Assembly: GCF_028369105.1 (NCBI RefSeq)
Contig: NZ_JAQNDO010000001.1
Location: 12,370,501-12,434,500, forward strand
Direction: 5' to 3'
Source of the DNA: Polyangium mundeleinium
GTDB taxonomy: Bacteria; Myxococcota_A; Polyangia; Polyangiales; Polyangiaceae
DNA length: 64,000 nt
Under the pieces are notes generated by a model, which was given only the letters and a program-made list of their open reading frames with translations, was not told the origin of the DNA and did no database searches. Every line of letters begins with the position of its first letter. The stretch's first letter is position 1. A program made the position numbers and the translations under genes. This document shows, piece after piece, positions 1 to 64,000 of the stretch.

Positions 1-1
1 G

Positions 2-391
2 GGCGAATACGCGTACGCGGCGAGCCTGTCGGGCACGATGGGCTGGGGCAAGATGGGCGAGACGTCGACCCACGAGACGATGATCGAGCGATACGAGGCG
101 CACGGCCATCGCGCGACGGTGCTCTACCTGGATTCGGGCGGCGGGGACGCGGCGCTCGGCCAGGCCGAGAACGAGGCCAAGTGCAAGGACACGGACGGCG
201 ACGGGATCAAGGACGACGTGGGGCTCGGCGATAACGCCTGCGAGAATGCGCAGATGCGGGACGTCTTGGTTTCGGTGGGCTACACGCTGCAGTCGGACGT
301 GTACCATTGGTGGGAGGCGGGAGCGTCGCACAACGAGGCGGCGTGGCGGGCGCGGGTGTTCCGGCCGATGGATTTGTTCAAGGGGCTATGA
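2..391 (+). CDS. Secreted esterase-like alpha/beta hydrolase, C-terminal part
   Basis: The frame is open at the left edge of the window, so only the last 129 residues are visible and the start is missing. Near the edge the stretch SLSGTMGW looks like the strand and loop that follow the nucleophile elbow in esterase D/enterochelin-esterase-type hydrolases. Close to the end GASHNEAAW fits the catalytic histidine loop of that family, which is followed by a W-x-x-R helix as here. Between them lies an acidic insertion, DTDGDGIKDD, of the calcium-binding thrombospondin type-3 style that is common in secreted myxobacterial enzymes. The substrate cannot be read from this fragment. The family call is moderate because the catalytic serine lies outside the window. 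Confidence 0.6.
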   Translation, partial: GEYAYAASLSGTMGWGKMGETSTHETMIERYEAHGHRATVLYLDSGGGDAALGQAENEAKCKDTDGDGIKDDVGLGDNACENAQMRDVLVSVGYTLQSDVYHWWEAGASHNEAAWRARVFRPMDLFKGL

Positions 392-397
392 GCAAGG

Positions 398-415
398 CCG
401 GGGACCTCGCCCCGG
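398..415 (+). terminator. Possible weak hairpin terminator after the esterase gene
   Basis: Seven bases after the stop codon, CCGGGG (398-403) pairs with CCCCGG (410-415) across a six-base loop. There is no T-run after it, so it is at best a weak or Rho-assisted terminator. It lies just before the 43-bp tandem array. Confidence 0.25.
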
Positions 416-453
416 GACCGGCGAGGTGCTCCAAAATGGAGCGGGAACGCCCC

Positions 454-754
454 AAAGACAGATCCGGTCGGTCGGGTTCGGTCATGGGGAGGCCCCATCA
501 ACAGGTCCGGGCGGCCGGGTTCGGTCATGGGGACGCCCCATCGACAGGTCCGGTCGGTTGGGGGCGGTCATGGGGACGCCCCATCGACAGGTCCGGTCGG
601 TCGGGGTGGTCTTTAGGGATGCCCCATCGACAGGTCCGGTCGGTCGGGGTGGTCTTTGGGGACGCCCCATAACAAGGTCCGGACGACCGGGATTGTCTTT
701 GGGGAGGCCCCCAAAGGAAACGTGGGCGACCCGCAGGGTCTTTGGGGAGTCCCC
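454..754. repeat. 43-bp tandem repeat array, seven units
   Basis: Seven consecutive units of exactly 43 bp run 454-496, 497-539, 540-582, 583-625, 626-668, 669-711 and 712-754. Each carries a core like GGTCCGGTCGGTCGGG followed by GGGGACGCCCC at the unit end. The unit junction forms a short hairpin: ATGGGG with CCCCAT in the early units and TTTGGGG with CCCCAAA at 699-715, so both arms have changed together. The array fills almost the whole gap between the esterase gene and the convergent TPR gene. No spacers or open frame of its own are evident. The outer units are the most divergent. It holds no recognisable gene. Confidence 0.85.
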
Positions 755-794
755 ATGGCGGCAGGGGGGAATCGCGTCCCTGGACGTCCCCCGC

Positions 795-1655
795 TCAATG
801 CTTCAGCGAAATGTCCGCGAGCTCCATCCGCGCGTCGTTCAGGAACGGGCTGTCCGGGAAGCGGCGGATGAAGGCGCGCAGCGTGGTCTTCGCGTCGTTC
901 CAGGCCTGGATGTCGACCAGGCACTCGCAGAGCAGGAACATCGCGTCGTCGGTGATCTCCTTGTCCGCCGAGGCCTCGGAGAGCTGCATCAACATCGGGA
1001 TCGCGTCGCGTTGCCGGTTCAGCTTGCGGTAGGCGCGCGCGAGGTTCAGCCGCGCCGAGGGCGTGTGCGCCGCGTTCTCCTTCATCCGGATCGCGTCCTC
1101 GAACGCGACGGCCGCCTCGTGCCAGCGGCCCGTGCGCAGGTGGTCGAGCCCGAGCTGGTAGCTCTTGATGCCGAGCTCCGCCCGCGCCGTGTCCACCGCG
1201 TCCGTGAAGAAGGCGAGCTCCGCCCGCGAGAGCGGCTCCTTCCGGAGCGCCTCGAAGCCGTCGATGATCTCCTGTCGCCTGCCCGCTCGTACGAGCTCGT
1301 AGAACGCAGCCGCCGCCGACTCCGCCCGCGTCCGGTCGTCCGCGCGCCGCTGCATCTCCTTCACATCGGTCTCGAGCTTCGTGATCTTGTCCTTCGCCTG
1401 CTTGGTCTCGGCCTGCACCGAGTCGATGCGCGCATCCCAGGCGAGCTTGACCACGCCGATCACGACCAAGACGAAGAGCAAGTTGGCGCTGGCGCTGTTC
1501 CAGAACGCCCGCCGCTCGAAGCCGAGCTGACGCTTGGAGATCGTCTTGAGGTCGGCCGCCAAGGCGTTCGTCAGGTTGTTCGTCTTGATGATGAGCCCGC
1601 GGGACTCGACGATCTCGCGCTTGATCTCCCGTAACTCGTCGTCGAATTGATCCAT
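795..1655 (-). CDS. Membrane-anchored coiled-coil/TPR-like protein
   Basis: The protein has 286 residues. The start chosen is the ATG giving MDQFDDELREIK; an earlier in-frame ATG would add 28 low-complexity residues and run into the efp promoter region. After about 45 residues predicted to be helical there is one hydrophobic segment (SANLLFVLVVIGVVKLAW), then a charged coiled coil (KQAKDKITKLETDVKEMQRR). A C-terminal half with helical repeats follows, including LDHLRTGRWHEAAVAFEDAI and a BamD-like LRAFIRRFPDSPF. This architecture suits an inner-membrane protein with a periplasmic repeat domain that binds partners, but no specific function is recognised. It is divergent from efp, with about 100 bp between the starts that must hold both promoters. 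Confidence 0.75.
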   Translation of the reverse strand: MDQFDDELREIKREIVESRGLIIKTNNLTNALAADLKTISKRQLGFERRAFWNSASANLLFVLVVIGVVKLAWDARIDSVQAETKQAKDKITKLETDVKEMQRRADDRTRAESAAAAFYELVRAGRRQEIIDGFEALRKEPLSRAELAFFTDAVDTARAELGIKSYQLGLDHLRTGRWHEAAVAFEDAIRMKENAAHTPSARLNLARAYRKLNRQRDAIPMLMQLSEASADKEITDDAMFLLCECLVDIQAWNDAKTTLRAFIRRFPDSPFLNDARMELADISLKH

Positions 1656-1759
1656 GATCTTGCGTAGGCAGGGTGGGGTAGTCGCCTCGCCCCTTGTGCG
1701 CCACCCCCTTGCCTGTGCTAAGGGGGGCGCCCAAGTCAAGCTACCAGGAAGCGCCCCGC

Positions 1760-2326
1760 ATGGACACGAGCGACATCCGTAAAGGCCTCAAGATGATGCT
1801 CGATGGGAGCAAGGACCCCTTCTCCGTCATCGAGTTCCAGTTCGTTAAGCCTGGCAAAGGTCAGGCCTTCACCCGGGTGAAGCTGAAGAACATGGCAAAC
1901 GGCAACGTGCTGGAGCGGACGTTCAAGTCCGGCGAGAAGCTCGAGCCGGCGAACGTCGAGACGCGCACGTACCAGTACATCTACCCGGAAGGCTCCGACT
2001 TCGTGTTCATGGACCAGAACACGGGCGAGCAGATCAACGTCCCCGGCGACAAGATCGGCGAGGATGCCCAGTGGCTGTCCGACGGCATGAACGTCGACGT
2101 CACGCTCTTCAACGAGCAGCCGATCGGCATCGAAATTCCGCCGAGCGTCGTCCTCCAGATCACGACCTGCGAGCCGGGCGTGAAGGGCGACACCGCGAGC
2201 GGCGCCACGAAGCCCGCCACGCTCTCGACCGGCGCGATCATCAACGTCCCGCTCTTCGTCAAGGAAGGCGAGTGGGTCAAGGTCGACACGGAGGGCGGCA
2301 AGTACCTCGAGCGCGTGAACCGCTGA
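1760..2326 (+). CDS. efp: Translation elongation factor P
   Basis: EF-P enters the ribosomal E site and rescues ribosomes stalled at polyproline stretches. The 188-residue length is normal for the family, and the three beta-barrel domains run through the whole protein. The modified loop is KPGKGQAF, with lysine 33 at its tip. This is the lysine-type loop that EpmA beta-lysylates in many bacteria; no epm gene lies in the window. The ATG at 1760 (MDTSDIRKG) is chosen over an upstream in-frame ATG at 1694 because the latter would add a non-family leader. The stop codon sits inside an exact 16-bp tandem duplication. Polyproline-rich proteins are frequent in this window (mutL linker, anti-sigma linker), so EF-P dependence is plausible here. 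Confidence 0.95.
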   Translation: MDTSDIRKGLKMMLDGSKDPFSVIEFQFVKPGKGQAFTRVKLKNMANGNVLERTFKSGEKLEPANVETRTYQYIYPEGSDFVFMDQNTGEQINVPGDKIGEDAQWLSDGMNVDVTLFNEQPIGIEIPPSVVLQITTCEPGVKGDTASGATKPATLSTGAIINVPLFVKEGEWVKVDTEGGKYLERVNR

Positions 2327-2340
2327 GCGCGTGAACCGCT
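2309..2340 (+). repeat. Exact 16-bp tandem duplication at the efp stop codon
   Basis: The sequence GAGCGCGTGAACCGCT occurs at 2309-2324 and again immediately at 2325-2340. The first copy encodes the C-terminal residues ERVNR of EF-P and its junction with the second forms the TGA stop; the second copy is untranslated. Confidence 0.9.
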
Positions 2341-2408
2341 AAGAACGTCCTTCCCCGCGGAAGAGACCGGTCTTTCGACAGAGCTACCGCACCGTCGTCG
2401 TTCGTGCT

Positions 2409-2690
2409 TTGATCGTACGAGCGACGTGGATCCGTGAGGCGGTGGCTTTGTCGAAAGCACTCCCCAAGTTCAGCCAGCTCCTCGAAGGCGTGGACTTCTA
2501 CAAGGAAGCCCAGAAGGTCGTCTTCACGTCGGTCTACCACCTGAAGCGCGGCTACTGCTGCCACTCGAAGTGCCGGCACTGCCCTTACGGGCTCGGCGTG
2601 GCGCAGAAGGTCTCGGTGGAGATCCAGGGCCTCGAGTGCCTCGTGTGCACGCCCGAGGGCTCTGCGGACAAGGGAGAAACCAAACCGTAG
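2409..2690 (+). CDS. Small cysteine-rich protein, DUF5522-like
   Basis: The product has up to 93 residues and its centre carries YHLKRGYCCHSKCRHCPYG, matching the signature of the DUF5522 family of small proteins with CC-x3-C-x2-C. Four clustered cysteines suggest a metal or Fe-S site, but the family function is unknown to me. The longest frame starts at TTG 2409. A TTG at 2448 (giving MSKALPKF), with GTGAGG a few bases upstream, is at least as likely because family similarity begins just after it. It lies downstream of efp on the same strand, about 80 bp away. Confidence 0.75.
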   Translation: MIVRATWIREAVALSKALPKFSQLLEGVDFYKEAQKVVFTSVYHLKRGYCCHSKCRHCPYGLGVAQKVSVEIQGLECLVCTPEGSADKGETKP

Positions 2691-2951
2691 GTCCGCGTTT
2701 TTCGGGTTTCACGCCCCGAACGCGACGCGCCGCACCGCGGTTTGGGCCTGTTGCAACGCTTCGTCCCCCGAAAAACAGCGAATTCAGGCGACATCTGCTT
2801 CGCTCCCACCACGAGTTCGGCTATAGGCGAACCAGTGGCGCACGCTCGGGTCGTCTGCCGACCACGCGTTTGCCAGGCCCGCACTCGCGGCCAACCCCAG
2901 GTCTCTCGTGACCCGGCGACATCCGTTGTCGGTGAAGTAGGAGCTTTTCGG

Positions 2952-3977
<1,026 letters not shown>

Positions 3978-4008
3978 TTCGTCGGGATAACCCGCTCTGA
4001 TCAGATCG

Positions 4009-4052
4009 TCGGCCTCCGGACGCCTCGTGTGTTCGGAGGCCGATGCGTTTTT
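4009..4052 (+). terminator. Rho-independent terminator after the Gly-rich lipoprotein gene
   Basis: TCGGCCTCCG (4009-4018) pairs perfectly with CGGAGGCCGA (4034-4043), a 10-bp GC-rich stem, followed by TGCGTTTTT. It separates the lipoprotein gene from the radical SAM operon that begins at 4094. Confidence 0.85.
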
Positions 4053-4093
4053 CCAGCCGCACGAACGGGTCGGCGCTCTAGGCTGCCGTCGTG

Positions 4094-5104
4094 ATGACGC
4101 TCCGCGCGGGGGTGCTCGCCGTCGTGCTCGGGCTCGCCTCCGTGGCCTCCGCCGAGCCAGTCGCACCGGACGGGCGCGCGAGGGCCAAGGCCGCGTACGA
4201 GCAAGCCGAACGAGCGGCCGCCGAGCTCAGGTTCGGCGAGGCGCTCGCGGGGTACGAGGCGGTCCTGTCGATCGATCCCTCCGCGCCATTCGCCAGGATG
4301 GCCCGCACACGCGCCGCCGATCTTCGTGCCCACGCCGAAGGGGACTTCGCGCCCCTCGCGCGCCTCGAAGCCGTGCGCAGGACGCCGAGCCCGGACCGCG
4401 CCACGATCGAGGCGCTCGCGCGTGACGCCGCGACCTTCCCGGCCGGCCGCGTGCGCGCCGAGGCACGTCTCATCGTGGCCGAGGCGTTCTGGCACCGCTT
4501 CGAAGAACCGAGCCGAGCCGCAGCCGCGTTCGACGAGGCGATCGAGGATCCCGCGGCCGACAAGCTCACGCGCGCGCTCGCGCTGAACGAGCTCGCGGCG
4601 CTCGAGCGCGAACGGGGCGATCTCGCGGCCGCCTACCGCGCTGTGTCGCAGTATCCGGACCTCGTTCCGAGCTTGTACGCCGAGATCGGGCGGCTCGTGC
4701 GTCGCGCCAGGATCGCGCGGGTCGCGTCGGGCGTGCTCGGCGCGCTCGGTCTCATCGGCGCCCTGTCGATCGTGCGGCTCTTCCGGAAGCCGGGCCATGA
4801 TCCCGAGGCGATCGTGCGCGCCGTGATCCGCCCATCGTCCATGGCCTTCGCGCTTTACCTCGGGGGCGCGGCGGCGATCCTGGTCCGGCATCACGGCGAG
4901 GGCGACGTGCGGCCGTTCTTGTGGCTCGGGTTCGGCGTGCTCGGCGTGGACATCGTGGCGCGGGCGTGGCGGCTCGGGTCGCGTGACGGGCGCACGGCCG
5001 CGCGGATCGGTCGCGCGGTCGTGTGCATGATCGGCGTGCTCGCCGCGGCGTTCCTGTCGCTCGAAGCCGCAAATGCGGGCTACCTGGAGAGCTTCGGGCT
5101 GTGA
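4094..5104 (+). CDS. Exported TPR-type membrane protein, first gene of the radical SAM operon
   Basis: The protein has 336 residues. MTLRAGVLAVVLGLASVASAEP is a signal peptide with an ASA-E cleavage site. Alpha-helical repeats follow (YEQAERAAAELRFGEALAGYEAVL, then a second cluster around WHRFEEPSRAAAAFDEAI), then about four hydrophobic segments in the last 130 residues. A GTG at 4091 directly before the ATG is an alternative start. The stop overlaps the next start by four bases, so translation of the two is coupled. No enzymatic motif is seen. As the first gene of the radical SAM operon it may be a periplasmic scaffold or transporter partner; that is inference from position only. Confidence 0.8.
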   Translation: MTLRAGVLAVVLGLASVASAEPVAPDGRARAKAAYEQAERAAAELRFGEALAGYEAVLSIDPSAPFARMARTRAADLRAHAEGDFAPLARLEAVRRTPSPDRATIEALARDAATFPAGRVRAEARLIVAEAFWHRFEEPSRAAAAFDEAIEDPAADKLTRALALNELAALERERGDLAAAYRAVSQYPDLVPSLYAEIGRLVRRARIARVASGVLGALGLIGALSIVRLFRKPGHDPEAIVRAVIRPSSMAFALYLGGAAAILVRHHGEGDVRPFLWLGFGVLGVDIVARAWRLGSRDGRTAARIGRAVVCMIGVLAAAFLSLEAANAGYLESFGL

Positions 5105-5397
5105 GAAACGAGCAGGACGACAGGGACGAGGCGCGCCGTGATCCGGAGGGCGCCGTGGAGATCGGGCCGGGGCCGATCGCGGCGGACGAGATCCTCGTGG
5201 TGCGCAGGGGCCCGGGGGCGAACTGCTCGTCGGTGGGGAGCGCGCTCGATCTCTTGTTCCTCTCGGCCGTGGCCGCGGGCGTCGTGATGGCGGGGATCGC
5301 GGCGGCGTTCGGGGGCGGCGCGGAGGAGCGCAAGGACAAGGGACGCGGCGAGCGCGACGGAAAGCGCGACGAGGGAGGCGATGCGGGCGCGCGTTGA
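5101..5397 (+). CDS. 98-residue single-TM peptide next to a radical SAM enzyme (candidate precursor or partner)
   Basis: The GTG at 5101 overlaps the stop of the preceding gene (GTGA). The product has a charged N-terminus, a central motif RRGPGANCSSVGSALD with its only cysteine at residue 42, one hydrophobic segment (about 51-70), a GGG hinge and a very charged Lys/Arg/Asp/Glu tail. Its 3' end overlaps the start of the radical SAM/SPASM gene by 17 bases. Small peptides coded directly before SPASM enzymes are often the modified substrate, so this is a candidate precursor. A membrane-tethered helper is the alternative. I do not recognise a named family. Confidence 0.7.
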   Translation: MRNEQDDRDEARRDPEGAVEIGPGPIAADEILVVRRGPGANCSSVGSALDLLFLSAVAAGVVMAGIAAAFGGGAEERKDKGRGERDGKRDEGGDAGAR

Positions 5398-6571
5398 ACC
5401 GTTCGGCGCGTGGGTGCGGCTCGACGACGGCACGCTCGTGGCGATCGATCGCGGCGCGGCCGAGCGGCTCGGGCTCGCGGGCGGCGCGGTCTGGCAAGAC
5501 GCGGAGACGACGCGCCGAGCGAGGCCCCTCGAAGCGCACGTGGCGGTCACGTCGCGATGCGGGGCCGGATGCAAGGGGTGTTACCTCGACGCGCGACCCG
5601 ACGGCGAGAGCCCGCCGTTCGAGGTGATCACGGCGCGGCTCTCGGCGCTCGCGACGGCGGGCGTGTTCACGGTGGCGTTCGGGGGCGGCGAGCCGCTCGC
5701 GAGGCCCGATCTCGGCGAGCTCGGCCACGCCGCGCGGTGCCTCGGGCTCGTCCCCGTGCTCACCACGAGCGGCATCGGCATGACGAGCGAGCGGGCGCAG
5801 GAGCTTTCGAGCTTCGCGCAGGTGAACGTGAGCTACGACGGCGAGGGCGCGGCGTACGGCGAGGTGCGCGGCTGGGAAGGCGCGCGGGTCGCGGAGCGGG
5901 CGATGCGGCTGCTCGCGGAGGCAGGCGTGCCGTTCGGGATCAACGTGGTGCTCACGCGCAAGACGTTCGACACGCTCCCCGAGACGGCACGGCGGGCGGC
6001 GTCGCTCGGCGCGCGCGAGCTTCAACTGCTGCGGTACAAACCCGCTGGACGCGCGGCAGACGTCTCGTACCTGGCGACGCGGCTCTCGCCGGCGCAGGTC
6101 GACGCGCTCGGGCCCACGCTCGAAGCGCTCTTCGCCGCGACGAACCTTGCGATCCGTGTCGACTGCTCGCTCGTGCCGCTGCTCTCGGGCCACGTGCGGG
6201 ACGCGGCGGCGCTCGCGCGGTTCGGCGTGCTCGGCTGCGAGGCGGGGCGTTACCTCGCTGCCGTGCGGATCGACGGAGCGCTCGCGCCGTGCAGCTTCGC
6301 GCCGGCCGCAGACGCACGGGCCGAGGACGCGTGGCAAGGCCGCGCGCGCGCGGCGTGGACAACGGACATGACGCTCGAAGCCTGGCGCGCGCCGCACGAC
6401 GCCGAGCCTTGCCGGTCCTGCGCGATCCGCTCGGTGTGCCGGGGCGGATGCCGTGTCGTCGCGACACACCTCGACGGCGCGCTCGGCCCGGATCCAGAGT
6501 GCCCGCGTGTCCGCGCCCATCACGCGCGAGCGCAAAGCGCAGAGGAGCGCACGCGTGCCGGCGACGCGTAG
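5381..6571 (+). CDS. Radical SAM/SPASM domain enzyme, probable peptide-modifying
   Basis: The enzyme has 396 residues. Cys60, Cys64 and Cys67 form the CX3CX2C motif (CGAGCKGCY) that binds the [4Fe-4S] cluster cleaving S-adenosylmethionine, and FGGGEPL (100-106) is the SAM-binding GGE loop. The C-terminal SPASM domain is complete: Cys286, Cys304, Cys344, Cys347, Cys353, Cys357 and Cys374, in the spacing that ligates two auxiliary clusters. SPASM enzymes typically act on ribosomal peptides, forming thioether or C-C crosslinks or epimers. The first 50 residues (VEPFGAWVRLDDGTLV...) form an extra small domain that could bind a leader peptide. GAGGGAGG just before the ATG is a strong ribosome site. 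It lies between a 98-residue peptide gene and two small membrane proteins, overlapping both neighbours. Confidence 0.92.
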   Translation: MRARVEPFGAWVRLDDGTLVAIDRGAAERLGLAGGAVWQDAETTRRARPLEAHVAVTSRCGAGCKGCYLDARPDGESPPFEVITARLSALATAGVFTVAFGGGEPLARPDLGELGHAARCLGLVPVLTTSGIGMTSERAQELSSFAQVNVSYDGEGAAYGEVRGWEGARVAERAMRLLAEAGVPFGINVVLTRKTFDTLPETARRAASLGARELQLLRYKPAGRAADVSYLATRLSPAQVDALGPTLEALFAATNLAIRVDCSLVPLLSGHVRDAAALARFGVLGCEAGRYLAAVRIDGALAPCSFAPAADARAEDAWQGRARAAWTTDMTLEAWRAPHDAEPCRSCAIRSVCRGGCRVVATHLDGALGPDPECPRVRAHHARAQSAEERTRAGDA

Positions 6572-6863
6572 ACGACGCTTCGTGGCGCTCGCGTTCGGCT
6601 TCGCGGGGGCGGCGCTCGCCTACGTCGTGCTTCGGCTGATCGAGTCCGTGTGGTTCCCCGAGCCCGACCCGGCGATCGTCGTCTGGTCGGATCGCAGCCG
6701 CTTCGTGTGGCGCGCGCTCCTCGCGGCGTATACCGGCGGCGCGGCGGTCTTCGGCGGCCACGCGCTCGCCTCCCGATCGATCGAGGCCGCCGCCGTCTGG
6801 CTCGGGCGCATCGCCTTCGCCGCCGCGATCGCGCTGGCCCTCCAGGGAGCGCTCGTCCCGTGA
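6555..6863 (+). CDS. Small membrane protein of the radical SAM operon
   Basis: The GTG at 6555 is chosen because GAGGAG lies about eight bases upstream and the frame before it is covered by the radical SAM gene, with which it overlaps by 17 bases. The 102-residue product starts with a basic patch (ATRRRRF) and has three hydrophobic segments (FVALAFGFAGAALAYVVL, LLAAYTGGAAVFGG, IAFAAAIALALQGALV). The topology suggests an inner-membrane protein. No family is recognised. Its stop overlaps the start of the next gene (GTGA). Confidence 0.7.
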   Translation: MPATRRRRFVALAFGFAGAALAYVVLRLIESVWFPEPDPAIVVWSDRSRFVWRALLAAYTGGAAVFGGHALASRSIEAAAVWLGRIAFAAAIALALQGALVP

Positions 6864-7327
6864 CGTCCGAGCTCCTCCGCCGCGTCGCGCTCGTCCACGG
6901 CGTCCTCGCCTGGATCTCGACCCTCGCCCTCGTCGCGCTCGCCGTCGCCCTCGTACGCCTCCGCAAGGACGCTCCCCTCGCGCGCTGGATCCGCCTCGCG
7001 TCCGCGGCGACGACCTCCCTCGTCGTGGCCTCCTTCGCGACGGGCGTTTGGCTCGATCTCCCGTACCGCGTCCACCTCCGCCAGCGCCTCTTCCTCGCCT
7101 CGCGCGCGCTCGGCTGGCTCTTCGAGCGCAAGCTGCACCTCTCCTTCGGCGCGCTCGTCTTTGCCTGCCTCGCGCTCCTGGCCCTCCTCGCGACCGACCC
7201 CGAGTGCCACGACGCCCCCTCGCGCGCCCTGCGCCGCGCCTCGCGCCTCGGCTACGTGGCCGCTGCGATCTTCGGGCTCGCCGCGTGCGTGATCGGCACC
7301 CTCGTGGCCATGCGCGCCCGGTTCTGA
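6860..7327 (+). CDS. Four-helix membrane protein, last gene of the radical SAM operon
   Basis: The GTG at 6860 overlaps the previous stop by four bases. The 155-residue product has four hydrophobic segments (about residues 5-30, 45-60, 85-105 and 130-150) with short loops, including GVWLDLPYRVHLRQRLFLAS between the second and third. This is reminiscent of small four-helix haem- or quinone-associated membrane proteins, but no haem-ligand pair can be assigned with confidence. It ends directly against the convergent DUF155 gene with no terminator visible between them. Confidence 0.7.
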   Translation: MTSELLRRVALVHGVLAWISTLALVALAVALVRLRKDAPLARWIRLASAATTSLVVASFATGVWLDLPYRVHLRQRLFLASRALGWLFERKLHLSFGALVFACLALLALLATDPECHDAPSRALRRASRLGYVAAAIFGLAACVIGTLVAMRARF

Positions 7328-8116
7328 TCAGTTCAGCTTCATCAAGCTGAGCAGGATCTCGAACACGATGAGCACGACGATCGAGCCTTCGAGGAAGAGC
7401 ATGCGACGCGTCTGGCTGAACTCGATCAGCGTCCCGAGCGTCTCGCGGATCGTCGACAGCTTGATCTCCAGCGCCTTGTGCCGCTCCTGGATCTCGAGGT
7501 TGTTCCGCAGCTTGTCGTGAAGACGATCGGCGGCCTCGTTCTCCCAGGTGAGCTCGGGTTTGTCGAGAAGCGAGATCGCCGTGATGATCTCGACCTGCGA
7601 AGCCATCGCGGTGCCCACGAACCGCACGAAGTCACGCGTCCTGCCGAGCGGCCGCCCTTGCCGCCCCACCTCGCCGGCCACCGCGCCCACGCGATCCAGG
7701 ATCGCCTGCACGTCCTCGTCGTAGTAGTCGATCGCCACCGACTGCGCGACCACCGTGGCGATGACGTCGAGCGTGGTCGAATCGACGTCCGGCACGACGA
7801 CCCGATCGAAGCGAACCTCGACGGCGGAGCCGGGACGCACCTCGATGAGGAAGCTCTCGCGCAGCGGCGGATGGGGCTCTTGCTGGAGCTTGCTGTTGAA
7901 GGTGTCGACGATGCCCTCGCGCTCGGCGTCGGGGACGTTCACGAACACGATCGCCCCGAAGTCGAAGAGGTAGGCGAGCCGGTCGCCGTCGAGCGACACG
8001 ATGAGCTGCGTCTTCGTCGAGCGCATGCCGCGATCGGGCGGCAACCAGGCCTCGACCTCACGCAGGTTGAAGCGCGACGCGTACGAGTAGGCTTCGACCG
8101 GATAGATGCGGGACAT
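7328..8116 (-). CDS. DUF155 (RMND1/Rmd1-type) membrane-anchored protein
   Basis: The protein has 262 residues from the ATG giving MSRIYPVEAYSYAS. Features of the DUF155 family are LFDFGAIVFVNVP in the first third, VVAQSVAIDYYDEDV in the middle, and a helical region (LHDKLRNNLEIQERHKALEIKLSTI) ending in one transmembrane segment (FLEGSIVVLIVFEILLSLMK) at the extreme C-terminus. Eukaryotic relatives (RMND1) are mitochondrial inner-membrane proteins needed for translation. The bacterial role is not established. The gene is preceded by a 19-bp palindrome that may control it. Confidence 0.85.
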   Translation of the reverse strand: MSRIYPVEAYSYASRFNLREVEAWLPPDRGMRSTKTQLIVSLDGDRLAYLFDFGAIVFVNVPDAEREGIVDTFNSKLQQEPHPPLRESFLIEVRPGSAVEVRFDRVVVPDVDSTTLDVIATVVAQSVAIDYYDEDVQAILDRVGAVAGEVGRQGRPLGRTRDFVRFVGTAMASQVEIITAISLLDKPELTWENEAADRLHDKLRNNLEIQERHKALEIKLSTIRETLGTLIEFSQTRRMLFLEGSIVVLIVFEILLSLMKLN

Positions 8117-8184
8117 GGCGGTTTTCGGGCCCGCGCCGCGCGCGCCCGCCTGCCTCAGTGTCCCCGCCCGAGAGCGCCTGCGCA

Positions 8185-8203
8185 ACGTGCCTCGGAGGCA
8201 CGT
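8185..8203. promoter_or_regulatory. 19-bp perfect palindrome, possible operator or hairpin
   Basis: ACGTGCCTCGGAGGCACGT has two perfect 9-bp arms around one central base. It lies about 70 bp upstream of the DUF155 start and 20 bp after the stop of the preceding minus-strand gene. An outer pair, GAGCGC and GCGCTC, flanks it. It could be a dimeric repressor site or the core of a terminator hairpin, although no T-run follows on either strand. Confidence 0.45.
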
Positions 8204-8222
8204 CCCGAGCGCTCCGGCGTTC

Positions 8223-8864
8223 TTAGAAGCTCGCCTGAAAGACCGGGATTTTCACCTCGCGCGCCTGCGCGACCCCGAACTTCGCCATCTCTTCCGGCGT
8301 GTACACCGGGCGGATCTCCACCGCGGGCACGCCGAGCGCGAACTGTCCTTCATGCATGTCCACGAACGACATCGGCACGTGCACCGGACGCTTGCTCGTC
8401 CGCGGCAAGGCCGGCTCCCCCGCCGGCTGGTTCTGCACCGGCTCGTTCGGGTAGGTCTCCGGCGCCTTGTAGAGCGTGGCGTTCAACGCGACGATGATCG
8501 TCGGGATCACGAGCGCCATGCCACCCGCCAGCATGTAGAGCGGCACTTCGGCCGGTGGCGCCGCCTGCTCGATGAAGTAGCCGCCGATCCCGCCGCCGAC
8601 CGCGGCGAGCGGGGGGAACACGAGGTACGGCCAGCCCTTGCTCACGCCGAACGCGCCCATCCCGATCGCGACGATCTCGCCGCCGAGCAAGGCGCCACCC
8701 ACGATCCCCTTGGCCGTGCCGACGACCGGCTCGGCCGCGGCTTTGCTCGGCTGTCCCGTGAGCGTCGCGACGCCGAGCGCCGTCGCCGTCACCCAAGCTC
8801 CGATCCTGGTCCGACCGTGGGGCCGAGGCCCCACACCCGTTCGTGCCGTTCGACCCAAAGCCAT
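8223..8864 (-). CDS. Exported membrane protein of unknown function
   Basis: The protein has 213 residues. An Arg-rich start is followed by a signal-like segment (IGAWVTATALGVATLTG) ending near AAAEP, two further hydrophobic stretches (GIVGGALLGGEIVAIGMGAFG and YLVFPPLAAVGGGIGGYF) and a third around LYMLAGGMALVIPTIIVAL. The C-terminal 70 residues are soluble and include PVHVPMSFVDMHEGQFALGVP and VYTPEEMAKFG. No family is recognised. It lies upstream of the DUF155 gene on the same strand, 106 bp away. Confidence 0.7.
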   Translation of the reverse strand: MALGRTARTGVGPRPHGRTRIGAWVTATALGVATLTGQPSKAAAEPVVGTAKGIVGGALLGGEIVAIGMGAFGVSKGWPYLVFPPLAAVGGGIGGYFIEQAAPPAEVPLYMLAGGMALVIPTIIVALNATLYKAPETYPNEPVQNQPAGEPALPRTSKRPVHVPMSFVDMHEGQFALGVPAVEIRPVYTPEEMAKFGVAQAREVKIPVFQASF

Positions 8865-8954
8865 GCTCTCCCGCGCCCGTCCGCCGGAGGCCGGGCAGCT
8901 AGCTCATCCGGTGCGCGAGCCTAGCATGGTATTCGAAATGCTCGTGCTCCCTCG

Positions 8955-9203
8955 TTAGTTGAGCAGCTTTCGCGACAACTGACGCACGGCCTCACGGGCG
9001 GCCCGCTGCATCGCGCGCTCCACCTGCTTCGAGGTCGCGTCCCCTCGGACGACAATCGCGCAAGAGTCGCCCTCCATCTCGAACTTTGCGGCTGGCTCTG
9101 CCGAGGAAGCCTCCCCAGCCGCGCGGATCGGGATCTCGACCTTCAGCGAGCCCACCTGGAGCTCGACGTATCCCATCAGAGCTTTGTCCATCAGCGACTG
9201 CAT
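8955..9203 (-). CDS. Small hypothetical protein
   Basis: The product has 82 residues. It begins MQSLMDKALMGYVELQVGSLKVEIPI, with an alternating beta pattern, then a Glu/Ala-rich linker and a basic amphipathic helix at the C-terminus (KQVERAMQRAAREAVRQLSRKLL). An internal ATG at residue 5 is an alternative start. No family is recognised. The 254 bp between its start and dapA hold no recognisable gene and should contain the divergent promoters. Confidence 0.6.
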   Translation of the reverse strand: MQSLMDKALMGYVELQVGSLKVEIPIRAAGEASSAEPAAKFEMEGDSCAIVVRGDATSKQVERAMQRAAREAVRQLSRKLLN

Positions 9204-9457
9204 GGTCGGAACGTGGGTCCATGCGCCGCGCTTGGCAAGGTCGCGTCCGCGCCCCGAGGCAGCCTCCGTTCCAGCGCGCCGGCCCGTACGGCCGAAGATC
9301 CTCGCGCCTCGCGAGCTCGATCCCGCGCGCGATCCGGCGCCGAATCCGCTTCCCTGCCCGTATTTTTCCGCGATCCTCCGTCCGTCCTCATCGCGACGTA
9401 CGGCCGGGGCCGCGGAAACTTGACGTGCCCCATGAAGCCATCCAAGGTCGCGCGCAG

Positions 9458-10369
9458 ATGCAAACCCTCACGTTCTCAGGCACGTTTACTGCGCTCGTCA
9501 CGCCGTTCACTGCGGATGGCGACGCTGTCGATCTCGCCGCGCTCGACGCGCTCGTCGAGGCGCAGATCGCGGGGGGTGTCTCGGGCCTCGTGCCTTGTGG
9601 CACCACGGGCGAATCGCCGACGCTCTCGGACGAAGAGCAGGTCCTCGTGATCAAGCGTGTCGTCGAGGTCGCGAAGGGACGCGTGCCCGTCGTGGCCGGG
9701 ACGGGATCGTTCTCCACGAAGAAGACGATCAGCGCGTCGAAGGCGGCGCTCGCGGCGGGCGCCGACGCCGTGATGGTCGTGATGCCGTACTACAACAAGC
9801 CCTCGCAGGACGGCATGCGCGAGCACGTCCTCTCGATCGCGCGCGCGGTCCCCTGCCCCATCGTGCTCTACAACATCCCGGGCCGCTGCGTGGTGGACCT
9901 CTCGGCGGAGACGACGGCGCAGATCTGCGAGCGCGCGCCGAACGTGGTCGCGCTGAAGGACGCGACGGGCAACGTGCTCCGCTGCCAGGAGCTCAAGCGC
10001 AAGCTCGGCGACAGGCTCACGGTGCTCTCGGGCGACGACGTACTCACGCTGGCGTTCGGCGCCGTGGGCGCGAGCGGGGTCATCAGCGTCACGTCGAACG
10101 TGCGGCCGCGCGAGGTCAGCGAGGTGACGCGCGCGCTCCTGGCGAACGATTTCGTGCGGGCGCAGGCCTGCCATTTCGCGCTCGTCGAGCTGCACACCAC
10201 GATGTTCCTCGAGCCGAACCCGGCGCCTGCGAAGGCGGCGCTCGCGGCGATAGGCCGCATGACGCCCGCGGTGCGGCAGCCGCTCCTGCCGGCGAGCGAC
10301 GCCACGCAGCGCAAGGTGGCCGAGGCGCTCGCGCAGCTCGACGCGAACTTCCCGAAGGCCACGTCGTGA
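9458..10369 (+). CDS. dapA: 4-hydroxy-tetrahydrodipicolinate synthase
   Basis: DapA condenses pyruvate with aspartate semialdehyde in lysine and diaminopimelate synthesis. The 303-residue protein carries the complete class I aldolase site: Lys167 (VVALKDATGN) forms the Schiff base, Tyr138 and Arg143 lie in LYNIPGR, and GTTGE (48-52) supplies the catalytic threonine. The ATG at 9458 (MQTLTFSGTF) fits the family N-terminus. A much longer upstream open frame is non-coding in appearance. Its stop overlaps the GTG of dapB (GTGA), so the two consecutive enzymes of the pathway are translationally coupled. Confidence 0.97.
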   Translation: MQTLTFSGTFTALVTPFTADGDAVDLAALDALVEAQIAGGVSGLVPCGTTGESPTLSDEEQVLVIKRVVEVAKGRVPVVAGTGSFSTKKTISASKAALAAGADAVMVVMPYYNKPSQDGMREHVLSIARAVPCPIVLYNIPGRCVVDLSAETTAQICERAPNVVALKDATGNVLRCQELKRKLGDRLTVLSGDDVLTLAFGAVGASGVISVTSNVRPREVSEVTRALLANDFVRAQACHFALVELHTTMFLEPNPAPAKAALAAIGRMTPAVRQPLLPASDATQRKVAEALAQLDANFPKATS

Positions 10370-11148
10370 AACTCACGATCGCGGGCGCCACGGGGCGCAT
10401 GGGGCAAAGCATCGTACGCCTCGCGGCGCAGGAGGGTTTTTCCATTGTCGGGGCCCTTGCCTCGCCGCAATCGCGCCACCTCGGGCTCGACGTGGGCGAC
10501 GTGGCCGGCGCGGGCAACCTCGGCGTGGCGATCAGCGACGACGTGGCGTCGGCGCTCCTCGGGGCGGACGTGGTGATCGACTTTTCACGCCCCGAGGCGC
10601 TCTCGCGTGTGCTCGCGGTGGCGCGGCGGCAGAACGTCGCGGTCGTGAGCGGAACGACGCGGCTCGACGCGGACACCGAAAAAAAGCTCGACGAGGTGGC
10701 CGCGACGATCCCGGTGCTCTGGGCCCCGAACACGAGCCTCGGCGTGCAGGTGCTCGCCGAGATCGTGGCCGAAGCGGTGCGCCGGCTCGGCCCTGGGTTC
10801 GACGTGGAGATCGTCGAGACGCACCACAAGGCGAAGGTGGATTCGCCGAGCGGGACGGCGACGCGGCTCGCGGACGCGGTGCGCGACGCCCGAAAAGGAT
10901 TGCATACGGTGACGGGGCGCGAGGGCAACGTGGGGCCCCGCGCCGCGGATGAAATCGGCGTCTTCGCGATGCGGGGCGGCGACGTGATCGGCGATCACAC
11001 GGTGCACCTCCTCGGCCCGGGTGAGCGCCTCGAATTGACGCACCGGGCGACGAACCGGGACCTGTTTGCCCGCGGGGCCTTGCGCGCGGCGCGGTATCTG
11101 TTCGGAAAACCGGCCGGGCGATATTCGATGGCCGACGTGCTCGGGTAA
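10366..11148 (+). CDS. dapB: 4-hydroxy-tetrahydrodipicolinate reductase
   Basis: DapB reduces the DapA product with NAD(P)H. The GTG start at 10366 overlaps the dapA stop. The 260-residue protein shows the Rossmann motif GATGRMG (7-13), the domain junction VVSGTT, and the substrate-binding stretch ETHHKAKVDSPSGT with its conserved His pair and Lys. Length and motif order are normal. The following 229 bp to the next gene contain a small CCTCCGGGAGG dyad but no clear terminator. Confidence 0.97.
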   Translation: MKLTIAGATGRMGQSIVRLAAQEGFSIVGALASPQSRHLGLDVGDVAGAGNLGVAISDDVASALLGADVVIDFSRPEALSRVLAVARRQNVAVVSGTTRLDADTEKKLDEVAATIPVLWAPNTSLGVQVLAEIVAEAVRRLGPGFDVEIVETHHKAKVDSPSGTATRLADAVRDARKGLHTVTGREGNVGPRAADEIGVFAMRGGDVIGDHTVHLLGPGERLELTHRATNRDLFARGALRAARYLFGKPAGRYSMADVLG

Positions 11149-11377
11149 CCGGCGTCGCGCCCCCTTCCGCGAGAACCTTTCCCTCCATTGCTCGTGCTCG
11201 GACATTGTTCATCCCCTCCGGGAGGAACGATGCCTTGATACCGAGGACGAAATCCCTATCCTCTGCCCCCGACAGAGCGCGACGCAGGAGCTGCCCGCGC
11301 GCCTGGTTCCGTCTTCGAGAACCGGCGTTGAAGCTCGCGCGTCGCGCAGCGTGCGCAAAGAAGAGCAAGGAGTCTCC

Positions 11378-12508
11378 ATGAACGGTGTTCGAATGGTCGC
11401 CGCTTGCCTCACGGCCTTCCTCCTCGCCGGCTGCGGAGCCGATGGCGGCGAGAAAGAACAAACGCAGGAGGAGGACCTCGCCGAATTCGAGGCGATGCGC
11501 GAGGAGCTCGAAGGGAGACGTGACGTCTTCATCGAGACGCCGGCGCAGGACTTCCTCGCCACCGGCAATACCCTCTACTGGGTCGAGGTGAACGGCGCAA
11601 ACCCCCGCCTCCGCAGCTTCGACGACAGCAAGAAGCAGCGCACCGATTACACCTTCAAGCCCTACCTCACGGGCGTCTCGAGCCCGAACCCGGTGGACAA
11701 CATCAATTTCGCGGCGTCGAGCACCATGGTCGCCTCGATGAACGAGCTCGACGGCGCGAACACCTACGCCGCCGGTTCCCCCGAAATGCCGCGCGGAAAG
11801 CTCGTGCTGCCCGCGCCGGCCTTCGGCCAGAAATGGTGGGCCTATTCGGTGACGGGCGACGATCTCTACGTCACGGTGATCAACAACGACTCCGGCAAGT
11901 TCGTCCTTCAAAAGTGGACCCCCGGTCAAGCGAATCCGACGGACGTGCTCGTACTCGACGACCTCATCGCGCCCAACGTCATGGGTGAATTCACCAATTT
12001 CGCCGTCAACGGCACGACGCTCATGTTCAGCGAAGGGGGCCGCCTCTGGCTCGCGGAGCTCAACGATGCGAAGGCGAAATGGGTGCAGAACGACAAGCGC
12101 GTCGGCGGCGCGGATTTTTATTCCGGCGGGGCCGTCTACTCGCAGGATCGCGAGTTCTTCCGCTACGACAAAGCCACGGATACGCGCGAGAACATCACGG
12201 GCAAGATCAAGGCCAGCTACACGATGAACAAGACGTTCGCCGAGGCGCATCACCCGGGCCACGACATGACGTGGTGCAAATTCAAGGACAAGATCGTCTA
12301 CGAAGGCAACTTCGGGCTCTTCGCCTACGACATCGAAAATGAGACCACGACGCCGCTCTTGCTCGACGCGCGTGACAACAGCGTCGTCTACAAGTACCCC
12401 GTGGCGGTCGGCACCGGGACGCTTTTCGTCAAAGGCCTGGAGAGCCAGAGCGGAGCGACCGGCGCGGACGGCCCGATGTTCTCGCTCGCGGCCGCGAATC
12501 TCCTCTGA
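11378..12508 (+). CDS. Lipoprotein with predicted beta-propeller
   Basis: MNGVRMVAACLTAFLLAGCG is a clean lipoprotein signal with lipobox LAGC at residues 16-19. AAGGAG lies seven bases upstream of the ATG. After an acidic linker (EKEQTQEEDLAEFEAMREELEG) the rest of the 376 residues alternates short beta-rich units (TGNTLYWVEVNG, GDDLYVTVINN, NGTTLMFSEGGRLWLAEL, KDKIVYEGNFGLFAYDI), as in seven-bladed propellers that recur in myxobacterial lipoproteins. It is probably outer-membrane anchored. The ligand is unknown. Confidence 0.85.
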   Translation: MNGVRMVAACLTAFLLAGCGADGGEKEQTQEEDLAEFEAMREELEGRRDVFIETPAQDFLATGNTLYWVEVNGANPRLRSFDDSKKQRTDYTFKPYLTGVSSPNPVDNINFAASSTMVASMNELDGANTYAAGSPEMPRGKLVLPAPAFGQKWWAYSVTGDDLYVTVINNDSGKFVLQKWTPGQANPTDVLVLDDLIAPNVMGEFTNFAVNGTTLMFSEGGRLWLAELNDAKAKWVQNDKRVGGADFYSGGAVYSQDREFFRYDKATDTRENITGKIKASYTMNKTFAEAHHPGHDMTWCKFKDKIVYEGNFGLFAYDIENETTTPLLLDARDNSVVYKYPVAVGTGTLFVKGLESQSGATGADGPMFSLAAANLL

Positions 12509-12595
12509 GGAATGCTCCTCGGCGGCGCATTTCTGCGTTCCTCGTTCGCACAAATGCATTGTTGACCCCCGGAGCCACGGGTGGTTCGATGACGC

Positions 12596-13459
12596 ATGAC
12601 GATCACGCCCGCCGGCTCCGCCCAGGCCCTCGCCGCCGCCCTTCGTCATGATGATCCGAGCGCCCTCGGCGCGCTCCTCGACAACCTCCCCGCGGACGGC
12701 CCGGCGCTCGTGCCGATGGTGGTGTTGGCGAAAGCCCACCGGTCGCTCGACCTGCTCCTCGCGCGGGGCTTTTCGCCGAATGAAACCCGCGTCGATCGTT
12801 TGGCGGGGCTCCACCTCGTGGACGACGCGAAGATGGTCCGGACGCTCGTGGCCGCGGGCGGAGACGTGAACCTCGCGTCACCGAGCGGCACGCCGCTCCA
12901 CCTCGCCGCGGCGAATGCGGGGCCGCCCGTCCTCAAAGCGCTGCTCGACGCCGGGGCCGACCCCAACGCCACCCACGAAGGCCCCGTGACGAACTTCACC
13001 CCGCTCGAAATCGCCTGCGAGCTCGGCCGCACCCTGGCCGTGAAGGCGCTGCTCGCCCGGCCGCCCGCGCCCGCCACCTGCTTTTTCCTGACGGCCGGAT
13101 TCGTCACGCGAAAAGGGAAAAAGCCCCTCGCCGTCCTCGATCTGCTCCTCTCCGCATTCGGCGCCGACCTGGAGCCGGTCGTCGGCTACGATTTCCTGCT
13201 GCACATCGCCTCGAAGGCGGGGAGCCTCGAAGGGGTCGAGCTTTTGATCAAACATGGCGCGGCGGTCGATCGCCCGGATCGTGAGGGGCGGACGGCGGCG
13301 TTCCTCGCAATTCATGCGGCATTCGGTGGACTCGCCCCGCGGCCCGAGCACGTCGAGGTCTTCCGGCGCCTCGCAGCCGCGGGCGCGAACCTCGACCAGC
13401 GCTGCGGCCAAGTAACCCCGCGCGAGCTCGCTCGGCAGCACCGCGTCGCGCTTTCGTGA
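12596..13459 (+). CDS. Ankyrin repeat protein
   Basis: The protein has 287 residues without a signal peptide. Ankyrin units are visible as GTPLHLAAANAGPPVLKALLDAGADPNA, FTPLEIACELGRTLAVKALL, and LLHIASKAGSLEGVELLIKHGAAVDRPDREGRTAAFLAI, with a degenerate one at each end. Ankyrin repeats bind other proteins, and no catalytic domain is attached. The start ATG has no strong ribosome site nearby. It is the last gene before the 42/43-bp array and the leader-sharing genes. Confidence 0.88.
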   Translation: MTITPAGSAQALAAALRHDDPSALGALLDNLPADGPALVPMVVLAKAHRSLDLLLARGFSPNETRVDRLAGLHLVDDAKMVRTLVAAGGDVNLASPSGTPLHLAAANAGPPVLKALLDAGADPNATHEGPVTNFTPLEIACELGRTLAVKALLARPPAPATCFFLTAGFVTRKGKKPLAVLDLLLSAFGADLEPVVGYDFLLHIASKAGSLEGVELLIKHGAAVDRPDREGRTAAFLAIHAAFGGLAPRPEHVEVFRRLAAAGANLDQRCGQVTPRELARQHRVALS

Positions 13460-13498
13460 GGGGCCGTCCCTCCCCCGTCGTGCGCACGTCGGCATCAA

Positions 13499-13700
13499 AT
13501 GCCCTTCCAGCACGCCCCCGCACGCCGCGGACGACACGAAGCACCGTCGGTGCACGCCCCTGCACGACGCGGACGACACGAACGCCCCTCGGTGCACGTC
13601 CCTGCACGACGCGGACGACACGAAACGCCCCTCGGTACACGTCCCTGCACGACGCGGACGACACGAACGCCCCTCGGTGCACGTCCCTGCACGACGCGGA
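13499..13700. repeat. 42/43-bp tandem repeat array
   Basis: About five units with a core GCACGACGCGGACGACACGAA are spaced 42, 42, 43 and 42 bp apart. Interior units also share CGCCCCTCGGTGCACGTCCCT. The array fills most of the 319-bp gap between the ankyrin gene and the first leader-sharing gene, and no separate gene is evident in that gap. The period resembles the array at 454-754, although the sequence differs. Because the unit is mostly a multiple of three, spurious open frames with periodic HVPARRGRH-type peptides run through it. Confidence 0.85.
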
Positions 13701-13730
13701 AGCTTCCAGAGACCCTCTGCGCCGTCCTCA

Positions 13731-13852
13731 ACGTGCGGAGCCTTGCATCAAGAACGCGAGCAAGCTTACTCTGCACGGATGGACGACCCTCGTGAGGACA
13801 CCCCCACGGACCCGTACCGCACGCGCGGCGCGTTCGCCCTCTCCGCCTTCCG
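13731..13852 (+). repeat. 122-bp duplicated promoter/leader block, copy A
   Basis: This block matches 15372-15493 without net insertions at about 108 of 122 positions by hand count. It covers 48 bp before the ATG at 13779 and the first 25 codons. Similarity stops abruptly at both ends. Confidence 0.85.
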
Positions 13853-14603
13853 GCGCGAGCGGGCGAACGGTTGGCGGTTTGCGTGGGCAATGCTCCTGGC
13901 TACATGCATGGCTGTGTGCATGGTGCCGATGGGGTGCGGGTCGAGCGAGGAACATGCGGTCGCGCCCGAGCGGACGCAGGGTTCGCTCCCTGCGTTTACG
14001 GTCCGTGCGCTGCAAGCGTGCGCGGAAGAGGGGACGGGGCGGCTTCGGCGCCAGGCGTACGAGATCGGCTTCAAGGTCGAGCTCACGGACGACCGGGTGC
14101 AGGCGGTGGCGCCCAAGGGCCCGCGGCTCGATGACGCCGGGCTCGAGCAGTGCATGATGAATGCGCTGCGAACGATGACGGACGCGGGGTTCTCGACGGA
14201 CAGGACCGTGCTCATCTCCTACGGCGGCCATCTGCCCGCACGAGGCGTGCTGGCGAACGTCACGGTTCTACCCGAGATCGTCAAGCTGGCCGAGGTGGTC
14301 GTCGCGGGCCCCGGGGGGGTGACGATCGTCGTGGTCGTGGTCGTCGTGGTCATCGCGGCCGTCGTGTTGTCGGAGGACAAACCGAAGGAGGAGGTGGTCG
14401 AGGCGATCAAGAGGTGGCCGAAGCGCATCAATGACAAGTGCGATCCCCCTTTCCACGAGTGTCTCGATAATCAACACCAACCAAATACCAACCGCGACTT
14501 CGGGAGCGGCAAGGATTGCCTTTCATGTCTTTTTGAATGCAGAAAGGACAATGGAAAATGGCCCGACTATAAATGTCCACGGCCAGGCTATCGCCCGAAC
14601 TGA
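13779..14603 (+). CDS. Lipoprotein/membrane protein with shared leader and Cys-rich C-terminus
   Basis: The product has 274 residues. It opens with the leader MDDPREDTPTDPYRTRGAF shared with the gene at 15420, followed by a late signal segment (WAMLLATCMAVCMVPMGC, lipobox Cys53). A domain with conserved-looking ALQACAEE and CMMNALRTM follows, then a very valine-rich segment (about 178-200) and a C-terminal cysteine cluster (KCDPPFHECLD, CLSCLFECRKDNG, KCPRPGY). The last 50 codons are strikingly AT-rich (14521-14580 has 23 G/C of 60), unlike the rest of the gene. This suggests a C-terminal cassette acquired separately, as in polymorphic effectors. No function is proven. Confidence 0.8.
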   Translation: MDDPREDTPTDPYRTRGAFALSAFRRERANGWRFAWAMLLATCMAVCMVPMGCGSSEEHAVAPERTQGSLPAFTVRALQACAEEGTGRLRRQAYEIGFKVELTDDRVQAVAPKGPRLDDAGLEQCMMNALRTMTDAGFSTDRTVLISYGGHLPARGVLANVTVLPEIVKLAEVVVAGPGGVTIVVVVVVVVIAAVVLSEDKPKEEVVEAIKRWPKRINDKCDPPFHECLDNQHQPNTNRDFGSGKDCLSCLFECRKDNGKWPDYKCPRPGYRPN

Positions 14604-14625
14604 ATCGGATGCAGGAGGAAGTGAC

Positions 14626-15351
14626 GTGCCGTCCGCCAACGAACCCCATCAGCTTTGCTGGTTTTGCAAAAAAAGACCTGCGACCCACACGCACACGCAG
14701 ACGAATTTCAGCGAACGGGTATGCGCGACCTGCCTCGACCGGCTGCAGTTGCAACATGACTTCGAGCACGCGTGGCTTCATTTCCTGGAGCTATTGAACG
14801 AGGAGCGATACGATGAAGTGCTCGCGGGTGTCGATGCCTTTCTGGAGGCAAACCGCCACCGCGATCACGACCAATGGTTGGCACGAAGTGTCGCGATGAG
14901 CCGCGAGACGGTTCTGTTCGAGGCGGGCCGTTACGCGGAGGCCGACGAGGCGTGTGATGCCTGGGGGCGGTTCCCCTTTGATAACGTCACGGATCGATGG
15001 TCCCACGGGAGCTCCAAAGCACGAATCGCGCTTGCGCTCGGGAGGCCGCAGGAAGCCCTGACGATTTTCGAGGAGGCGTTCAGCCATCAGGATCCGCGGT
15101 ATGCCTCGGCCATTCCCTATTACCTGCATTGGCTGGTCGATTGTTCTGACGCTGTCGGCCAGCCGGTCGACGAGAAATGGCGGCGCGTCGCGGAGGCGGG
15201 AGCGGAGGACTTTGCCGTCGAGATGCCCGTCCGGGGCTCGCTCGGCGAGAGCATGCTCGCGCTCGCGGAGATGACCCGAGAGATGCCTTCGAAGAGGCAG
15301 AGGGAGTGGAAAGCAAACCACGGCGGCGGAGCCGGCGAAGACAAGCCGTGA
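14626..15351 (+). CDS. Zinc-ribbon/TPR-like protein
   Basis: The GTG at 14626 is chosen because AGGAGGAAG lies just upstream and the frame before it belongs to the AT-rich end of the preceding gene. The 241-residue product has an N-terminal four-cysteine knuckle (CWFCKKRPAT, CATCLDRL) that probably binds zinc. It continues with helical repeats (LLNEERYDEVLAGVDAFLEANR, EAGRYAEADEACDAWGRF, LGRPQEALTIFEEAF). The gap to the preceding gene is only 22 bp, so the two form an operon. This neighbour would be the natural immunity or chaperone partner if the preceding protein is an effector; that is inference. Confidence 0.8.
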   Translation: MPSANEPHQLCWFCKKRPATHTHTQTNFSERVCATCLDRLQLQHDFEHAWLHFLELLNEERYDEVLAGVDAFLEANRHRDHDQWLARSVAMSRETVLFEAGRYAEADEACDAWGRFPFDNVTDRWSHGSSKARIALALGRPQEALTIFEEAFSHQDPRYASAIPYYLHWLVDCSDAVGQPVDEKWRRVAEAGAEDFAVEMPVRGSLGESMLALAEMTREMPSKRQREWKANHGGGAGEDKP

Positions 15352-15371
15352 ACCACACCGTGCTGGCTTCG

Positions 15372-15493
15372 ACGTGCGGAGCCTTGCACAAACGAAGCGA
15401 GCCAGCGTACTCTGCAGGGATGGACAACCCTCGTGAGGACACCCCCACCGACCAGTACCGCACGCGCGGCGCATTCACCCTCTCCGCCGTCCG
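15372..15493 (+). repeat. 122-bp duplicated promoter/leader block, copy B
   Basis: Second copy of the block at 13731-13852, again with exactly 48 bp before the ATG (15420). Within the coding part four of six differences change the amino acid, so conservation looks as strong at DNA as at protein level. Confidence 0.85.
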
Positions 15494-16097
15494 CGCGGAC
15501 GCCGAGACGCAAGGGATGGAGGCCGGCTTCGCGGCCGTCCACGCCGAGCTGAAAACCAAACATCGCGAGCAAGAGGACCTGGAGGAGCAGGTCCAGGTGC
15601 ACGAGGCCGTGATCTCCGGCTGCGACCGCGTCGTCGATCGGCTCGTCCGCTCCTTCGACCTGCGCCTCTTCGACCTCTGCAACAAGAACCGGGACGACCC
15701 GCGTTATCGGCGTTATTTCCCCGAAGGTCTCCGCTCCGTGACGGAGGCCGACGCGCGGGAGGTCGAGCCCAAGAGGGTCCGCGCCATCCTCAAGGCCCTC
15801 GACGAGGACAAGGACAAGCCCGGCTTCAAGCCTCTGCACGACGAATACTTCGCCCGGCTCCTCGACGCCGTGGGGGCCGTCGAGGCCGCCGATGCCGCGT
15901 GCACGAAGGTGGAGGAGGAGCTCGCGTTCCTGAAGGAAAAGACGATCGCGGACGTGAAGCGCCGCTGGGTGGAGGAGCGAATCAAGCTGCACGCGGATTT
16001 GACGAAGAAGTTTCCGAACGATGCGGCGCGGGTGGAGTCGTACTTCAGCCGATTCGCGAAGCCGCGAAAGAAGAAGAGCGCCACGAGCGAGGGGTGA
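15420..16097 (+). CDS. Charged helical protein with shared leader
   Basis: The protein has 225 residues and no membrane segment. The first 25 residues (MDNPREDTPTDQYRTRGAF...) match the leader of the gene at 13779, and everything after them is unrelated to it. The body is charged and largely helical: a coiled coil around KTKHREQEDLEEQVQVHEAV, then FDLRLFDLCNKNRDDPRYRRYFPEGL and a C-terminal lysine tract (KPRKKKSATSEG). This resembles a structural or partner protein. I do not recognise the family. The next gene starts three bases after its stop. Confidence 0.75.
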   Translation: MDNPREDTPTDQYRTRGAFTLSAVRADAETQGMEAGFAAVHAELKTKHREQEDLEEQVQVHEAVISGCDRVVDRLVRSFDLRLFDLCNKNRDDPRYRRYFPEGLRSVTEADAREVEPKRVRAILKALDEDKDKPGFKPLHDEYFARLLDAVGAVEAADAACTKVEEELAFLKEKTIADVKRRWVEERIKLHADLTKKFPNDAARVESYFSRFAKPRKKKSATSEG

Positions 16098-16100
16098 TCC

Positions 16101-16526
16101 ATGAAAACGATTGCAACTTCAATCCTGGCCCTGTGTCTCGTCGCCTGCGGTCCGGATTGGAATGGCACCTTCGTCGGGGATCTCTCGCAGAGCGGCGATT
16201 GCTCCGATGGTTCGTCCGTCCCCGAAACGGAAGAGTCCCTCGAGCTGACGTTGTACGACAATGGCGACACCGTGGCGTGGGACGCGGCGTGCGGCGCCAC
16301 GGTCATCGCCGACGTGGAGGGGGATGTCGCGCAGGTGCGTCAAACCAGTTGCCCCGCCGAGACGGTCGACGGGACGACGCGAAGCCTGACCATCGAAAGC
16401 GGGACCCTCACGCTGACCGACACGTCGCTGCGCGTGGAGCTCGCGTTGACGGCGACGCTCTCGGGCGCCTTGACGGGGACCTGCGAGCTGAACGCCGAGG
16501 GCAGGCTCGCGCGTCTGGCGGAGTAA
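16101..16526 (+). CDS. Small lipoprotein
   Basis: MKTIATSILALCLVACG gives a lipobox (LVAC, Cys16), and GAGGGGTGATCC before the ATG supplies the ribosome site. The 125-residue mature part is beta-rich with four cysteines (GDCSDG, AACGA, TSCPAE, GTCEL), probably two disulphides. Repeating T-x-T strands (LTIESGTLTLTDTSLRVEL) suggest a small beta-barrel or sandwich. It lies three bases after the leader-sharing gene and is probably co-transcribed. Function unknown. Confidence 0.8.
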   Translation: MKTIATSILALCLVACGPDWNGTFVGDLSQSGDCSDGSSVPETEESLELTLYDNGDTVAWDAACGATVIADVEGDVAQVRQTSCPAETVDGTTRSLTIESGTLTLTDTSLRVELALTATLSGALTGTCELNAEGRLARLAE

Positions 16527-16619
16527 CCGGCACGCGCCTGGGACGTACCCACCCGCGCCCAAACGTCCCCCACGCTTCCCCTGCCCCAAGCCGCCCGTTT
16601 GCGCTACGTTGCGCGCCCC

Positions 16620-18704
16620 ATGTCCCAGACCCGCGACCTCCTGCTCGAAATCGGCTGCGAGGAGCTGCCCGCTTCGTTCGTCGACGCCGCGCTCCGCGCG
16701 CTCCCCGATCTCCTGAAGAAACGCCTCTCGGATCTGCGCCTCGTGCACGGCGCGATCCGCGCGCTCGGTACGCCGCGCAGGCTCGCCGTGCTCGTCTCCG
16801 GCATCGCCGAGCGCCAGCCGGATCTCGAAGAAGAGGTCACGGGTCCGCCCGTCAAAGCCGCGTTCAAGGACGGCGTGCCCACGAAGGCGGCCGAGGCGTT
16901 CGCGTCGAAGATCGGCGGCGCCGTGGCCGATCTGCGCCGCGTCGAGACGCCCAAAGGCGAGTACCTCGTCGGCACGCGGCGCGAAGCCGGCAAGGTCGCC
17001 TCCGCGCTCCTGCCCGAGGCCCTCGCGCAGATCGCGACGTCGATCCCCTTCCGCAAATCGATGCGCTGGGGCGCGGGGGATTTCGCGTTCGGCAGGCCGA
17101 TCCACTGGATCATCGCGCTCTTCGGCGAGGACGTGCTCGACGTCGAGGTCGCCGGCGTGAAGAGCGGGCGCATCACCTACGGCCACCGCTTCCTCGCGCC
17201 GGGCGTGATCACGATCGGCTCGGCCGGCGTGTACGTGGACGCGCTCCGCAAGGCGCACGTGCTCGTCGATCCCGAGGAGCGCGCGCGTGTGATGCGCGAG
17301 CGCCTGCTCGAAGCGGCGAAGTCCGCGGGCGGCACGCTCATCGAGGACGACTTCCTCATCGAGGAGAACCTCTCGCTCGTCGAGGAGCCGCACGTGATCG
17401 TGGGCGGCTACGGCGACGAGTTCCTGGAGCTGCCCGAGCGCGTGATCCTCGCGGTCGCCAAGGGCCACCAGCGGTACTTCGGCCTGCGGGGGCAAGACGG
17501 CAAGCTCCTGCCGAAATACCTCTCGGTCGTGAACACCGCCGAGAACCCCGGAAACATCCGGCGCGGCAACGACAGCGTGATGCGGGCGCGGCTCTCGGAC
17601 GCGCGCTTCTTCTACCGCGAAGACGTCAAGGTGCCCCTCGCCGAGCGGCGTACGAAGCTCGCCGGCATCGTCTTCCAGAAGCGGCTCGGCACGATGCTCG
17701 GCAAGGCCGAGCGCGTCGAGCGGCTCGCGCGCGAGCTCGGCCTTTTGCTCCAGCTCCCCGAGCCCACGATCATGGCCGCGGCGAGCGGCGCGCACATCGC
17801 GAAGTGTGACCTCGTCTCGCTCATGGTCGGCGAGTTCCCCGAGCTCGAAGGCGAGATGGGTCGCTCCTACGCGCTCGCGCAAGGCACGAGCCCCGCGGTC
17901 GCTGACGTGATCCGCGAGCATTACCAGCCGAAGGGCGCGCAGGAAGCGACGCCGCCGTCGGACGCGGGCGCGCTCGTGTCGATCGCGGATCGGCTCGACA
18001 CCATCGTCGGTTGCTTCGCCATCGGCCTTACGCCGACGGGCGCGGCCGATCCGTACGGCCTGCGGCGCGCGTGCCTCGGCATCCTGCGCACCGTGCTCGA
18101 TCGTGGGCTCGACCTGCGCCTCTCGGACGCGTTCCGCGCGGCGTACGACGGGTACGGCGGCGTCTCGCTCGACCTCGGGCCCGGCGAGCTCGGCGACAAA
18201 CTCGGCGACTTCTTCACCGAGCGCCTGCGCGGCCTGCTCGAAGCGAAGCTGCCGAGCGACGCGGTCGCGGCGGCGTTGCCCGTCGCTTCCGATCGTCCGC
18301 TCGACGCGCGGGCGCGGGCGACGGCGCTCGCGGGCCTCGACGCGGACACGCGCGCGCGGGTCGGCGAGGTCTTCAAGCGCGCCACGAACATCGCGAGCGG
18401 CGCGCCGGCCGGCACGCCGACCCCGCCGCGGGCCGAGGATCACGCGAGCGAAAAGGCCGTCCACGACGGCTACCACGTGCTCGCGGCCAAGCTCGTCGAT
18501 CTGCGCCGCGTGGGCGACTATGCGGGCGCGCTGCGCGAGGTCGCAAGCTTCGCGCCGCTGCTTCACCGCTACTTCCTCGACGTGTACGTCATGACGGACG
18601 ACATCCCCGTCCGCGAGAATCGCTTGCGCCTCATGCGGGCCATCAGCGAGACGTGCGCGACGATCGCGCGGCTGGAGCTGCTCGGCGAACGCAAAGAAGC
18701 CTGA
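16620..18704 (+). CDS. glyS: Glycyl-tRNA synthetase, beta subunit
   Basis: The alpha2beta2 glycyl-tRNA synthetase charges tRNA-Gly; the beta subunit binds the tRNA. The 694-residue product begins LLLEIGCEELPASFVD, the family N-terminus, and contains FRKSMRWG and FGRPIHWI, then the HD-like domain with SVVNTAENPGNIRRGNDSV, and ends with the C-terminal anticodon-binding domain (VYVMTDDIPVRENRLRLM). Length is normal. The ATG at 16620 is preferred over an upstream GTG/ATG frame because the conserved sequence starts right after it. The alpha subunit gene glyQ, often adjacent in other bacteria, is not next to it. Confidence 0.96.
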   Translation: MSQTRDLLLEIGCEELPASFVDAALRALPDLLKKRLSDLRLVHGAIRALGTPRRLAVLVSGIAERQPDLEEEVTGPPVKAAFKDGVPTKAAEAFASKIGGAVADLRRVETPKGEYLVGTRREAGKVASALLPEALAQIATSIPFRKSMRWGAGDFAFGRPIHWIIALFGEDVLDVEVAGVKSGRITYGHRFLAPGVITIGSAGVYVDALRKAHVLVDPEERARVMRERLLEAAKSAGGTLIEDDFLIEENLSLVEEPHVIVGGYGDEFLELPERVILAVAKGHQRYFGLRGQDGKLLPKYLSVVNTAENPGNIRRGNDSVMRARLSDARFFYREDVKVPLAERRTKLAGIVFQKRLGTMLGKAERVERLARELGLLLQLPEPTIMAAASGAHIAKCDLVSLMVGEFPELEGEMGRSYALAQGTSPAVADVIREHYQPKGAQEATPPSDAGALVSIADRLDTIVGCFAIGLTPTGAADPYGLRRACLGILRTVLDRGLDLRLSDAFRAAYDGYGGVSLDLGPGELGDKLGDFFTERLRGLLEAKLPSDAVAAALPVASDRPLDARARATALAGLDADTRARVGEVFKRATNIASGAPAGTPTPPRAEDHASEKAVHDGYHVLAAKLVDLRRVGDYAGALREVASFAPLLHRYFLDVYVMTDDIPVRENRLRLMRAISETCATIARLELLGERKEA

Positions 18705-18756
18705 CGGAAGGCCGTCCTTTCCTCTGCTAAGGTCTCGGGGAAGCGACACCTCCCGC

Positions 18757-19842
18757 ATGAACCCCGACCTCGTCCGACTCGGATTCACCCCCCCATTCGC
18801 CGGCCATTTCGCCGCGCACACCGCCGAGCATGCGGCCACGCGGCTGCCTGCCCGCGTCGTCACCGAGCACCGGGGCGCCTATCGCGTGCACGACGGAACG
18901 AGCGAGCGCTGGGCCGTCATCACGGGCCGGCTGCGCCACGAAGCCGAGAGCCCGCTCGACATGCCGGCCGTCGGCGACTGGGTCGTCCTCGACGAGACGC
19001 CGGACACCGAAGGACGCGCCGTCATCCAGGCGATCTTGCCGCGCCGCACCGCCTTCGTTCGCCGCGCGGCGGGCCTCGACAAGAAGCCGCAGGTCGTCGC
19101 GGCGAACGTCGATCACGTCTTCCTCGTGAGCTCGCTCAACCGCGACTTCAGCCCGCGAAGGCTCGAGCGATACCTCGCGCTCGCCCGCGAGAGCGGCGCC
19201 GACCCCGTCATCCTCCTCAGCAAAGCCGACCTCGTCGATCCCGGCCCTGCGATCGAAGCGGCCTCGGCGATTGCGCGCGGCGTGCCCATTCATGCGTCGA
19301 GCTCGCTGACGGGCGAGGGCATCGAGATCGTGCGCGGCTACTTGCGCGACAACACGACCGGCGTCCTGCTCGGCTCCTCCGGGGTCGGCAAATCCACGCT
19401 GATCAATCGCCTGCTCGGCGAGGATCGCCTCGCCACTTCGCCGGTCCGCGACGACGACGACAAGGGCCGCCACACGACCGTGCGGCGCGAGCTCGTGGTG
19501 CTCCCGACGGGCGGCATCGTGATCGACACGCCGGGCATGCGCGAGATCGGCCTGTGGGACACGGGGTCGGGGCTCGACGAGGCCTTCGACGACGTCGCGG
19601 ACCTCGCGGCCCATTGCCGGTTCTCCGATTGCCGCCATGAAAAAGAGCCTGGATGCGCCGTCCAGAAGGCCGTCGCGGAGGGCGCGCTCTCCGCCGAGCG
19701 GCTCGCGAGTTATAAGACTCTTCAAAAAGAGGGCGACAGGATCGAAATGGCCTCGGACCCGCGGGCGCGCTCCGAGGAGATTCGTAAAAACCGCGTGCAG
19801 GCGCGCGCATTGCGAGCGCACCTCCAGAAAAAGCGCGGCTGA
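18757..19842 (+). CDS. rsgA: Ribosome small-subunit biogenesis GTPase RsgA
   Basis: RsgA checks maturation of the 30S subunit. The 361-residue protein has an N-terminal OB fold and the circularly permuted GTPase order typical of the family: SKAD (155-158) first, then the P-loop GSSGVGKST (206-214), then DTPGMRE. The C-terminal zinc site is seen in HCRFSDCRHEKEPGC. All key residues are present. Fifty-two bases separate it from glyS; a GACGG-AAGG-CCGTC mini-hairpin followed by CTTTCC lies in that gap but is weak as a terminator. Confidence 0.95.
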   Translation: MNPDLVRLGFTPPFAGHFAAHTAEHAATRLPARVVTEHRGAYRVHDGTSERWAVITGRLRHEAESPLDMPAVGDWVVLDETPDTEGRAVIQAILPRRTAFVRRAAGLDKKPQVVAANVDHVFLVSSLNRDFSPRRLERYLALARESGADPVILLSKADLVDPGPAIEAASAIARGVPIHASSSLTGEGIEIVRGYLRDNTTGVLLGSSGVGKSTLINRLLGEDRLATSPVRDDDDKGRHTTVRRELVVLPTGGIVIDTPGMREIGLWDTGSGLDEAFDDVADLAAHCRFSDCRHEKEPGCAVQKAVAEGALSAERLASYKTLQKEGDRIEMASDPRARSEEIRKNRVQARALRAHLQKKRG

Positions 19843-19896
19843 CCCGCATTCGCTGCCCCTTGCGCTCGCCCCACGATCGAGGCGACCATACCGCCC

Positions 19897-20166
19897 ATGC
19901 ACGTTGCCTTCGTGGTGCACATGGTGAAGGGCGCAGACGCCGACACGCTCATCTCGGAAGAGACCAAGCGCGATACGCAGGCTGTCGTGATGTCGCTCGA
20001 CGACGCCGGCAAGATGGGCTTCTCCACGTCCGGGATCACGGCGAAGCCCGGCCAGGAGGTGAACATCATCATCGTCGCCAAGCGCGACGCGCCCTGGGTC
20101 CGCCGTCAGGTCGAAGCCCACGATCACGTCGCAGGCTTCCACGAGGTCGACGTCAACCTCGCCTGA
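19897..20166 (+). CDS. Small hypothetical protein
   Basis: The product has 89 residues, without signal or membrane segment. The central part (FSTSGITAKPGQEVNIIIVAKRDAPWVRRQVEAHDHVAGF) reads like a small beta domain ending in a helix. Alternating hydrophobic residues and normal codon bias support it as a real gene. It follows rsgA by 54 bp and is convergent with the hydrolase gene. No family is recognised. Confidence 0.65.
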   Translation: MHVAFVVHMVKGADADTLISEETKRDTQAVVMSLDDAGKMGFSTSGITAKPGQEVNIIIVAKRDAPWVRRQVEAHDHVAGFHEVDVNLA

Positions 20167-20173
20167 ACCGCTC

Positions 20174-21058
20174 CTACGCAAAGAACGACGCAAGCAGCTC
20201 GGTGACACGCGCCGCGCCTTCGATGTGCGGCGTGTGCCCGAGCCCCGGCAACATCACGAGCCGCGCGCGGGGCATCGCGGCCGCGGCGCCGATCGCGATC
20301 GGCGCGGGCAGGAACGGATCACGCTCGCCCCACACGAGGAGCGTCTCAGTGTCGATCCGTTGAAGCTCCGACGATCGCTCGTACGCGGGGCCGACGATCG
20401 GCAAGAGCGCGTCGAACGCCCGCACCGGCGGCGCCTTGCCGCCGAGCACGGAGAAGAGCTCGACTTCGAGGCGCGCGAGGCGCTCGCTCCACGCATCTCC
20501 ATGCCCGTCGCGCGGCAAGCCGAGGGCGCCGAACGTCCGCGCGATCCGCTCCGGCCCCAGCCGAAAGAACGCGCGCGACCGCAGGCTCGCCCAGGGGCCG
20601 AGCCCCATCGAAGCGACGAGCGCGAGCTTCGGCGGCCGCACATGCCCACCGAGTACGAGCTCCAGCGCGACGAGCCCGCCCAGCGAGTGCCCGACGATCG
20701 AAGCCTCCGCGAGGCCGAGCTCGCGCACGAGCGCGGCGATGGGTTCGACGAAAAAACGCACCGCCGCGTAGCGATCCTCGCCGCGGAACGGCAGCGACGA
20801 CGAGTGACCAAACCCGGGCAGATCGACGGCAATCACGCGATGCGAGCGCGCGACCTCCACGAGCACCGGCGCCCAGATCGTCCCCGCATACCCCCGCCCG
20901 TGCAGGAACAACACCGGCGCGCCCTGCCCGCCTTCGAGCGTCCGTAACGTCACCGGCGGCAGCGCCCTTCGCTTGACCTCAAACGAATCGCCGAGCGACA
21001 CGAGGATCGCTGACTCGACCGGGCCCGGCCGCGACACCACCGCGTGGATGTCCGTCAC
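20174..21058 (-). CDS. Alpha/beta hydrolase
   Basis: The 294-residue enzyme carries the full catalytic set of the fold: oxyanion loop FLHGRGYAG, nucleophile elbow GHSLGG, acidic residue in LLVWGERDPFLP, and histidine in LPGLGHTPHIEG. The overall pattern is of the epoxide hydrolase/lipase-like group, but the substrate cannot be assigned. The GTG start at 21058 overlaps the rsmI stop by four bases (GTGA), which decides the start over longer in-frame readings. It is the last gene of the sigma factor-rsmI-hydrolase operon. Confidence 0.9.
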   Translation of the reverse strand: MTDIHAVVSRPGPVESAILVSLGDSFEVKRRALPPVTLRTLEGGQGAPVLFLHGRGYAGTIWAPVLVEVARSHRVIAVDLPGFGHSSSLPFRGEDRYAAVRFFVEPIAALVRELGLAEASIVGHSLGGLVALELVLGGHVRPPKLALVASMGLGPWASLRSRAFFRLGPERIARTFGALGLPRDGHGDAWSERLARLEVELFSVLGGKAPPVRAFDALLPIVGPAYERSSELQRIDTETLLVWGERDPFLPAPIAIGAAAAMPRARLVMLPGLGHTPHIEGAARVTELLASFFA

Positions 21059-21915
21059 CGCTCGTCCCGCTTCCGCGCGAGCACGCGTGTGTAGAGCTCG
21101 CGCCGTGGACGACCCGACACGAGCGCGAGCTCGTCGGCGATGTCCTTCGGCCGCCGCCCGCGCGCGAGGTGCTCGTCGATGAGCCGATCGAGCTCCTCCT
21201 CGCCGACGAGCGGGCCCTTCGGCGCCTCGCCTGGCCCGATCACGATCGTCACCTCGCCGAGCGTCTCGCGCTCCGCGGCGATACGCGCGAGCTCGGGGAG
21301 CGGGCCACGCAGGATCTCCTCGTGCACCTTCGTCAGCTCGCGCGCGACCGCGCCGGACCGGTTCGGCAGGCTCGTCGCGAGGTCCGCAAGCGTCTCGGCC
21401 GTGCGCTCCGGCGACTCGAAGAGCACCACCGACTCGGGCGTCGCGCGCACGAGCTCGAGCGCGTCGCGCCGCTCGGGTCCCTTGCGCGGCAAAAAGCCGA
21501 GGAACCGGAACGCGCCCGTGCACAGGCCCGACGCCGAGAGCGCCGCCATCACCGCGCTCGGGCCCGGGATCGGCACGACACGCACGCCGGCCTCGGCCGC
21601 CGCGCACACGAGGTCCGTGCCCGGATCACTCACGACGGGCGTGCCCGCATCCGTCACGAGCGCGACGTCTTCCCCCGCCAGCAGTCGCTCGACCACGCGC
21701 GCCACGTCGTGCGCCGAGGCATGCGCGTCGAGCCTGTCGATCGGCTTGCCCGTGATCCCGAGGTGCGTGAGCAACCCGCGCGTCCTGCGCGTGTCCTCGG
21801 CGGCGACGCGGGCCGCATTCCGCAGCGTCTCCGCCGCACGTGGCGACAGATCACCGAGGTGGCCGATCGGCGTGGCCACCACGTAAAGCACCCCTCGCTC
21901 GGGCGCGCCGCTCAC
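21055..21915 (-). CDS. rsmI: 16S rRNA (cytidine-2'-O)-methyltransferase RsmI
   Basis: RsmI methylates C1402 of 16S rRNA with S-adenosylmethionine. The 286-residue protein shows the tetrapyrrole-methylase fold signatures: VVATPIGHLGDLSPRA at the N-terminus, AEDTRRTRGLLTHLGI, VTDAGTPVVSDPG and IPGPSAVMAALSASGL. The C-terminus has the helix-turn-helix-like RRPKDIADELALVSGRPRRELY expected for RsmI. It starts with GTG three bases after the stop of the sigma factor gene, so the two are probably co-translated. Confidence 0.95.
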   Translation of the reverse strand: MSGAPERGVLYVVATPIGHLGDLSPRAAETLRNAARVAAEDTRRTRGLLTHLGITGKPIDRLDAHASAHDVARVVERLLAGEDVALVTDAGTPVVSDPGTDLVCAAAEAGVRVVPIPGPSAVMAALSASGLCTGAFRFLGFLPRKGPERRDALELVRATPESVVLFESPERTAETLADLATSLPNRSGAVARELTKVHEEILRGPLPELARIAAERETLGEVTIVIGPGEAPKGPLVGEEELDRLIDEHLARGRRPKDIADELALVSGRPRRELYTRVLARKRDER

Positions 21916-21918
21916 GGC

Positions 21919-23106
21919 TTAGCTCGCGCCGCCGACGGCGTCGCCGAGCTCCTCGCGCAGGTACTCGCGTAGCTTCGTGGTCAGCCGTGCTTCGAGCTGC
22001 CGCACGCGCTCGCGCGAGATGCCGAACTCGTCGCCGAGCTCCTGGAGCGTGAGCGGATCCTCGGCGGCCATGCGTTTGTCGAAGATGATGACGTCCTTGC
22101 CCTTCAGCGTCTCGCGGAACTTCGCGAGCCGCTCGCGCACGATCTCGTCCATCTCCTGCGACTCGAACGCGGCGTCCGGGCCGGTCGTGTACGAGGGCAT
22201 GAGATCGATCCGCGAGACCGAGCGACCTTCGCTGTCACCGACGGGCGCATCGAGCGAAGCCTCGCCGCTCGACAGGCGCCGATCCATGTCGACGACCTCG
22301 CTCTCGTCCACGGAGAGCCGCCGCGCGATCTCGCTCGCCGTGGGCTCGATGCCCATCGCCGAGAGCCGCGCCTTCTCCTTGTTCAGGTTGAAGAAGAGCT
22401 TGCGCTGGGCCTGCGTCGTCCCGAGCTTCACGAGCCGCCAGTTGTTCAGGATGAACCGGAGGATGTACGCGCGGATCCACCACGCCGCGTACGAGGAGAG
22501 CTTCACGCCGCGATAGGGATCGTAGCGTTTCACGGCCTGCATCAGGCCGATGTTGCCCTCCTGGATGAGGTCCATGATGTTCTTGTAGGCGCGGCGATAC
22601 TCGTACGCGAGCTTCACCACGAGCCGGAGGTTCGCCGTCACGAGGCGCGCGGCCGTCTTCACGTCCTGCGTCTCGGCGTAGTGCCGCGTGAGCTTCTGCT
22701 CCTCCTCGGGCGTGAGCAGCGGATGGCGCTGCACCTCGCGCAGATAGGCCTGCAGCGGATCGGTGCGCGAGAGCGCGGCGTCGCTCTTCTGCGAGCCCTT
22801 GCGCTCCGCGACGGGAAGCTTGTCGAACGAACCCGCATCCGCGTCGTCGTCGACGATCTCGAAGTCGGCCTCGACCACCTCGCCGTCCGCGCCCTCGGGC
22901 TCGGCCGCGCGGTCTTCGTCGTCTCCCGCGCCCTCGGCGGCCTCGGCCGGCTCGGCGCTCGTCGCGGAGGCATGGCGATCGGCACTCGCCGCGGCGGATG
23001 CGTCGCTCCGCTTGCCTCGCTTGGTCGCCCCGCCCGCCGAGGCTTTCGTCGTCTTTTTACCCGGCTCGGTCTTCTTGGTGGCCACCGCGGTACCTCTTGC
23101 GGGCAT
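21919..23106 (-). CDS. rpoH: RNA polymerase sigma factor, sigma-32 (RpoH) type
   Basis: The protein has 395 residues. Regions 1.2 to 2 are clear (DPLQAYLREVQRHPLLTPEEE, IMDLIQEGNIGLMQAVKRYDP, SSYAAWWIRAYILRFI). The stretch QRKLFFNL is the RpoH box that distinguishes heat-shock-type factors, and region 4.2 (LGDEFGISRERVRQLEARL) is intact. The first about 100 residues are an unusual disordered extension, Lys/Ala-rich then strongly acidic, not found in classical RpoH. The start is the ATG at 23106; a GTG seven codons in is possible. Myxobacteria carry several sigma-32-like factors, so this may not be the heat-shock factor itself. Confidence 0.85.
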   Translation of the reverse strand: MPARGTAVATKKTEPGKKTTKASAGGATKRGKRSDASAAASADRHASATSAEPAEAAEGAGDDEDRAAEPEGADGEVVEADFEIVDDDADAGSFDKLPVAERKGSQKSDAALSRTDPLQAYLREVQRHPLLTPEEEQKLTRHYAETQDVKTAARLVTANLRLVVKLAYEYRRAYKNIMDLIQEGNIGLMQAVKRYDPYRGVKLSSYAAWWIRAYILRFILNNWRLVKLGTTQAQRKLFFNLNKEKARLSAMGIEPTASEIARRLSVDESEVVDMDRRLSSGEASLDAPVGDSEGRSVSRIDLMPSYTTGPDAAFESQEMDEIVRERLAKFRETLKGKDVIIFDKRMAAEDPLTLQELGDEFGISRERVRQLEARLTTKLREYLREELGDAVGGAS

Positions 23107-23182
23107 TTTCTTAGTACACGTGGGTGGCGGCGCGCCACCAGTGGTTCGCCGCCCCGCAGGAACGTGCTAGAGCCCCCCCTGC

Positions 23183-23869
23183 GTGAGCACTTCCGCGCCG
23201 CCTCCGCCCCCGTCCGCGCGCAAGCGCACGCTTCGGCCCTGGTACCTCGTTGCGGCGATGATCCTCGCATGGCTCATCGGCGTGCAGGGCCTCTCCGAGG
23301 CGTTCGCGACGCTCGTGTACCTGCGCGAGGGCAACTTGCCCGACGTCGCGACCTTGACGTCGTCCCTGAAGGACGCCGCCGAGCCGATCGAATCGCTCAT
23401 GGCGCTGCAGGAAGCCGCCCGTTTGCGGACGCTCGGCGAGATGAGCCACCTCGCCTTCCCGCTCTCCGCGGGCCGCTTCCTGCTCTCCGTGCTCCTCGTC
23501 ATCGCGAGCGGCATGGCCATGAGCGGCAGGCCCGGGGCGCGCATGCTCGCCATCCAGGCGCTGCTCGCGAACGCCGCGCTCGCGACCGTGACGTTCTGGC
23601 TCCTCCGGGACGCGCGGTACGCGTGGGTCGACTCCGTCGTGCGCGTCGTTGACGTCTTGCCGGCGCTCCCCGCGACGGCGCCTGCGGATCAACGCGAGGC
23701 GTGGCCGCTTCTTCTCGACCGGCGCCTCTGGCTCTGGCTGCCACGCGCGCGGCTGATCTTGTTCGACGTGGGCGCGCTCGTCCTCGCGACGATCACGCTC
23801 ACGAGCCCGCGCACGAAGGCGTTTTTCGAAGCGGTCGCGGCGGCCCAAGAGCAGACCGAGGACTCGTGA
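23183..23869 (+). CDS. Membrane protein of unknown function
   Basis: The product has 228 residues with a proline-rich cytoplasmic start (STSAPPPPPSARKR). Four hydrophobic segments follow: YLVAAMILAWLIGVQGL, FLLSVLLVIASGMAM, IQALLANAALATVTFWLL and ARLILFDVGALVLATITL. A loop of about 55 residues sits between the first two. The start is GTG; the promoter must lie in the 76 bp shared with the divergent sigma gene. Its stop overlaps the mutL start (GTGA), so expression is coupled to mutL, but no repair-related motif is visible. Confidence 0.7.
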   Translation: MSTSAPPPPPSARKRTLRPWYLVAAMILAWLIGVQGLSEAFATLVYLREGNLPDVATLTSSLKDAAEPIESLMALQEAARLRTLGEMSHLAFPLSAGRFLLSVLLVIASGMAMSGRPGARMLAIQALLANAALATVTFWLLRDARYAWVDSVVRVVDVLPALPATAPADQREAWPLLLDRRLWLWLPRARLILFDVGALVLATITLTSPRTKAFFEAVAAAQEQTEDS

Positions 23870-25896
23870 CGCGGCCGCCCGGGCGTGTCCACGTTCTTCC
23901 GGACGACCTCGCCAACCAGATCGCCGCCGGCGAGGTCGTCGAGCGCCCCGCGAGCGTGGTGAAGGAGCTCGTCGAGAACGCGCTCGACGCTCGCGCGCGC
24001 AGGATCCGCGTCGACATCGAGGGCGGCGGCGTCACGCTCGTGCGCGTCACCGACGACGGCAGCGGCATGGACCGCAAGGACGCCACGCTCGCCGTCCTCC
24101 GCCACGCCACGAGCAAGATCGGATCGATCGACGACCTGCGCCGCATCCAGAGCTTCGGCTTCCGCGGCGAGGCGCTTCCCTCGATCGCCAGCGTCAGCCG
24201 CTTCTCGCTGCGCACGCGCAAGCCCGAGGACGACGAGGGCACGCTCGTCCGGATCGAGGGCGGGAGCCCCGCCGACGTCGGCCCGTGTGGCGTCGCGGCG
24301 GGCACGAGCATCGAGGTGCGCGACCTCTTCTTCAACGTCCCGGCGCGGCGCAAGTTCCTGCGCGCCGTGAGCACGGAGAGCGCGCACGTCACCGAGGTCG
24401 TCGAGGCTGCGGCGCTCTGCCGGCCCGACGTCACGCTCGTCCTCGCGCGGGACGGACGTGTCGCGCGCGAGTGGCTGCGCACGCAGAGCCGCGAAGAGCG
24501 CGCGCTCGACGTCTTCGACGACGAGCCCCTCGCCGCGTGCCGAGGCGAGCGCGGCCCGCTCGCGGTCGAAGCCTTCCTCTCGCGGCCCGAGCGAGCGCGC
24601 GCGGGCGCGACGCGGCTCCTGTTTTTCGTGAATGGCCGTCCCGTCAAGGACCGCACGCTCGCGCGCATGGTCGCCAATGCCTATGGCAGCGTGCTCGAAC
24701 CGGGCCGTTATCCGGTCGGCGTCGTCCACGTCGACCTGCCGCCCGAGCTCGTCGACGTGAACGTGCACCCGCAGAAGGCGGAAGTCCGATTCGCCGACGG
24801 CCGCGCGATCCAGGACGCGCTCTACAAGATCATCGCCGCGCCTTTGGCCCGCGCCTTTGGTTTGCCCGCGCCCGGCGCCTCGCCGTGGGCGCATTACCAC
24901 AAGAATCGCGCCGAAGAGCGCAGCCTCCCGCCCGAGCCCGCCACGCCCCCGCCGCCGGCGACGGCATTTTTGCCAGGTCTCTTCGGCAAGGGCCCCGCAT
25001 CTGCCCCTGCCGATTCCTCCGGCCCTGCTCCCTTCGGCCAGCGAAAACCAAAGCCGGTGGACGAGGCCAGGCCGCCGCACACGACCTGGAATGGCTCGGG
25101 GGAGCTGCCGCCGCTGGATCCTCGGAATGACCCTTCAGGACAAACCATTCCTTCCGCGCCCGAGCCGGACCCGTGGGGGCTCGCCGCGGATATACCTCCG
25201 CCGCTTCCGCCTCTGCCGGTTCCGACCCCGACGCCGCCGCCGATCGCCGCCCCTCCCCGCCCGATGCCGTATCCGACGGCCGACGAGCGCACGCAGACGG
25301 CCGAGCGACCGGGCGCGTTCGGCTCGCTCTCGTTCGTCGCGCAGGTCCGCCGCACGTTCCTCGTTTGCGAGGGGCAAGACGGTCTCTTCGTGCTCGACCA
25401 GCACGCGGCGGCCGAGCGCGTCACCTTCGAACGCCTGCGCCGCTCTTACGAAACACGCGCCGTCGCCTCGCAACGGCTGCTGATCCCCGAAATGGTCACG
25501 GTCACGGCCGAAGAGGCGGCGATCATCGAGGAAGCGCAGGACGCGATCAGCCGCACGGGCCTCGACGTCTCGCTGCGGGGCGTGCGCGACGCGGCGATCA
25601 CGGCCGTCCCGCAGATCCTCGCCGCTCGCGCCACGCCCGCCGTCCTCTTGCGCGACCTGCTCTCGGAGCTCTCGCGCGTCGGTGAGCGCGCGTTCTCCGG
25701 CGCGGTCGACCTCGCCCTCGCCACGATGGCCTGCCACGGCTCGATCCGGGCCGGCGACGCCGTCTCCAAGGAAGAAGCCGAGGCGCTCTTCCGCGCGCTC
25801 GACGAGGTCGATTTCGCCGGCCATTGCCCGCACGGCCGGCCCGTCGTGATGCGGATCCGGTGGGCCGAGCTCGAGCAGAAGGTCGGGCGGCGCTGA
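23866..25896 (+). CDS. mutL: DNA mismatch repair protein MutL
   Basis: The 676-residue protein has the GHKL ATPase motifs at the N-terminus: ELVENALDA, DDGSGM, FGFRGEALPSI and GTSIEVRDLFFNVPARRKF. A linker of about 130 residues, unusually rich in Pro (PPPPAT, PPLPPLPVPTPTPPP), joins it to the dimerisation domain. The C-terminal domain keeps the endonuclease signature DQHA-x2-E-x4-E, plus ACHGSIRAGD and CPHGRP, so this is a nicking-type MutL. The GTG start at 23866 overlaps the preceding stop. No mutS lies in the window. Confidence 0.96.
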   Translation: MTRPPGRVHVLPDDLANQIAAGEVVERPASVVKELVENALDARARRIRVDIEGGGVTLVRVTDDGSGMDRKDATLAVLRHATSKIGSIDDLRRIQSFGFRGEALPSIASVSRFSLRTRKPEDDEGTLVRIEGGSPADVGPCGVAAGTSIEVRDLFFNVPARRKFLRAVSTESAHVTEVVEAAALCRPDVTLVLARDGRVAREWLRTQSREERALDVFDDEPLAACRGERGPLAVEAFLSRPERARAGATRLLFFVNGRPVKDRTLARMVANAYGSVLEPGRYPVGVVHVDLPPELVDVNVHPQKAEVRFADGRAIQDALYKIIAAPLARAFGLPAPGASPWAHYHKNRAEERSLPPEPATPPPPATAFLPGLFGKGPASAPADSSGPAPFGQRKPKPVDEARPPHTTWNGSGELPPLDPRNDPSGQTIPSAPEPDPWGLAADIPPPLPPLPVPTPTPPPIAAPPRPMPYPTADERTQTAERPGAFGSLSFVAQVRRTFLVCEGQDGLFVLDQHAAAERVTFERLRRSYETRAVASQRLLIPEMVTVTAEEAAIIEEAQDAISRTGLDVSLRGVRDAAITAVPQILAARATPAVLLRDLLSELSRVGERAFSGAVDLALATMACHGSIRAGDAVSKEEAEALFRALDEVDFAGHCPHGRPVVMRIRWAELEQKVGRR

Positions 25897-26030
25897 ACGT
25901 CCCCCTCGGCAGAAGGGGCCGCGGACACGCGCGAACGAAGATCCAAGCACTTCCGCGCATTTAGCGCCTGCACGCATTTTTTCTGTTGTCCCCGACCGGT
26001 GGCCGTCGCCCATGGAGGGGAGGGCAACCG

Positions 26031-26657
26031 ATGACACACGTGTTCGCTGCAGGACGGGTCCACGGGTGGGAGGCGGTGGACGACGCGCCTCGGAAGCTCG
26101 GCCCGGACGAACGCGCCCAGGAGGCGCTTTCGTGCGGGGATCGCCGCGGCGCGCTCGTCATCCTCATGCAGGACTATGGCGCCGCCATTCACCGGTATTG
26201 CCACAAGGTGCTCCGGAGCCGCCCCCTCGCGGACGACGTGCACCAGCTCGTCTTCATCCAGGCTTTCGAGGACCTCGGCACGTTCTCCGGCTCGAACGGA
26301 TTCCGGCCGTGGCTGTATGCCATCGCGAACCATCGATGCCTCGACGCCTTGAAGGCGAACCGCAGGTGGTTCTCGCGCTTCGTCTTCGGCGAGGAGCCGC
26401 CCGAAGAAATGGACGCGGCGCCGTCGGCCGAGACCCAGGTGGCCGCGCGCGACCTGCCCGAGGCCCTCGAAGCGTGCCTCGGCAAGCTCAAGCCACACGT
26501 GCGAATCGCCGTCGTGCTCCGGTATCAGGAGGGGTTTTCGTACGAGGAGATGTCGCGCATCTGCCGCGAGAGACCCGCCACGCTCCAGGCGCGTGTCGCG
26601 CGCGCCATGCCCTTGCTCCGTCAATGCCTCGAAAACAAAGGGGTCGATCCCCGATGA
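26031..26657 (+). CDS. ECF-type RNA polymerase sigma factor
   Basis: The protein has 208 residues. Region 2 is DDVHQLVFIQAFEDLGTFSG followed by FRPWLYAIANHRCLDALKANRR, a typical ECF region 2.3/2.4. Region 4 is KPHVRIAVVLRYQEGFSYEEMSRICRERPATLQARVARA. The ATG at 26031 has GGAGGGGAGGG upstream and is preferred over an earlier ATG at 25986. The stop overlaps the start of the anti-sigma gene (ATGA), so sigma and regulator are made in a coupled way. The upstream 134 bp presumably contain an autoregulated promoter, but no ECF promoter motif was recognised. Confidence 0.92.
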   Translation: MTHVFAAGRVHGWEAVDDAPRKLGPDERAQEALSCGDRRGALVILMQDYGAAIHRYCHKVLRSRPLADDVHQLVFIQAFEDLGTFSGSNGFRPWLYAIANHRCLDALKANRRWFSRFVFGEEPPEEMDAAPSAETQVAARDLPEALEACLGKLKPHVRIAVVLRYQEGFSYEEMSRICRERPATLQARVARAMPLLRQCLENKGVDPR

Positions 26658-27652
26658 ACACCATGGCCATGTGCGACCGCTTCGAGCGTGATGGAATCCT
26701 CCAGATCGAGCGGGGACAGCCCCTCGACCCGCATTTCGCCGATTGTGTCGCCTGCGCGACCGCGCAGCGCAAATACGAGCGTATCCTCGCGGCGCTGCCC
26801 CACGCCGAGCCCGAGGTGCAGCCGCCGATCGGGTGGCAGGCGCGCGTGCTCCGCGTGAGCGATACGAATGCGCAGCCTGCCCCGCAAAAGGCGCCCGCGT
26901 CGCGCCCCCTCGCGCCGGAGATCGCCTTTTCCTTTGGCGTCGCCGCGCTGCTCCTTGCAGGTGGCCTTGGGGTGGGCAGCCGCGACGTGGCCGTGGACGT
27001 GACGGGCGAGCCTGTCGTCGAGCCGAGGGTCACGGTCCTCGAAAACGAGCCGGACACCGTTTTGCCCACGCCCGAGCCCCGCGCGCTCGCCGTGCCGACC
27101 GGGGACGGTAGCGAAAACGCGGAACCCCCGCGCGCCCCGAGGCCCGTCGCGCCCGCGCCTCCCAGGCCGCCGTCGCGGCAGGAAGAGCCTGCCCCGCCGC
27201 CGGCGCCCGAGACGCACGCCGAGCCCGAAACGCACAAGGAAGCAAAAGCGCCCGCTCCGGAGCCCGCGACGAACGTCGAGCCGGTCCAGGCGCCGAGCCG
27301 TGCGCGCAGCTATGCCCCGAAGATCGTTCGTCCTGCCAAGCTCTACGGGTTCGATTTGAAATACCCGCGCATGGCTGCGTATGAACGTGTCCAGGGTGAG
27401 GTCAGCGTCCAGTGCACGATTCGCGCGGACGGCAGGAACACGAATTGCAGAATCTTGCGGGGCCTGCCTTTCCTGGACGAGCCGATCCTCCAGGCCTTGA
27501 GCGCGAGCCGGTCCGATCCGATCACGGTCGACGGAAGGCCCGTCGACAACAGTGATCACATCTGGCGTATCTCGATCACGCTGCGCGAAGGAAACGACCA
27601 ACCGGCGACGGCCCGCGGCGTGCCCCTGGTGCGCTGGAAGAACGGGTTTTGA
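26654..27652 (+). CDS. Anti-sigma factor fused to a TonB C-terminal domain
   Basis: The protein has 332 residues. The N-terminus carries the zinc anti-sigma motif H-x3-C-x2-C (His27, Cys31, Cys34, in HFADCVAC). One transmembrane segment (about 90-107, AFSFGVAALLLAGGLGVG) follows. Then comes a Pro/Glu-rich periplasmic linker of about 130 residues (PRPVAPAPPRPPSRQEEPAPPP). The last 90 residues form a TonB-type C-terminal domain (YPRMAAYERVQGEVSVQCTIRADG...LPFLDEPILQAL). The arrangement suggests that an outer-membrane or periplasmic contact made by the TonB domain controls release of the coupled sigma factor. The fold calls are firm; the mechanism is inference. Confidence 0.85.
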   Translation: MNTMAMCDRFERDGILQIERGQPLDPHFADCVACATAQRKYERILAALPHAEPEVQPPIGWQARVLRVSDTNAQPAPQKAPASRPLAPEIAFSFGVAALLLAGGLGVGSRDVAVDVTGEPVVEPRVTVLENEPDTVLPTPEPRALAVPTGDGSENAEPPRAPRPVAPAPPRPPSRQEEPAPPPAPETHAEPETHKEAKAPAPEPATNVEPVQAPSRARSYAPKIVRPAKLYGFDLKYPRMAAYERVQGEVSVQCTIRADGRNTNCRILRGLPFLDEPILQALSASRSDPITVDGRPVDNSDHIWRISITLREGNDQPATARGVPLVRWKNGF

Positions 27653-27725
27653 CGCCCGCAGGACCGTGCGACCAAGCTCGCCGACATCTGCGCCGTGGCC
27701 CCGTCGCTCGGACGCTGCCGCGCCG

Positions 27726-28583
27726 CTAGCGCCGGTTTGGCACGAGGAACCCTTGCGCGTCGATCGAGACGGCGCGCTCCTTCAAGAGGTGCCCCACGGC
27801 CCGCTTGAAGGCCTTCTTGCTGAGCTGAAAAAGCGACCGGATCTGCTCCGGGCTCGACCGATCGCCGACGCGCGGCGCGCCCGGACGCCCGAGCACCACG
27901 AGCACGCGCGCCGCGTCATTCTCGATTTCCTCGTGCGCGTGTCCCCGCAACGAGAGCTCGAGCTTCCCGTCGGGCAGGATGTTCGCCACGCGGAACCGCG
28001 CCGCCTCCCCGCGGGAAAGCCCGTGCGGCTCGTACGCCGGGACGAGCCCGACGACCCGCCGCTCCAGAATGACGAACAGGCCGATGTCGGGGTCGTTCCG
28101 CCACGCCTCTCCCTCGATCCATGCGTCGAGATCGTAATCGCCCTGATCGCGTAAGAGCTCGCTCACACGCATCGTCCCGGCGAGCCGACCCCGATCGTCG
28201 AGAAACAGCCCAATCGGATGCCGCTCGCCCACGCGCACGTCACGCGTCTGCTCGCCGTACGGCACGAGCAGCTCTTTCACCAGGCCCCAATCGAAAAACG
28301 CCCCGTACCGATTGACGTCCGTCACCTGCAGGAAGGCGACCTCGTCGAGCGTCACCTTGGGCGTGCGTAACGTCGCAATGGGCCGGCCGTCCGAATCGAG
28401 ATACACGAAGACGTGAAGCTCGTCCCCTTCCTTCGTGCCCTCGGGGACCTCGCTCCGCGGCAGGAGCAAGACCGGTGCATTCGGGCGCAGGTCCGTCGAA
28501 TCGACGGCGAGAAACACGCCCGGCGGCCCCAGGCGCCGCACGGGCAGGGTCACGAATCGGCCGAGGAGATCATCGTAGGGCAT
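27726..28583 (-). CDS. CvfB-like S1 RNA-binding protein
   Basis: The 285-residue protein follows the CvfB/YitL plan: successive S1-type barrels (VTLPVRRLGPPGVFLAV; FLQVTDVNRYGAFFDWGLVKELLVPYGEQ; VVGLVPAYEPHGLSRGEAARFRV) and a C-terminal winged helix (RSLFQLSKKAFKRAVGHLLKERAVSI). FFDWGLVKELLVP is diagnostic. CvfB proteins bind RNA and affect gene expression after transcription; in staphylococci they influence virulence factors. It is convergent with the anti-sigma gene. Confidence 0.9.
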   Translation of the reverse strand: MPYDDLLGRFVTLPVRRLGPPGVFLAVDSTDLRPNAPVLLLPRSEVPEGTKEGDELHVFVYLDSDGRPIATLRTPKVTLDEVAFLQVTDVNRYGAFFDWGLVKELLVPYGEQTRDVRVGERHPIGLFLDDRGRLAGTMRVSELLRDQGDYDLDAWIEGEAWRNDPDIGLFVILERRVVGLVPAYEPHGLSRGEAARFRVANILPDGKLELSLRGHAHEEIENDAARVLVVLGRPGAPRVGDRSSPEQIRSLFQLSKKAFKRAVGHLLKERAVSIDAQGFLVPNRR

Positions 28584-28604
28584 GCGGTTTGTCGCGAACG
28601 GCCT

Positions 28605-29645
28605 TTACTTGGCCGGCTTCGCCTCCTTCGGGAGCGGCGCCACGGTGCCGAGGTCCCACTCCTCTTTGAACGGCGACGCGTTGTCCTTGAAGGTCAGCAC
28701 ATACCCGAGGCCGCCGTCGAACACCTGTTTGACCGTGCACGCCCCGAAGCGCACAACGTCCTCGGTGAGGCAAGGCGCGCCCACCGCGAGGGGTTTCGAG
28801 ACATCGATGGGCGTCAGGTTCGACGTCTTGACCTTGTGCACGCTCCGCCCCTCGCGCGCCCCGTATCCGTTGCCGAACTGCGTCTCGACCGTGACCCAGG
28901 CGTCCTCGCCGCTCACCGCGAGGATCTGCGCGGCGTACGACGTATCGGTGTCCGGGCCGCCCTCGAAGCGCACCATCGCGTAACTCCCCATGCCGAGCGG
29001 CGCCTCGAACGCGAGCACCTCCTCCAGCGGGAGCTTCTCCTTGCGCAGCTTCTTCATGAACCGGAGCGCGCACGTCGCCGATTTCGCGTCCACGGCCTCG
29101 ATGCGCCCGACCCAGTGGCTTTGCCCGAAATTGCAAATCGCGATCGCGCCCTTCTTGAGCCCCTTCGGCGGCGCCGCGGGCCGCGCGAGCGCCGCAGGCA
29201 CCGCATACTTGTTCCCCCGCTCCTCGTAGACGACCTCGTTCGCGTCGGCCTTCGCGACGGTGACGAGCTTGATCCGGACCGCGCCGAACGACTCCTTCGT
29301 CTCCCCGAGGCGGCCCAGGTTGGGCGCGACGACCCACGCCTTCGGCGTCGTGATGGCCGCGGCCGTCTTCGGCCCATCCCAGAGCGCCCAGCGGCGAATC
29401 CCATCGGGGCCATCCGCGTCGTGGACGAGCCCCTTGGGCTTCTCGGGCTCGGCCGCGGGTTTGGCCTCGGGCGCCGCGGTCGGGGTCGCCGTCGGAGCGG
29501 CCGAGGGAGCGTCGCTCGGCGTGGTCGAGGTGGCCTTCGCCGGGTCCGCCGGGGGCGGGTTTTCCGCGGTGGAGCCGCCGCAGGCGGCGACCGTGAGGAC
29601 GAGGCTTGCGAGAATCGTGGGAGAAACGAGCTTGCCGTAGGACAT
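28605..29645 (-). CDS. Lipoprotein with Ala/Pro/Thr linker
   Basis: MSYGKLVSPTILASLVLTVAACGG gives the lipobox VAAC (Cys22). A disordered linker (STTPSDAPSAAPTATPTAAPEA) of about 45 residues follows. The soluble domain of about 270 residues contains tandem Tudor/SH3-like beta units (AICNFGQSHWVGRIEAVDAKSATCAL; YAAQILAVSGEDAWVTVETQFG). No enzyme motif is visible. It ends about 20 bp before the CvfB-like start, so the two could be co-transcribed. Confidence 0.85.
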   Translation of the reverse strand: MSYGKLVSPTILASLVLTVAACGGSTAENPPPADPAKATSTTPSDAPSAAPTATPTAAPEAKPAAEPEKPKGLVHDADGPDGIRRWALWDGPKTAAAITTPKAWVVAPNLGRLGETKESFGAVRIKLVTVAKADANEVVYEERGNKYAVPAALARPAAPPKGLKKGAIAICNFGQSHWVGRIEAVDAKSATCALRFMKKLRKEKLPLEEVLAFEAPLGMGSYAMVRFEGGPDTDTSYAAQILAVSGEDAWVTVETQFGNGYGAREGRSVHKVKTSNLTPIDVSKPLAVGAPCLTEDVVRFGACTVKQVFDGGLGYVLTFKDNASPFKEEWDLGTVAPLPKEAKPAK

Positions 29646-29709
29646 GTCGCCCGCGGACCCTAGTCGAGGGGGGCGCGCATCGCAATGGGCCCGAGGGGCC
29701 GTCCTCGAC

Positions 29710-30711
29710 CTAGTCTTTTGGCCAGACGACCCCGCGCTCGCGCAGGTCCTTCACGGTGTCGGAGAGCGTCTCGATCGCGTCGCGCGGCGAGAAGCCGAGC
29801 TCCCGCGTCGCCTTCTTCGCGTCGAGGTACCAGTAATGCTGGCTCATCTCCGCGCTCACCCGGTCGAGCGGGCTCTCGGTGTTCATCCGCTTGGCGATCC
29901 GCTCCATGATCTCGGCGCCCGCCTGCGCCAAAAGCAGGCTCTTCGGCGCCTTCACGCTCGGGCCCTTCACGCCCGTCACGCGCTCGAGCATCCCGAAGAA
30001 CACCTCGAACGTCAGGTTTTTCGCGCCAAGCAGGTATTTTTCGCCCGCCCGGCCCTTCTCCATCGCCGCCACCATCATCGCCGCGGCGTCCCGCGCGTCC
30101 ACGAACGAAAGGCCGCCGCTCGGGATCATCGGCACGCGCTTCTCCATGAACTTCACGACGTCGCCGGTCGACGAGCCGAGCACGTCCCCGGGGCCGAGCA
30201 GGAGCGAGGGATTGACCGACACGACCTCGAACCCGGGCCCGCTGCGGTCGAGCCCCGCGCGCTCGGCATAAAGCTTCGACCGGTAATACGGCCAGCGCGC
30301 GATCACGTCCTGCGGCGCGAGCGCCGTCTCGTCGATGACCTTGGCCTCGCGGCTCACGGCAATCGTACCGCTCGTGCTCGCCAGGACGACACGCCGCACG
30401 CCCGCGGCCCGCGCCGCGTCGAGCGTGATCTTCGTGCCCTCGACGTGCACCCGGAAGAGCGCCTCCGCGTCCTCCGGCCGCCGCGAGACCCGGCCCGCGC
30501 AATGGAAGAGCCCTTCGCAGCCCTCGGCTGCGCGCTTGACGCTCTCGGCGTCGAGCACGTCGCCGCGCGCCACGGAAAAACCCTCTTTTCCGGCGAAGCC
30601 CGCGGACTCCTTGCGGCAAAGCGCCACCACCTGGTGACCGCCCGAGAGCAGCACCGAGACGAGGTGACGTCCGAGAAACCCCGTAGCACCCGTGACGAGA
30701 TAGCGGCTCAT
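29710..30711 (-). CDS. NAD(P)-dependent epimerase/reductase (extended SDR)
   Basis: The 333-residue enzyme has TGATGFLG (7-14) for cofactor binding, a catalytic serine in LASTSGT, and YYRSKLYAE containing the Y-x3-K pair. The substrate-side pattern (NPSLLLGPGD, SFVDARDAA) is of the dihydroflavonol reductase/3-beta-HSD-like group, which reduces or oxidises aldehydes, ketones and sterol-like substrates. Its ATG overlaps the stop of the 1597-residue lipid enzyme (ATGA), so it very probably works in the same pathway, perhaps as an additional reductase for a lipid intermediate. Confidence 0.9.
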   Translation of the reverse strand: MSRYLVTGATGFLGRHLVSVLLSGGHQVVALCRKESAGFAGKEGFSVARGDVLDAESVKRAAEGCEGLFHCAGRVSRRPEDAEALFRVHVEGTKITLDAARAAGVRRVVLASTSGTIAVSREAKVIDETALAPQDVIARWPYYRSKLYAERAGLDRSGPGFEVVSVNPSLLLGPGDVLGSSTGDVVKFMEKRVPMIPSGGLSFVDARDAAAMMVAAMEKGRAGEKYLLGAKNLTFEVFFGMLERVTGVKGPSVKAPKSLLLAQAGAEIMERIAKRMNTESPLDRVSAEMSQHYWYLDAKKATRELGFSPRDAIETLSDTVKDLRERGVVWPKD

Positions 30712-33700
30712 ACGAGATCGAATACCTTCTGGAAGGTCAAGAGCAGCGAGATGTCGTTCGATTTCACGGCGCCCGACATGAACTCCATCGGGCTCGGCGT
30801 GTAGCCCTCACGCACGATCTTGAGGAAGATCTCCGGCGACGTCTTGAGCACGCAATCAGCCGCGGCGCCCTCGGGCTTGCCCATCTTCGCCTCGCACTTG
30901 TTCGGCTCGACGCGCAGCGTCCACTTGGCCTCGTTCTCGTTGCCGAGCGTGAAGTAATACGTGACCGGTGCGGTCACGCGGTTCGGGACGAACTTCGTCT
31001 CGAGGTCGCGGAACAAGAGCACGAGCGGGTGCTCCTGCTTCGGCGCCGCCTCCTCGATCCGGTCGAACTGCCGGATGTCGAGCACCTTGCCCTCCTTGAG
31101 GAGGACCACCGCCTGCCGCGTCAGCTCCGCGACCTTGCGACACGCCACGGTCGTCTTCATCCCGGCCGTGAGGCGCTTCAGCTCCCGCGCTTCGAGCGGC
31201 GGGCCGATGCGCGCCACGAGAGCGCGCTTCTTCGGGAAATTCGCGCCCTTGGGCAGCGCCTCGTAGGTGCCGCCCAGCCAAAGCGGGAGGATGTCCACCT
31301 CGTGATGAAGCGCGAGGTGGCCGATCGCCGCGCCAAACTCGTGAATCTGGCCGTCGGTGCTCCGCGTACCCTCCGGGAAGATCAGGATCGTGTTGCCCTG
31401 ATCGAGCAGGTCGCCCGCCTGGCGGAGCGCCTGGCGGAGGCCGCCCTTGCGATCGAAGGGTGCGAGGTTCGTCAAGTTCTCGAAATACGCACGGCGCCAT
31501 TTCCCCGACTCGAAGAAATAGTCCTGCGCCGCGAGCGAGACGAGCTCGTCGCCGTACGCGCCGAGGGCGTACTTGACGAACCCCATGTCGAGGTGGCTCG
31601 CGTGGTTCGAGGCGACGATCGTGTTCCGGTTGTGCGGGATGTAGGCCCTTCCGTAGACCTTGGGGTGCATCACCCGGTCGTAGAAGTTCATCTGGGCCTT
31701 CCCGAGGAGCTGCTTGGCCATGTCGGCGAGCGGCTTCGGGAACTTGATCGGCTCGTCCTCGCCGTCGTCGACCTCCGCGAGATCGACCTCGTGCGCCGCC
31801 TCGCCGCCGATCTCGACGACGAGCGCTTCCACGTCGCCCACGGTGTCGCAACGCGAGAGCCGGTCGGTGTCGATCGCCCGGCCCGTCTGCGCTTCGAGCG
31901 CCGCCGCGAGCTCCATCGCCATGAGCGAGTCGAACCGGAGATCCCCCCGGAGGTTCATCCCCGGCGTGAGATCGGCCGATTTCTTGTTGGCGATCGTGGC
32001 GATCGCGTGGCGCGCCGACGCGCTCGTCGCCTGCCCCGCGCCCTCGCCCGCAGGCATGGCCGACGCGCTCGCGAGCTTCGCGAGCACGCTCTTCACCTCG
32101 CTGCGCTTGACCTTGCGGGTCGCGGTGCGCGGCAGGTCGTGATCCCACAGGTGCACGACCGACGGCTGCGCGACCTTCGGCAACTTCTGGAACGCCTCGC
32201 GCAGCGCCTTCATCGCGCGCTCGTGGCGCTCGGCGCGCGAGGGCCGCTTCTCGCCTTCCGCGGGCTCGCCCTCGTCCCGCTCGGGCACGGCGAGGCACGC
32301 GACGCGCTCGCCGCCCTGCCCGTCGTCGATGCCCACGATCGCGATCTCGCGGACGTGCGGGGTGCCGCCGAGGAGGTTCTCGACGTCGTCCGGATACACG
32401 TTCTCGCCGCTCGCCGTGACGATGACGTCCTTCTTGCGGCCGACGATGACGAGGCGGCCCTTCTTGTCGAGCTTGCCGAGATCACCCGTGTGCAGCCACC
32501 CGGCTTCATCGATCGCGGCGCTCGTCGCTTCCTCGTTGCCCGCGTAGCCGAGCATCACGTTCGGGCCTCGCGCGAGCACCTCGCCGACGCCGCCCGCGTC
32601 GGGTTTGTCGATCTTGATCTCGACGTTCGGGATCGGCTTGCCGACCGTGCCCGGCCGCAGGCTCGGCGAGGCCTTGGCCACGGTGAGCACGGGCGCCGCC
32701 TCGGTCAAACCGTAGCCTTCGCTGAGCGGCAAACCGAGACCCCGGAAGACGTTTGCCGTGTCCTTGGGCAACGCCGCGCCGCCCGAGATCAGGAAACGTA
32801 CGTTGCCGCCGAGCGCCTTGTGCACCGTGCCGAAGAAGAGGCGGCCGAGGTTCAAGCCGGCCTTCTCGCCGAGCAAGCGGTTCAGCTCCAGGGCCCAGTC
32901 GAAGGCTGCCGCGGCCGCGGGCCCCTGCTCCTTCACGCGCGCGGTCACGCGGCGCTCGAGCATCTGCCAAAGGGCGGGCACGCCGACCATCGCGGTGATG
33001 CGCCCTTCCTTGAGGCCCTTCGAGACACGCTCGCCGCTGAGCTCGCCGATGTAGATGATGCGCGTGCCGCGCGAGATCGGCAGGAGCAAGCCACACGTGA
33101 ACTCGAACGTGTGGTGCAGCGGCAACACGCTCAGGATGCGGTCGTGCTGGGCGAGCGGGAAGATCGGCGCGAGCGCGGCGATCAGCGCCGTGAAGTTGTC
33201 GTGCGAGAGCATGACGCCCTTCGGGTCGCCCGTCGTGCCGCTCGTGTAGATGATGCTCGCGATGTGCTCGCCCTTGATCGTGACCTCGGGCGCGGGGAGC
33301 TGTTCGTGCGCATCGGGGTCCGCGAAGCTCGGGAGATCGTAGACGCGGAGCTCGGGGAACGAGGCGCGCGCGCCCTTGCCGCCCTTGCCCTCGACGAACG
33401 AATCCCAGAGTGCGATGCGCGCCCCTGACGAACGGAGGATGTTCGCGAGCTGGCGCTCTTCCAGCGCGGGATCCACGGGCACCGCGACCGCGCCGGCGCG
33501 CAGGATGCCGAAGTACGCGACGGGCCACGCGGGCTGGTTCTCGCCCGCGAGGAGCACACGATCCCCCGGCCGAACCCCGACCGCCGCGAGGCGCGCGGCC
33601 GTGGCGAGCATGCCGTCCCGGAGCTCGCGGAACGTGGTGCGCGTGAGGCCCTCGTCCGTGAGGAGCTGCAGCGCGACGGCGTGGTCGTGCCGCTCGGCCA

Positions 33701-35501
33701 TCTCCTCGATGAGGTCGATGAGCTGGTCGTATTTGCGCAGCGCCTTGAGCTGTTTGTTCTGCTTCTCGTCGATGAGCGGGAAGACCCACTTTTCGAGGCC
33801 CGGAATGTGGATCTCCCACATGAACCAGCGCCAATCGAGCTTCTCGGGCTCCCAGTAGAACTTCGCGCGCTCATCCTCGGGCATGCGCGCCATCGCCGCG
33901 CGCGTGTTCGCGCAGGAGAACACCCAGTCCGCCTCCGCGACGAACGGGAGGAAGATGTCCATCACGCCGGCCATCTTCTCCTCGGCCTTCGCCGCGCTGA
34001 GGAGCATGTCCGACGCAGGCTTGAGCAGCGGCCGCACCGGCCCGCCCGCGAGCTTGCCGAGCACGCCGCCGAGCGTATTCATCGCCTTCGCGATCTGGTG
34101 CGAGCCGTGCTGCTCGTATTGCTTCTTCGTGAGGCCGACGGGCTCGAAGTACGCCTTGACCCAGTCGAAGAGCGCGCTCCGCTTGCCCTCGTACGCGAGC
34201 TTGCGCTTGTAGAGGCCCATGAGCTCGTAGTACCGCGTCATGCGGCAGCCGTTCGTGTCCGTCGTGCCGTACTGGTACACGGCCGGCGCCTTGCCTTCGA
34301 GCAGCTCGCAGAGCGAGGCGATCATGCCGCTCGTGACCATGTCGCAGGGGATGATGTCGAGGTGGACCCGGTGGTCGCCGGGGATCTGCACCTGGCCCTG
34401 CATGGCCATGTAGATGAACGGCGCGCTCGTGTTGATGCCCTCGTTCCAGCCAGGGAACGGATAGACGCACGAGGACTCGATGACGGCCGGACGCACGATC
34501 GTGTACGGCACGCCGCTCGCCGCGAGGACCTGCTCGCCGATGCTCTTCGTGTACGTGTAGATGTTCGTCCAGCCCCAGAAATGCGCGCGCTCGGTGCCGG
34601 CGTCGGTGAGCTGGTTCTCGATGAAGCGGCGCTTCACCTTGGCGAGCTCGGCGTCGAGCGCCGTGCCGCGGCAAGGCTCGCCGCGGGCCTGGAGGTTCTC
34701 CTTGGCCTCGTCGAGGAACGCGCTCTGCCGGAACGCGTCCTCGCAGCGGTGGCGCGCCTGTTTGATGAGGTCGAGGCACTCGTCGATCTCGCGCTGCGGA
34801 TCCCAGTGCGAGCGATCGAGCGTGCGCTCGGCGATCCCCGCGCCGAACCAGGTCTCGCCCTCGGCGCGCGGGAAGGGCACCTCGCGCGGGTCGACCTCCT
34901 CGATGAGGCCGGAGCGGTAGCCCGCGACGTAACACGTGCTCGTGTGAAGGATGGGCGCCCCGAGGCGGCGGGCGAGCGAGACGAGGTTCGTCACGCCGAA
35001 CGCGTTGACCTCCAGCGCCTCGTCGAGCGGCGGGTTGAAGTCGACGACGCCCGCGACGTTGACGACGGCGTCGATCGTGCCGTCGATGCGCGCGAGCAGG
35101 TCCTTGTCGAGCCCGCACTCGTGGTGGACGATGTCGCCCGCGATCGCCGTGATCTTCTGGGCCACCCAGGCCTCGAACTCGGCGCCCGGGTGCGCTTCGC
35201 GGATCGGGTCGAACGAGGCGGAGGTGGCGATCTGCGACCAGAACCGCTCCTCGGCGGTCTGGCCCGCCTTGGGCCGGACGAGCAGGTAGAGATGGCCGAT
35301 CTCGGGGAACCGATGCAGCAGCATCGAGACCCATACCTTGCCGAGGAAGCCCGTCCCGCCGACGACCACCAGCCGCTTGCCGGAGAGAACGCGCGAAGGG
35401 AGCAGCGGGGTGCTCTGTGCAGCTCCGTTCACCGCTTGGGGGCTACGCCCGACGGTGCCGGGCTGCGCCCCCAAACCCCCAGTCGTCTCCGTCTCGCTCA
35501 T
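30708..35501 (-). CDS. Multidomain reductase / acyl-AMP ligase / ACP / acyltransferase / SCP2 enzyme (ElbD-like)
   Basis: The protein has 1597 residues. Order of domains: fatty acyl reductase-type SDR (about 40-430; GGTGFLG 48-54, catalytic Y315-x3-K319) with its C-terminal part to about 580; AMP-binding acyl ligase (about 600-1140; YTSGTTGDPKG 752-762, GYGLTE 929-934, TGDLG 1005-1009); acyl carrier domain with Ser1192 in FDSLMAMEL; PlsC-type acyltransferase (NHASHLD, His1300 and Asp1305; FPEGTRS 1375-1381); and SCP2-like lipid-binding domain (about 1490-1597). This can activate, reduce and transfer an acyl chain on one polypeptide. It resembles ElbD, the multifunctional enzyme of myxobacterial ether lipid synthesis, but the exact product is inferred. 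The ATG at 35501 has GAGG upstream. Confidence 0.9.
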   Translation of the reverse strand: MSETETTGGLGAQPGTVGRSPQAVNGAAQSTPLLPSRVLSGKRLVVVGGTGFLGKVWVSMLLHRFPEIGHLYLLVRPKAGQTAEERFWSQIATSASFDPIREAHPGAEFEAWVAQKITAIAGDIVHHECGLDKDLLARIDGTIDAVVNVAGVVDFNPPLDEALEVNAFGVTNLVSLARRLGAPILHTSTCYVAGYRSGLIEEVDPREVPFPRAEGETWFGAGIAERTLDRSHWDPQREIDECLDLIKQARHRCEDAFRQSAFLDEAKENLQARGEPCRGTALDAELAKVKRRFIENQLTDAGTERAHFWGWTNIYTYTKSIGEQVLAASGVPYTIVRPAVIESSCVYPFPGWNEGINTSAPFIYMAMQGQVQIPGDHRVHLDIIPCDMVTSGMIASLCELLEGKAPAVYQYGTTDTNGCRMTRYYELMGLYKRKLAYEGKRSALFDWVKAYFEPVGLTKKQYEQHGSHQIAKAMNTLGGVLGKLAGGPVRPLLKPASDMLLSAAKAEEKMAGVMDIFLPFVAEADWVFSCANTRAAMARMPEDERAKFYWEPEKLDWRWFMWEIHIPGLEKWVFPLIDEKQNKQLKALRKYDQLIDLIEEMAERHDHAVALQLLTDEGLTRTTFRELRDGMLATAARLAAVGVRPGDRVLLAGENQPAWPVAYFGILRAGAVAVPVDPALEERQLANILRSSGARIALWDSFVEGKGGKGARASFPELRVYDLPSFADPDAHEQLPAPEVTIKGEHIASIIYTSGTTGDPKGVMLSHDNFTALIAALAPIFPLAQHDRILSVLPLHHTFEFTCGLLLPISRGTRIIYIGELSGERVSKGLKEGRITAMVGVPALWQMLERRVTARVKEQGPAAAAAFDWALELNRLLGEKAGLNLGRLFFGTVHKALGGNVRFLISGGAALPKDTANVFRGLGLPLSEGYGLTEAAPVLTVAKASPSLRPGTVGKPIPNVEIKIDKPDAGGVGEVLARGPNVMLGYAGNEEATSAAIDEAGWLHTGDLGKLDKKGRLVIVGRKKDVIVTASGENVYPDDVENLLGGTPHVREIAIVGIDDGQGGERVACLAVPERDEGEPAEGEKRPSRAERHERAMKALREAFQKLPKVAQPSVVHLWDHDLPRTATRKVKRSEVKSVLAKLASASAMPAGEGAGQATSASARHAIATIANKKSADLTPGMNLRGDLRFDSLMAMELAAALEAQTGRAIDTDRLSRCDTVGDVEALVVEIGGEAAHEVDLAEVDDGEDEPIKFPKPLADMAKQLLGKAQMNFYDRVMHPKVYGRAYIPHNRNTIVASNHASHLDMGFVKYALGAYGDELVSLAAQDYFFESGKWRRAYFENLTNLAPFDRKGGLRQALRQAGDLLDQGNTILIFPEGTRSTDGQIHEFGAAIGHLALHHEVDILPLWLGGTYEALPKGANFPKKRALVARIGPPLEARELKRLTAGMKTTVACRKVAELTRQAVVLLKEGKVLDIRQFDRIEEAAPKQEHPLVLLFRDLETKFVPNRVTAPVTYYFTLGNENEAKWTLRVEPNKCEAKMGKPEGAAADCVLKTSPEIFLKIVREGYTPSPMEFMSGAVKSNDISLLLTFQKVFDLV

Positions 35502-35612
35502 GGAATTCGCCTCGTTTCCCCCCCGTGAGAGGGAGAGGATTTCGGGTCCCGCGCCGATCAAGTCAAGCTCGACGTGGCGCGAAGATCGATTCGCACTCGA
35601 TTCGCACCACGT

Positions 35613-37823
35613 TCACGGCTTCTCGATGCCGAGCACGTGAAATAGAAATGTGTAGACGTCCACGGCTTCGAGCACCGCGTGGTCGAGCGGCGTGCCGACG
35701 CCGCGGCCCGTGTCGCCGCTCGAACGCAGGAGGATCGGCGCCTTCGCGCTCGTCGCCGCGAGCAGGCGCGCGGCCATCTTGCGGGCGTGCGAAGGATCGC
35801 CGCGCGGGTCGTTTTCACCGGTGAGCAGGAGCGTCGCGGGGTAGGGCTTGCCGTCCTCGACGCGGTGGTACGGCGAGTAGCCGTAGAGCGCCTTGAACTG
35901 CTTCTCGTCGACGATCGAGCCGTACTCGGGCACGTCGTACGCGCCGTTCGGCGTGCCTTCGAGCCGGAGCATGTCGTAGATGCCGCCGCGCGCGACGATG
36001 GCGCGGAACATGTCGGGCCGCTGCGTGAGCGCCGCGCCCATGAGCAGGGGCGACTGCGGGGCGCCGAGGAGCGCGAGCTTGTCGCTCTTCGTCACTTTGA
36101 GCTCGAACAATCGCTCGGCGCAGGCGAAGAAATCGTCGAACACGGTCTGCTTCTGCGTGAGCATGCCGGCCTTGTGCCAGCCGTCGCCGCCCTCGCCGCC
36201 GCCGCGCAGGTTCGCGACCGCGACGATGCCGCCGACGTCGAGCCACGCGCGCCGCGTGGGGTCGTAGTCCGGCGAGACGACCACGCCGAAGCCGCCCTGC
36301 CCCGTGAGGATCGTGGGGTTCTGCCCGTCGAGCTTCGCGTCCTTGCGGCGCAGGATGCTGAGCGGGATCTTCGTGCCGTCCTTCGAGGTGCACGTCTCAC
36401 GCACCACGGTCGCGTCGCCGAAATCGGCCGTCGCGGGCTGGGCCATCGCGGTCTTCTCGACCTTGCCGCTCGACGCGCGGAAGCGATACCAGGCCGAGGC
36501 CTCGGTAAAACTCTCGTTCTCGAAGTAGAGGTCGTCCTCCTGGAGCAGCACGACCTCGTGCACCGCGGAGACGGGCAAGGTCGGGACGACGCCGCCGGGC
36601 TTGCCCTTGATGTCGAACCAGCGCATCTCGGAGGGCCCGCCCGCGCTGCTGCGCACGTAGATGCGCTGGAGCGTGGGGAGCACGTCGAGGAGGACCGACT
36701 CGCCCTCGGGCACGACGACCGTGGCCTTCGCGAGCTGGGGCTTCCACGCGGAGGTGCGCAGGAGCTTGCCGCGCGGCGCGTCCTTCTTCGAGATGATGTA
36801 GAGGTCGCCGTCGGGCCCCGCGACCGTGCGCTCGACTTCGTCGGCGGCGTCCGCGACCTTGGAAAAACCCCCGCCCTGGCGGAAGACGTGGTGCTCTTTC
36901 GGCCCGCTGTAGCCGCTCTCGACGCGCGCCGTGACGAATTTGCCGTCGCCGCTCGTCTCGAGGTCGATCTGCGCGAGGCGCGGCAGCTTGTCGATGGCAG
37001 GCGCGTCGTCCTTCACGGGCGTGTGGAGCTTGTGGAAATAGACCTTCTGGAAAAACCCGCGATCCTCGGGTTTGCCCTCGCCCTCCGCGGGATAACGCGT
37101 GTAGAAAAATCCGGTGCCGCCCGCATTCCAGGCAATGCTCTTGCCCTTGTAACGGCCGGCGCCTTGCGGGACGACCTCGGCGATCTCGCGGCCCGAGCCC
37201 ACGTCGAAGACGCGGATCGAGCCGCCTGCGCGGTCGCCCTTCGAGAGCGAGACCGCGACCTTCCCGCCGTCGGGCGAGGCGACGTAATAATCGATCGAGG
37301 TATTGCCCGAGGGATCGATCGCGTTCGGGTCGAGGAGGACCTTCTCGGCGTTCGGCTTGTCGACGGGCGTGAGCGTGACCAGGAACGGCTGCTGCTTCGG
37401 CGGGCGCCAGCGCATCGAAAAGAGGACGCCGCCCTTGTGCTGGAACGCGTAAAACGCCGGCGTGCCGTATTCGACGAACTTGCGCACGCTCGTGTAGAGC
37501 GCCTGACGGCCGGGGAGGATGTCCAGGAAGGCCCGGGTCCGCCGGTTGTGGTCGCCGACCCAGCTCTTGACGTCGGAGCTCGTGCCGTCTTCGAGCCACT
37601 GGTAATCGTCGGCGACGCTCTCCCCGTGGTATTCCTTGAACACGGCCTTTTTGGGCGTGGGCGGGGGCGCGTCGAGCTCGGGTCCCGGTGCTTCGGCGGA
37701 CGCCGAGGCCGACGGGGACGGGCCAGCCTTGTCCTTCGGGCCGGTGACCGGCGAGGTGCCGGGGCAGGCGAGGAGGAGGAGCGCGAGGGGCGCGAGCGCC
37801 GCGAACGAACGGACCAAGGTCAT
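35613..37823 (-). CDS. Prolyl oligopeptidase-like lipoprotein, catalytically degenerate
   Basis: The protein has 736 residues from the ATG giving MTLVRSFAAL; LALLLLAC is the lipobox. The S9A plan is present: N-terminal DDYQWLED, a seven-bladed propeller, then the hydrolase domain (RGGGEGGDGWHKAGM, QRPDMFRAIVARGGIYDMLR). However, the nucleophile motif GGSNGG is replaced by GAPQSP (Pro589 where Ser should be, 36057-36059), and the GHGAG histidine loop reads GRGVG (Arg707). Only the aspartate loop (TGENDPR) survives. It should therefore not hydrolyse peptides and may bind them or act as a receptor. The frame is intact, so it is not a pseudogene. It follows the STAS-like gene by 13 bp. Confidence 0.88.
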   Translation of the reverse strand: MTLVRSFAALAPLALLLLACPGTSPVTGPKDKAGPSPSASASAEAPGPELDAPPPTPKKAVFKEYHGESVADDYQWLEDGTSSDVKSWVGDHNRRTRAFLDILPGRQALYTSVRKFVEYGTPAFYAFQHKGGVLFSMRWRPPKQQPFLVTLTPVDKPNAEKVLLDPNAIDPSGNTSIDYYVASPDGGKVAVSLSKGDRAGGSIRVFDVGSGREIAEVVPQGAGRYKGKSIAWNAGGTGFFYTRYPAEGEGKPEDRGFFQKVYFHKLHTPVKDDAPAIDKLPRLAQIDLETSGDGKFVTARVESGYSGPKEHHVFRQGGGFSKVADAADEVERTVAGPDGDLYIISKKDAPRGKLLRTSAWKPQLAKATVVVPEGESVLLDVLPTLQRIYVRSSAGGPSEMRWFDIKGKPGGVVPTLPVSAVHEVVLLQEDDLYFENESFTEASAWYRFRASSGKVEKTAMAQPATADFGDATVVRETCTSKDGTKIPLSILRRKDAKLDGQNPTILTGQGGFGVVVSPDYDPTRRAWLDVGGIVAVANLRGGGEGGDGWHKAGMLTQKQTVFDDFFACAERLFELKVTKSDKLALLGAPQSPLLMGAALTQRPDMFRAIVARGGIYDMLRLEGTPNGAYDVPEYGSIVDEKQFKALYGYSPYHRVEDGKPYPATLLLTGENDPRGDPSHARKMAARLLAATSAKAPILLRSSGDTGRGVGTPLDHAVLEAVDVYTFLFHVLGIEKP

Positions 37824-37836
37824 GTCGGGGCGGAGG

Positions 37837-38262
37837 TTACGACGATCCGGACGATCTGTCAGGTCCGGATGTCGCCCCGCAAGCGACACACCCCTGGGTG
37901 CGGAGCCACGCCCGGGCGCTCGGCTCGTCGTCGAAAAAGCCTAGGTCGAACCCGCTCCGCGCGAGCACGCGCGCGGCGGTCGCGACGAGCTGCGCGAGCA
38001 CGCGGGCGCCGAAGCTCGCGCCGACCACGGCGTCGACGAGGCGAGGCACGCCGCGCATCGTCGCGATGAACGCCTTCCGGCTCGTCGCGTTCATCGCGAT
38101 CTCGCCCTCGACGATGCTGAGAATGAAGCCGGTCCCGCTCGGGGCATGTGAGTTCATGGCCGTGCCGAAGGCCTCCGCATCCGCGGGAAAGATCTCCCCG
38201 CGGATACGAAGGACCACGAGATCCGGGTTTTCTATGTCGATGTCGTGCGCCCCCGCCCTCAC
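37837..38262 (-). CDS. STAS/SpoIIAA-like small protein
   Basis: The 141-residue product begins with GTG seven bases after the hutU stop. The pattern IENPDLVVLRIRGEIFPADAEAF, FILSIVEGEIAMNATSRKAFIATMRG and VDAVVGASFGARVLAQLVATAARVL fits the strand-helix order of STAS-like (SpoIIAA/anti-anti-sigma type) domains common in myxobacteria, but without a clear phosphorylatable Ser/Thr. The C-terminus has a short Cys pair (GCVACG). The family call is tentative. Its order (hutU, this gene, peptidase-like lipoprotein) suggests one transcript. Confidence 0.65.
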   Translation of the reverse strand: MRAGAHDIDIENPDLVVLRIRGEIFPADAEAFGTAMNSHAPSGTGFILSIVEGEIAMNATSRKAFIATMRGVPRLVDAVVGASFGARVLAQLVATAARVLARSGFDLGFFDDEPSARAWLRTQGCVACGATSGPDRSSGSS

Positions 38263-38269
38263 GACGCCC

Positions 38270-39949
38270 TCAGCCTTTCGTTCGGTGCGGCACCCGGACG
38301 CCCTTTTCCTCGGCGACGTGCAGCGCCGTCTCGTACCCCGCGTCCGCGTGGCGAATCACGCCCATTCCAGGGTCGATCGTCAATACCCGTTCGAGCCGCC
38401 GCGCCGCCGCGTCCGTTCCATCCGCGACGATGACCATGCCCGCGTGCAGCGAATTGCCGATGCCCACGCCGCCGCCGTGGTGGAAGCTCACCCAGGACGC
38501 GCCGCCCGCCGTGTTCGCCAGCGCGTTCAGGATCGCCCAGTCCGCAATCGCGTCCGAGCCGTCCTTCATGCCCTCCGTCTCGCGAAACGGGCTCGCCACC
38601 GACCCGCAATCGAGGTGGTCGCGGCCGATCACGATCGGCGCCTTCACTTTGCCCTGACGAACCAGCTCGTTGAACGCGAGGCCGACCTTGGCGCGATCGC
38701 CATACCCGAGCCAGCAGATGCGCGCGGGCAAACCCTGGAACTTCACGCGCTCCTGGGCGAGCTTGATCCACCGCGCGAGGTCGGGATCGTTCGGCACGGC
38801 TTCGAGCACCGCGCGGTCCGTGACCAGGATGTCCTCCGGATCCCCCGAGAGCGCGACCCAGCGGAACGGGCCCTTGCCCTGGCAAAAGAGCTCGCGGATG
38901 TACGCGGGCACGAAGCCCGGGATGTCGAAGGCGCGCTCGCAGCCGGCTTCTTGCGCACACGTGCGGATGTTGTTGCCGTAGTCGAAGACCTCCGACCCGC
39001 ATTGCGCCATCTCCAGCATGGCCTCGACTTCGACCCGCATGGAGCGCTTCGCCCGCGTCACGTACTCCTTCGGGTTCGAGGCCCGGAGCGCGGCCGCCTC
39101 CGCGAGCGAGAGGCCGTCGGGGATGTAGCCGATCAGCGGATCGTGCGCGGCCGTCTGCTCGGTGACGAGGTCCGGCACCACGCCGCGCCGCACGAGCTCG
39201 GGGAAGATGTCGGCCGCGTTCGCGCAGATCGCGATCGACGTGGGCTGGTTCTTCTCGACGGCCGCCTCGATCGCGGCGAGCGCCTTGCCGAGGTCGTCGA
39301 TGCGTTGATCGACGTACCGCGTCTCCAGGCGGCGCTCGATGCGGTGCGGATCGATCTCGACCGCGAGGCAGGACATGCCGGCCATCGTCGCGGCGAGCGG
39401 CTGCGCGCCGCCCATGCCGCCGAGCCCCGCCGTGAGCACCCAGCGCCCGCCCTCACGGCCCGAGCGCGCCTCGTGCGCCTTGCGCGCCGCGACAAACGTC
39501 TCGTATGTGCCCTGCAAGATGCCCTGCGTGCCGATGTAGATCCACGAGCCCGCCGTCATCTGGCCGTACATCGTCAGGCCGAGCTGTTCGAGCTTGCGGA
39601 ACTCGTCCCAGTTCGCCCAGCGACCGACGAGGTTCGAGTTCGCGATGAGCACGCGCGGCGCGTCCGGGTGCGTGCGAAAACGACCCACGGCCTTGCCCGA
39701 CTGCACGAGGAGCGTCTCGTCGTCCGCGAGGTCCCGGAGCTCGCGCGCGAGGACGTCGAACGCCTCCCACGAGCGCGCCGCCTTGCCCGTGCCGCCATAC
39801 ACGACGAGATCGTCCGGCCGCTCGGCGACCTCGGCGTCGAGGTTGTTGTGCAGCATGCGCAGCGCGGCCTCCTGCACCCAGCCCTTGCAAGAAAGGGTGG
39901 AACCGCGGGGCGCGCGGACCGGACGGGGACCTGATTGGCGGGTCGACAT
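38270..39949 (-). CDS. hutU: Urocanate hydratase
   Basis: HutU converts urocanate to 4-imidazolone-5-propionate in histidine degradation, with tightly bound NAD+. The 559-residue length is standard. Signatures are [20 protein letters not shown] at the start, [33 protein letters not shown] (dinucleotide site), [34 protein letters not shown] and [18 protein letters not shown] containing the active-site cysteine. No hutH, hutI or hutG is adjacent, so the pathway genes are dispersed. Confidence 0.97.
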
Positions 39950-39995
39950 GTCCCCGCTTTACCACGACAGCCGGAGAATGGGGGACCGCTCGGCG

Positions 39996-40964
39996 CTACG
40001 GGATCAAGAGGAGCTTGCCCGTCGTCTCGCGGCCTTCGAGGCAGCGGTGGGCCTCGGCGGCGTCCGCGAGCGGAAGCTCGGCGTGGATGCGGACGGAAAG
40101 CGCGCCCTCGGCGATCCGCGCGAAGAGCTGCGCGGCGCGGGAAGCGAGCTCCTCGCGCGTGGCCGTGTAGTCGTTGAGGCTCGGCCGCGTCAGGAACACC
40201 GAGCCCGCCATGGAAAGGCGCGTCGGATCGAAGGGCGGGACCACGCCGCTCGATTGCCCGTAGAGCACGAGCATGCCACGCCGCTTGAGCGCCCCGAGGC
40301 TGCGATCGAAGGTATCTTTCCCGACGGAGTCGTACACGACGTCGACGCCCGCGCCACCCGTGTGCCGCCGGGCTTCAGCGGCGAAATCGACATCGCGGTA
40401 AAGGATCACCTCGTCGGCGCCCGCGGCGCGCGCGAGGGCGGCCTTCTCCGTGGTCGAGACCGTGCCGAACACGAATGCGCCCGCGTGATCGGCGAGCTGG
40501 CACAAGAGCAGGCCCACGCCGCCCGCGGCCGCGTGCACGATGCACGTATCGCCCGGGCCGAGCGCGTACGTCGAGGTCACGAGGTATTGCGCGGTCATGC
40601 CTTGCAGCATCACGGCCGCGGCCGTCTTCGTGTCGACGCCGTCGGGCACGACGACGAGCTTGTCCACCGGCGCGATCACGTGGCTCGCATACGAGCCGGG
40701 CACGCTCGCCCAGGCGACGCGCTGGCCGGGCGCGAGCGACGTGACCTCGGGGCCCACGAGCTCGACCACACCGGCGCCTTCGAGGCCGAGCCGCCCAGGA
40801 AGGGGCATCTTGTAGAGACCGGTGCGCTGATAGACGTCAATGTAGTTCACGCCCGCGGCCTCGACGCGGACGCGTACTTGACCTGGGCCTGGTGTGGGGG
40901 AGTCGATCTCGGCGAGGGAGAGAACCTCCCGGCCGCCCGGCGTGGAAACGGCGATGGCGCGCAT
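39996..40964 (-). CDS. Zinc-independent quinone oxidoreductase (MDR family)
   Basis: The 322-residue enzyme starts MRAIAVSTPGGREVLSL, the usual N-terminus of the zeta-crystallin/QOR group. GVNYIDVYQRTGLYKMPLP matches the QOR signature, VHAAAGGVGLLLCQLA is the NADPH-binding AxxGxxG motif, and the zinc cysteines of alcohol dehydrogenases are absent. QORs reduce quinones by one or two electrons with NADPH. The longer in-frame start at 41039 would add 25 residues out of family. It is divergent from the hypothetical gene at 41072. Confidence 0.92.
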   Translation of the reverse strand: MRAIAVSTPGGREVLSLAEIDSPTPGPGQVRVRVEAAGVNYIDVYQRTGLYKMPLPGRLGLEGAGVVELVGPEVTSLAPGQRVAWASVPGSYASHVIAPVDKLVVVPDGVDTKTAAAVMLQGMTAQYLVTSTYALGPGDTCIVHAAAGGVGLLLCQLADHAGAFVFGTVSTTEKAALARAAGADEVILYRDVDFAAEARRHTGGAGVDVVYDSVGKDTFDRSLGALKRRGMLVLYGQSSGVVPPFDPTRLSMAGSVFLTRPSLNDYTATREELASRAAQLFARIAEGALSVRIHAELPLADAAEAHRCLEGRETTGKLLLIP

Positions 40965-41071
40965 ACGGTGCAATTCGCCGAGGTGGCCCCGAGCGTCAAG
41001 GGTTCGATGGGTGGCCGAGAACGAGCGGCCACATTCCAAAGCCGATCGGATTCTGGTATTGCGGGGGAGCC

Positions 41072-41497
41072 ATGGCCTTCGATCGCCCGACCCCCGTGAG
41101 CTTCCATGCCCCGACGGTCCTCGCCGTGGGTCTGCCGCCTGACACCCTCACGCGGGCGGGCGTGGTGCTCGAGCCCTCCGGCGTGGGCCTGCGGGAGTCG
41201 AACCTGCTCGATCTGCGCAGCGACTCCGCGCAGTATCGGCCGCTCGTGCTCCTCGTGGACGCCGAGCTCTACGACTTCGACCCCGAGGCATTCGACATGG
41301 TGGCGAAGGACGTGGGCGCGAAGCTCGGGGTCGCGGGCAGCCCGCGTGAGGCCGAGGTGACGCTCGGGCAGCTCCTCGCCGCCGTCGCGCGGAAGAGCGC
41401 GTTCCCGCCGCCGCCGAGCAGCGCGGACGCGGCGACCGACAAGTGGGATTTTTCCGAGGTGGTCGCCGCCGTCGCCGCCGCCGAGAGGCGCAAGTAG
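41072..41497 (+). CDS. Hypothetical protein
   Basis: The product has 141 residues. The ATG at 41072 is preceded by GGGGGAG. The sequence alternates strands and helices (TVLAVGLPPDTLTRAGVVLEPSGVGL; YRPLVLLVDAELYDFDPEAFDMVAKDVGAKLGVAGSP), reminiscent of a receiver-like alpha/beta fold. VLLVDAELY could be a phospho-acceptor strand, but no conserved lysine or threonine can be assigned. The C-terminus is an Ala-rich helix. Function unknown. Confidence 0.65.
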   Translation: MAFDRPTPVSFHAPTVLAVGLPPDTLTRAGVVLEPSGVGLRESNLLDLRSDSAQYRPLVLLVDAELYDFDPEAFDMVAKDVGAKLGVAGSPREAEVTLGQLLAAVARKSAFPPPPSSADAATDKWDFSEVVAAVAAAERRK

Positions 41498-41573
41498 CCG
41501 AACGGCAATCGTAAGGAGAGACAAACGTCGGTTCGTCCGGGCAATTCGAGCGGCCCCGACGAACGCGGCGACC

Positions 41574-41888
41574 TCACTTCTTGTCGCGGAACATCGTCAC
41601 GAGCAGCACGAGCGCGGGTTTTCCTTCCACCTCGTGCACGACGTGGGCGTCGAGCGGCACGACGACGCCCGGCGACATCGGGAACACCTCCTCGCCCACA
41701 CGGAGCTCGCCCTGGCCTTCGAGGCAATGGATGGTGATCGGGTGGATCGCGTGGTGCGCGGCGAGCACCGCGCCCTCGCGCAGCGCGATGAGCACGAGCT
41801 TGCGGCGATCGTCGGCGAGGACGGTGCGGACCTCGCGATCGCCCTCGCCGCGGAGGGCGTCGCCGAGCCGGATCGGGGTGATCGTCAT
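41574..41888 (-). CDS. Small cupin domain protein
   Basis: The product has 104 residues from the ATG giving MTITPIRLGDAL. The cupin pattern is present: AAHHAIHPITIHCLEGQGELRVGEEVFPMSPGVVVPLDAHVVHEVEG, with His residues in motif 1 (HHAIH) and motif 2 (HVVH), consistent with a single metal site. Such small cupins often bind metabolites or carry dioxygenase or isomerase activity. The start is 10 bp after the stop of the epimerase gene, so it is in the same operon. Confidence 0.85.
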   Translation of the reverse strand: MTITPIRLGDALRGEGDREVRTVLADDRRKLVLIALREGAVLAAHHAIHPITIHCLEGQGELRVGEEVFPMSPGVVVPLDAHVVHEVEGKPALVLLVTMFRDKK

Positions 41889-41898
41889 GGCTTGCTCG

Positions 41899-42312
41899 TC
41901 AATGCGACGCCTCGGGCTCGACCAGCTCGACGAGCACGCCGCCCGTCGCGCGCGGGTGCACGAACGCCACCTTGTGCCCACGCGCGCCGATGCGCGGGGT
42001 CTCGTCGATCAGCGGGACGTGGAGCGATTTCAAGAGCGCGAGCGCGGCCTCCAGGCCCTCGACCTCCACGGCGATGTGGTGCAGGCCGGGCCCTCTTTTT
42101 TCGAGGAACTTTTGCAGCCCCTCGTTGCCCTTCGGCTCGATGAGCTCGACGTTGCTTTCGCCCACGGGCAGCAGCACGACTTCGGTCTTTTGCGAGGAGA
42201 CGAGCTCCCGCTCGCTGGGCTCGAGGCCGAGCGCCTGCTGCCACTTCACGAGCGCGTGATCGATGTTGTCGACGGCGATGGCGACGTGATCGATGCGCTT
42301 GATCTTGATCAT
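41899..42312 (-). CDS. mce: Methylmalonyl-CoA epimerase
   Basis: This enzyme interconverts (S)- and (R)-methylmalonyl-CoA. The 137-residue protein has the vicinal oxygen chelate signatures: RIDHVAIAVDNID (first His ligand), VELIEPKG, GPGLHHIAVEV (second His) and LVELVEP (Glu ligand), in the usual order, and the expected length. The ATG at 42312 (MIKIKRIDH) is chosen. It lies between a double MaoC dehydratase and a small cupin, pointing to branched-chain, propionyl- or C5-CoA metabolism. Confidence 0.93.
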   Translation of the reverse strand: MIKIKRIDHVAIAVDNIDHALVKWQQALGLEPSERELVSSQKTEVVLLPVGESNVELIEPKGNEGLQKFLEKRGPGLHHIAVEVEGLEAALALLKSLHVPLIDETPRIGARGHKVAFVHPRATGGVLVELVEPEASH

Positions 42313-42343
42313 GATGCTCTCCGGGCCGGTGAACGAATGCAAT

Positions 42344-43432
42344 TCACGTGCGACGCCGCACGAGGAGCGTGCGGGTGATCTCGACGGCCTTCTCGGGCAC
42401 GCGGCCGGCCGTCTTGCCGAGCTCGGGCGAAAACAGATCCGCGCCGCGCTCGAGCAGGATCCGCGCCGGCGTGTTCTTGAGCCCGATCACGCGCAGGACC
42501 ACGACCCCCGCGTCCCTGCCGCGTTCTTCCTTCGCGACGACCGACGACGCGGCGTAGAGCGTATCGCCGGCGAGCACGCCGCTCGGATGCGCGCCGTCGT
42601 CGAGGCCGAGGTCCCACACGGCATTGCCCGCGGTGTCGCGGCTCGACAGCGAGAGCACCCAGGCGAGCACGAGGCCGCCGAAGACGACGCGCGTCTTGGC
42701 GAACGAGCTTTTCTGGCAATACCGCTCGTCCACGTGCATCGGATGCGAGTTCCGAAAGAGCGTCGTGAGCTGCATGTGCTCGGCCTCGCTCACGGTGCGT
42801 CCGCCCTCGTGCGCGTACACGTCGCCGACCTCGAAATCGTCCCAAAACGTGGGAAACACCGCGCGGCGCGGCGCCTGCAGATCCCCGAGGAGCGCGGCGG
42901 GCGCGCAGGACTTGGGAGACAGGGCAGCGCGCTCGTCCACCGGGCTTTGCGGGGCGATCGCGGCACGCCCGGCCACCTTGCCCACGCGCACGAGCACTTT
43001 GCGTTCAAACGAACAGACGACCTCGCCGTCCTGGTTCGAGACCTCGGTGCGCACGTGGACCACGCCCTTGTCGCCGGTCGAGACGGGCCGCGTGCCGATG
43101 ACCCGCGACGCAGCGACCACGGTATCGCCCGGGTAACAGGCGTTCGGGAAGCGCACGTCCATGTACGCGACGTGAGCGATCGCCTGCTCGCTCACGTCGT
43201 GCACGCTGAAGGACAGGCCGAGGTTCAGGAGCAAGAGCGGGTGGACGGGCCTGTCGCGGAGGCCAAGCTCCCGCGCGGCGCGCCGGCTCGCGTAGGTCGG
43301 GATCGCGTCCTGGAAGGAGGCTGCGAAGAAGGCGAGCATGCCCTCGTCGACCGTCACTTCCCACGGATGGGCGTAGATCGACCCGGGAACGAAATCGTCG
43401 AAGAGCCTACCGTAGCGGATCGTGTGGAGCAT
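42344..43432 (-). CDS. Double MaoC (hotdog) acyl-CoA dehydratase
   Basis: The protein has 362 residues with two hotdog halves. The first starts MLHTIRYGRLFDDFVPGSIYAHP; the second starts FWDDFEVGDVYAHEGGRTVSEAEHMQLTTLFRNSHPMHVDERY, where N-x2-H and D fit the hydratase site. GVLAGDTLYAASSVVAKEERGRDAGVVVLRV resembles mesaconyl-CoA hydratase-type members. An in-frame ATG at 43471 would add 13 residues. It is followed by methylmalonyl-CoA epimerase after 31 bp, so a C4-C5 acyl-CoA pathway is likely. The exact substrate is inferred. The 231 bp upstream, shared with the divergent gene, hold no other gene. Confidence 0.85.
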   Translation of the reverse strand: MLHTIRYGRLFDDFVPGSIYAHPWEVTVDEGMLAFFAASFQDAIPTYASRRAARELGLRDRPVHPLLLLNLGLSFSVHDVSEQAIAHVAYMDVRFPNACYPGDTVVAASRVIGTRPVSTGDKGVVHVRTEVSNQDGEVVCSFERKVLVRVGKVAGRAAIAPQSPVDERAALSPKSCAPAALLGDLQAPRRAVFPTFWDDFEVGDVYAHEGGRTVSEAEHMQLTTLFRNSHPMHVDERYCQKSSFAKTRVVFGGLVLAWVLSLSSRDTAGNAVWDLGLDDGAHPSGVLAGDTLYAASSVVAKEERGRDAGVVVLRVIGLKNTPARILLERGADLFSPELGKTAGRVPEKAVEITRTLLVRRRT

Positions 43433-43663
43433 TCGGGAAATCGGGGCGCCGTGGACGGACGGGGCGAGCATGGCACGAGTTGGGACGGGGGGCGAAGGGA
43501 TGGGCGTTTCCTCGTGTCGGACCCAAGGCGCATGCCGCTTCGGGTGACTTTTTACACATACGGGCTGTCGGGTGCGCATGCAGTCGGAGGACACTGAAAT
43601 TTCGACGGAGGAAGTGCTGCCTGGTAGGGTGCACATTCCGCCAGGGGGTGCGGGGAAAAGCGC

Positions 43664-44119
43664 ATGTCGAGCACGCACAAGGACCTGAAGGTCCGTATGG
43701 TCCAGCAGCTCGCGGACGTCTTCGGTCGTGTCGTCGGCCTGAAGCGGACGGGACGGCTCGACGAGGCGGTGGAGCTCGTCCACACGACGGCGCTCCATCT
43801 GTTTGGCCCGATGTGGGACACGCTCTCGCGGCACGACGCTTCGAGCGCGGCGATGATGCTTGGCAGCCGCGAGAAGGTCTCGGCGTGCGCAATGCTCACC
43901 CAGCATCGGGCCGAGCTCGACGATTTACGCGGCGACGTGTGGAAGGCGCAGACGGGCTATAAGCGCGCGCTCGAGCTGCACCTCGAAGCAGCGCGGCTCG
44001 GCGCCGACGTCGATGTGCCGACGCGATCGGCGCTGAAGGCGCTCCGGCCGCGGGTCGACGAGTCGAAGCTCTCGAAATCGTACCAGATGCAGCTCGAACG
44101 AATCGCCGGCCTCCGCTGA
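43664..44119 (+). CDS. Hypothetical helical protein
   Basis: The product has 151 residues, all predicted helix. It begins STHKDLKVRMVQQLADVFGRVVGLKRTGRLDEAVELVHTTALHLFGP. The repeated pattern of a helix, a short turn and KRTGRLDEA-type sequence is reminiscent of DUF6483-like and TPR-type proteins, but I cannot name the family firmly. There is no signal or membrane segment. It is convergent with nothing and precedes a lipoprotein gene by 60 bp, where TTGACA (44133) could be part of a promoter. Confidence 0.65.
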   Translation: MSSTHKDLKVRMVQQLADVFGRVVGLKRTGRLDEAVELVHTTALHLFGPMWDTLSRHDASSAAMMLGSREKVSACAMLTQHRAELDDLRGDVWKAQTGYKRALELHLEAARLGADVDVPTRSALKALRPRVDESKLSKSYQMQLERIAGLR

Positions 44120-44179
44120 ACCGCGGAAGCGCTTGACAGGGGAGAGGAACTTCCGTGTCCTCGCGTCACTCCTGCTGCC

Positions 44180-45145
44180 ATGTTGAGCGCTCGCCTCCTC
44201 CCGCTCCTTTGCCTCGTCTCCCTCGCCGCGTGCCGCACGCCTGACAGCGCCTCGCCTCCGCCGCCCGCGACGGCCACCGCCGCGGCGACCTCGAGCGCCG
44301 CGCCCGCCCCGATCGCGAGCGCCGCCCCGGCCCCTTCCGCGAGCACGGCGCCCGCTGCTGCGGCTCCGCCCGAGCCTTGTGGCGAGATGGGGTGCCTGCT
44401 CTACGATACGCCCGAGGCCGCGTTTGCCGCGATCCTCGCGGAAAACCCGCTCATCCTCGGCATCGGCGAGTCGCACGCGCAGAAGGGCAAGGAGGGCATC
44501 CCCACGGCCACGAAGCGCTTCACCGACACGTTTTTGCCCCTGCTCGCCGGCAAGGCGAGCGACATCGTGCTCGAGATCTGGGTGTCCGAAGGGAAATGCG
44601 GGAAGGAAAAAGAGGCGCAGGTCGCGGAGCAGCAGAAGCCCGTCACGCAGGGCCAGGCCAAGACGAACCAGAACGAGTTCGTCACGCTCGGCGACGCGGC
44701 GTACGCGCTCGGCGTGAAGCCCCATATCCTGCGGGCGAGCTGCGCCGATTACGACGCGATCGTGAAGGCCGGGCCGGATTCGGTCATCGTGATGCTGGAG
44801 ATGATCGCGCGGCTCATGGATGAAAAAGCCAAGGCCCTCGCCTCCCGCAACGCGAACGCCGGCGCGGGCAAGATGGTCCTCACGTACGGCGGCGCCATTC
44901 ACAACGACCTCACCGCGCGTCCCGGGCGCGAGAAGTGGACGTTCGGGCCGGATCTCGCGGCCGCGACCGCGGACCGATACGTCGAGCTCGACCTCGTGGT
45001 GCCCGAGTTCATTCAGGACAACGACGCCTGGAAGGCGCTGCCCTGGGTGCCGCATTTCAAGCGGGACGCCCATCCCACGAAGACCACGGTCTTTCGGCCC
45101 GCAAAGGGCTCGTTCGTGCTGATCTTCCCGAAGACGGCGCAGTAA
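44180..45145 (+). CDS. Lipoprotein with ChaN/EreA-like fold
   Basis: MLSARLLPLLCLVSLAACR carries the lipobox LAAC (Cys18), followed by about 50 residues of Ala/Pro/Ser linker. The domain opens with LILGIGESHAQKG, a GExH-type motif seen in the ChaN/erythromycin-esterase/TIKI superfamily, then IVLEIWVSEGKCGKE and VLTYGGAIHNDL, where a second His-Asn pair may complete a metal or haem site. Two Cys (CGEMGC) precede it. The family is inferred from motifs only. The protein is probably attached to the outer membrane. Confidence 0.75.
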   Translation: MLSARLLPLLCLVSLAACRTPDSASPPPPATATAAATSSAAPAPIASAAPAPSASTAPAAAAPPEPCGEMGCLLYDTPEAAFAAILAENPLILGIGESHAQKGKEGIPTATKRFTDTFLPLLAGKASDIVLEIWVSEGKCGKEKEAQVAEQQKPVTQGQAKTNQNEFVTLGDAAYALGVKPHILRASCADYDAIVKAGPDSVIVMLEMIARLMDEKAKALASRNANAGAGKMVLTYGGAIHNDLTARPGREKWTFGPDLAAATADRYVELDLVVPEFIQDNDAWKALPWVPHFKRDAHPTKTTVFRPAKGSFVLIFPKTAQ

Positions 45146-45274
45146 CAAAGAACACATACTTACAAATCTTCCGCGGCGCGCATTTCTTGCCTGACCTATT
45201 GTGCGCGGGCCCCGATTTCGTGGATGATGCGCTGCATTTGGCTTGCAGCCCGTTTCATTCCGGAGGTTCGTTCC

Positions 45275-47491
45275 ATGTTGCATCGGCGTCATCTTGCTTC
45301 GTTCACACTTTCGTCCCTCGCGCTGGTCCTCGGCGCGGGACTCGCGGGCTGCGGCGACGATCCGCTTCCGCCCCCCTCGGGCACGGGGTCGAGCAGCTCG
45401 AGCGGCACCGGTGGACAGGGCGGCGGCGGCACCGGCGGCGTGGGCGGTGATGGCGGCGTGGGTGGCATGGGCGGCGGCGGCATGGGCGGCGGCGGCGGAA
45501 TGGTGTGTGTCCCCGAGCCCGAGGTCTGCGGCGACAACAAGGACAACAACTGCGACGGCGAGGTCGACGAGGGCTGCTGCACGCCGGGCAGCACGCAGGC
45601 CTGCTACACGGGCCCCGACGGCACGATGGGCGTCGGCGCCTGCATGGCGGGCGTGAAGACCTGCAACCCCGACGGCCTCAGCTACGGCCCGTGCGTGGGC
45701 GAGGTCGTCCCTGGGGCCCAGACGTGCGGCTTGACCGACGAGGACTGCAATGGCGTGGTCGGCGACGGCCCGGGCTGCCTGTGCACGCCGGGCAACACGA
45801 TGCCCTGCTACACGGGCCCGAACGGCACGCAGAACGTCGGCATTTGCAAGGGCGGCACCGCGACGTGCGCGCCCGACGGCCTCTCGTACGGCGCGTGCGC
45901 AGGCCAGGTCCTGCCGCAGGCCGAGACGTGCAATGCCGTCGACGACGATTGCGACATGTTCGTGGACGACGGCGCGAACTGCGCGTGCGCGCCGAACTCG
46001 ACGAAGGCCTGCTACACGGGGCCGAATGGCACGGCGGGCGTGGGCCTGTGCAAGATGGGCATCGAGACGTGCGCGCCGAACGGCTCCGGGTACGGGCCGT
46101 GCACGGGCGAGGTCGTGCCGACGCCGGAGAACTGCGCGACCACCGGCGACGACGATTGCAATGGCCAGGCGCCTGCGTGCACCGGCGACACGAGCTGGGT
46201 GCGGACCTTCGGCAACAACCAGGCTCAGATCGTGCTGGCCTCGGCGACCGACACGCAAGGCAATGGCGTCGTCGTCGGCAGGTTCTCGGGGGCGATCACC
46301 CTCCCCGCGCCGATCGGCACGCTGAACAGCACGGGCAACGACAACCTCTTCGTCATCAAGTACAATTCGACGGGCACCGTCGTATGGGCGAAGAAGTACG
46401 GCACTGCGGCCGGGCAGGACGTGACCAGCGTTGCCATCGACAGCGCGGGCGACGTGCTCATCGCGGGTGAGTTCCTCGGCTCCATCGATTTCGGCGACGG
46501 GCCGCTCACGAGCAACATGGGCTCGCGGGACATCTTCGTGGCGAAGCTCGCCGCCGCCACGGGAAACCAGGTCTGGAGCAAGGCCATCGCGAACGCGTAC
46601 ACGCAAGAGGAGGCGAGCGTCGCGGTGGACGCGGCGGACAACGTCTACGTCTCCGGCACGTTCTCGGCCAACCTCACGATTGACGCGCACGTCATCTCCC
46701 CGAGCGCGGGGGGTGGGCTCGAATTGTTCGTCACGAAGATGGACAAGACTGGCACGGCGCTCTGGGCGAAGGCGTACACCGGGCCGGGGACGCAATACGC
46801 GTATGACCTCGCGGTCTCGCCCGCAGGCGATATCGCGCTCGCCGGCGCGTTCCAGAACAGCCTCGATTTCGGCGGCGGCAAGACGCTCACGAGCGCCGGC
46901 GGTTATGACATCTTCGTCGCGAAGCTCGACACCATGGGCAACCCCGTCTTCGTGCTCGGCGCGGGCGACGCAGAGCTCCAGCGCGCAAACGCGGTCACCA
47001 TCGACAGCGCGGGCAACGTGCTCGTGACCGGCGAATACAACGGCTCGATGGACATCGGCAACGGCACGGTCACGAGCGGCGGCGCGGAGGACGTGTTCAT
47101 CGCGAAGTACAGCCCCTCGGGCTTCCACATGTGGAGCAAGACCATGGGCGGCATCAGCACGCAGCGCGGCAAGGACATCGCAGTCGACGCGTTCAACAAC
47201 GTGCTCGTCACGGGCCAATTCTGGGCCACCACGAATTTCGGCAAGGGCGACATCGCGTCGAACGGCGAGCACGACATCTTCGTCGCGAAGTACAACCCCG
47301 CCGGCACCGCGGCCTGGACCAAGAAGTTTGGCGGCGGCCTGACCGAGTCGGGCGAGACCATCGCGGCGGACAGCTCGGCCAGCGTGTGGCTCGGGGGCAG
47401 CTACCGGAGCAACAACGTCCTCTTCGGCGACGGCAACTTCACGACGAACGCAGGCCTCGAGGACGCGGTCGTCATCAAGCTGGCGCAGTGA
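45275..47491 (+). CDS. MopE-like lipoprotein with SBBP beta-propeller repeats
   Basis: The protein has 738 residues; ATG 45275 has CGGAGG nine bases upstream, and VLGAGLAGC is the lipobox. A Gly-rich linker (GGGGTGG...) leads to three Cys/Asp-rich repeats of the MopE type (CGDNKDNNCDGEVDEGC; CGLTDEDCNGVVGDGPGC; CNAVDDDCDMFVDDGANC), each followed by a CYTGPNGT-x-G-C unit; such repeats are predicted metal-binding. From about residue 310 the protein is an SBBP-type propeller of about 50-residue units (GNGVVVGRFSGAI, GDVLIAGEFLGSIDFG, DNVYVSGTFSANL, GNVLVTGEYNGSMDIG, NNVLVTGQFWATTNFG). It probably acts at the cell surface. Confidence 0.9.
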   Translation: MLHRRHLASFTLSSLALVLGAGLAGCGDDPLPPPSGTGSSSSSGTGGQGGGGTGGVGGDGGVGGMGGGGMGGGGGMVCVPEPEVCGDNKDNNCDGEVDEGCCTPGSTQACYTGPDGTMGVGACMAGVKTCNPDGLSYGPCVGEVVPGAQTCGLTDEDCNGVVGDGPGCLCTPGNTMPCYTGPNGTQNVGICKGGTATCAPDGLSYGACAGQVLPQAETCNAVDDDCDMFVDDGANCACAPNSTKACYTGPNGTAGVGLCKMGIETCAPNGSGYGPCTGEVVPTPENCATTGDDDCNGQAPACTGDTSWVRTFGNNQAQIVLASATDTQGNGVVVGRFSGAITLPAPIGTLNSTGNDNLFVIKYNSTGTVVWAKKYGTAAGQDVTSVAIDSAGDVLIAGEFLGSIDFGDGPLTSNMGSRDIFVAKLAAATGNQVWSKAIANAYTQEEASVAVDAADNVYVSGTFSANLTIDAHVISPSAGGGLELFVTKMDKTGTALWAKAYTGPGTQYAYDLAVSPAGDIALAGAFQNSLDFGGGKTLTSAGGYDIFVAKLDTMGNPVFVLGAGDAELQRANAVTIDSAGNVLVTGEYNGSMDIGNGTVTSGGAEDVFIAKYSPSGFHMWSKTMGGISTQRGKDIAVDAFNNVLVTGQFWATTNFGKGDIASNGEHDIFVAKYNPAGTAAWTKKFGGGLTESGETIAADSSASVWLGGSYRSNNVLFGDGNFTTNAGLEDAVVIKLAQ

Positions 47492-47523
47492 TCAGAATGT
47501 AACGGAAGGACACACCATTCGAC

Positions 47524-47558
47524 GCACGCCCGCGGCTCGCAGAGGGCCGCGGGCGTGC
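47524..47558. terminator. 13-bp perfect-stem hairpin between convergent genes
   Basis: GCACGCCCGCGGC (47524-47536) pairs perfectly with GCCGCGGGCGTGC (47546-47558) over a nine-base loop, midway between the convergent SBBP and PrcB-like genes. It is a likely bidirectional transcription stop, although neither side has a T-run; the region after it (47568-47592) carries short GCTCATCC repeats. Confidence 0.55.
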
Positions 47559-47591
47559 GCACCTCGCTCATCCGCTCATCCGCTCACGCGT

Positions 47592-48149
47592 TCACTCGCG
47601 CGACGCCTCGTCGTCGGGGCGCGAGAGCATCGGCTCCGAGGTGCAGTCGCGCACCTCCGTGACGTGGCTGAAGACCACGCGCCGCGTGGTCTCCGGCCGC
47701 GGGAACCGTGCGAGCACGTACGGATTCGTGAGCGCCTGCGTCACGAAGCAATGGGGGCCCGGTTCGAAGAGCCGGGTCTCGATCGTGAGCGTACGCCCGT
47801 CCGTGGATTGCCCGATGTACGAAATGTCGGCCTCGTAGCCGCCGGTCGGCATCGTGCCGGGCGCGTACAGGATCACCCATTCACGCTGGAAATTGAGGTC
47901 TTCCGGCGGCGGGCTGCCGACGAAAGTCTGGTACATCCGCGGCGACGTCAAGAGGGTCCGCAGCTCGCCGCGCGGCCGGCCGGAGGCGCGTACTTCCAGC
48001 TCCGTGAAAGGCACGGCGATCTCGCCCGGGTTCGGCGCCCGCGGCGGACGTCTGCTTCCTTCCCTGGCCGAGGCGTCACTGAGGGCCGTGCACGAAACGA
48101 CCGCCACGAGAGCCCAGCCGAGCACGTTCTTCCGGAAAAACGTCTTCAT
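47592..48149 (-). CDS. Exported PrcB C-terminal domain protein
   Basis: The product has 185 residues. MKTFFRKNVLGWALVAVVSC is a signal with a possible lipobox (VVSC). The domain REWVILYAPGTMPTGGYEADISYIGQSTDGRTLTIETRLFEPGPHCFVTQALTNPYVLARFPRP fits the PrcB_C family (strand, PTGGY turn, P-G, TxPYVL). PrcB was described as a subunit of a treponemal surface protease complex. No partner protease lies next to it here. It is convergent with the SBBP lipoprotein gene. Confidence 0.75.
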   Translation of the reverse strand: MKTFFRKNVLGWALVAVVSCTALSDASAREGSRRPPRAPNPGEIAVPFTELEVRASGRPRGELRTLLTSPRMYQTFVGSPPPEDLNFQREWVILYAPGTMPTGGYEADISYIGQSTDGRTLTIETRLFEPGPHCFVTQALTNPYVLARFPRPETTRRVVFSHVTEVRDCTSEPMLSRPDDEASRE

Positions 48150-48361
48150 GAATCCCCCGGGGCGAGGTGCCCGGCAAGAGCCGGGCCGACCAGGCTGGAC
48201 CACGCATTCCGCTTTTCCAGCTCCTCGAATGTGGAATCACTCGGCATTCCGACTTCGAAGAAACCCCAGGTTCGGGGCGGCGGGCGCGGCGCTGGGCCGT
48301 GGACGGGCGGCGGGCGGCGCGTTAGGCTCAGCCTGCTCGTGGCCTGGCCTGGAGGAGCACG

Positions 48362-50539
48362 ATGATGACGATTTTGCGAGGCAAGCGCCTTTCCCTCGGC
48401 CTCCCGGCCGCGCTCATGGTTCTCTGGCTCGGATGTGGCACCCCCGTCGCGCCCATGAAGAGCGAGCCGGTCGCGGCGCCCACGAGGCCCGAGCCGGACC
48501 AGGGCCCCACGCTGTCGGTCCCGGGGGTCGAGGCGCCGCCGTCCTCGTGCGCGAACGGGCTCGAGGAGCGCGCCTCGGTGGACATCGCCGGCGGCGCGGT
48601 CGCGTTTTTCTACGAGGACCGGCCCTCGCTCGGCAAGCTGGACGCGGGCGCGGGGTACGTGTACCTCGATCACGACAGCCAGAAGGCGTTCGTCGCGCGG
48701 CTCGAGACCTCGGGCGCGGCGAAGAGCGTGCGCGAAATCGTGTTCCCGGACAAACACGAGCGCTCGCACGTCGTGGGGGCCTTCCGCGGGAGCGACGTCG
48801 TGGTCGCGTCGGTCGTGTATCACGCGCAGCAGGAGGCCGATATCGAGCTCGTGCGGCTCGACGCCCAGGATCGCCCGGTCTGGTCGGCGCGCATCGATCC
48901 TTCGCCGCGGCTCGACGGCACGCCCGCGATCGCGTGGGGCAAGGACGAGATCGCCGTCGCCTGGACACGCGGCCCCTATCCCATGCACGAATCGGTGCGT
49001 GTCGCGCTCGTCAACGCGAAGACGGGCAAGGTCAAGCGCACCTTCGAGCTCTCCACGGGCGAGAATCCCGGCGTCCCCTCGATCGTGTGGGACGGCGAGG
49101 CGTACTGGGTCGGCTGGCATTCGCGCGAGACGCGCGGCACGATCGAGATCCGGCGCCTCACGGAGAATGGGCTCTCGGGCGTGGGCGCGACGCTCCAGGG
49201 CGGGGTCAATCCGTTCCTTTTGCCCACGCCCGCGGGCCTCGCCGTCGCCTGGGATCAGGACCGCAAGATATGGCTCGCGGTCCTGGACGCCGCGGGCAAC
49301 CCCAAGCTCGCGCCGCGGGTTGTCGCGACACACCCCGATCCGATTGCGTCGCCACGCAAGCCCGTCCTCGCCTGGGACGGCGCGCGGTTCGCGGTGGCCT
49401 ACGAGGCGCATTTCCACGCGTCGGTCATCGTCGCGCGGGATCCGGAGGCGCTGATCACGGTCGTGGAACCGAACGGCGTCGCGACGCCGCCGCTGACCCT
49501 GCACGACAAGGATTCGTCCGGGGAAATGCCGGCCGTCCTCTGGACCGAAAAAAAATGGCTCGTCGTGTACAACCGGGATCGATTGCAGAAAGGGAAAAAG
49601 CCAGCCGTCGTGTCCGCCCACCTCGCCTGCCGTGAAGCACCGGCACCGAGCGAGGCGACCCCGGCAGGCCCGTGCGACGCACGCACGCGCCCCGCGCCCG
49701 AGACCTTGCGCCTGCAGCCACACGCGGGCGCGGCGTCCGTCCTTCCGCTCGACGACGGCGGCTGGGCTGCGCTCCTCCTCGAAAAGGAGGAGATGATTTT
49801 CGCGCGCATCGATCGCGAAGGAAAAACGACGACGCGCACCGTCCTTCCCGCGGCGGCAGGTCGACGCGATCCATCCCTCGCGCGCGTGCCCGGGGGATTC
49901 GCGGCGGCGTGGATCGACGAACATGGCGCCGTCGAGGTCGGGAACATCGATGAGGCCGGCGCCATGCGAAAAACGACACGCCTGCCCGGCGACCCCATGA
50001 CGCGCAAGCCCGGGCTCGCCTGGACGAGCAAGGGCCTCGTGGTCGCCTATGCGCGCGGCGGCGCGGTCGTGACGGCGTTGCTCGATGGCGCCGCGCGCAT
50101 CGTCTCGCAGCCCGCGCCGGCGGCGCGATTCCCCTTCCAGCCCGGCGATTGCGCGCTCGGCCATGGCCCGAAGGGGCTGCTCGTCGCGTGCGTGACCGGC
50201 ACCGAGCGGACCGAGACCAGCGTGATCCGCGTGTCGCGCCTCGACGACACGGGAAAGGCGATCGGCGCCCCGTCGCTCGCATCCGGGCCCTACGCCCTGC
50301 TGCGAAATCCGTCCGTGATCGGCACGGTCGACGGCTTCTTGATTGCCGCGACCGGGCCTTTCGCGCGGGAGGTCGTCACGATCGAGCTCGGGCCGAACGG
50401 CGAGGTGCGCCGGCCCGAGCGGAAGCTCCTGTCGAGTTATGGGTATGGCGTGATCGGCGCTGCCGTAACCGGCAAAGACATCGTGGTCTTCGGGATCGAC
50501 GGGAAGACGCTCGCGGAGCGGAAGGTTTGTCCTGAATGA
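48362..50539 (+). CDS. Large beta-propeller lipoprotein
   Basis: The protein has 725 residues. MMTILRGKRLSLGLPAALMVLWLGCG gives a lipobox-like LWLGC (Cys25); GGAGGAGCACG precedes the two start ATGs. The mature protein is all-beta, with repeated units of the type PAIAWGKDEIAVAWTRG, PSIVWDGEAYWVGWHS, PVLAWDGARFAVAYEAH, PAVLWTEKKWLVVYNRD, PSLARVPGGFAAAWIDE and PGLAWTSKGLVVAYARG. These are W/Y-rich blades of one or two propellers. Such proteins are abundant in myxobacteria and probably bind ligands at the cell surface. No catalytic motif is visible. Confidence 0.85.
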   Translation: MMTILRGKRLSLGLPAALMVLWLGCGTPVAPMKSEPVAAPTRPEPDQGPTLSVPGVEAPPSSCANGLEERASVDIAGGAVAFFYEDRPSLGKLDAGAGYVYLDHDSQKAFVARLETSGAAKSVREIVFPDKHERSHVVGAFRGSDVVVASVVYHAQQEADIELVRLDAQDRPVWSARIDPSPRLDGTPAIAWGKDEIAVAWTRGPYPMHESVRVALVNAKTGKVKRTFELSTGENPGVPSIVWDGEAYWVGWHSRETRGTIEIRRLTENGLSGVGATLQGGVNPFLLPTPAGLAVAWDQDRKIWLAVLDAAGNPKLAPRVVATHPDPIASPRKPVLAWDGARFAVAYEAHFHASVIVARDPEALITVVEPNGVATPPLTLHDKDSSGEMPAVLWTEKKWLVVYNRDRLQKGKKPAVVSAHLACREAPAPSEATPAGPCDARTRPAPETLRLQPHAGAASVLPLDDGGWAALLLEKEEMIFARIDREGKTTTRTVLPAAAGRRDPSLARVPGGFAAAWIDEHGAVEVGNIDEAGAMRKTTRLPGDPMTRKPGLAWTSKGLVVAYARGGAVVTALLDGAARIVSQPAPAARFPFQPGDCALGHGPKGLLVACVTGTERTETSVIRVSRLDDTGKAIGAPSLASGPYALLRNPSVIGTVDGFLIAATGPFAREVVTIELGPNGEVRRPERKLLSSYGYGVIGAAVTGKDIVVFGIDGKTLAERKVCPE

Positions 50540-50542
50540 GCG

Positions 50543-51778
50543 TTAGGCCGAAGCGCTGACGCGGAGGGGGAACTGATCCATGGTGCGCATGATCGGGTGC
50601 ATCCCGTAGACCGGCTCGCCCGCGACCTCGACCTTCGGATACCGCGCGAACAGGCTCTGGAGCGCGATCTCGGCCTCCATGCGGGCGAGCGAGGCGCCAA
50701 GGCAGAAATGGGGACCCAGGCCGAACCAGTGGGTCCCCGTGTGCTGGCGGCGAATGTCGTACGCGTTCGCATCCGCCAGATATTCCGGATCCCGGAACGC
50801 CGACATCAGGAACAGGAAGACGGGCCGGCCCCGCTCCAGGTGAACATCTCCGTACGTGAATGACTCGGTTGCATACCGAACCATCGGCACCCGGCCGAAG
50901 ATGTTGAACCGGAGGGTCTCGTCGAAGGCATTCCGCGCGAGGCTCGGCTCATTTCGCAAGATCGCGAGCTGCTCGGGGTGCTGGAGCAACGTCAGGATCG
51001 CCTGATTCGTCCCGTGGTACGTGGTGTCGGTGCCGCCGACGAGCAGACCCGCGACGAGCGAGACGAGCTCGGCGTCGGAGAGCCGATCCTGCTCATCACA
51101 CGCATTGATGAGCTCGGTCGTCAGATCGTTTGGCATCGGGTTCGCTCGGCGATCGGCGATGACGGCGCGCACGATCGTCATGCCGCGCGAGATGATCGGC
51201 ATGCACGCCGCGAATTGCTCGGGCGAGAGCCCCGGCATGATCGTGGAGATGAGGGCCTCGGCGAAGGCCACGAACTCGGGCACGTGGTCCGAGGGGATGT
51301 TCAGGATGCTGGCGATCACCCGCACGGGATATTGCCGGGTGAATTCGGTGGAGATGTCGACCTCGCCCTCCTTCGGGAGCTTGTCGAGCAGCGCGTCGAT
51401 GATCGCCTTCACCTTCGGGCGATGCGCCTCGACCGCGCGCGGGCCGAACGTCGGGTTCAAGAGCTTGCGCAGCCGCGCGTGCGCCGCCGGGGGGACCATG
51501 AAGAGGTCATTCTCGCGCAGCGCAACGAACTCGGGGTAGGCAGCCTTCAATTCGGGAGGAAAGCCGGCGCCGAGGGTGGGATCGACTCCGAGCCTCGACT
51601 CTCGCAGAAGCGCCATGCAATCGCGGTAACGGAAGAAGATGTACCCGCCTCCCTGTTCCCAGTGGTAGACGGGCGACTCTTCACGAAAGCGAGCGAGCAA
51701 GGGGTGCGGATCCTTGGTGAACGAAGGATCCATGGGATCGTAACGCAGAGGTGCGGGCGTCGTCATGAGCGTATGCAT
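50543..51778 (-). CDS. Cytochrome P450
   Basis: The 411-residue P450 has all core motifs: I-helix AGLLVGGTDTTYHG (acid-alcohol pair DT), ExxR in DETLRFN, and the haem loop FGLGPHFCLGASLARME with the cysteine ligand. It inserts oxygen into an unknown substrate and will need a separate ferredoxin or reductase, none of which is adjacent. The start ATG is 51778; an ATG four codons later (MTTPAPLRYDP) is equally plausible. It is 35 bp downstream of an alpha-amylase gene on the same strand. Confidence 0.95.
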   Translation of the reverse strand: MHTLMTTPAPLRYDPMDPSFTKDPHPLLARFREESPVYHWEQGGGYIFFRYRDCMALLRESRLGVDPTLGAGFPPELKAAYPEFVALRENDLFMVPPAAHARLRKLLNPTFGPRAVEAHRPKVKAIIDALLDKLPKEGEVDISTEFTRQYPVRVIASILNIPSDHVPEFVAFAEALISTIMPGLSPEQFAACMPIISRGMTIVRAVIADRRANPMPNDLTTELINACDEQDRLSDAELVSLVAGLLVGGTDTTYHGTNQAILTLLQHPEQLAILRNEPSLARNAFDETLRFNIFGRVPMVRYATESFTYGDVHLERGRPVFLFLMSAFRDPEYLADANAYDIRRQHTGTHWFGLGPHFCLGASLARMEAEIALQSLFARYPKVEVAGEPVYGMHPIMRTMDQFPLRVSASA

Positions 51779-51813
51779 AGCACGCCATGACGACGCCCGC
51801 CGGACGTGGAAAA

Positions 51814-53865
51814 TTACTGCACGAGAATCATCGAGCTGCGCGGCGGCAGGTTTACGGTGGGTCCACTCACGGCCTGACCCGTGAGCAAGTTCGTGAGGTT
51901 GCCGCTCGGCAAGTTTCCGACGGATCCCTGCGTGTCGCCGCGGTTGATGGCGACGTAGACCGTCTCGGTCGAGTGCACCATCTTGTAGGCCATCGTATCG
52001 TTCGAGGCCCATAGCGACGAGCGCTTGCCGCGCCGGAGCGCGACGTGATCCTTGCGAATCTGGCCGAGCTTTTCGAGGTGCGTGCGGAGCAAGGTCTGGC
52101 CGGCGGAGTACCCGTTCCATTGCATGAAACGCCGGTTGTCCGGGTCACCCGCGCCGGGCAGGCCGATCTCGTCTCCGTAATAGATGAGCGGGACGCCGCG
52201 CGTGGTCATGATGAGCGTGAACCCGTTCGCCATGCGCTCGAATGCGTCCTGACCGGCGGGCAGGCCCGGCTGGTTTTGCCAGTTCATGTTCTTGCCGCCG
52301 TCCCAGGAATCGCTCCAGAGCGGGTTTTGCTGGGCCAGATGAATGACACGCGGCAGGTCGTGGTTGCCGATGAACGTGCTCATGACGCCATTTCCGTAAG
52401 CGTCGTCGTTGCCGTTCAAGAACCCTTCGAGCTGCTGCATCGTGCCCTGGCGCATGAGGATCTTCGAGCAGATCTCCGCGCGGAGCGGGAAATCGAACTG
52501 GCCGTCGAGCATGGTCGACGGATTGACGTATTTCTTGATGAGCGATTTGTCGCCCGTGTACGTCTCGCCGACCATGTAGAAATGCTTGCCCGTGACGGAG
52601 TCGATCTCGGCCGTGACGCGCGAGCGGAGCTCGGTCAGCCACGACATGTGCATGTGCTTCAACGCGTCGAGGCGGAAGCCGTCGATGCCCGTCTGCTGCC
52701 ACCACCAGACCATGTTGTCGATGCTGTACTTGCGCGCCGCCGCGTTCTCGTAATTGAAATCGGGCAGGTAGGGCGTGAACCAGCATTTTTCGGTGGTCGC
52801 GCCGTCCCAGGAGCAGCCCTCACCGCAAACGCAGTTGCCGCCGCTGCCGTTCGCGTTCGGCCAGAACCAGCTCGGGTTGTCGTTGTAGACCTGCGCCGAG
52901 TCGTGCGCGTGGTTCGCCGCATAATCGATGAGGACGGTGATGTTCACCTTGTGCGCCTCGTCGACGAGCTCCTTCAGCTTCGCCATCGTGCCGAAGCGCT
53001 CCTCGGCCTTGTAAAAGTCCTTCGGCCAGTAGCCGTGGTAAGCGCTGTAGTTCTTGCCGTCGTTGCCGAAGCCGGCGAGCTCGGTGTTGTCGATCGGGAC
53101 CGTGAGCCAGAGGGAGTTCACGCCGAGCTTCGTGAAATACCCGTCCTTGATCTTGTTGACGACGCCCTGCCAGTCGCCGCCCTGGTAATTGGACGCCGTC
53201 GGGACGTTCGGCACGGCCGTGCCGTTGTTCGAGGGGTCGCCGTCGAGGAAGCGGTCTACGAAGACGAAATAAAGGACCGCGTCGCGCCAGGCCTCGACGG
53301 GGCTGTCCTCCGGCGGATCGTCGCACGTCCAGGGGTCGCAGGTCGTCGGCGAGACGAGGCTGTTTTTCCCACCAAACCCGTCGTCGATCGTGTTCGGGTT
53401 GCCCGGGTCGTTGATCCAGTTGTTCCCATCGATGACGAACTTGTACTGGACGGGCTGGTTGTAGGGAATCGGGACAGTGGCTTCCCATTGCCCGTTCGCC
53501 TTCGTCATGGGGACGCCCACGTCCCAGCCGTCGGCCGCGAAGTTGCCGCGCACGACCACGCTGGTCTGGCCCATGTCGGCGAGCGTGAAGATGTAATCGC
53601 AGCGCTTCAAGCTATCGTCACACATGGGCGGGCCCGGGGGCTCGCCGCCGCCCGCGCCGCCCTGGCCCGTGGGGCCACCCGCGCCGACGCCGGAGCCGGA
53701 GCCGCTGAGCACCGGGGGTTTTTCCCCGGGATCGTAGCCGCCCAATCCATCAGGCGGCTGAAAGCCATTGAGGTCGTCGCTCGAGCAAGACGCCGCGCCG
53801 AGCAGCGGCGCGACGAGGAGGCCCGAGAGGGCGAGCGCTGTGAACGTATTCATCGAAGTTTTCAT
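51814..53865 (-). CDS. Alpha-amylase (GH13) lipoprotein 1
   Basis: The 683-residue enzyme hydrolyses alpha-1,4-glucans. The signal (MNTFTALALSGLLVAPLLGAASC) ends in a lipobox. After a Gly-rich linker comes a starch-binding or CBM48-like beta domain (VVVRGNFAADGWDVGVPM, VQYKFVIDGNNW). The (beta/alpha)8 barrel keeps the catalytic triad: Asp in DGFRLDALKH, Glu in MVGETYTG, Asp in FIGNHDLPR, with DYAANHAHD and GVPLIYYGDEIGLPGAG as further family regions. An unusual Cys-rich insertion (CVCGEGCSWDGATTEKCWF) occurs also in the neighbouring amylase. Start MKTSMNTF is chosen. It follows amylase 2 by 11 bp. Confidence 0.93.
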   Translation of the reverse strand: MKTSMNTFTALALSGLLVAPLLGAASCSSDDLNGFQPPDGLGGYDPGEKPPVLSGSGSGVGAGGPTGQGGAGGGEPPGPPMCDDSLKRCDYIFTLADMGQTSVVVRGNFAADGWDVGVPMTKANGQWEATVPIPYNQPVQYKFVIDGNNWINDPGNPNTIDDGFGGKNSLVSPTTCDPWTCDDPPEDSPVEAWRDAVLYFVFVDRFLDGDPSNNGTAVPNVPTASNYQGGDWQGVVNKIKDGYFTKLGVNSLWLTVPIDNTELAGFGNDGKNYSAYHGYWPKDFYKAEERFGTMAKLKELVDEAHKVNITVLIDYAANHAHDSAQVYNDNPSWFWPNANGSGGNCVCGEGCSWDGATTEKCWFTPYLPDFNYENAAARKYSIDNMVWWWQQTGIDGFRLDALKHMHMSWLTELRSRVTAEIDSVTGKHFYMVGETYTGDKSLIKKYVNPSTMLDGQFDFPLRAEICSKILMRQGTMQQLEGFLNGNDDAYGNGVMSTFIGNHDLPRVIHLAQQNPLWSDSWDGGKNMNWQNQPGLPAGQDAFERMANGFTLIMTTRGVPLIYYGDEIGLPGAGDPDNRRFMQWNGYSAGQTLLRTHLEKLGQIRKDHVALRRGKRSSLWASNDTMAYKMVHSTETVYVAINRGDTQGSVGNLPSGNLTNLLTGQAVSGPTVNLPPRSSMILVQ

Positions 53866-53876
53866 TCGGAGGCCCG

Positions 53877-56018
53877 TCAAGGTGAGGGGTTGCGGCAAGG
53901 GCTCCCCGCGCGCACGAGCACGCGGAAGGAGTGGGCTTCGAGCGGAACGGCGCCGCCGGCGGTAATCTCGATCGTCTCGCCGGAGAGAACGTCGACGTAG
54001 CTGCCGAGCGGCACGGCGCCGGTCGGCACGGAGACGAGCGCCGTCTTGCGCGCGAAAAACACGAGCACGGGATCCCCATCCCCCGCGTCCCGCAAATAAG
54101 CATATTCGTCCTTGGTCGCCACGATGGGCCTGCGCGTGCCCGTACGAAGCGCTAGCGAGCAGCGGCGCAACTGGCCGAGCCTTCGGACGAGGTCCCGCAC
54201 CTCCGATTGCAAAGGGCCGATCGCCGCAGGATCTGGCATCACCCGGCGCGAGTCCGGATCCCCGGCGCCCGCGAGCGCGAGCTCGTCGCCATAATAAAGA
54301 ACGGGCAGACCGTGCAGCGTCAGAATGAACGCAAGCGCCATCTTCGCCCGCGCATACACGATGGGATCCGTCGGCTGCGCGGGTTTGTCGTACCAGGGGT
54401 CGTTCGCGCCGTCGCCCGTCACCTCGGAGACGAACCGCGAGGTGTCGTGGTTGTCGAGCATGCGGCCGAGCACCGCGCCCGAGCCTTCAATGGCGGCGTC
54501 GGTCGAGACGAGGACGTCTTCGAGCTCGGAGAGGCTGCCGCGGTCGAGGCCAAAGACCTCACGGAGCTTCCACATGAGCGGGAAATCGAAGGCACCGGAG
54601 AGGGTATGCGGGCCCAGGAAATACCGAATGCTCTCGATGCCGGCCGCGCCGGGGCCGGTGAAGACCTCGCCGATCGAGAAGAGCGCGTCCTTGCCGGCCG
54701 CGAGGCGGCCGAATGCGTGCGTGATCCGGCGCGTGGCCGCGCGCGGCATCATGGGAACGGCGTCGATGCGCACGCCGTCCGCGTCGAACTCCTTCATCCA
54801 GAAGATGGCGTCGTCGACCTCGGCCCGCATCGAATCGGGGTGCTCGAATCGCACGTCGGGCATGTACGAGGTAAACCAGCACGTGGAGAGCTTTTCGCTC
54901 CAGCCGCAGCCAGGCGAGCCGCACACGCATTTGTCGAGGCCGTCGTTGAACCAGCCTTTGTTCCGGTTCGCGAGATATCGCTCGTTGTGCTCGTAGACGT
55001 GGTTCGGCACGAGGTCGAAGATCACGCGGATCCCGTGCCGATGCGCCTCGTCGACCATGGTGCGGAGGGCGTCCTCGCCGCCGATCCGCGGCTCGACCCC
55101 GCGCGATTCGAGCGGCCAGTAGCCGTGATATCCCTCATAAGGCCGGCCGTCGCCGCGGCCCTCGCGGATCTCGATCGGATTCGTGTAGACCGGCGAAATC
55201 CAGAGCGCCGTGACGCCAAGCTCGTCGAACGTGCCGCGCTCGATTTCCGCGCGCACGCCGTCGAGCGTCCCGCCCGCGCGAGAGCCGGATTTGTCCGGAG
55301 GTAGCGGCGCGAGCGGCGCGCCCCCGTCGCCGCGGAAACGGTCGATCATGAGGTGATACAGGAGCCCCTCGTTCCACGCGTTCTGCGTCGGATCGATCCA
55401 CGCGACGGCGATCTTTGGGCTCGCCTCGGCGCCGGATTCATCGGCGCCGCGGAGGGTGAATGTATGCTTACCGCGGCCGAGCCCGCGCGCGACGAACGTG
55501 AATCGCCCGTCCGCCGCCTGGGCGTTCCAGGGCAATATCTCGCCGCCGCCGCGATGCTCGGCCCGCAGCGACGCAGGGTCGAGCGCGGATCCCTCGGGCG
55601 CCGCCAGAAACACGCCGCTCACCGTGACCTCATCGCCAGAAACGTCGACGGCGTCGACACGAATCTCCGGCGCACCGCAGCTCTCGGCCATCGCGAGCGA
55701 GACCTCCTCCTCGCCCTTCCACGTGGTCAACGGATTGAGCCGGTCGAGCGAGCGCTTGCCCCCCTGGACCATGCGGTATCCGTACTCCCCGGGAGAAAGA
55801 TTCAATGGGAGTAGAAACCATCCGTCGTCGCGTTGCTCCAAGGGCTTCGCCTCGGCCCAGCCGTCCCAGCTCCCCTCGACGCGGATGTCGCCTCCCGAGC
55901 CGGGTTCGGCCCAGATCACGGTCGCGCAATCACGTCGCGGGAATTCGGGTCCGCCGCAGCCCGCGGAGGCAAGCCCGAGCACCAAAACCCATGCGTGAAG
56001 GAAGGACGTCGTTCGCAT
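53877..56018 (-). CDS. Alpha-amylase (GH13) lipoprotein 2
   Basis: The protein has 713 residues. LVLGLASAGC is the lipobox (Cys21). Two N-terminal beta domains precede the barrel; the first is CBM48/AMPK-like (IRVEGSWDGWAEAKPLEQRDDGWFLLPL). The barrel keeps the triad: Asp in DADGVRIDAVPM, Glu in SIGEVFTG, Asp in LDNHDTSRF. It shares the CVCGSPGCGWSEKLSTCWF insertion and the YYGDELALAGAGDPDSRR end with amylase 1, yet overall they are clearly diverged paralogues with different N-termini. The 121 bp before its start should hold the promoter for both amylases and perhaps the P450. Confidence 0.93.
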   Translation of the reverse strand: MRTTSFLHAWVLVLGLASAGCGGPEFPRRDCATVIWAEPGSGGDIRVEGSWDGWAEAKPLEQRDDGWFLLPLNLSPGEYGYRMVQGGKRSLDRLNPLTTWKGEEEVSLAMAESCGAPEIRVDAVDVSGDEVTVSGVFLAAPEGSALDPASLRAEHRGGGEILPWNAQAADGRFTFVARGLGRGKHTFTLRGADESGAEASPKIAVAWIDPTQNAWNEGLLYHLMIDRFRGDGGAPLAPLPPDKSGSRAGGTLDGVRAEIERGTFDELGVTALWISPVYTNPIEIREGRGDGRPYEGYHGYWPLESRGVEPRIGGEDALRTMVDEAHRHGIRVIFDLVPNHVYEHNERYLANRNKGWFNDGLDKCVCGSPGCGWSEKLSTCWFTSYMPDVRFEHPDSMRAEVDDAIFWMKEFDADGVRIDAVPMMPRAATRRITHAFGRLAAGKDALFSIGEVFTGPGAAGIESIRYFLGPHTLSGAFDFPLMWKLREVFGLDRGSLSELEDVLVSTDAAIEGSGAVLGRMLDNHDTSRFVSEVTGDGANDPWYDKPAQPTDPIVYARAKMALAFILTLHGLPVLYYGDELALAGAGDPDSRRVMPDPAAIGPLQSEVRDLVRRLGQLRRCSLALRTGTRRPIVATKDEYAYLRDAGDGDPVLVFFARKTALVSVPTGAVPLGSYVDVLSGETIEITAGGAVPLEAHSFRVLVRAGSPCRNPSP

Positions 56019-56139
56019 GGCTCCTCGTTATGCATTACCACACCGGACGGCCGTTCGTCATGCGTGGAGCACGAAGCGACGACCGAGCGCGGGGGACGGA
56101 TCGGCGGCTCCTGGCAAAGGTTCCTGGTTCGAATCGATT

Positions 56140-59100
56140 CTAGCGTCGACCGCGGGAGAGGGCATACGCGATCCCCGCCTGGAGCGTGCTCCGCGTGGGG
56201 ACCTTCGCGCCGAAGTCGATGTCGAGCTTCACGAGCGCCTGCGCGACGTCGCCTCGGATACCCGTGATCACGACCTCGGCGCCGAGCAATTCGACCGCGC
56301 GGACCGTGTCGAGAAGGCGGCTCGCGACGTGGGTGTCGACCACACGGACGCCCGTGATGTCGATGATGAGCGCGCGCAAGGCCCGCTTGCTCGCGCCTTC
56401 GAGCGCGACGCGCAGGAGATCCTCGGCGCGCCCGGCGTCCATCGCGCCGATGAGCGGGATCACCATGACCTTGTCGGTGATCGGCACGAGCGGCGCAGAA
56501 AGCTCGGCCAGGCGCGCGCGCTGCATTTCGATCATCGCCTGCTCGAACGAGGCGCGCTCCGCCTCGGCCTTGGCGCGGCGCAAAAGCTCGGCCTGGAGGC
56601 CATCGTTCGCCCGCGCGAGCTCGTCCGTCCGGCGCCGCACATCGGTGAGGAGGAGCGCATTTTCGAGGGCGATCGCCGCCTGCGACGAGAGGAGCGAGAG
56701 CAGCTCGACGCGGTCCTCCGAGAATGCGTCCTCGACGAGGCGATTTTCGAGATAAAGGACGCCCGAGAGGGCGTCGCGGTGGACGAGCGGCAATCCGAGG
56801 AAGGATCGGGGCGCGGCGAGGCCGAGGTGAGAATCGGCCTCGAACGGCGTGCTGGACGCGCCGCGACCCATGACGACCTGTGAACGCGTGCGCGCGACGT
56901 ATTGCACGACGCTCGGCGCGACGCCGGAGGCCTCGGCGAGCGGGCGCATGGAGCCGACCTCGGCGCCGTCGACAGTCAAGCTGGCGCCGACGAAAAGCTC
57001 CCCTTCGCGCGCGAGGACGAGCGCGGCGCGGTCGGCGCCCGCGACCTCGAGCACCGTGCGGAGGAGGCGTTCGAGCAGACGATCGAGGTCGATTTCGCCG
57101 GCAATGGCCTGCGCCGCCCGCACGATGGCCATCGCGTCGAGCGACCTGCCGCCGCGCGAGGGGCGTTCGGCGACGCGCGCCGGTTTGTCCGCGGAGCCGC
57201 TCCCCCCCTGTTCGGGCGAAGTGCCTCCAAAGACGTCGGGGTGCCGCGCTTCGAGGTCGCGCACCTTCGCGCTCGCGCCCCAGCGCGCATACGCGCGCAT
57301 CGCCGCTTCGAGGTACGGGCGCGAAAGCTCGTGCCGCCCGCGGCCGGCGTAATAATGCGCCGCGCGCTCGGAGGCGAGCGCCTCGTGGTGGACGAATCCG
57401 TTTGTCCGGGCCGATTCGATCGCCTCGTCGTAGAGCTCGCGGGCCTCGCCGTGACGCCCCTCCGCCGCGTGAATCTCCGCAGAGATGAGGCGATGCAGCG
57501 GGAGCCAGTTGTCCGGAAAAAGCCCGAGCCAGGCGCCGAGCTTCGCGTGGTACGGCGCGAGGCGTTCCTTCAAGCGCGCGCGCTCGGCCTCGTCCGCGCC
57601 GGCGAGGCGCACCGCGAATGTGAGGGCGACGAGGAAGGTGGCGAAGGTCTCCAGGTAGAGCCACATGCTCGCGGCCATCTGCCCCTCGGTGCGCTCGGCC
57701 CATACGAGCGCGCCGTCGAGATCGCCGTGGAGCAAGCAGAGCTGCGTCCGCAGGGCGTGGTGCATGCACGCTGCATATCCGGAATTGGGCTCAATCGTCT
57801 CGACAAACGCTACGTCGTCAAAATGGTCGCCGTCGAACGAGGCCGGCGCCCGCGTGCGCCCGTCGAGGGCGGCGAGCATCCGGCCGAATGCGGCGAGTGT
57901 GTATGTGGCGAGCGGATCCCGCACGCCCGGCAGGATCCCCGTGGCTTTGGCCCAGGCCTCGCGCACCGAGGCGAGCGGCTCGCCCGCCCAGTACCGCAGG
58001 GCGACGCCGAGATAAAGCGAATACGAGACGTACGGGACGTCGCCCACTTCGAGGCTACGGACGAGCGCGCGCTCGACGAACGGGAGCGCGCGCCGGACGG
58101 ACAAGAACGGCGTGGAGCACGCGCCGATGGTCCAGGACGTCCTGCCGCGGAGCGCCGGGTTTTCGATGCGATCTTCGAGCAACGCCGCGAGCTCGAAAAA
58201 AGCCCGCGAGGCCGTCCCGTCGCCGAGGATCATCGCCAGCATGAGCGCGTAACTGGCGTACGCGTACGACGCGACGTCGGCGTGGCCGTGCTCGACGCAG
58301 GCGGCGACGAGCCGTACGATGACGACGAGGTAAAGCGCCTGATCTGCGATGTACGTGGGCGGGACGAGCGCCGTGAGCAGATCGAGCTGCGCGACGACAC
58401 GCGGATCTGCGATGCGCGGGGCGCGGACGAGGTCCTCCGGCGTGCGCCCGCCGACGAGGCGCGCGATATCGGCGAGCGCCGCAGGGAGCGAAGCGGCCTC
58501 GGCCCCTCGTTCGGGCAAAAGAACGCCTAGCTCGGACAAACCCTCGCGCCCGGCGGAGATTGCATCCATATAACGGCCGCGCGACACCTGGAGGGCGAGG
58601 CGCTGCCCGTGCACGCGCGCCCGTTCGAGCGGCGTACCCGCGTGCGAGAGCGCCTCGGAAAAGAGTGCCTCGGCGCGTTCGGCGTGTCCCTCGATATACA
58701 CGCATTCGGCCCACGAGGAGAAGAACACGAGGGCAAACGCCGGATCGGAGGCGAGCGCGGACGCCGAGAGGAGCGCGGCCGAGGCGTCGTAGAAATCGAC
58801 GGCGACGTGGAAAGCTGCCTGCGATTGGGCCTTGCGGCCCGCCTCGAAGAGCAGATGCGCGACGGAGAGGCGTTCGTCCGGGTCGTCGAGCAGCAAGGCG
58901 CCTTCACGAAAATGGTGGGCGATCTCGAAGAGGCGATCGCCTTCGGCGCCGGCCTCGGCGCGCATCCCGCGGCCGATCGCGAGGTGCACGCGCGCCCGCT
59001 CGTCCCCTTCGAGCAGCGATCGGGCCGCCTCGCGCACTTTTTCGTGCACGAAATGGTAGGTGCCGGTGCCCGGGACGATCATCCCCAGATCGATCGCCTC

Positions 59101-60783
59101 GGCGAGCGGTCCGGAGAGATCGGCCTCGGGCGCGCCGAGGATCCCTTGGAGTTTGTCTTGCTCGAATCCATGCCCCAGCACGGCCGCAGCAGCGAGGGCG
59201 CGGCGCGCCCCGGGCGAGAGCTTGCTCAACCGCTCGGCCACGAAACGGGCAGCGTCATCCGGAATGGGCACTTCGAGGATACGCCGTTCGTCCCAGCGAA
59301 CGGCGTTCGTCGTAGGATCCCGATCGACGAGGCCCTCGGAAAAGAGGGCGTCGAGCACGTGCAGGACAAGGAAAGGATTGCCGCGTGATTTGCGGTGCAA
59401 GAGGCGCGCGAGCGTCGCGACCTCGTGCTCGGCGACGGAGAGGACGTTCGCGACGATACGCCCGACGTCCTCGGATTCGAGCGGGCCGAGGACGATCTTT
59501 TGAAGGGTGACGCCACGCGGGGTGATGGATTCGAGGAATGCACCGAGCGGCTGCGCGGGCGCCGTGTCCTCCTCGTGCGCCGCGCCGAGGACGAGCAGGC
59601 GCGAGATGCCCTCGTCAGCGAGGACGTCGGCGAGAATGGCGAGCGTTTCGGGATCGGCGTGATCGAGGTCGTCGAAAAAGACGGCGACGAGCGGCCAGTG
59701 CTCGCAGAAGACCCGAAGGAACAGGCAAACCGCGCGCCCCACGCGGCGGCGTGCTTCAGCGGCCCCGAGATCGGGCAGCGGCGGCGATTGTCCGAGGACG
59801 AGGGCCACGTCGGGCGCGAGGTCTTCGAGCGGCGCGCCCTGACCGTCGAGGGCCACGAGGAGGCGCGCGCGGATCGCGTCGAGGCGCGCTTCCGGCTCGG
59901 CGAGGGCGCGGCGCGCGAGGGCCGTGACGACTTCGGCGAGGGGCGCGCGGGGCGCTGCGCCTTCCTTGGGTTTCGTCGCGACAAACAGGCCACTCTGGTG
60001 GATGATTTGCTCGCGCGCCTCTGCGACGAGCGTGGATTTTCCAGAGCCGGCCGGACCCACGACGAGCACGAGCTCGGGCGCGCCCGACATGGCCCGCCGC
60101 GCGGATGCAGCAATTGCGCGGGCCTCCGCTTCGCGGCCAAAGGTTTTGTCCCAGATACGCCGATCGTCGGGACCGTCGCCGGTGCCGAGGGGAAACGGCG
60201 CGGCGTCGGGGCCTTCGCGCAAGAATCGTTCGAGGTCGAGCGCGAGCGCGCGGCCCGCCTGGTATCGCTCCGCGGGCGCCTTCGCGAGGAGCTTCTGCGT
60301 GATATCCGAGAGCACGCGCGGGATGGCCGCATCCCGCTCGTGCACGGGCACGGGCGCGCGCGCGAGGTGCGCGTGGGCGAGCGCCAAGGGATCGGCGGAG
60401 ACGAACGGCGGCGCGCTCGTGAGCATTTCATACAGGATGGCGCCGAGCGAATACAGATCGGCGCGTCCGTCGAAGCCGCGGCTCGCGCGCCGCGTGCGCT
60501 CCGGGGCCGCATACGCGAGCGAGGACTCGCGGACCGGGCCACGCCCATCGGCGCCGCTGCGAGGGCCGGCGTCGGCGAGGAATGCGTCGCCCGACGCGGG
60601 CTCGACGAGGATCGTCGCAGGCGAGAGATCGCCGTGGGCACGGCCTGCGCGATGAAGCTCGTCGAGCGCGAGGGCGAGCGCGAGCGTGAGGCGCGCGGCC
60701 GCCTCGGGGGTTTGCATTCCAGACGCGAGGAGGCCGGCGAGGGTCGTTTGCCCGCGCTCGTCCCCTTTCCCCAGGCCGCTCAT
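56140..60783 (-). CDS. N-lobe-less kinase / AAA ATPase / TPR / GAF / STAS regulator
   Basis: The protein has 1547 residues. It starts directly in a protein kinase C-lobe: HGDLSPATI (50-58) instead of HRDLKPxN, DAG (71-73) instead of DFG, APER (93-96), DLYSLG (109-114). No glycine loop or beta-3 lysine exists because the N-lobe is missing, so kinase activity is doubtful. An AAA/NACHT-like ATPase follows (Walker A GPAGSGKST 243-251, Walker B FFDDLDHAD), then about 550 residues of TPR-like helices, a GAF domain (about 1190-1340), a coiled coil and a C-terminal STAS domain (IDITGVRVVDTHVASRLL) as in stressosome RsbR proteins. The ATG overlaps the stop of the GH63 gene (ATGA), fixing the start. 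Confidence 0.9.
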   Translation of the reverse strand: MSGLGKGDERGQTTLAGLLASGMQTPEAAARLTLALALALDELHRAGRAHGDLSPATILVEPASGDAFLADAGPRSGADGRGPVRESSLAYAAPERTRRASRGFDGRADLYSLGAILYEMLTSAPPFVSADPLALAHAHLARAPVPVHERDAAIPRVLSDITQKLLAKAPAERYQAGRALALDLERFLREGPDAAPFPLGTGDGPDDRRIWDKTFGREAEARAIAASARRAMSGAPELVLVVGPAGSGKSTLVAEAREQIIHQSGLFVATKPKEGAAPRAPLAEVVTALARRALAEPEARLDAIRARLLVALDGQGAPLEDLAPDVALVLGQSPPLPDLGAAEARRRVGRAVCLFLRVFCEHWPLVAVFFDDLDHADPETLAILADVLADEGISRLLVLGAAHEEDTAPAQPLGAFLESITPRGVTLQKIVLGPLESEDVGRIVANVLSVAEHEVATLARLLHRKSRGNPFLVLHVLDALFSEGLVDRDPTTNAVRWDERRILEVPIPDDAARFVAERLSKLSPGARRALAAAAVLGHGFEQDKLQGILGAPEADLSGPLAEAIDLGMIVPGTGTYHFVHEKVREAARSLLEGDERARVHLAIGRGMRAEAGAEGDRLFEIAHHFREGALLLDDPDERLSVAHLLFEAGRKAQSQAAFHVAVDFYDASAALLSASALASDPAFALVFFSSWAECVYIEGHAERAEALFSEALSHAGTPLERARVHGQRLALQVSRGRYMDAISAGREGLSELGVLLPERGAEAASLPAALADIARLVGGRTPEDLVRAPRIADPRVVAQLDLLTALVPPTYIADQALYLVVIVRLVAACVEHGHADVASYAYASYALMLAMILGDGTASRAFFELAALLEDRIENPALRGRTSWTIGACSTPFLSVRRALPFVERALVRSLEVGDVPYVSYSLYLGVALRYWAGEPLASVREAWAKATGILPGVRDPLATYTLAAFGRMLAALDGRTRAPASFDGDHFDDVAFVETIEPNSGYAACMHHALRTQLCLLHGDLDGALVWAERTEGQMAASMWLYLETFATFLVALTFAVRLAGADEAERARLKERLAPYHAKLGAWLGLFPDNWLPLHRLISAEIHAAEGRHGEARELYDEAIESARTNGFVHHEALASERAAHYYAGRGRHELSRPYLEAAMRAYARWGASAKVRDLEARHPDVFGGTSPEQGGSGSADKPARVAERPSRGGRSLDAMAIVRAAQAIAGEIDLDRLLERLLRTVLEVAGADRAALVLAREGELFVGASLTVDGAEVGSMRPLAEASGVAPSVVQYVARTRSQVVMGRGASSTPFEADSHLGLAAPRSFLGLPLVHRDALSGVLYLENRLVEDAFSEDRVELLSLLSSQAAIALENALLLTDVRRRTDELARANDGLQAELLRRAKAEAERASFEQAMIEMQRARLAELSAPLVPITDKVMVIPLIGAMDAGRAEDLLRVALEGASKRALRALIIDITGVRVVDTHVASRLLDTVRAVELLGAEVVITGIRGDVAQALVKLDIDFGAKVPTRSTLQAGIAYALSRGRR

Positions 60784-63431
60784 GCCAACTCGTCCCTCCG
60801 ATGCCGTTCGAGTCGCAGCACGAGATCCCCGACGAGGCCCGTCCAGCCGGTCTGGTGCGAGGCCCCGAGCCCCTCGCCGGTGTCTCCGTGAAAATATTCG
60901 TAAAAGAGGAGGTTGTCCCGGAAATGCGGGTCGAACTGGAAGAGGTCGGTGTCACCGTACACGGGCCTCTTGCCGTCGGGTCCGCGCTCGAAGAGGGCGA
61001 CGAGGCGCGTCGCGATCTCGTCGGCAGCCTCGCGGAGCGTGCGGGGCCCGTGCGTGCGCGTGGCAGGTATACACAAAACGTCGCCGAAGCCGTGTTCGAG
61101 GCGGAGGAGCGAGCGATAAATCATGTATGCCGTGGGCAGCCAGACGGGACCACGCCAGTTCGAGTTCCCGCCTTTCATGCGACTCCTCGATTCCCCCGGC
61201 TCGTAGCTCACCTCCAGCCGGCGTTCGCCCTGCCAAAGAACGACAGGCCGTTTCTGGTGCTCTTTCGAGAGGGAGCGCGGGCCGAACGGCGAGAGGAACT
61301 CGTCCTCGTTGAAGAGGTGGCCGAGGACGCGTTCGAGCTTTCCGGGCGGGACGGCCGTGAGGACGTACCGGCCGTCGGGGCGCTTGATGAGGGCCTCGGC
61401 GAGGTGGGGGTTTTTCCCGAGGAACCACTCCATGCGGCGGCGGAAGTTGTCGAGCTTGCGATAGACCTCGGGGCCGATGACGTGCACGGCGAAGAGGGGA
61501 ATGAGGCCGACCATGGAGCGCACGGGCAGGTGGTGGGGCTCGCCGTGGACCGTGAGGATGTCGAAGTAAAACCCCTCGGCGTCGTCCCATAGCGGGATCT
61601 CGGGGGGCTCGGCGTGGTGGAAGGTGTAGGCGATGCGGAGGAAATGCTCGAAGAACTTGCTCGCGGCGTCCTCGTACGCAGAGTTTTCCATGGCGAGCTC
61701 GAGCGCGATCCGCATGATGTCGATGCAATACATCGCCATCCACGCGGTCGCGTCGGCCTGTTCGAGCTTCATGCCGGGCGGCGGCGGCTCGCTGCGGTCG
61801 AAGATGGAGATGTTGTCGAGGCCAAGGAAGCCGCCCTCGAAGACGTTGTTTCCCTCGGCGTCGCGCTTGTTCACCCACCAGGCGAAGTTGATGAGCAGTT
61901 TATGGAACATGCGTTCGAGGAAAAGACGATCGCCCTTCCCGCTCTGTTTGCGCTCGATCTTGTAGAGCTGGTAGGCGGCCCAGGCGAGGATCGGGGGATT
62001 GATGTCGCCGAACTCCCATTCGTAGGCCGGAACCTGTCCGTTCGGGTGCTGGTACCACTCCTTGACCATCAGCTTGAGCTGATTTTTCGCGAGGTCCATG
62101 TCGATCGGTGCGAGCGCGAGCGCATGGAAGGCGAGGTCCCAGGCCGCGAACCAGGGATATTCCCATTTGTCGGGCATGGAGATGACGTCGGCGACCGAGA
62201 GGTGCCGGAAGTCCTTGTTTCGGCCGCGGAGCCGCTCGGCCGGCGGCGCGAGCGCGTCGCCGCGGAGCCAGACGTCGACGTCGTAATGGTAAAACTGCAT
62301 GGACCAGAGCAGGCCCGCGGAGGCCTGGCGCTGGATCGTCCGGCGCTCGTCGGACATGTGCGGGCCTTGCATGGCCAGGTAAAACGCGTCCGCCTCGGCC
62401 TTGCGTTGCGCGAGGAGCTCGTCCGAGCCCTCGAACGGAGCCCGCTCGGGCTCGGGGCAGAGCCGCGCACGGAGGACGACACGGCCCCCGGCGGGTACGT
62501 TGAACATGCGCCACGCCGCCGCCTTCGAGCCACGCCCGGCGGGGTTTGTCTTGGATTCGTCGCCGTGGACGACGCGAGCGTGGAAGGCATCCTTGACGTA
62601 CGGCGTGCGCGACGGCGAGCCAAAGAGGCGCTCGGTGTTGGTCTCGTTGTTCGTGAAAAGGAGGGTCGTGTCGTCGCCCTCGATGTAAAGGTGGAAGGCG
62701 CCGAGATCGTGGTGATTGCAGCGGAGGGAGGTGAACCCCTCGCCGCGTTCGCCTTCTTGGATCTCGGGCGGCGCGACGACGATCTCGTCCCACGACCAGG
62801 TGTTGCGGAACCAGAGGTGCGGCAAGACGTGAATCGGGGCATCCTCGGGGCCGCGGTTCTCGATGGTGACGACCATCAAGATGTCATGGGGCGCGCGTTT
62901 CGCGTATTCGACGGTGACGTCGAAGTATCGACCCTCGTCGTAGAGGCCGAGGTCCCAGGTCTCGAGCTCGGGTTCGTCGCCGCCGCGCGTGCGATTTCCC
63001 GCGACGAGCTTTTCGTACGGATAACGACGCTGGGGATATTTGTAGAGGAAGCGGAGGTAACTCGACGTCGGGGTCGCGTCCTCGTAATGGTAGACCTCCT
63101 TGACGTCCTCGCCGTGATTGCCTTCGGGGCCGGTGACGCCAAAGAGGCGCTCTTTCAGAATGGGATCGCGGCCGTTCCACAAGGCAAGGGCGAGGCAGAG
63201 GATCTGCGTGCGATCACAGATCCCCGCGAGGCCGTCCTCGTTCCAGCGATAGGCGCGGCTCCGCGCGTGGTCGTGCGGGAAATACCCCCAGGCATCCCCA
63301 CTGGCGCTGTAGTCCTCCCGGACGGTGCCCCAGGCGCGCTCCGCGACGTAGGGCCCCCAGTCCTTCCAGCGAAGAACACGCTCGCGCGCCTGGGCGAGTC
63401 GATGGTGCTCCTCGGTCTTCCACGCCTGCAT
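60780..63431 (-). CDS. GH63-family glycosidase
   Basis: The 883-residue enzyme has no signal peptide. An N-terminal beta-sandwich with WGTVREDYSASGDAWGYFPHDHARSRAYRW is followed by an (alpha/alpha)6 barrel with DKWEYPWFAAWDLAFHALAL (candidate catalytic Asp), GQVPAYEWEFGDINPP, EGGFLGLDNISIFDRS and GGNSNWRGPVWLPTAYMIYRSL (second acidic region). Family 63 includes mannosyl-oligosaccharide glucosidases and mannosylglycerate/glucosylglycerate hydrolases; which substrate applies is not decidable by eye. It lies upstream of and is translationally coupled to the giant regulator, next to two secreted alpha-amylases, so a role in intracellular glucan or compatible-solute breakdown is plausible. Confidence 0.9.
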   Translation of the reverse strand: MQAWKTEEHHRLAQARERVLRWKDWGPYVAERAWGTVREDYSASGDAWGYFPHDHARSRAYRWNEDGLAGICDRTQILCLALALWNGRDPILKERLFGVTGPEGNHGEDVKEVYHYEDATPTSSYLRFLYKYPQRRYPYEKLVAGNRTRGGDEPELETWDLGLYDEGRYFDVTVEYAKRAPHDILMVVTIENRGPEDAPIHVLPHLWFRNTWSWDEIVVAPPEIQEGERGEGFTSLRCNHHDLGAFHLYIEGDDTTLLFTNNETNTERLFGSPSRTPYVKDAFHARVVHGDESKTNPAGRGSKAAAWRMFNVPAGGRVVLRARLCPEPERAPFEGSDELLAQRKAEADAFYLAMQGPHMSDERRTIQRQASAGLLWSMQFYHYDVDVWLRGDALAPPAERLRGRNKDFRHLSVADVISMPDKWEYPWFAAWDLAFHALALAPIDMDLAKNQLKLMVKEWYQHPNGQVPAYEWEFGDINPPILAWAAYQLYKIERKQSGKGDRLFLERMFHKLLINFAWWVNKRDAEGNNVFEGGFLGLDNISIFDRSEPPPPGMKLEQADATAWMAMYCIDIMRIALELAMENSAYEDAASKFFEHFLRIAYTFHHAEPPEIPLWDDAEGFYFDILTVHGEPHHLPVRSMVGLIPLFAVHVIGPEVYRKLDNFRRRMEWFLGKNPHLAEALIKRPDGRYVLTAVPPGKLERVLGHLFNEDEFLSPFGPRSLSKEHQKRPVVLWQGERRLEVSYEPGESRSRMKGGNSNWRGPVWLPTAYMIYRSLLRLEHGFGDVLCIPATRTHGPRTLREAADEIATRLVALFERGPDGKRPVYGDTDLFQFDPHFRDNLLFYEYFHGDTGEGLGASHQTGWTGLVGDLVLRLERHRRDELA

Positions 63432-63481
63432 GCCTCGAACATATCAGGGTTCGAGGCCCCCCAAGCGCCCGAGGGGCAGGA

Positions 63482-63988
63482 TCATTCGGTGCGCTGGATG
63501 ATGTGAAAACCGTAAGCGGTCTCGACAACCTCGCTGATCTCGTTGATCTGGAGCTCGAACGCGGCATCCGAAAAGGACTTGACCATGGCGCCACGCTCGA
63601 ACTGGCCGAGATCCCCGCCGCGATCACCCGCCCCGGGCTCGTCCGAGCACTCGGTGACGACCGACGCCCACGCCGCGCCCGACCGCAACGCGCGCAGGCA
63701 CTCCAGCGCCTTCTGCTTCGCCTCTTCGCGGGTGCGGGTGACGTCCTCGGGACGCTGCTGGGAGCGCTGGTGCATGACGAGGATGTGGCGCGCGCCGATG
63801 CGGGTCGGCAGGCGGGCGATCCGCTGACGCTCGCGCTCCTCGACGGCCTCGCGCTCGGCCGCCCGCGCAGGGCCGATCGTTTCGAGCCCGCCCCCCGTCC
63901 AGTCCGGCCCCGTGGCGAGCGAGGTGCACGCGGGACAGACGAACGCGAGCGCGAGGAGAACGGACACTCGGCCAGCGAGAGCTGCCAT
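63482..63988 (-). CDS. PpiC/parvulin-type peptidyl-prolyl isomerase lipoprotein
   Basis: The product has 168 residues. MAALAGRVSVLLALAFVCPAC gives a lipobox-like CPAC (Cys21). A short helix (REAVEERERQRIARLP) precedes a single rotamase domain: ARHILVMHQRS at the start, KQKALECLRALRSGAAWASVV, GDRGGDLGQFERGAMVKSFSDAAFEL and the end YGFHIIQRTE, all canonical parvulin motifs. It should assist folding of exported proteins at the inner face of the outer membrane. It lies 50 bp upstream of the GH63 gene on the same strand. Confidence 0.93.
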   Translation of the reverse strand: MAALAGRVSVLLALAFVCPACTSLATGPDWTGGGLETIGPARAAEREAVEERERQRIARLPTRIGARHILVMHQRSQQRPEDVTRTREEAKQKALECLRALRSGAAWASVVTECSDEPGAGDRGGDLGQFERGAMVKSFSDAAFELQINEISEVVETAYGFHIIQRTE

Positions 63989-64000
63989 GGGGCGGGAACG

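Follow-up and report, generated by a model that had tools for sequence, protein, structure and literature searches.

Background

Where the target of a SPASM radical SAM enzyme is known, it is in most cases a secreted peptide, a cofactor precursor or a sulfatase; the target motif of the anaerobic sulfatase maturases, for instance, is [C/S]-x-[P/A]-x-R. The RiPP recognition element (RRE) is strictly defined as three strands followed by three helices (PMC12710340), and an open site in the auxiliary cluster Aux I of CteB is described in PMC6231123. A SPASM enzyme that served as the dedicated partner of a small membrane protein, and that was kept across the sample of a phylum, would widen the range of roles ascribed to this group.

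Here, a candidate for such a pair is described from a 64,000-nucleotide stretch of the Polyangium mundeleinium genome, referred to as the window. The original prediction, that the system matches no described class, is borne out by comparison with profile models and the literature: in the publications searched, which included few subscription journals, no description of a SPASM enzyme paired with a membrane peptide of this kind came to light and the motif strings were not mentioned.

Results

Gene organisation

The locus consists of five consecutive genes on the forward strand (Table 1), which overlap one another by 4, 17, 17 and 4 bases; the coordinates thereby confirm the predicted overlap of 4-17 bases at all four gene junctions.

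Table 1. Features of the five-gene run, in window coordinates
Feature	Position	Strand	Remark or basis
Exported TPR-like protein (P0002 family), C-terminal membrane helices, 336 aa	4094..5104	+	4-base overlap with peptide gene
Small membrane protein (peptide), 98 aa	5101..5397	+	without Pfam or NCBIfam family
Predicted docking strand of peptide, I-L-V-V-R-R, pattern [VI]-L-x-V-[RHK]	5191..5208	+	conservation; fused-relative model
Peptide core motif, G-P-G-A-N-C-S-S-V-G-S	5209..5241	+	conservation
Peptide hydrophobic helix, immediately 3' of core motif	5245..5310	+	hydropathy; fused-relative model
Radical SAM/SPASM enzyme, own subfamily, 396 aa	5381..6571	+	profile matches, alignments, tree
CX3CX2C radical SAM cluster motif (C60, C64, C67)	5558..5581	+	unchanged in 51/51 aligned sequences
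Linker Cys C262 and SPASM module C286-C374 (eight Cys)	6164..6502	+	enzyme alignments
Small membrane protein (P0004 family), 102 aa	6555..6863	+	homologues in 44/62 enzyme loci
Four-helix membrane protein (P0005 family), 155 aa	6860..7327	+	homologues in 31/62 enzyme loci

Sixty-two enzyme loci were surveyed, admitting peptide matches to E 1e-3 and hence a few extra weak ones (such as those in G088, G207, G168 and G115). At most of these loci the enzyme gene lies within the run, immediately 3' of the peptide gene. Overall, the peptide exists in three states: free and adjacent to the enzyme, free and distant from it, or fused to its N-terminus. Fusions are found in two clades, in locus L028 and in the reduced copy L053, which stands outside the tree, with at least three changes between the fused and split conditions. 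The absence of the small protein beside orthologous enzymes, named at the outset as counting against the pairing, was encountered at six loci (excluding one at a contig edge), but each of these genomes has a peptide gene elsewhere. G074 retains the order P0002-enzyme-P0004-P0005 without a peptide gene, and its sole peptide match is on another contig. Such unlinked peptide genes lie downstream of unrelated genes for exported proteins, namely a TPR/DUF3857/transglutaminase-like protein and DctP.

Distribution of the peptide and the enzyme

Among 282 Myxococcota genomes, 57 encode the enzyme subfamily at 319 bits or above, the next radical SAM proteins scoring 170.5 bits at most, and 55 encode the peptide at E ≤ 8.2e-9. 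Both are present in 55 genomes, the peptide alone in none and the enzyme alone in two (G176 and G227), in each of which the enzyme is cut at a contig start. The predicted association of the peptide with this SPASM subfamily therefore holds in 55/55 peptide-bearing genomes, and with it the pairing of a short gene-encoded peptide and an enzyme that is one mark of RiPP systems. There is one copy of each in 53 of the 55 genomes and two of each in the remainder (G000 and G097). Two of the profile models, A3 and A4, were partly built from the same genomes later searched with them; with a first peptide model, made independently of the enzyme, 48/48 peptide genomes already proved to have the enzyme. 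Six weak peptide matches (G224, G108, G203, G013, G234 and G196; E 6.7e-4 to 0.0094) were left out, and none of these genomes has an enzyme at 319 bits or above.

A search of genome contigs with the window enzyme alone gave matches only in Polyangium. Plasmid relatives show 27-33% identity among the matches listed (2/2 records; best 40 of 248), and those listed are annotated as MftC, PqqE, other radical SAM proteins or not at all.

The first peptide set excluded L047, L048 and L050, the partial matches of which fall elsewhere than in the motif, and ten short loci that longer loci also cover. L014 and L016 were omitted from the enzyme alignments and tree; L053, the enzyme of which lacks most of the SPASM module, from A2 and the tree; L005, L031, L032, L034 and L053 from A3; and L038, L040 and L101 from the P0005 alignment, A6.

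The radical SAM/SPASM enzyme

The window enzyme exceeds the cut-offs of the Pfam Radical_SAM model (48 bits; cut-off 29.5) and the SPASM model TIGR04085 (40.5 bits; cut-off 27), and scores 14.3 against the Pfam SPASM model, under its cut-off of 21.5. Both features that define SPASM radical SAM proteins, the CX3CX2C motif and the C-terminal SPASM cysteine pattern, are present. The former is as originally predicted; the conserved C-terminal cysteines, given as seven, are by alignment eight (C262, 286, 304, 344, 347, 353, 357 and 374), seven of which belong to the SPASM module while C262 lies in the linker. Judged from the alignments, these appear sufficient for two fully ligated auxiliary clusters.

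Among the best 25 of 53 models, the enzyme falls under the cut-off of every equivalog. Peptide-acting SPASM enzymes (MftC, PqqE, GeoRSP, SuiB, SkfB and CteB) supply the best sequence models and the majority of the top fold matches. Heme-pathway SPASM models score not far below the peptide-maturase models (NirJ2 82.8 bits, NirJ 68.7, heme b synthase 65.8), and the fold list also includes small-molecule radical SAM enzymes, with tetraether lipid synthase lower down. A grouping of the enzyme with SPASM proteins acting on proteins or small molecules was also named at the outset as counting against the prediction: by similarity to MftC, PqqE, SuiB and SkfB it leans towards the peptide-acting enzymes, a likeness that is resemblance and not proof, but the heme-pathway enzymes are close behind.

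A strict beta3-alpha3 RRE is absent from the model of one fused relative, L096, which stood in for the window protein in this comparison; strands at residues 55-60, 63-69 and 72-77 are followed by another at 103-109, with no helix between. Covariation over 38 peptide-enzyme pairs placed the top 30 column pairs across the enzyme domains approximately as expected, with no domain enriched.

The membrane peptide family

The features ascribed to the 98-residue product in the original prediction are all found: RRGPGANCSSVGSALD, a single cysteine and one hydrophobic stretch. Members of the family have three elements in common: a V-[RHK]-x-G of strand-like character; a core, N-[C/S]-S-[S/A]-x-G; and a single hydrophobic helix, the mean Kyte-Doolittle value of which is 2.05 in the best 21-residue window (36 free relatives). 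Across the whole family the G, S and G of the core are invariant and the N nearly so; the fourth position after the Cys or Ser is G in 50/50 aligned rows. Cysteine was present in 37/37 distinct sequences examined from the order, a set collected with a regular expression that demands the motif and that rejected no member. It is replaced by serine in one deep clade, accounting for 12/63 enzymes of the tree, and an obligate cysteine chemistry is therefore unlikely.

The peptide core is under strong purifying selection: a comparison of six Polyangium-group genomes gives a pN/pS of 0.09 for the motif and helix, 0.36 for the peptide tails and 0.22 for the enzyme. Relatives at E ≤ 0.01 were found in 34/96 genomes of the order, at least two of them (G094 and G035) spurious. 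A chance open reading frame or non-coding overlap was ruled out because of this low pN/pS and the relatives across the order. Membership of a known profile family was likewise rejected. The window peptide matched no Pfam or NCBIfam profile, and 50 peptide cores gave no credible match to either; those at E ≤ 0.1 (best NCBIfam E 0.0021; best Pfam E 0.0077) were each to a single member and to unrelated families, and were taken as chance.

In the predicted structure of a fused relative, residues 3-8 form a strand equivalent to the V-R strand of the peptide and residues 22-43 a helix; mean pLDDT is 85 over the first ten residues and 56-58 over the next twenty. The charges flanking the peptide helix do not discriminate between topologies.

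Membrane partners and neighbouring genes

Homologues of P0002 occur at 39/62 enzyme loci, alongside those of P0004 and P0005 (Table 1), with a purple acid phosphatase encoded at 17/62 and a Porin_O_P protein at 12/62; the idea of a membrane-bound system with its own membrane partners is supported. Seven genomes (G030, G036, G049, G054, G059, G068 and G083) carry consecutive genes for porin, phosphatase, P0002, peptide, P0004 and P0005, with the enzyme gene at the edge of the run and on the opposite strand in 5/7; in G083 it is the last gene and in G049 it lies upstream of the run, both on the same strand. The peptide therefore keeps company with the membrane genes, as expected of a product component, although this argument rests on seven genomes against 62 loci, since in most of the latter the enzyme lies inside the run.

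The window P0002 protein has no Pfam match at E ≤ 1, its TPR label deriving from a sub-threshold match to YfiO and weak TPR matches of relatives. P0005 has invariant residues H13, G62, Y69-R70 and F88-E89-x-K91-x-H93, and 5/22 members show a weak, sub-threshold Pfam resemblance to COX15/CtaA; the two invariant histidines and this resemblance mean that a redox membrane partner may exist. As to identity with a known cytochrome or oxidase subunit, the Pfam matches are these sub-threshold ones and the fold matches are to generic four-helix proteins (Foldseek best E 0.16; VIA best Z 13.3, a value that for helical bundles may reflect only a common arrangement).

Neighbouring genes were surveyed with crude gene calling (495 genes in 66/71 loci; 18 families in at least four loci). 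No recurrent peptidase or ABC exporter was seen among the families compared with Pfam, which were part of the 18, and one MFS transporter family recurs, at 4/71 loci.

Discussion

The explanation preferred here, with modest confidence, is that the SPASM enzyme is a dedicated maturase of the membrane peptide, the product of which is retained in a membrane assembly. The V-R-x-G strand would dock on the enzyme, which may then act at the membrane face to alter the N-[C/S]-S-[S/A]-x-G core, by a modification that is probably not thiol-requiring because cysteine and serine alternate. Rather than being released as a natural product, the modified peptide would remain membrane-bound, in an assembly that also comprises the TPR protein and two polytopic membrane proteins, joined in other lineages by the purple acid phosphatase and the Porin_O_P outer-membrane protein. 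Alternatively, it may remain tethered to the enzyme as its N-terminus.

Speaking for a maturase are the co-occurrence and fusions, the persistence of unlinked peptides, the runs in seven genomes, selection on the core, the likeness to known maturases and the pLDDT of the N-terminal strand. Against it, in a fused protein the enzyme part has to lie in the cytosol, and with one pass of the membrane the motif would then end up on the outer side, remote from the active site; no residues of the peptide family other than G, S and G are fully invariant; heme-pathway scores are close and small-molecule enzymes appear in the fold list; covariation singles out no enzyme domain; and the roles of anchor or subunit equally predict co-occurrence and fusion.

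These last roles form the principal competing account, in which the peptide would be an obligate membrane-anchor or activator subunit and the enzyme would act on another membrane target, such as a lipid, quinone, heme or partner protein. A 1:1 copy number in 53 of the 55 genomes (2:2 in the other two), repeated fusion to the enzyme N-terminus, the hydrophobic helix, the tolerated Cys/Ser exchange and the position of the enzyme gene immediately 3' of the peptide gene in most loci are all as expected of an anchor. In addition, P0005 may be a redox membrane partner, heme-pathway SPASM models score close behind, and a tetraether lipid synthase appears lower in the fold list. This account is nevertheless considered unlikely, as in the seven genomes it is the peptide that sits inside the membrane-gene run and the enzyme that is at the edge (five on the other strand), unlinked peptide genes follow unrelated genes for exported proteins, and the strict motif between strand and helix exceeds what an anchor needs.

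A thioether-forming enzyme of the sactipeptide or ranthipeptide type, using the conserved cysteine, is improbable. The cysteine donor is present in the window peptide, its clade and every sequence examined from the order, but not family-wide; the four Ser-clade enzymes in the alignment retain all eight C-terminal cysteines, and these apparently suffice for both auxiliary clusters, unlike CteB with its open Aux I site (PMC6231123). A classical RiPP, cut, exported and acting as an antibiotic, signal or diffusible cofactor, is likewise improbable: although the nearest curated enzyme models are the mycofactocin and PQQ maturases, the peptide has a leader-like strand and core-like motif and an MFS transporter gene recurs, the crude neighbour survey revealed no recurrent peptidase or ABC exporter in the families examined, the hydrophobic helix belongs to the conserved core, the 50 cores lack a credible profile match, one clade has exchanged Cys for Ser, and the fusion is permanent in many genomes. 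As a reading of the original prediction, a RiPP in the usual sense is not supported: in many cases the 'precursor' is itself the N-terminal part of the enzyme.

The maturase explanation points to an undescribed chemical finishing of a membrane protein, not an ordinary secreted peptide antibiotic. It is possible, if doubtful, that the enzyme installs a lasting post-translational feature in a small integral membrane protein, either in trans or in its own fused N-terminus, and that the segment so modified is a working part, as a redox site or a binding site, of a membrane complex in Myxococcota connected with the handling of phosphoesters or solutes at the envelope. If true, this would be a maturase with a substrate that has repeatedly fused with it and split from it, and with a target residue that can be either Cys or Ser. 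The natural fusions open the question to a direct test, since one polypeptide can be expressed, reconstituted and weighed, and the phosphatase and porin provide a first physiological handle.

Comparison with known systems

The GeoRSP SPASM protein (TIGR04303) is the third-best model for the window enzyme among the best 25 of 53 and the best for the Ser-type relative L102, but the scores (91.1 bits for the window enzyme; 66-112 over four enzymes scanned) are well short of the cut-off of 400. The peptide motif, [C/S]-S-[S/A]-x-G, differs from that of anaerobic sulfatase maturase targets in having G as the fourth residue after the Cys or Ser. The sactisynthases SkfB (PDB 6efn) and CteB (PDB 5why) share the three-module plan of the enzyme (Z 27.4 and 25.5), but their thioether chemistry requires Cys, whereas a whole clade here has Ser. 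CteB differs also in its auxiliary clusters, both of which appear to have ligating cysteines enough in the present enzyme (compare PMC6231123).

Of the solved structures, that of PqqE (PDB 6c8v), from the system with PqqA and PqqD, is the closest in a sequence-profile comparison (E 4.7e-35), although the window enzyme reaches only 92.7 bits against TIGR02109 (cut-off 381.35). In the mycofactocin system, MftC/MftA, a SPASM enzyme is likewise encoded beside a small peptide, and of the curated models that of MftC, TIGR03962, gives the window enzyme its highest score (106.7 bits, among the best 25 of 53, but far under the cut-off of 265); unlike MftA, the window peptide matches no credible model, has a hydrophobic helix and belongs to a family often fused to the enzyme. 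By fold, the top match is SuiB, which acts with SuiA in streptide synthesis (PDB 5v1s/5v1t). Identity is 17-18% and the modelled N-terminal module has three strands without the later helices of a strict RRE, but the match (Z 28.1, rmsd 3.1, 351 residues aligned; SkfB is tied, with a Z gap under 1) extends from the N-terminal module onwards, and a linker-region cysteine of SuiB aligns with C262.

The operon and its small membrane protein

The five genes overlap by 4, 17, 17 and 4 bases, exactly as first described. The assignment of the central enzyme to the radical SAM/SPASM class likewise stands, but its C-terminal cysteines had been miscounted, there being one more conserved cysteine than noted; the four named loci found with this enzyme are Polyangium records, 92-94% identical. 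The 98 aa product is coding and selected: across six Polyangium-group genomes, pN/pS was 0.09 over its motif and helix, compared with 0.36 in the peptide tails and 0.22 in the enzyme.

Relatives of the peptide (E <= 0.01) were detected in 34 of 96 genomes of the order, at least two of these being spurious. The 38 loci, with 37 distinct sequences among them, share the core G-x-x-A-[NS]-C-S-S-x-G-S-x-x-[DE]-x-L-F; the regular expression behind this set demands the first part of the motif, and no members were lost to it. A profile built from the order's peptides (A1) matched 48 of 282 genomes of the phylum, and a wider profile (A4) matched 61, or 55 once six weak matches were left out. Invariance across A4 is confined to G, S and G, with N close to it. 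Two forms can be distinguished: a Cys form (ANCSS, PNCSS or ANCSA) and a Ser form (NPNSSS); for neither did Pfam or NCBIfam offer a credible match, the only hits being of single members to unrelated families (E values of 0.002-0.1).

Coordinates of features in the window and of second copies in its genome (G000)
Feature	Position	Remarks
Tandem array of a 43-base unit	window 443-711	6.3 copies, 84% matches
Apparently exported Cys-rich protein	window 2742-3977	immediately precedes the operon; long low-complexity GGMGGAGG tail
L105, second enzyme of the subfamily	G000:C1:3303227-3304324 (3.30 Mb)	477.7 bits in the A3 search; partial P0005-like match beside it, no peptide nearby
L035, second peptide	G000:C1:11330752-11330898 (11.33 Mb)	behind the gene for a 1253-aa TPR/DUF3857/transglutaminase-like protein

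Co-occurrence of peptide and enzyme

The enzyme profile, A3, separates sharply, with all subfamily hits scoring at least 319 bits and the next proteins at most 170.5 bits. The evidence linking peptide and enzyme proved better than first thought: using A3 and A4, which include sequences from many of the very genomes searched, the enzyme was found in 57 of 282 genomes, the peptide in 55 and both in 55. In the two enzyme-only genomes, the enzyme is cut at a contig start, the expected position of the peptide. Among the 22 genomes listed for the window's family, f1, eight have both and 14 neither. Enzymes outside A3's building set (those of G133, G158, G166, G319, G096, G321 and both of G097) come from genomes with a peptide, the unlinked peptides of G158 and G319 and the second of G097 being found by A4 only. 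The hypergeometric value for this co-occurrence, 1e-56, takes no account of relatedness and is not to be read literally.

Arrangement of the two genes

Three ARRANGEMENTS of peptide and enzyme were found. The peptide may be free with the enzyme adjoining, as in the window; fused, when one reading frame encodes motif and helix N-terminal to the enzyme, with a linker after them; or unlinked, being absent from the stretch fetched at seven of the 62 enzyme loci. Locus L028 is fused and L023, closely related to it, is free; in a quick enzyme tree of 63 rows, calculated without bootstrap, fused and free states interchange at least three times and Cys and Ser forms once. A reduced copy in G047, L053, is also fused; its enzyme is without most of the SPASM module, retains the core cluster motif and is possibly decaying.

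One genome, G041, is without a linked peptide because of contig edges, the peptide lying at the edge of one contig and P0004 at that of the other. For the remaining six loci (G074, G019, G158, G319 and one each of G097 and G000), a peptide is present elsewhere in the genome. The G074 operon runs P0002-enzyme-P0004-P0005, its P0002 and enzyme matches 10 bases apart, and the single peptide of this genome is on a different contig, after a large gene. In G000, the L105 enzyme and L035 peptide, 8 Mb apart, may be partners. Unlinked Ser-type peptides at L124 (G158) and L125 (G319) lie directly behind a DctP solute-binding protein gene (PF03480), with a fused DctQ-DctM gene near L124; in these genomes (L107 and L109) the enzyme adjoins a Kinase-PPPase (PF03618) gene.

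Gene neighbourhood and proposed role

Around the 62 enzyme loci, some of which are shortened by contig ends, the neighbours were the peptide (55), the small membrane protein P0004 (44), the exported TPR-like P0002 (39), the membrane protein P0005 (31), a purple acid phosphatase (17; PF16656 and PF00149), an outer-membrane Porin_O_P protein (12; PF07396) and an exported SRPBCC protein (11). The most frequent gene order is P0002, peptide, enzyme, P0004, P0005. In 22 P0005 sequences, H13, G62, Y69, R70, L77, F88, E89, K91, H93 and G146 are invariant; its model has four helices (pLDDT 91.8), and structure comparison with known folds gave no safe assignment.

All SRPBCC loci belong to family f38 (L086, L087, L089, L095, L097, L098, L113, L119-L121 and L123), where this Polyketide_cyc2 gene precedes that of the fused enzyme, in the place occupied by phosphatase and porin in other lineages; five of them share a rhodanese gene as well.

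In seven genomes (G030, G036, G049, G054, G059, G068 and G083), a minority of loci, porin, phosphatase, P0002, peptide, P0004 and P0005 are consecutive and the enzyme gene stands at the edge: five genomes have it on the opposite strand, G049 (first) and G083 (last) on the same strand. This position is the main argument that the peptide has its working place in a membrane assembly, with the enzyme as its maturase; peptide maturation with the product kept in the membrane is the reading towards which we lean. In free peptides, the N-terminal flank is basic and the C-terminal flank acidic, charges which suggest that the motif lies inside and the tail outside. The flanks of fused forms are undecided, and a single-pass helix would there place the motif outside, in conflict with access by the enzyme; either the helix of these forms fails to cross the membrane, the motif is altered prior to insertion, or the motif is no substrate. 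That the peptide is instead an anchor or activator subunit of the enzyme is a doubtful, if serious, alternative. Thioether chemistry as such appears very unlikely. A classical RiPP is hardly probable, and what was found differs in kind from the RiPP reading first offered. A crude survey of 495 genes at 71 loci, with Pfam searches on representatives, found no recurrent peptidase or ABC exporter, and an MFS transporter family (PF07690) lies near the enzyme in four loci (L086, L089, L095 and L135).

Comparison with known SPASM enzymes

The fused relative L096, modelled with 75 aligned rows, gave a mean pLDDT of 91, averaging 85 over residues 1-10, which contain a strand (3-8, ILAVRR), and 56-58 over residues 11-30. 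The best fold matches were SuiB, SkfB, the 5why sactisynthase, PqqE, anSME and ChlB; SuiB aligned over 351 residues (Z 28.1, rmsd 3.1), with model residue 49 falling on SuiB residue 2 onward. The barrel follows a three-stranded sheet (55-77). According to PMC12710340, a strict RRE consists of three strands and three helices in succession, to which leader peptides usually add a strand, SuiB being the known exception. These helices are absent from the L096 model, the one fused relative modelled, and its predicted N-terminal module is therefore RRE-like at most. C262 of the enzyme aligns with a linker-region cysteine of SuiB, in which, according to PMC6231123, the linker supplies the ligand completing the auxiliary cluster Aux I; both auxiliary clusters of the enzyme are thus probably fully ligated, unlike those of CteB.
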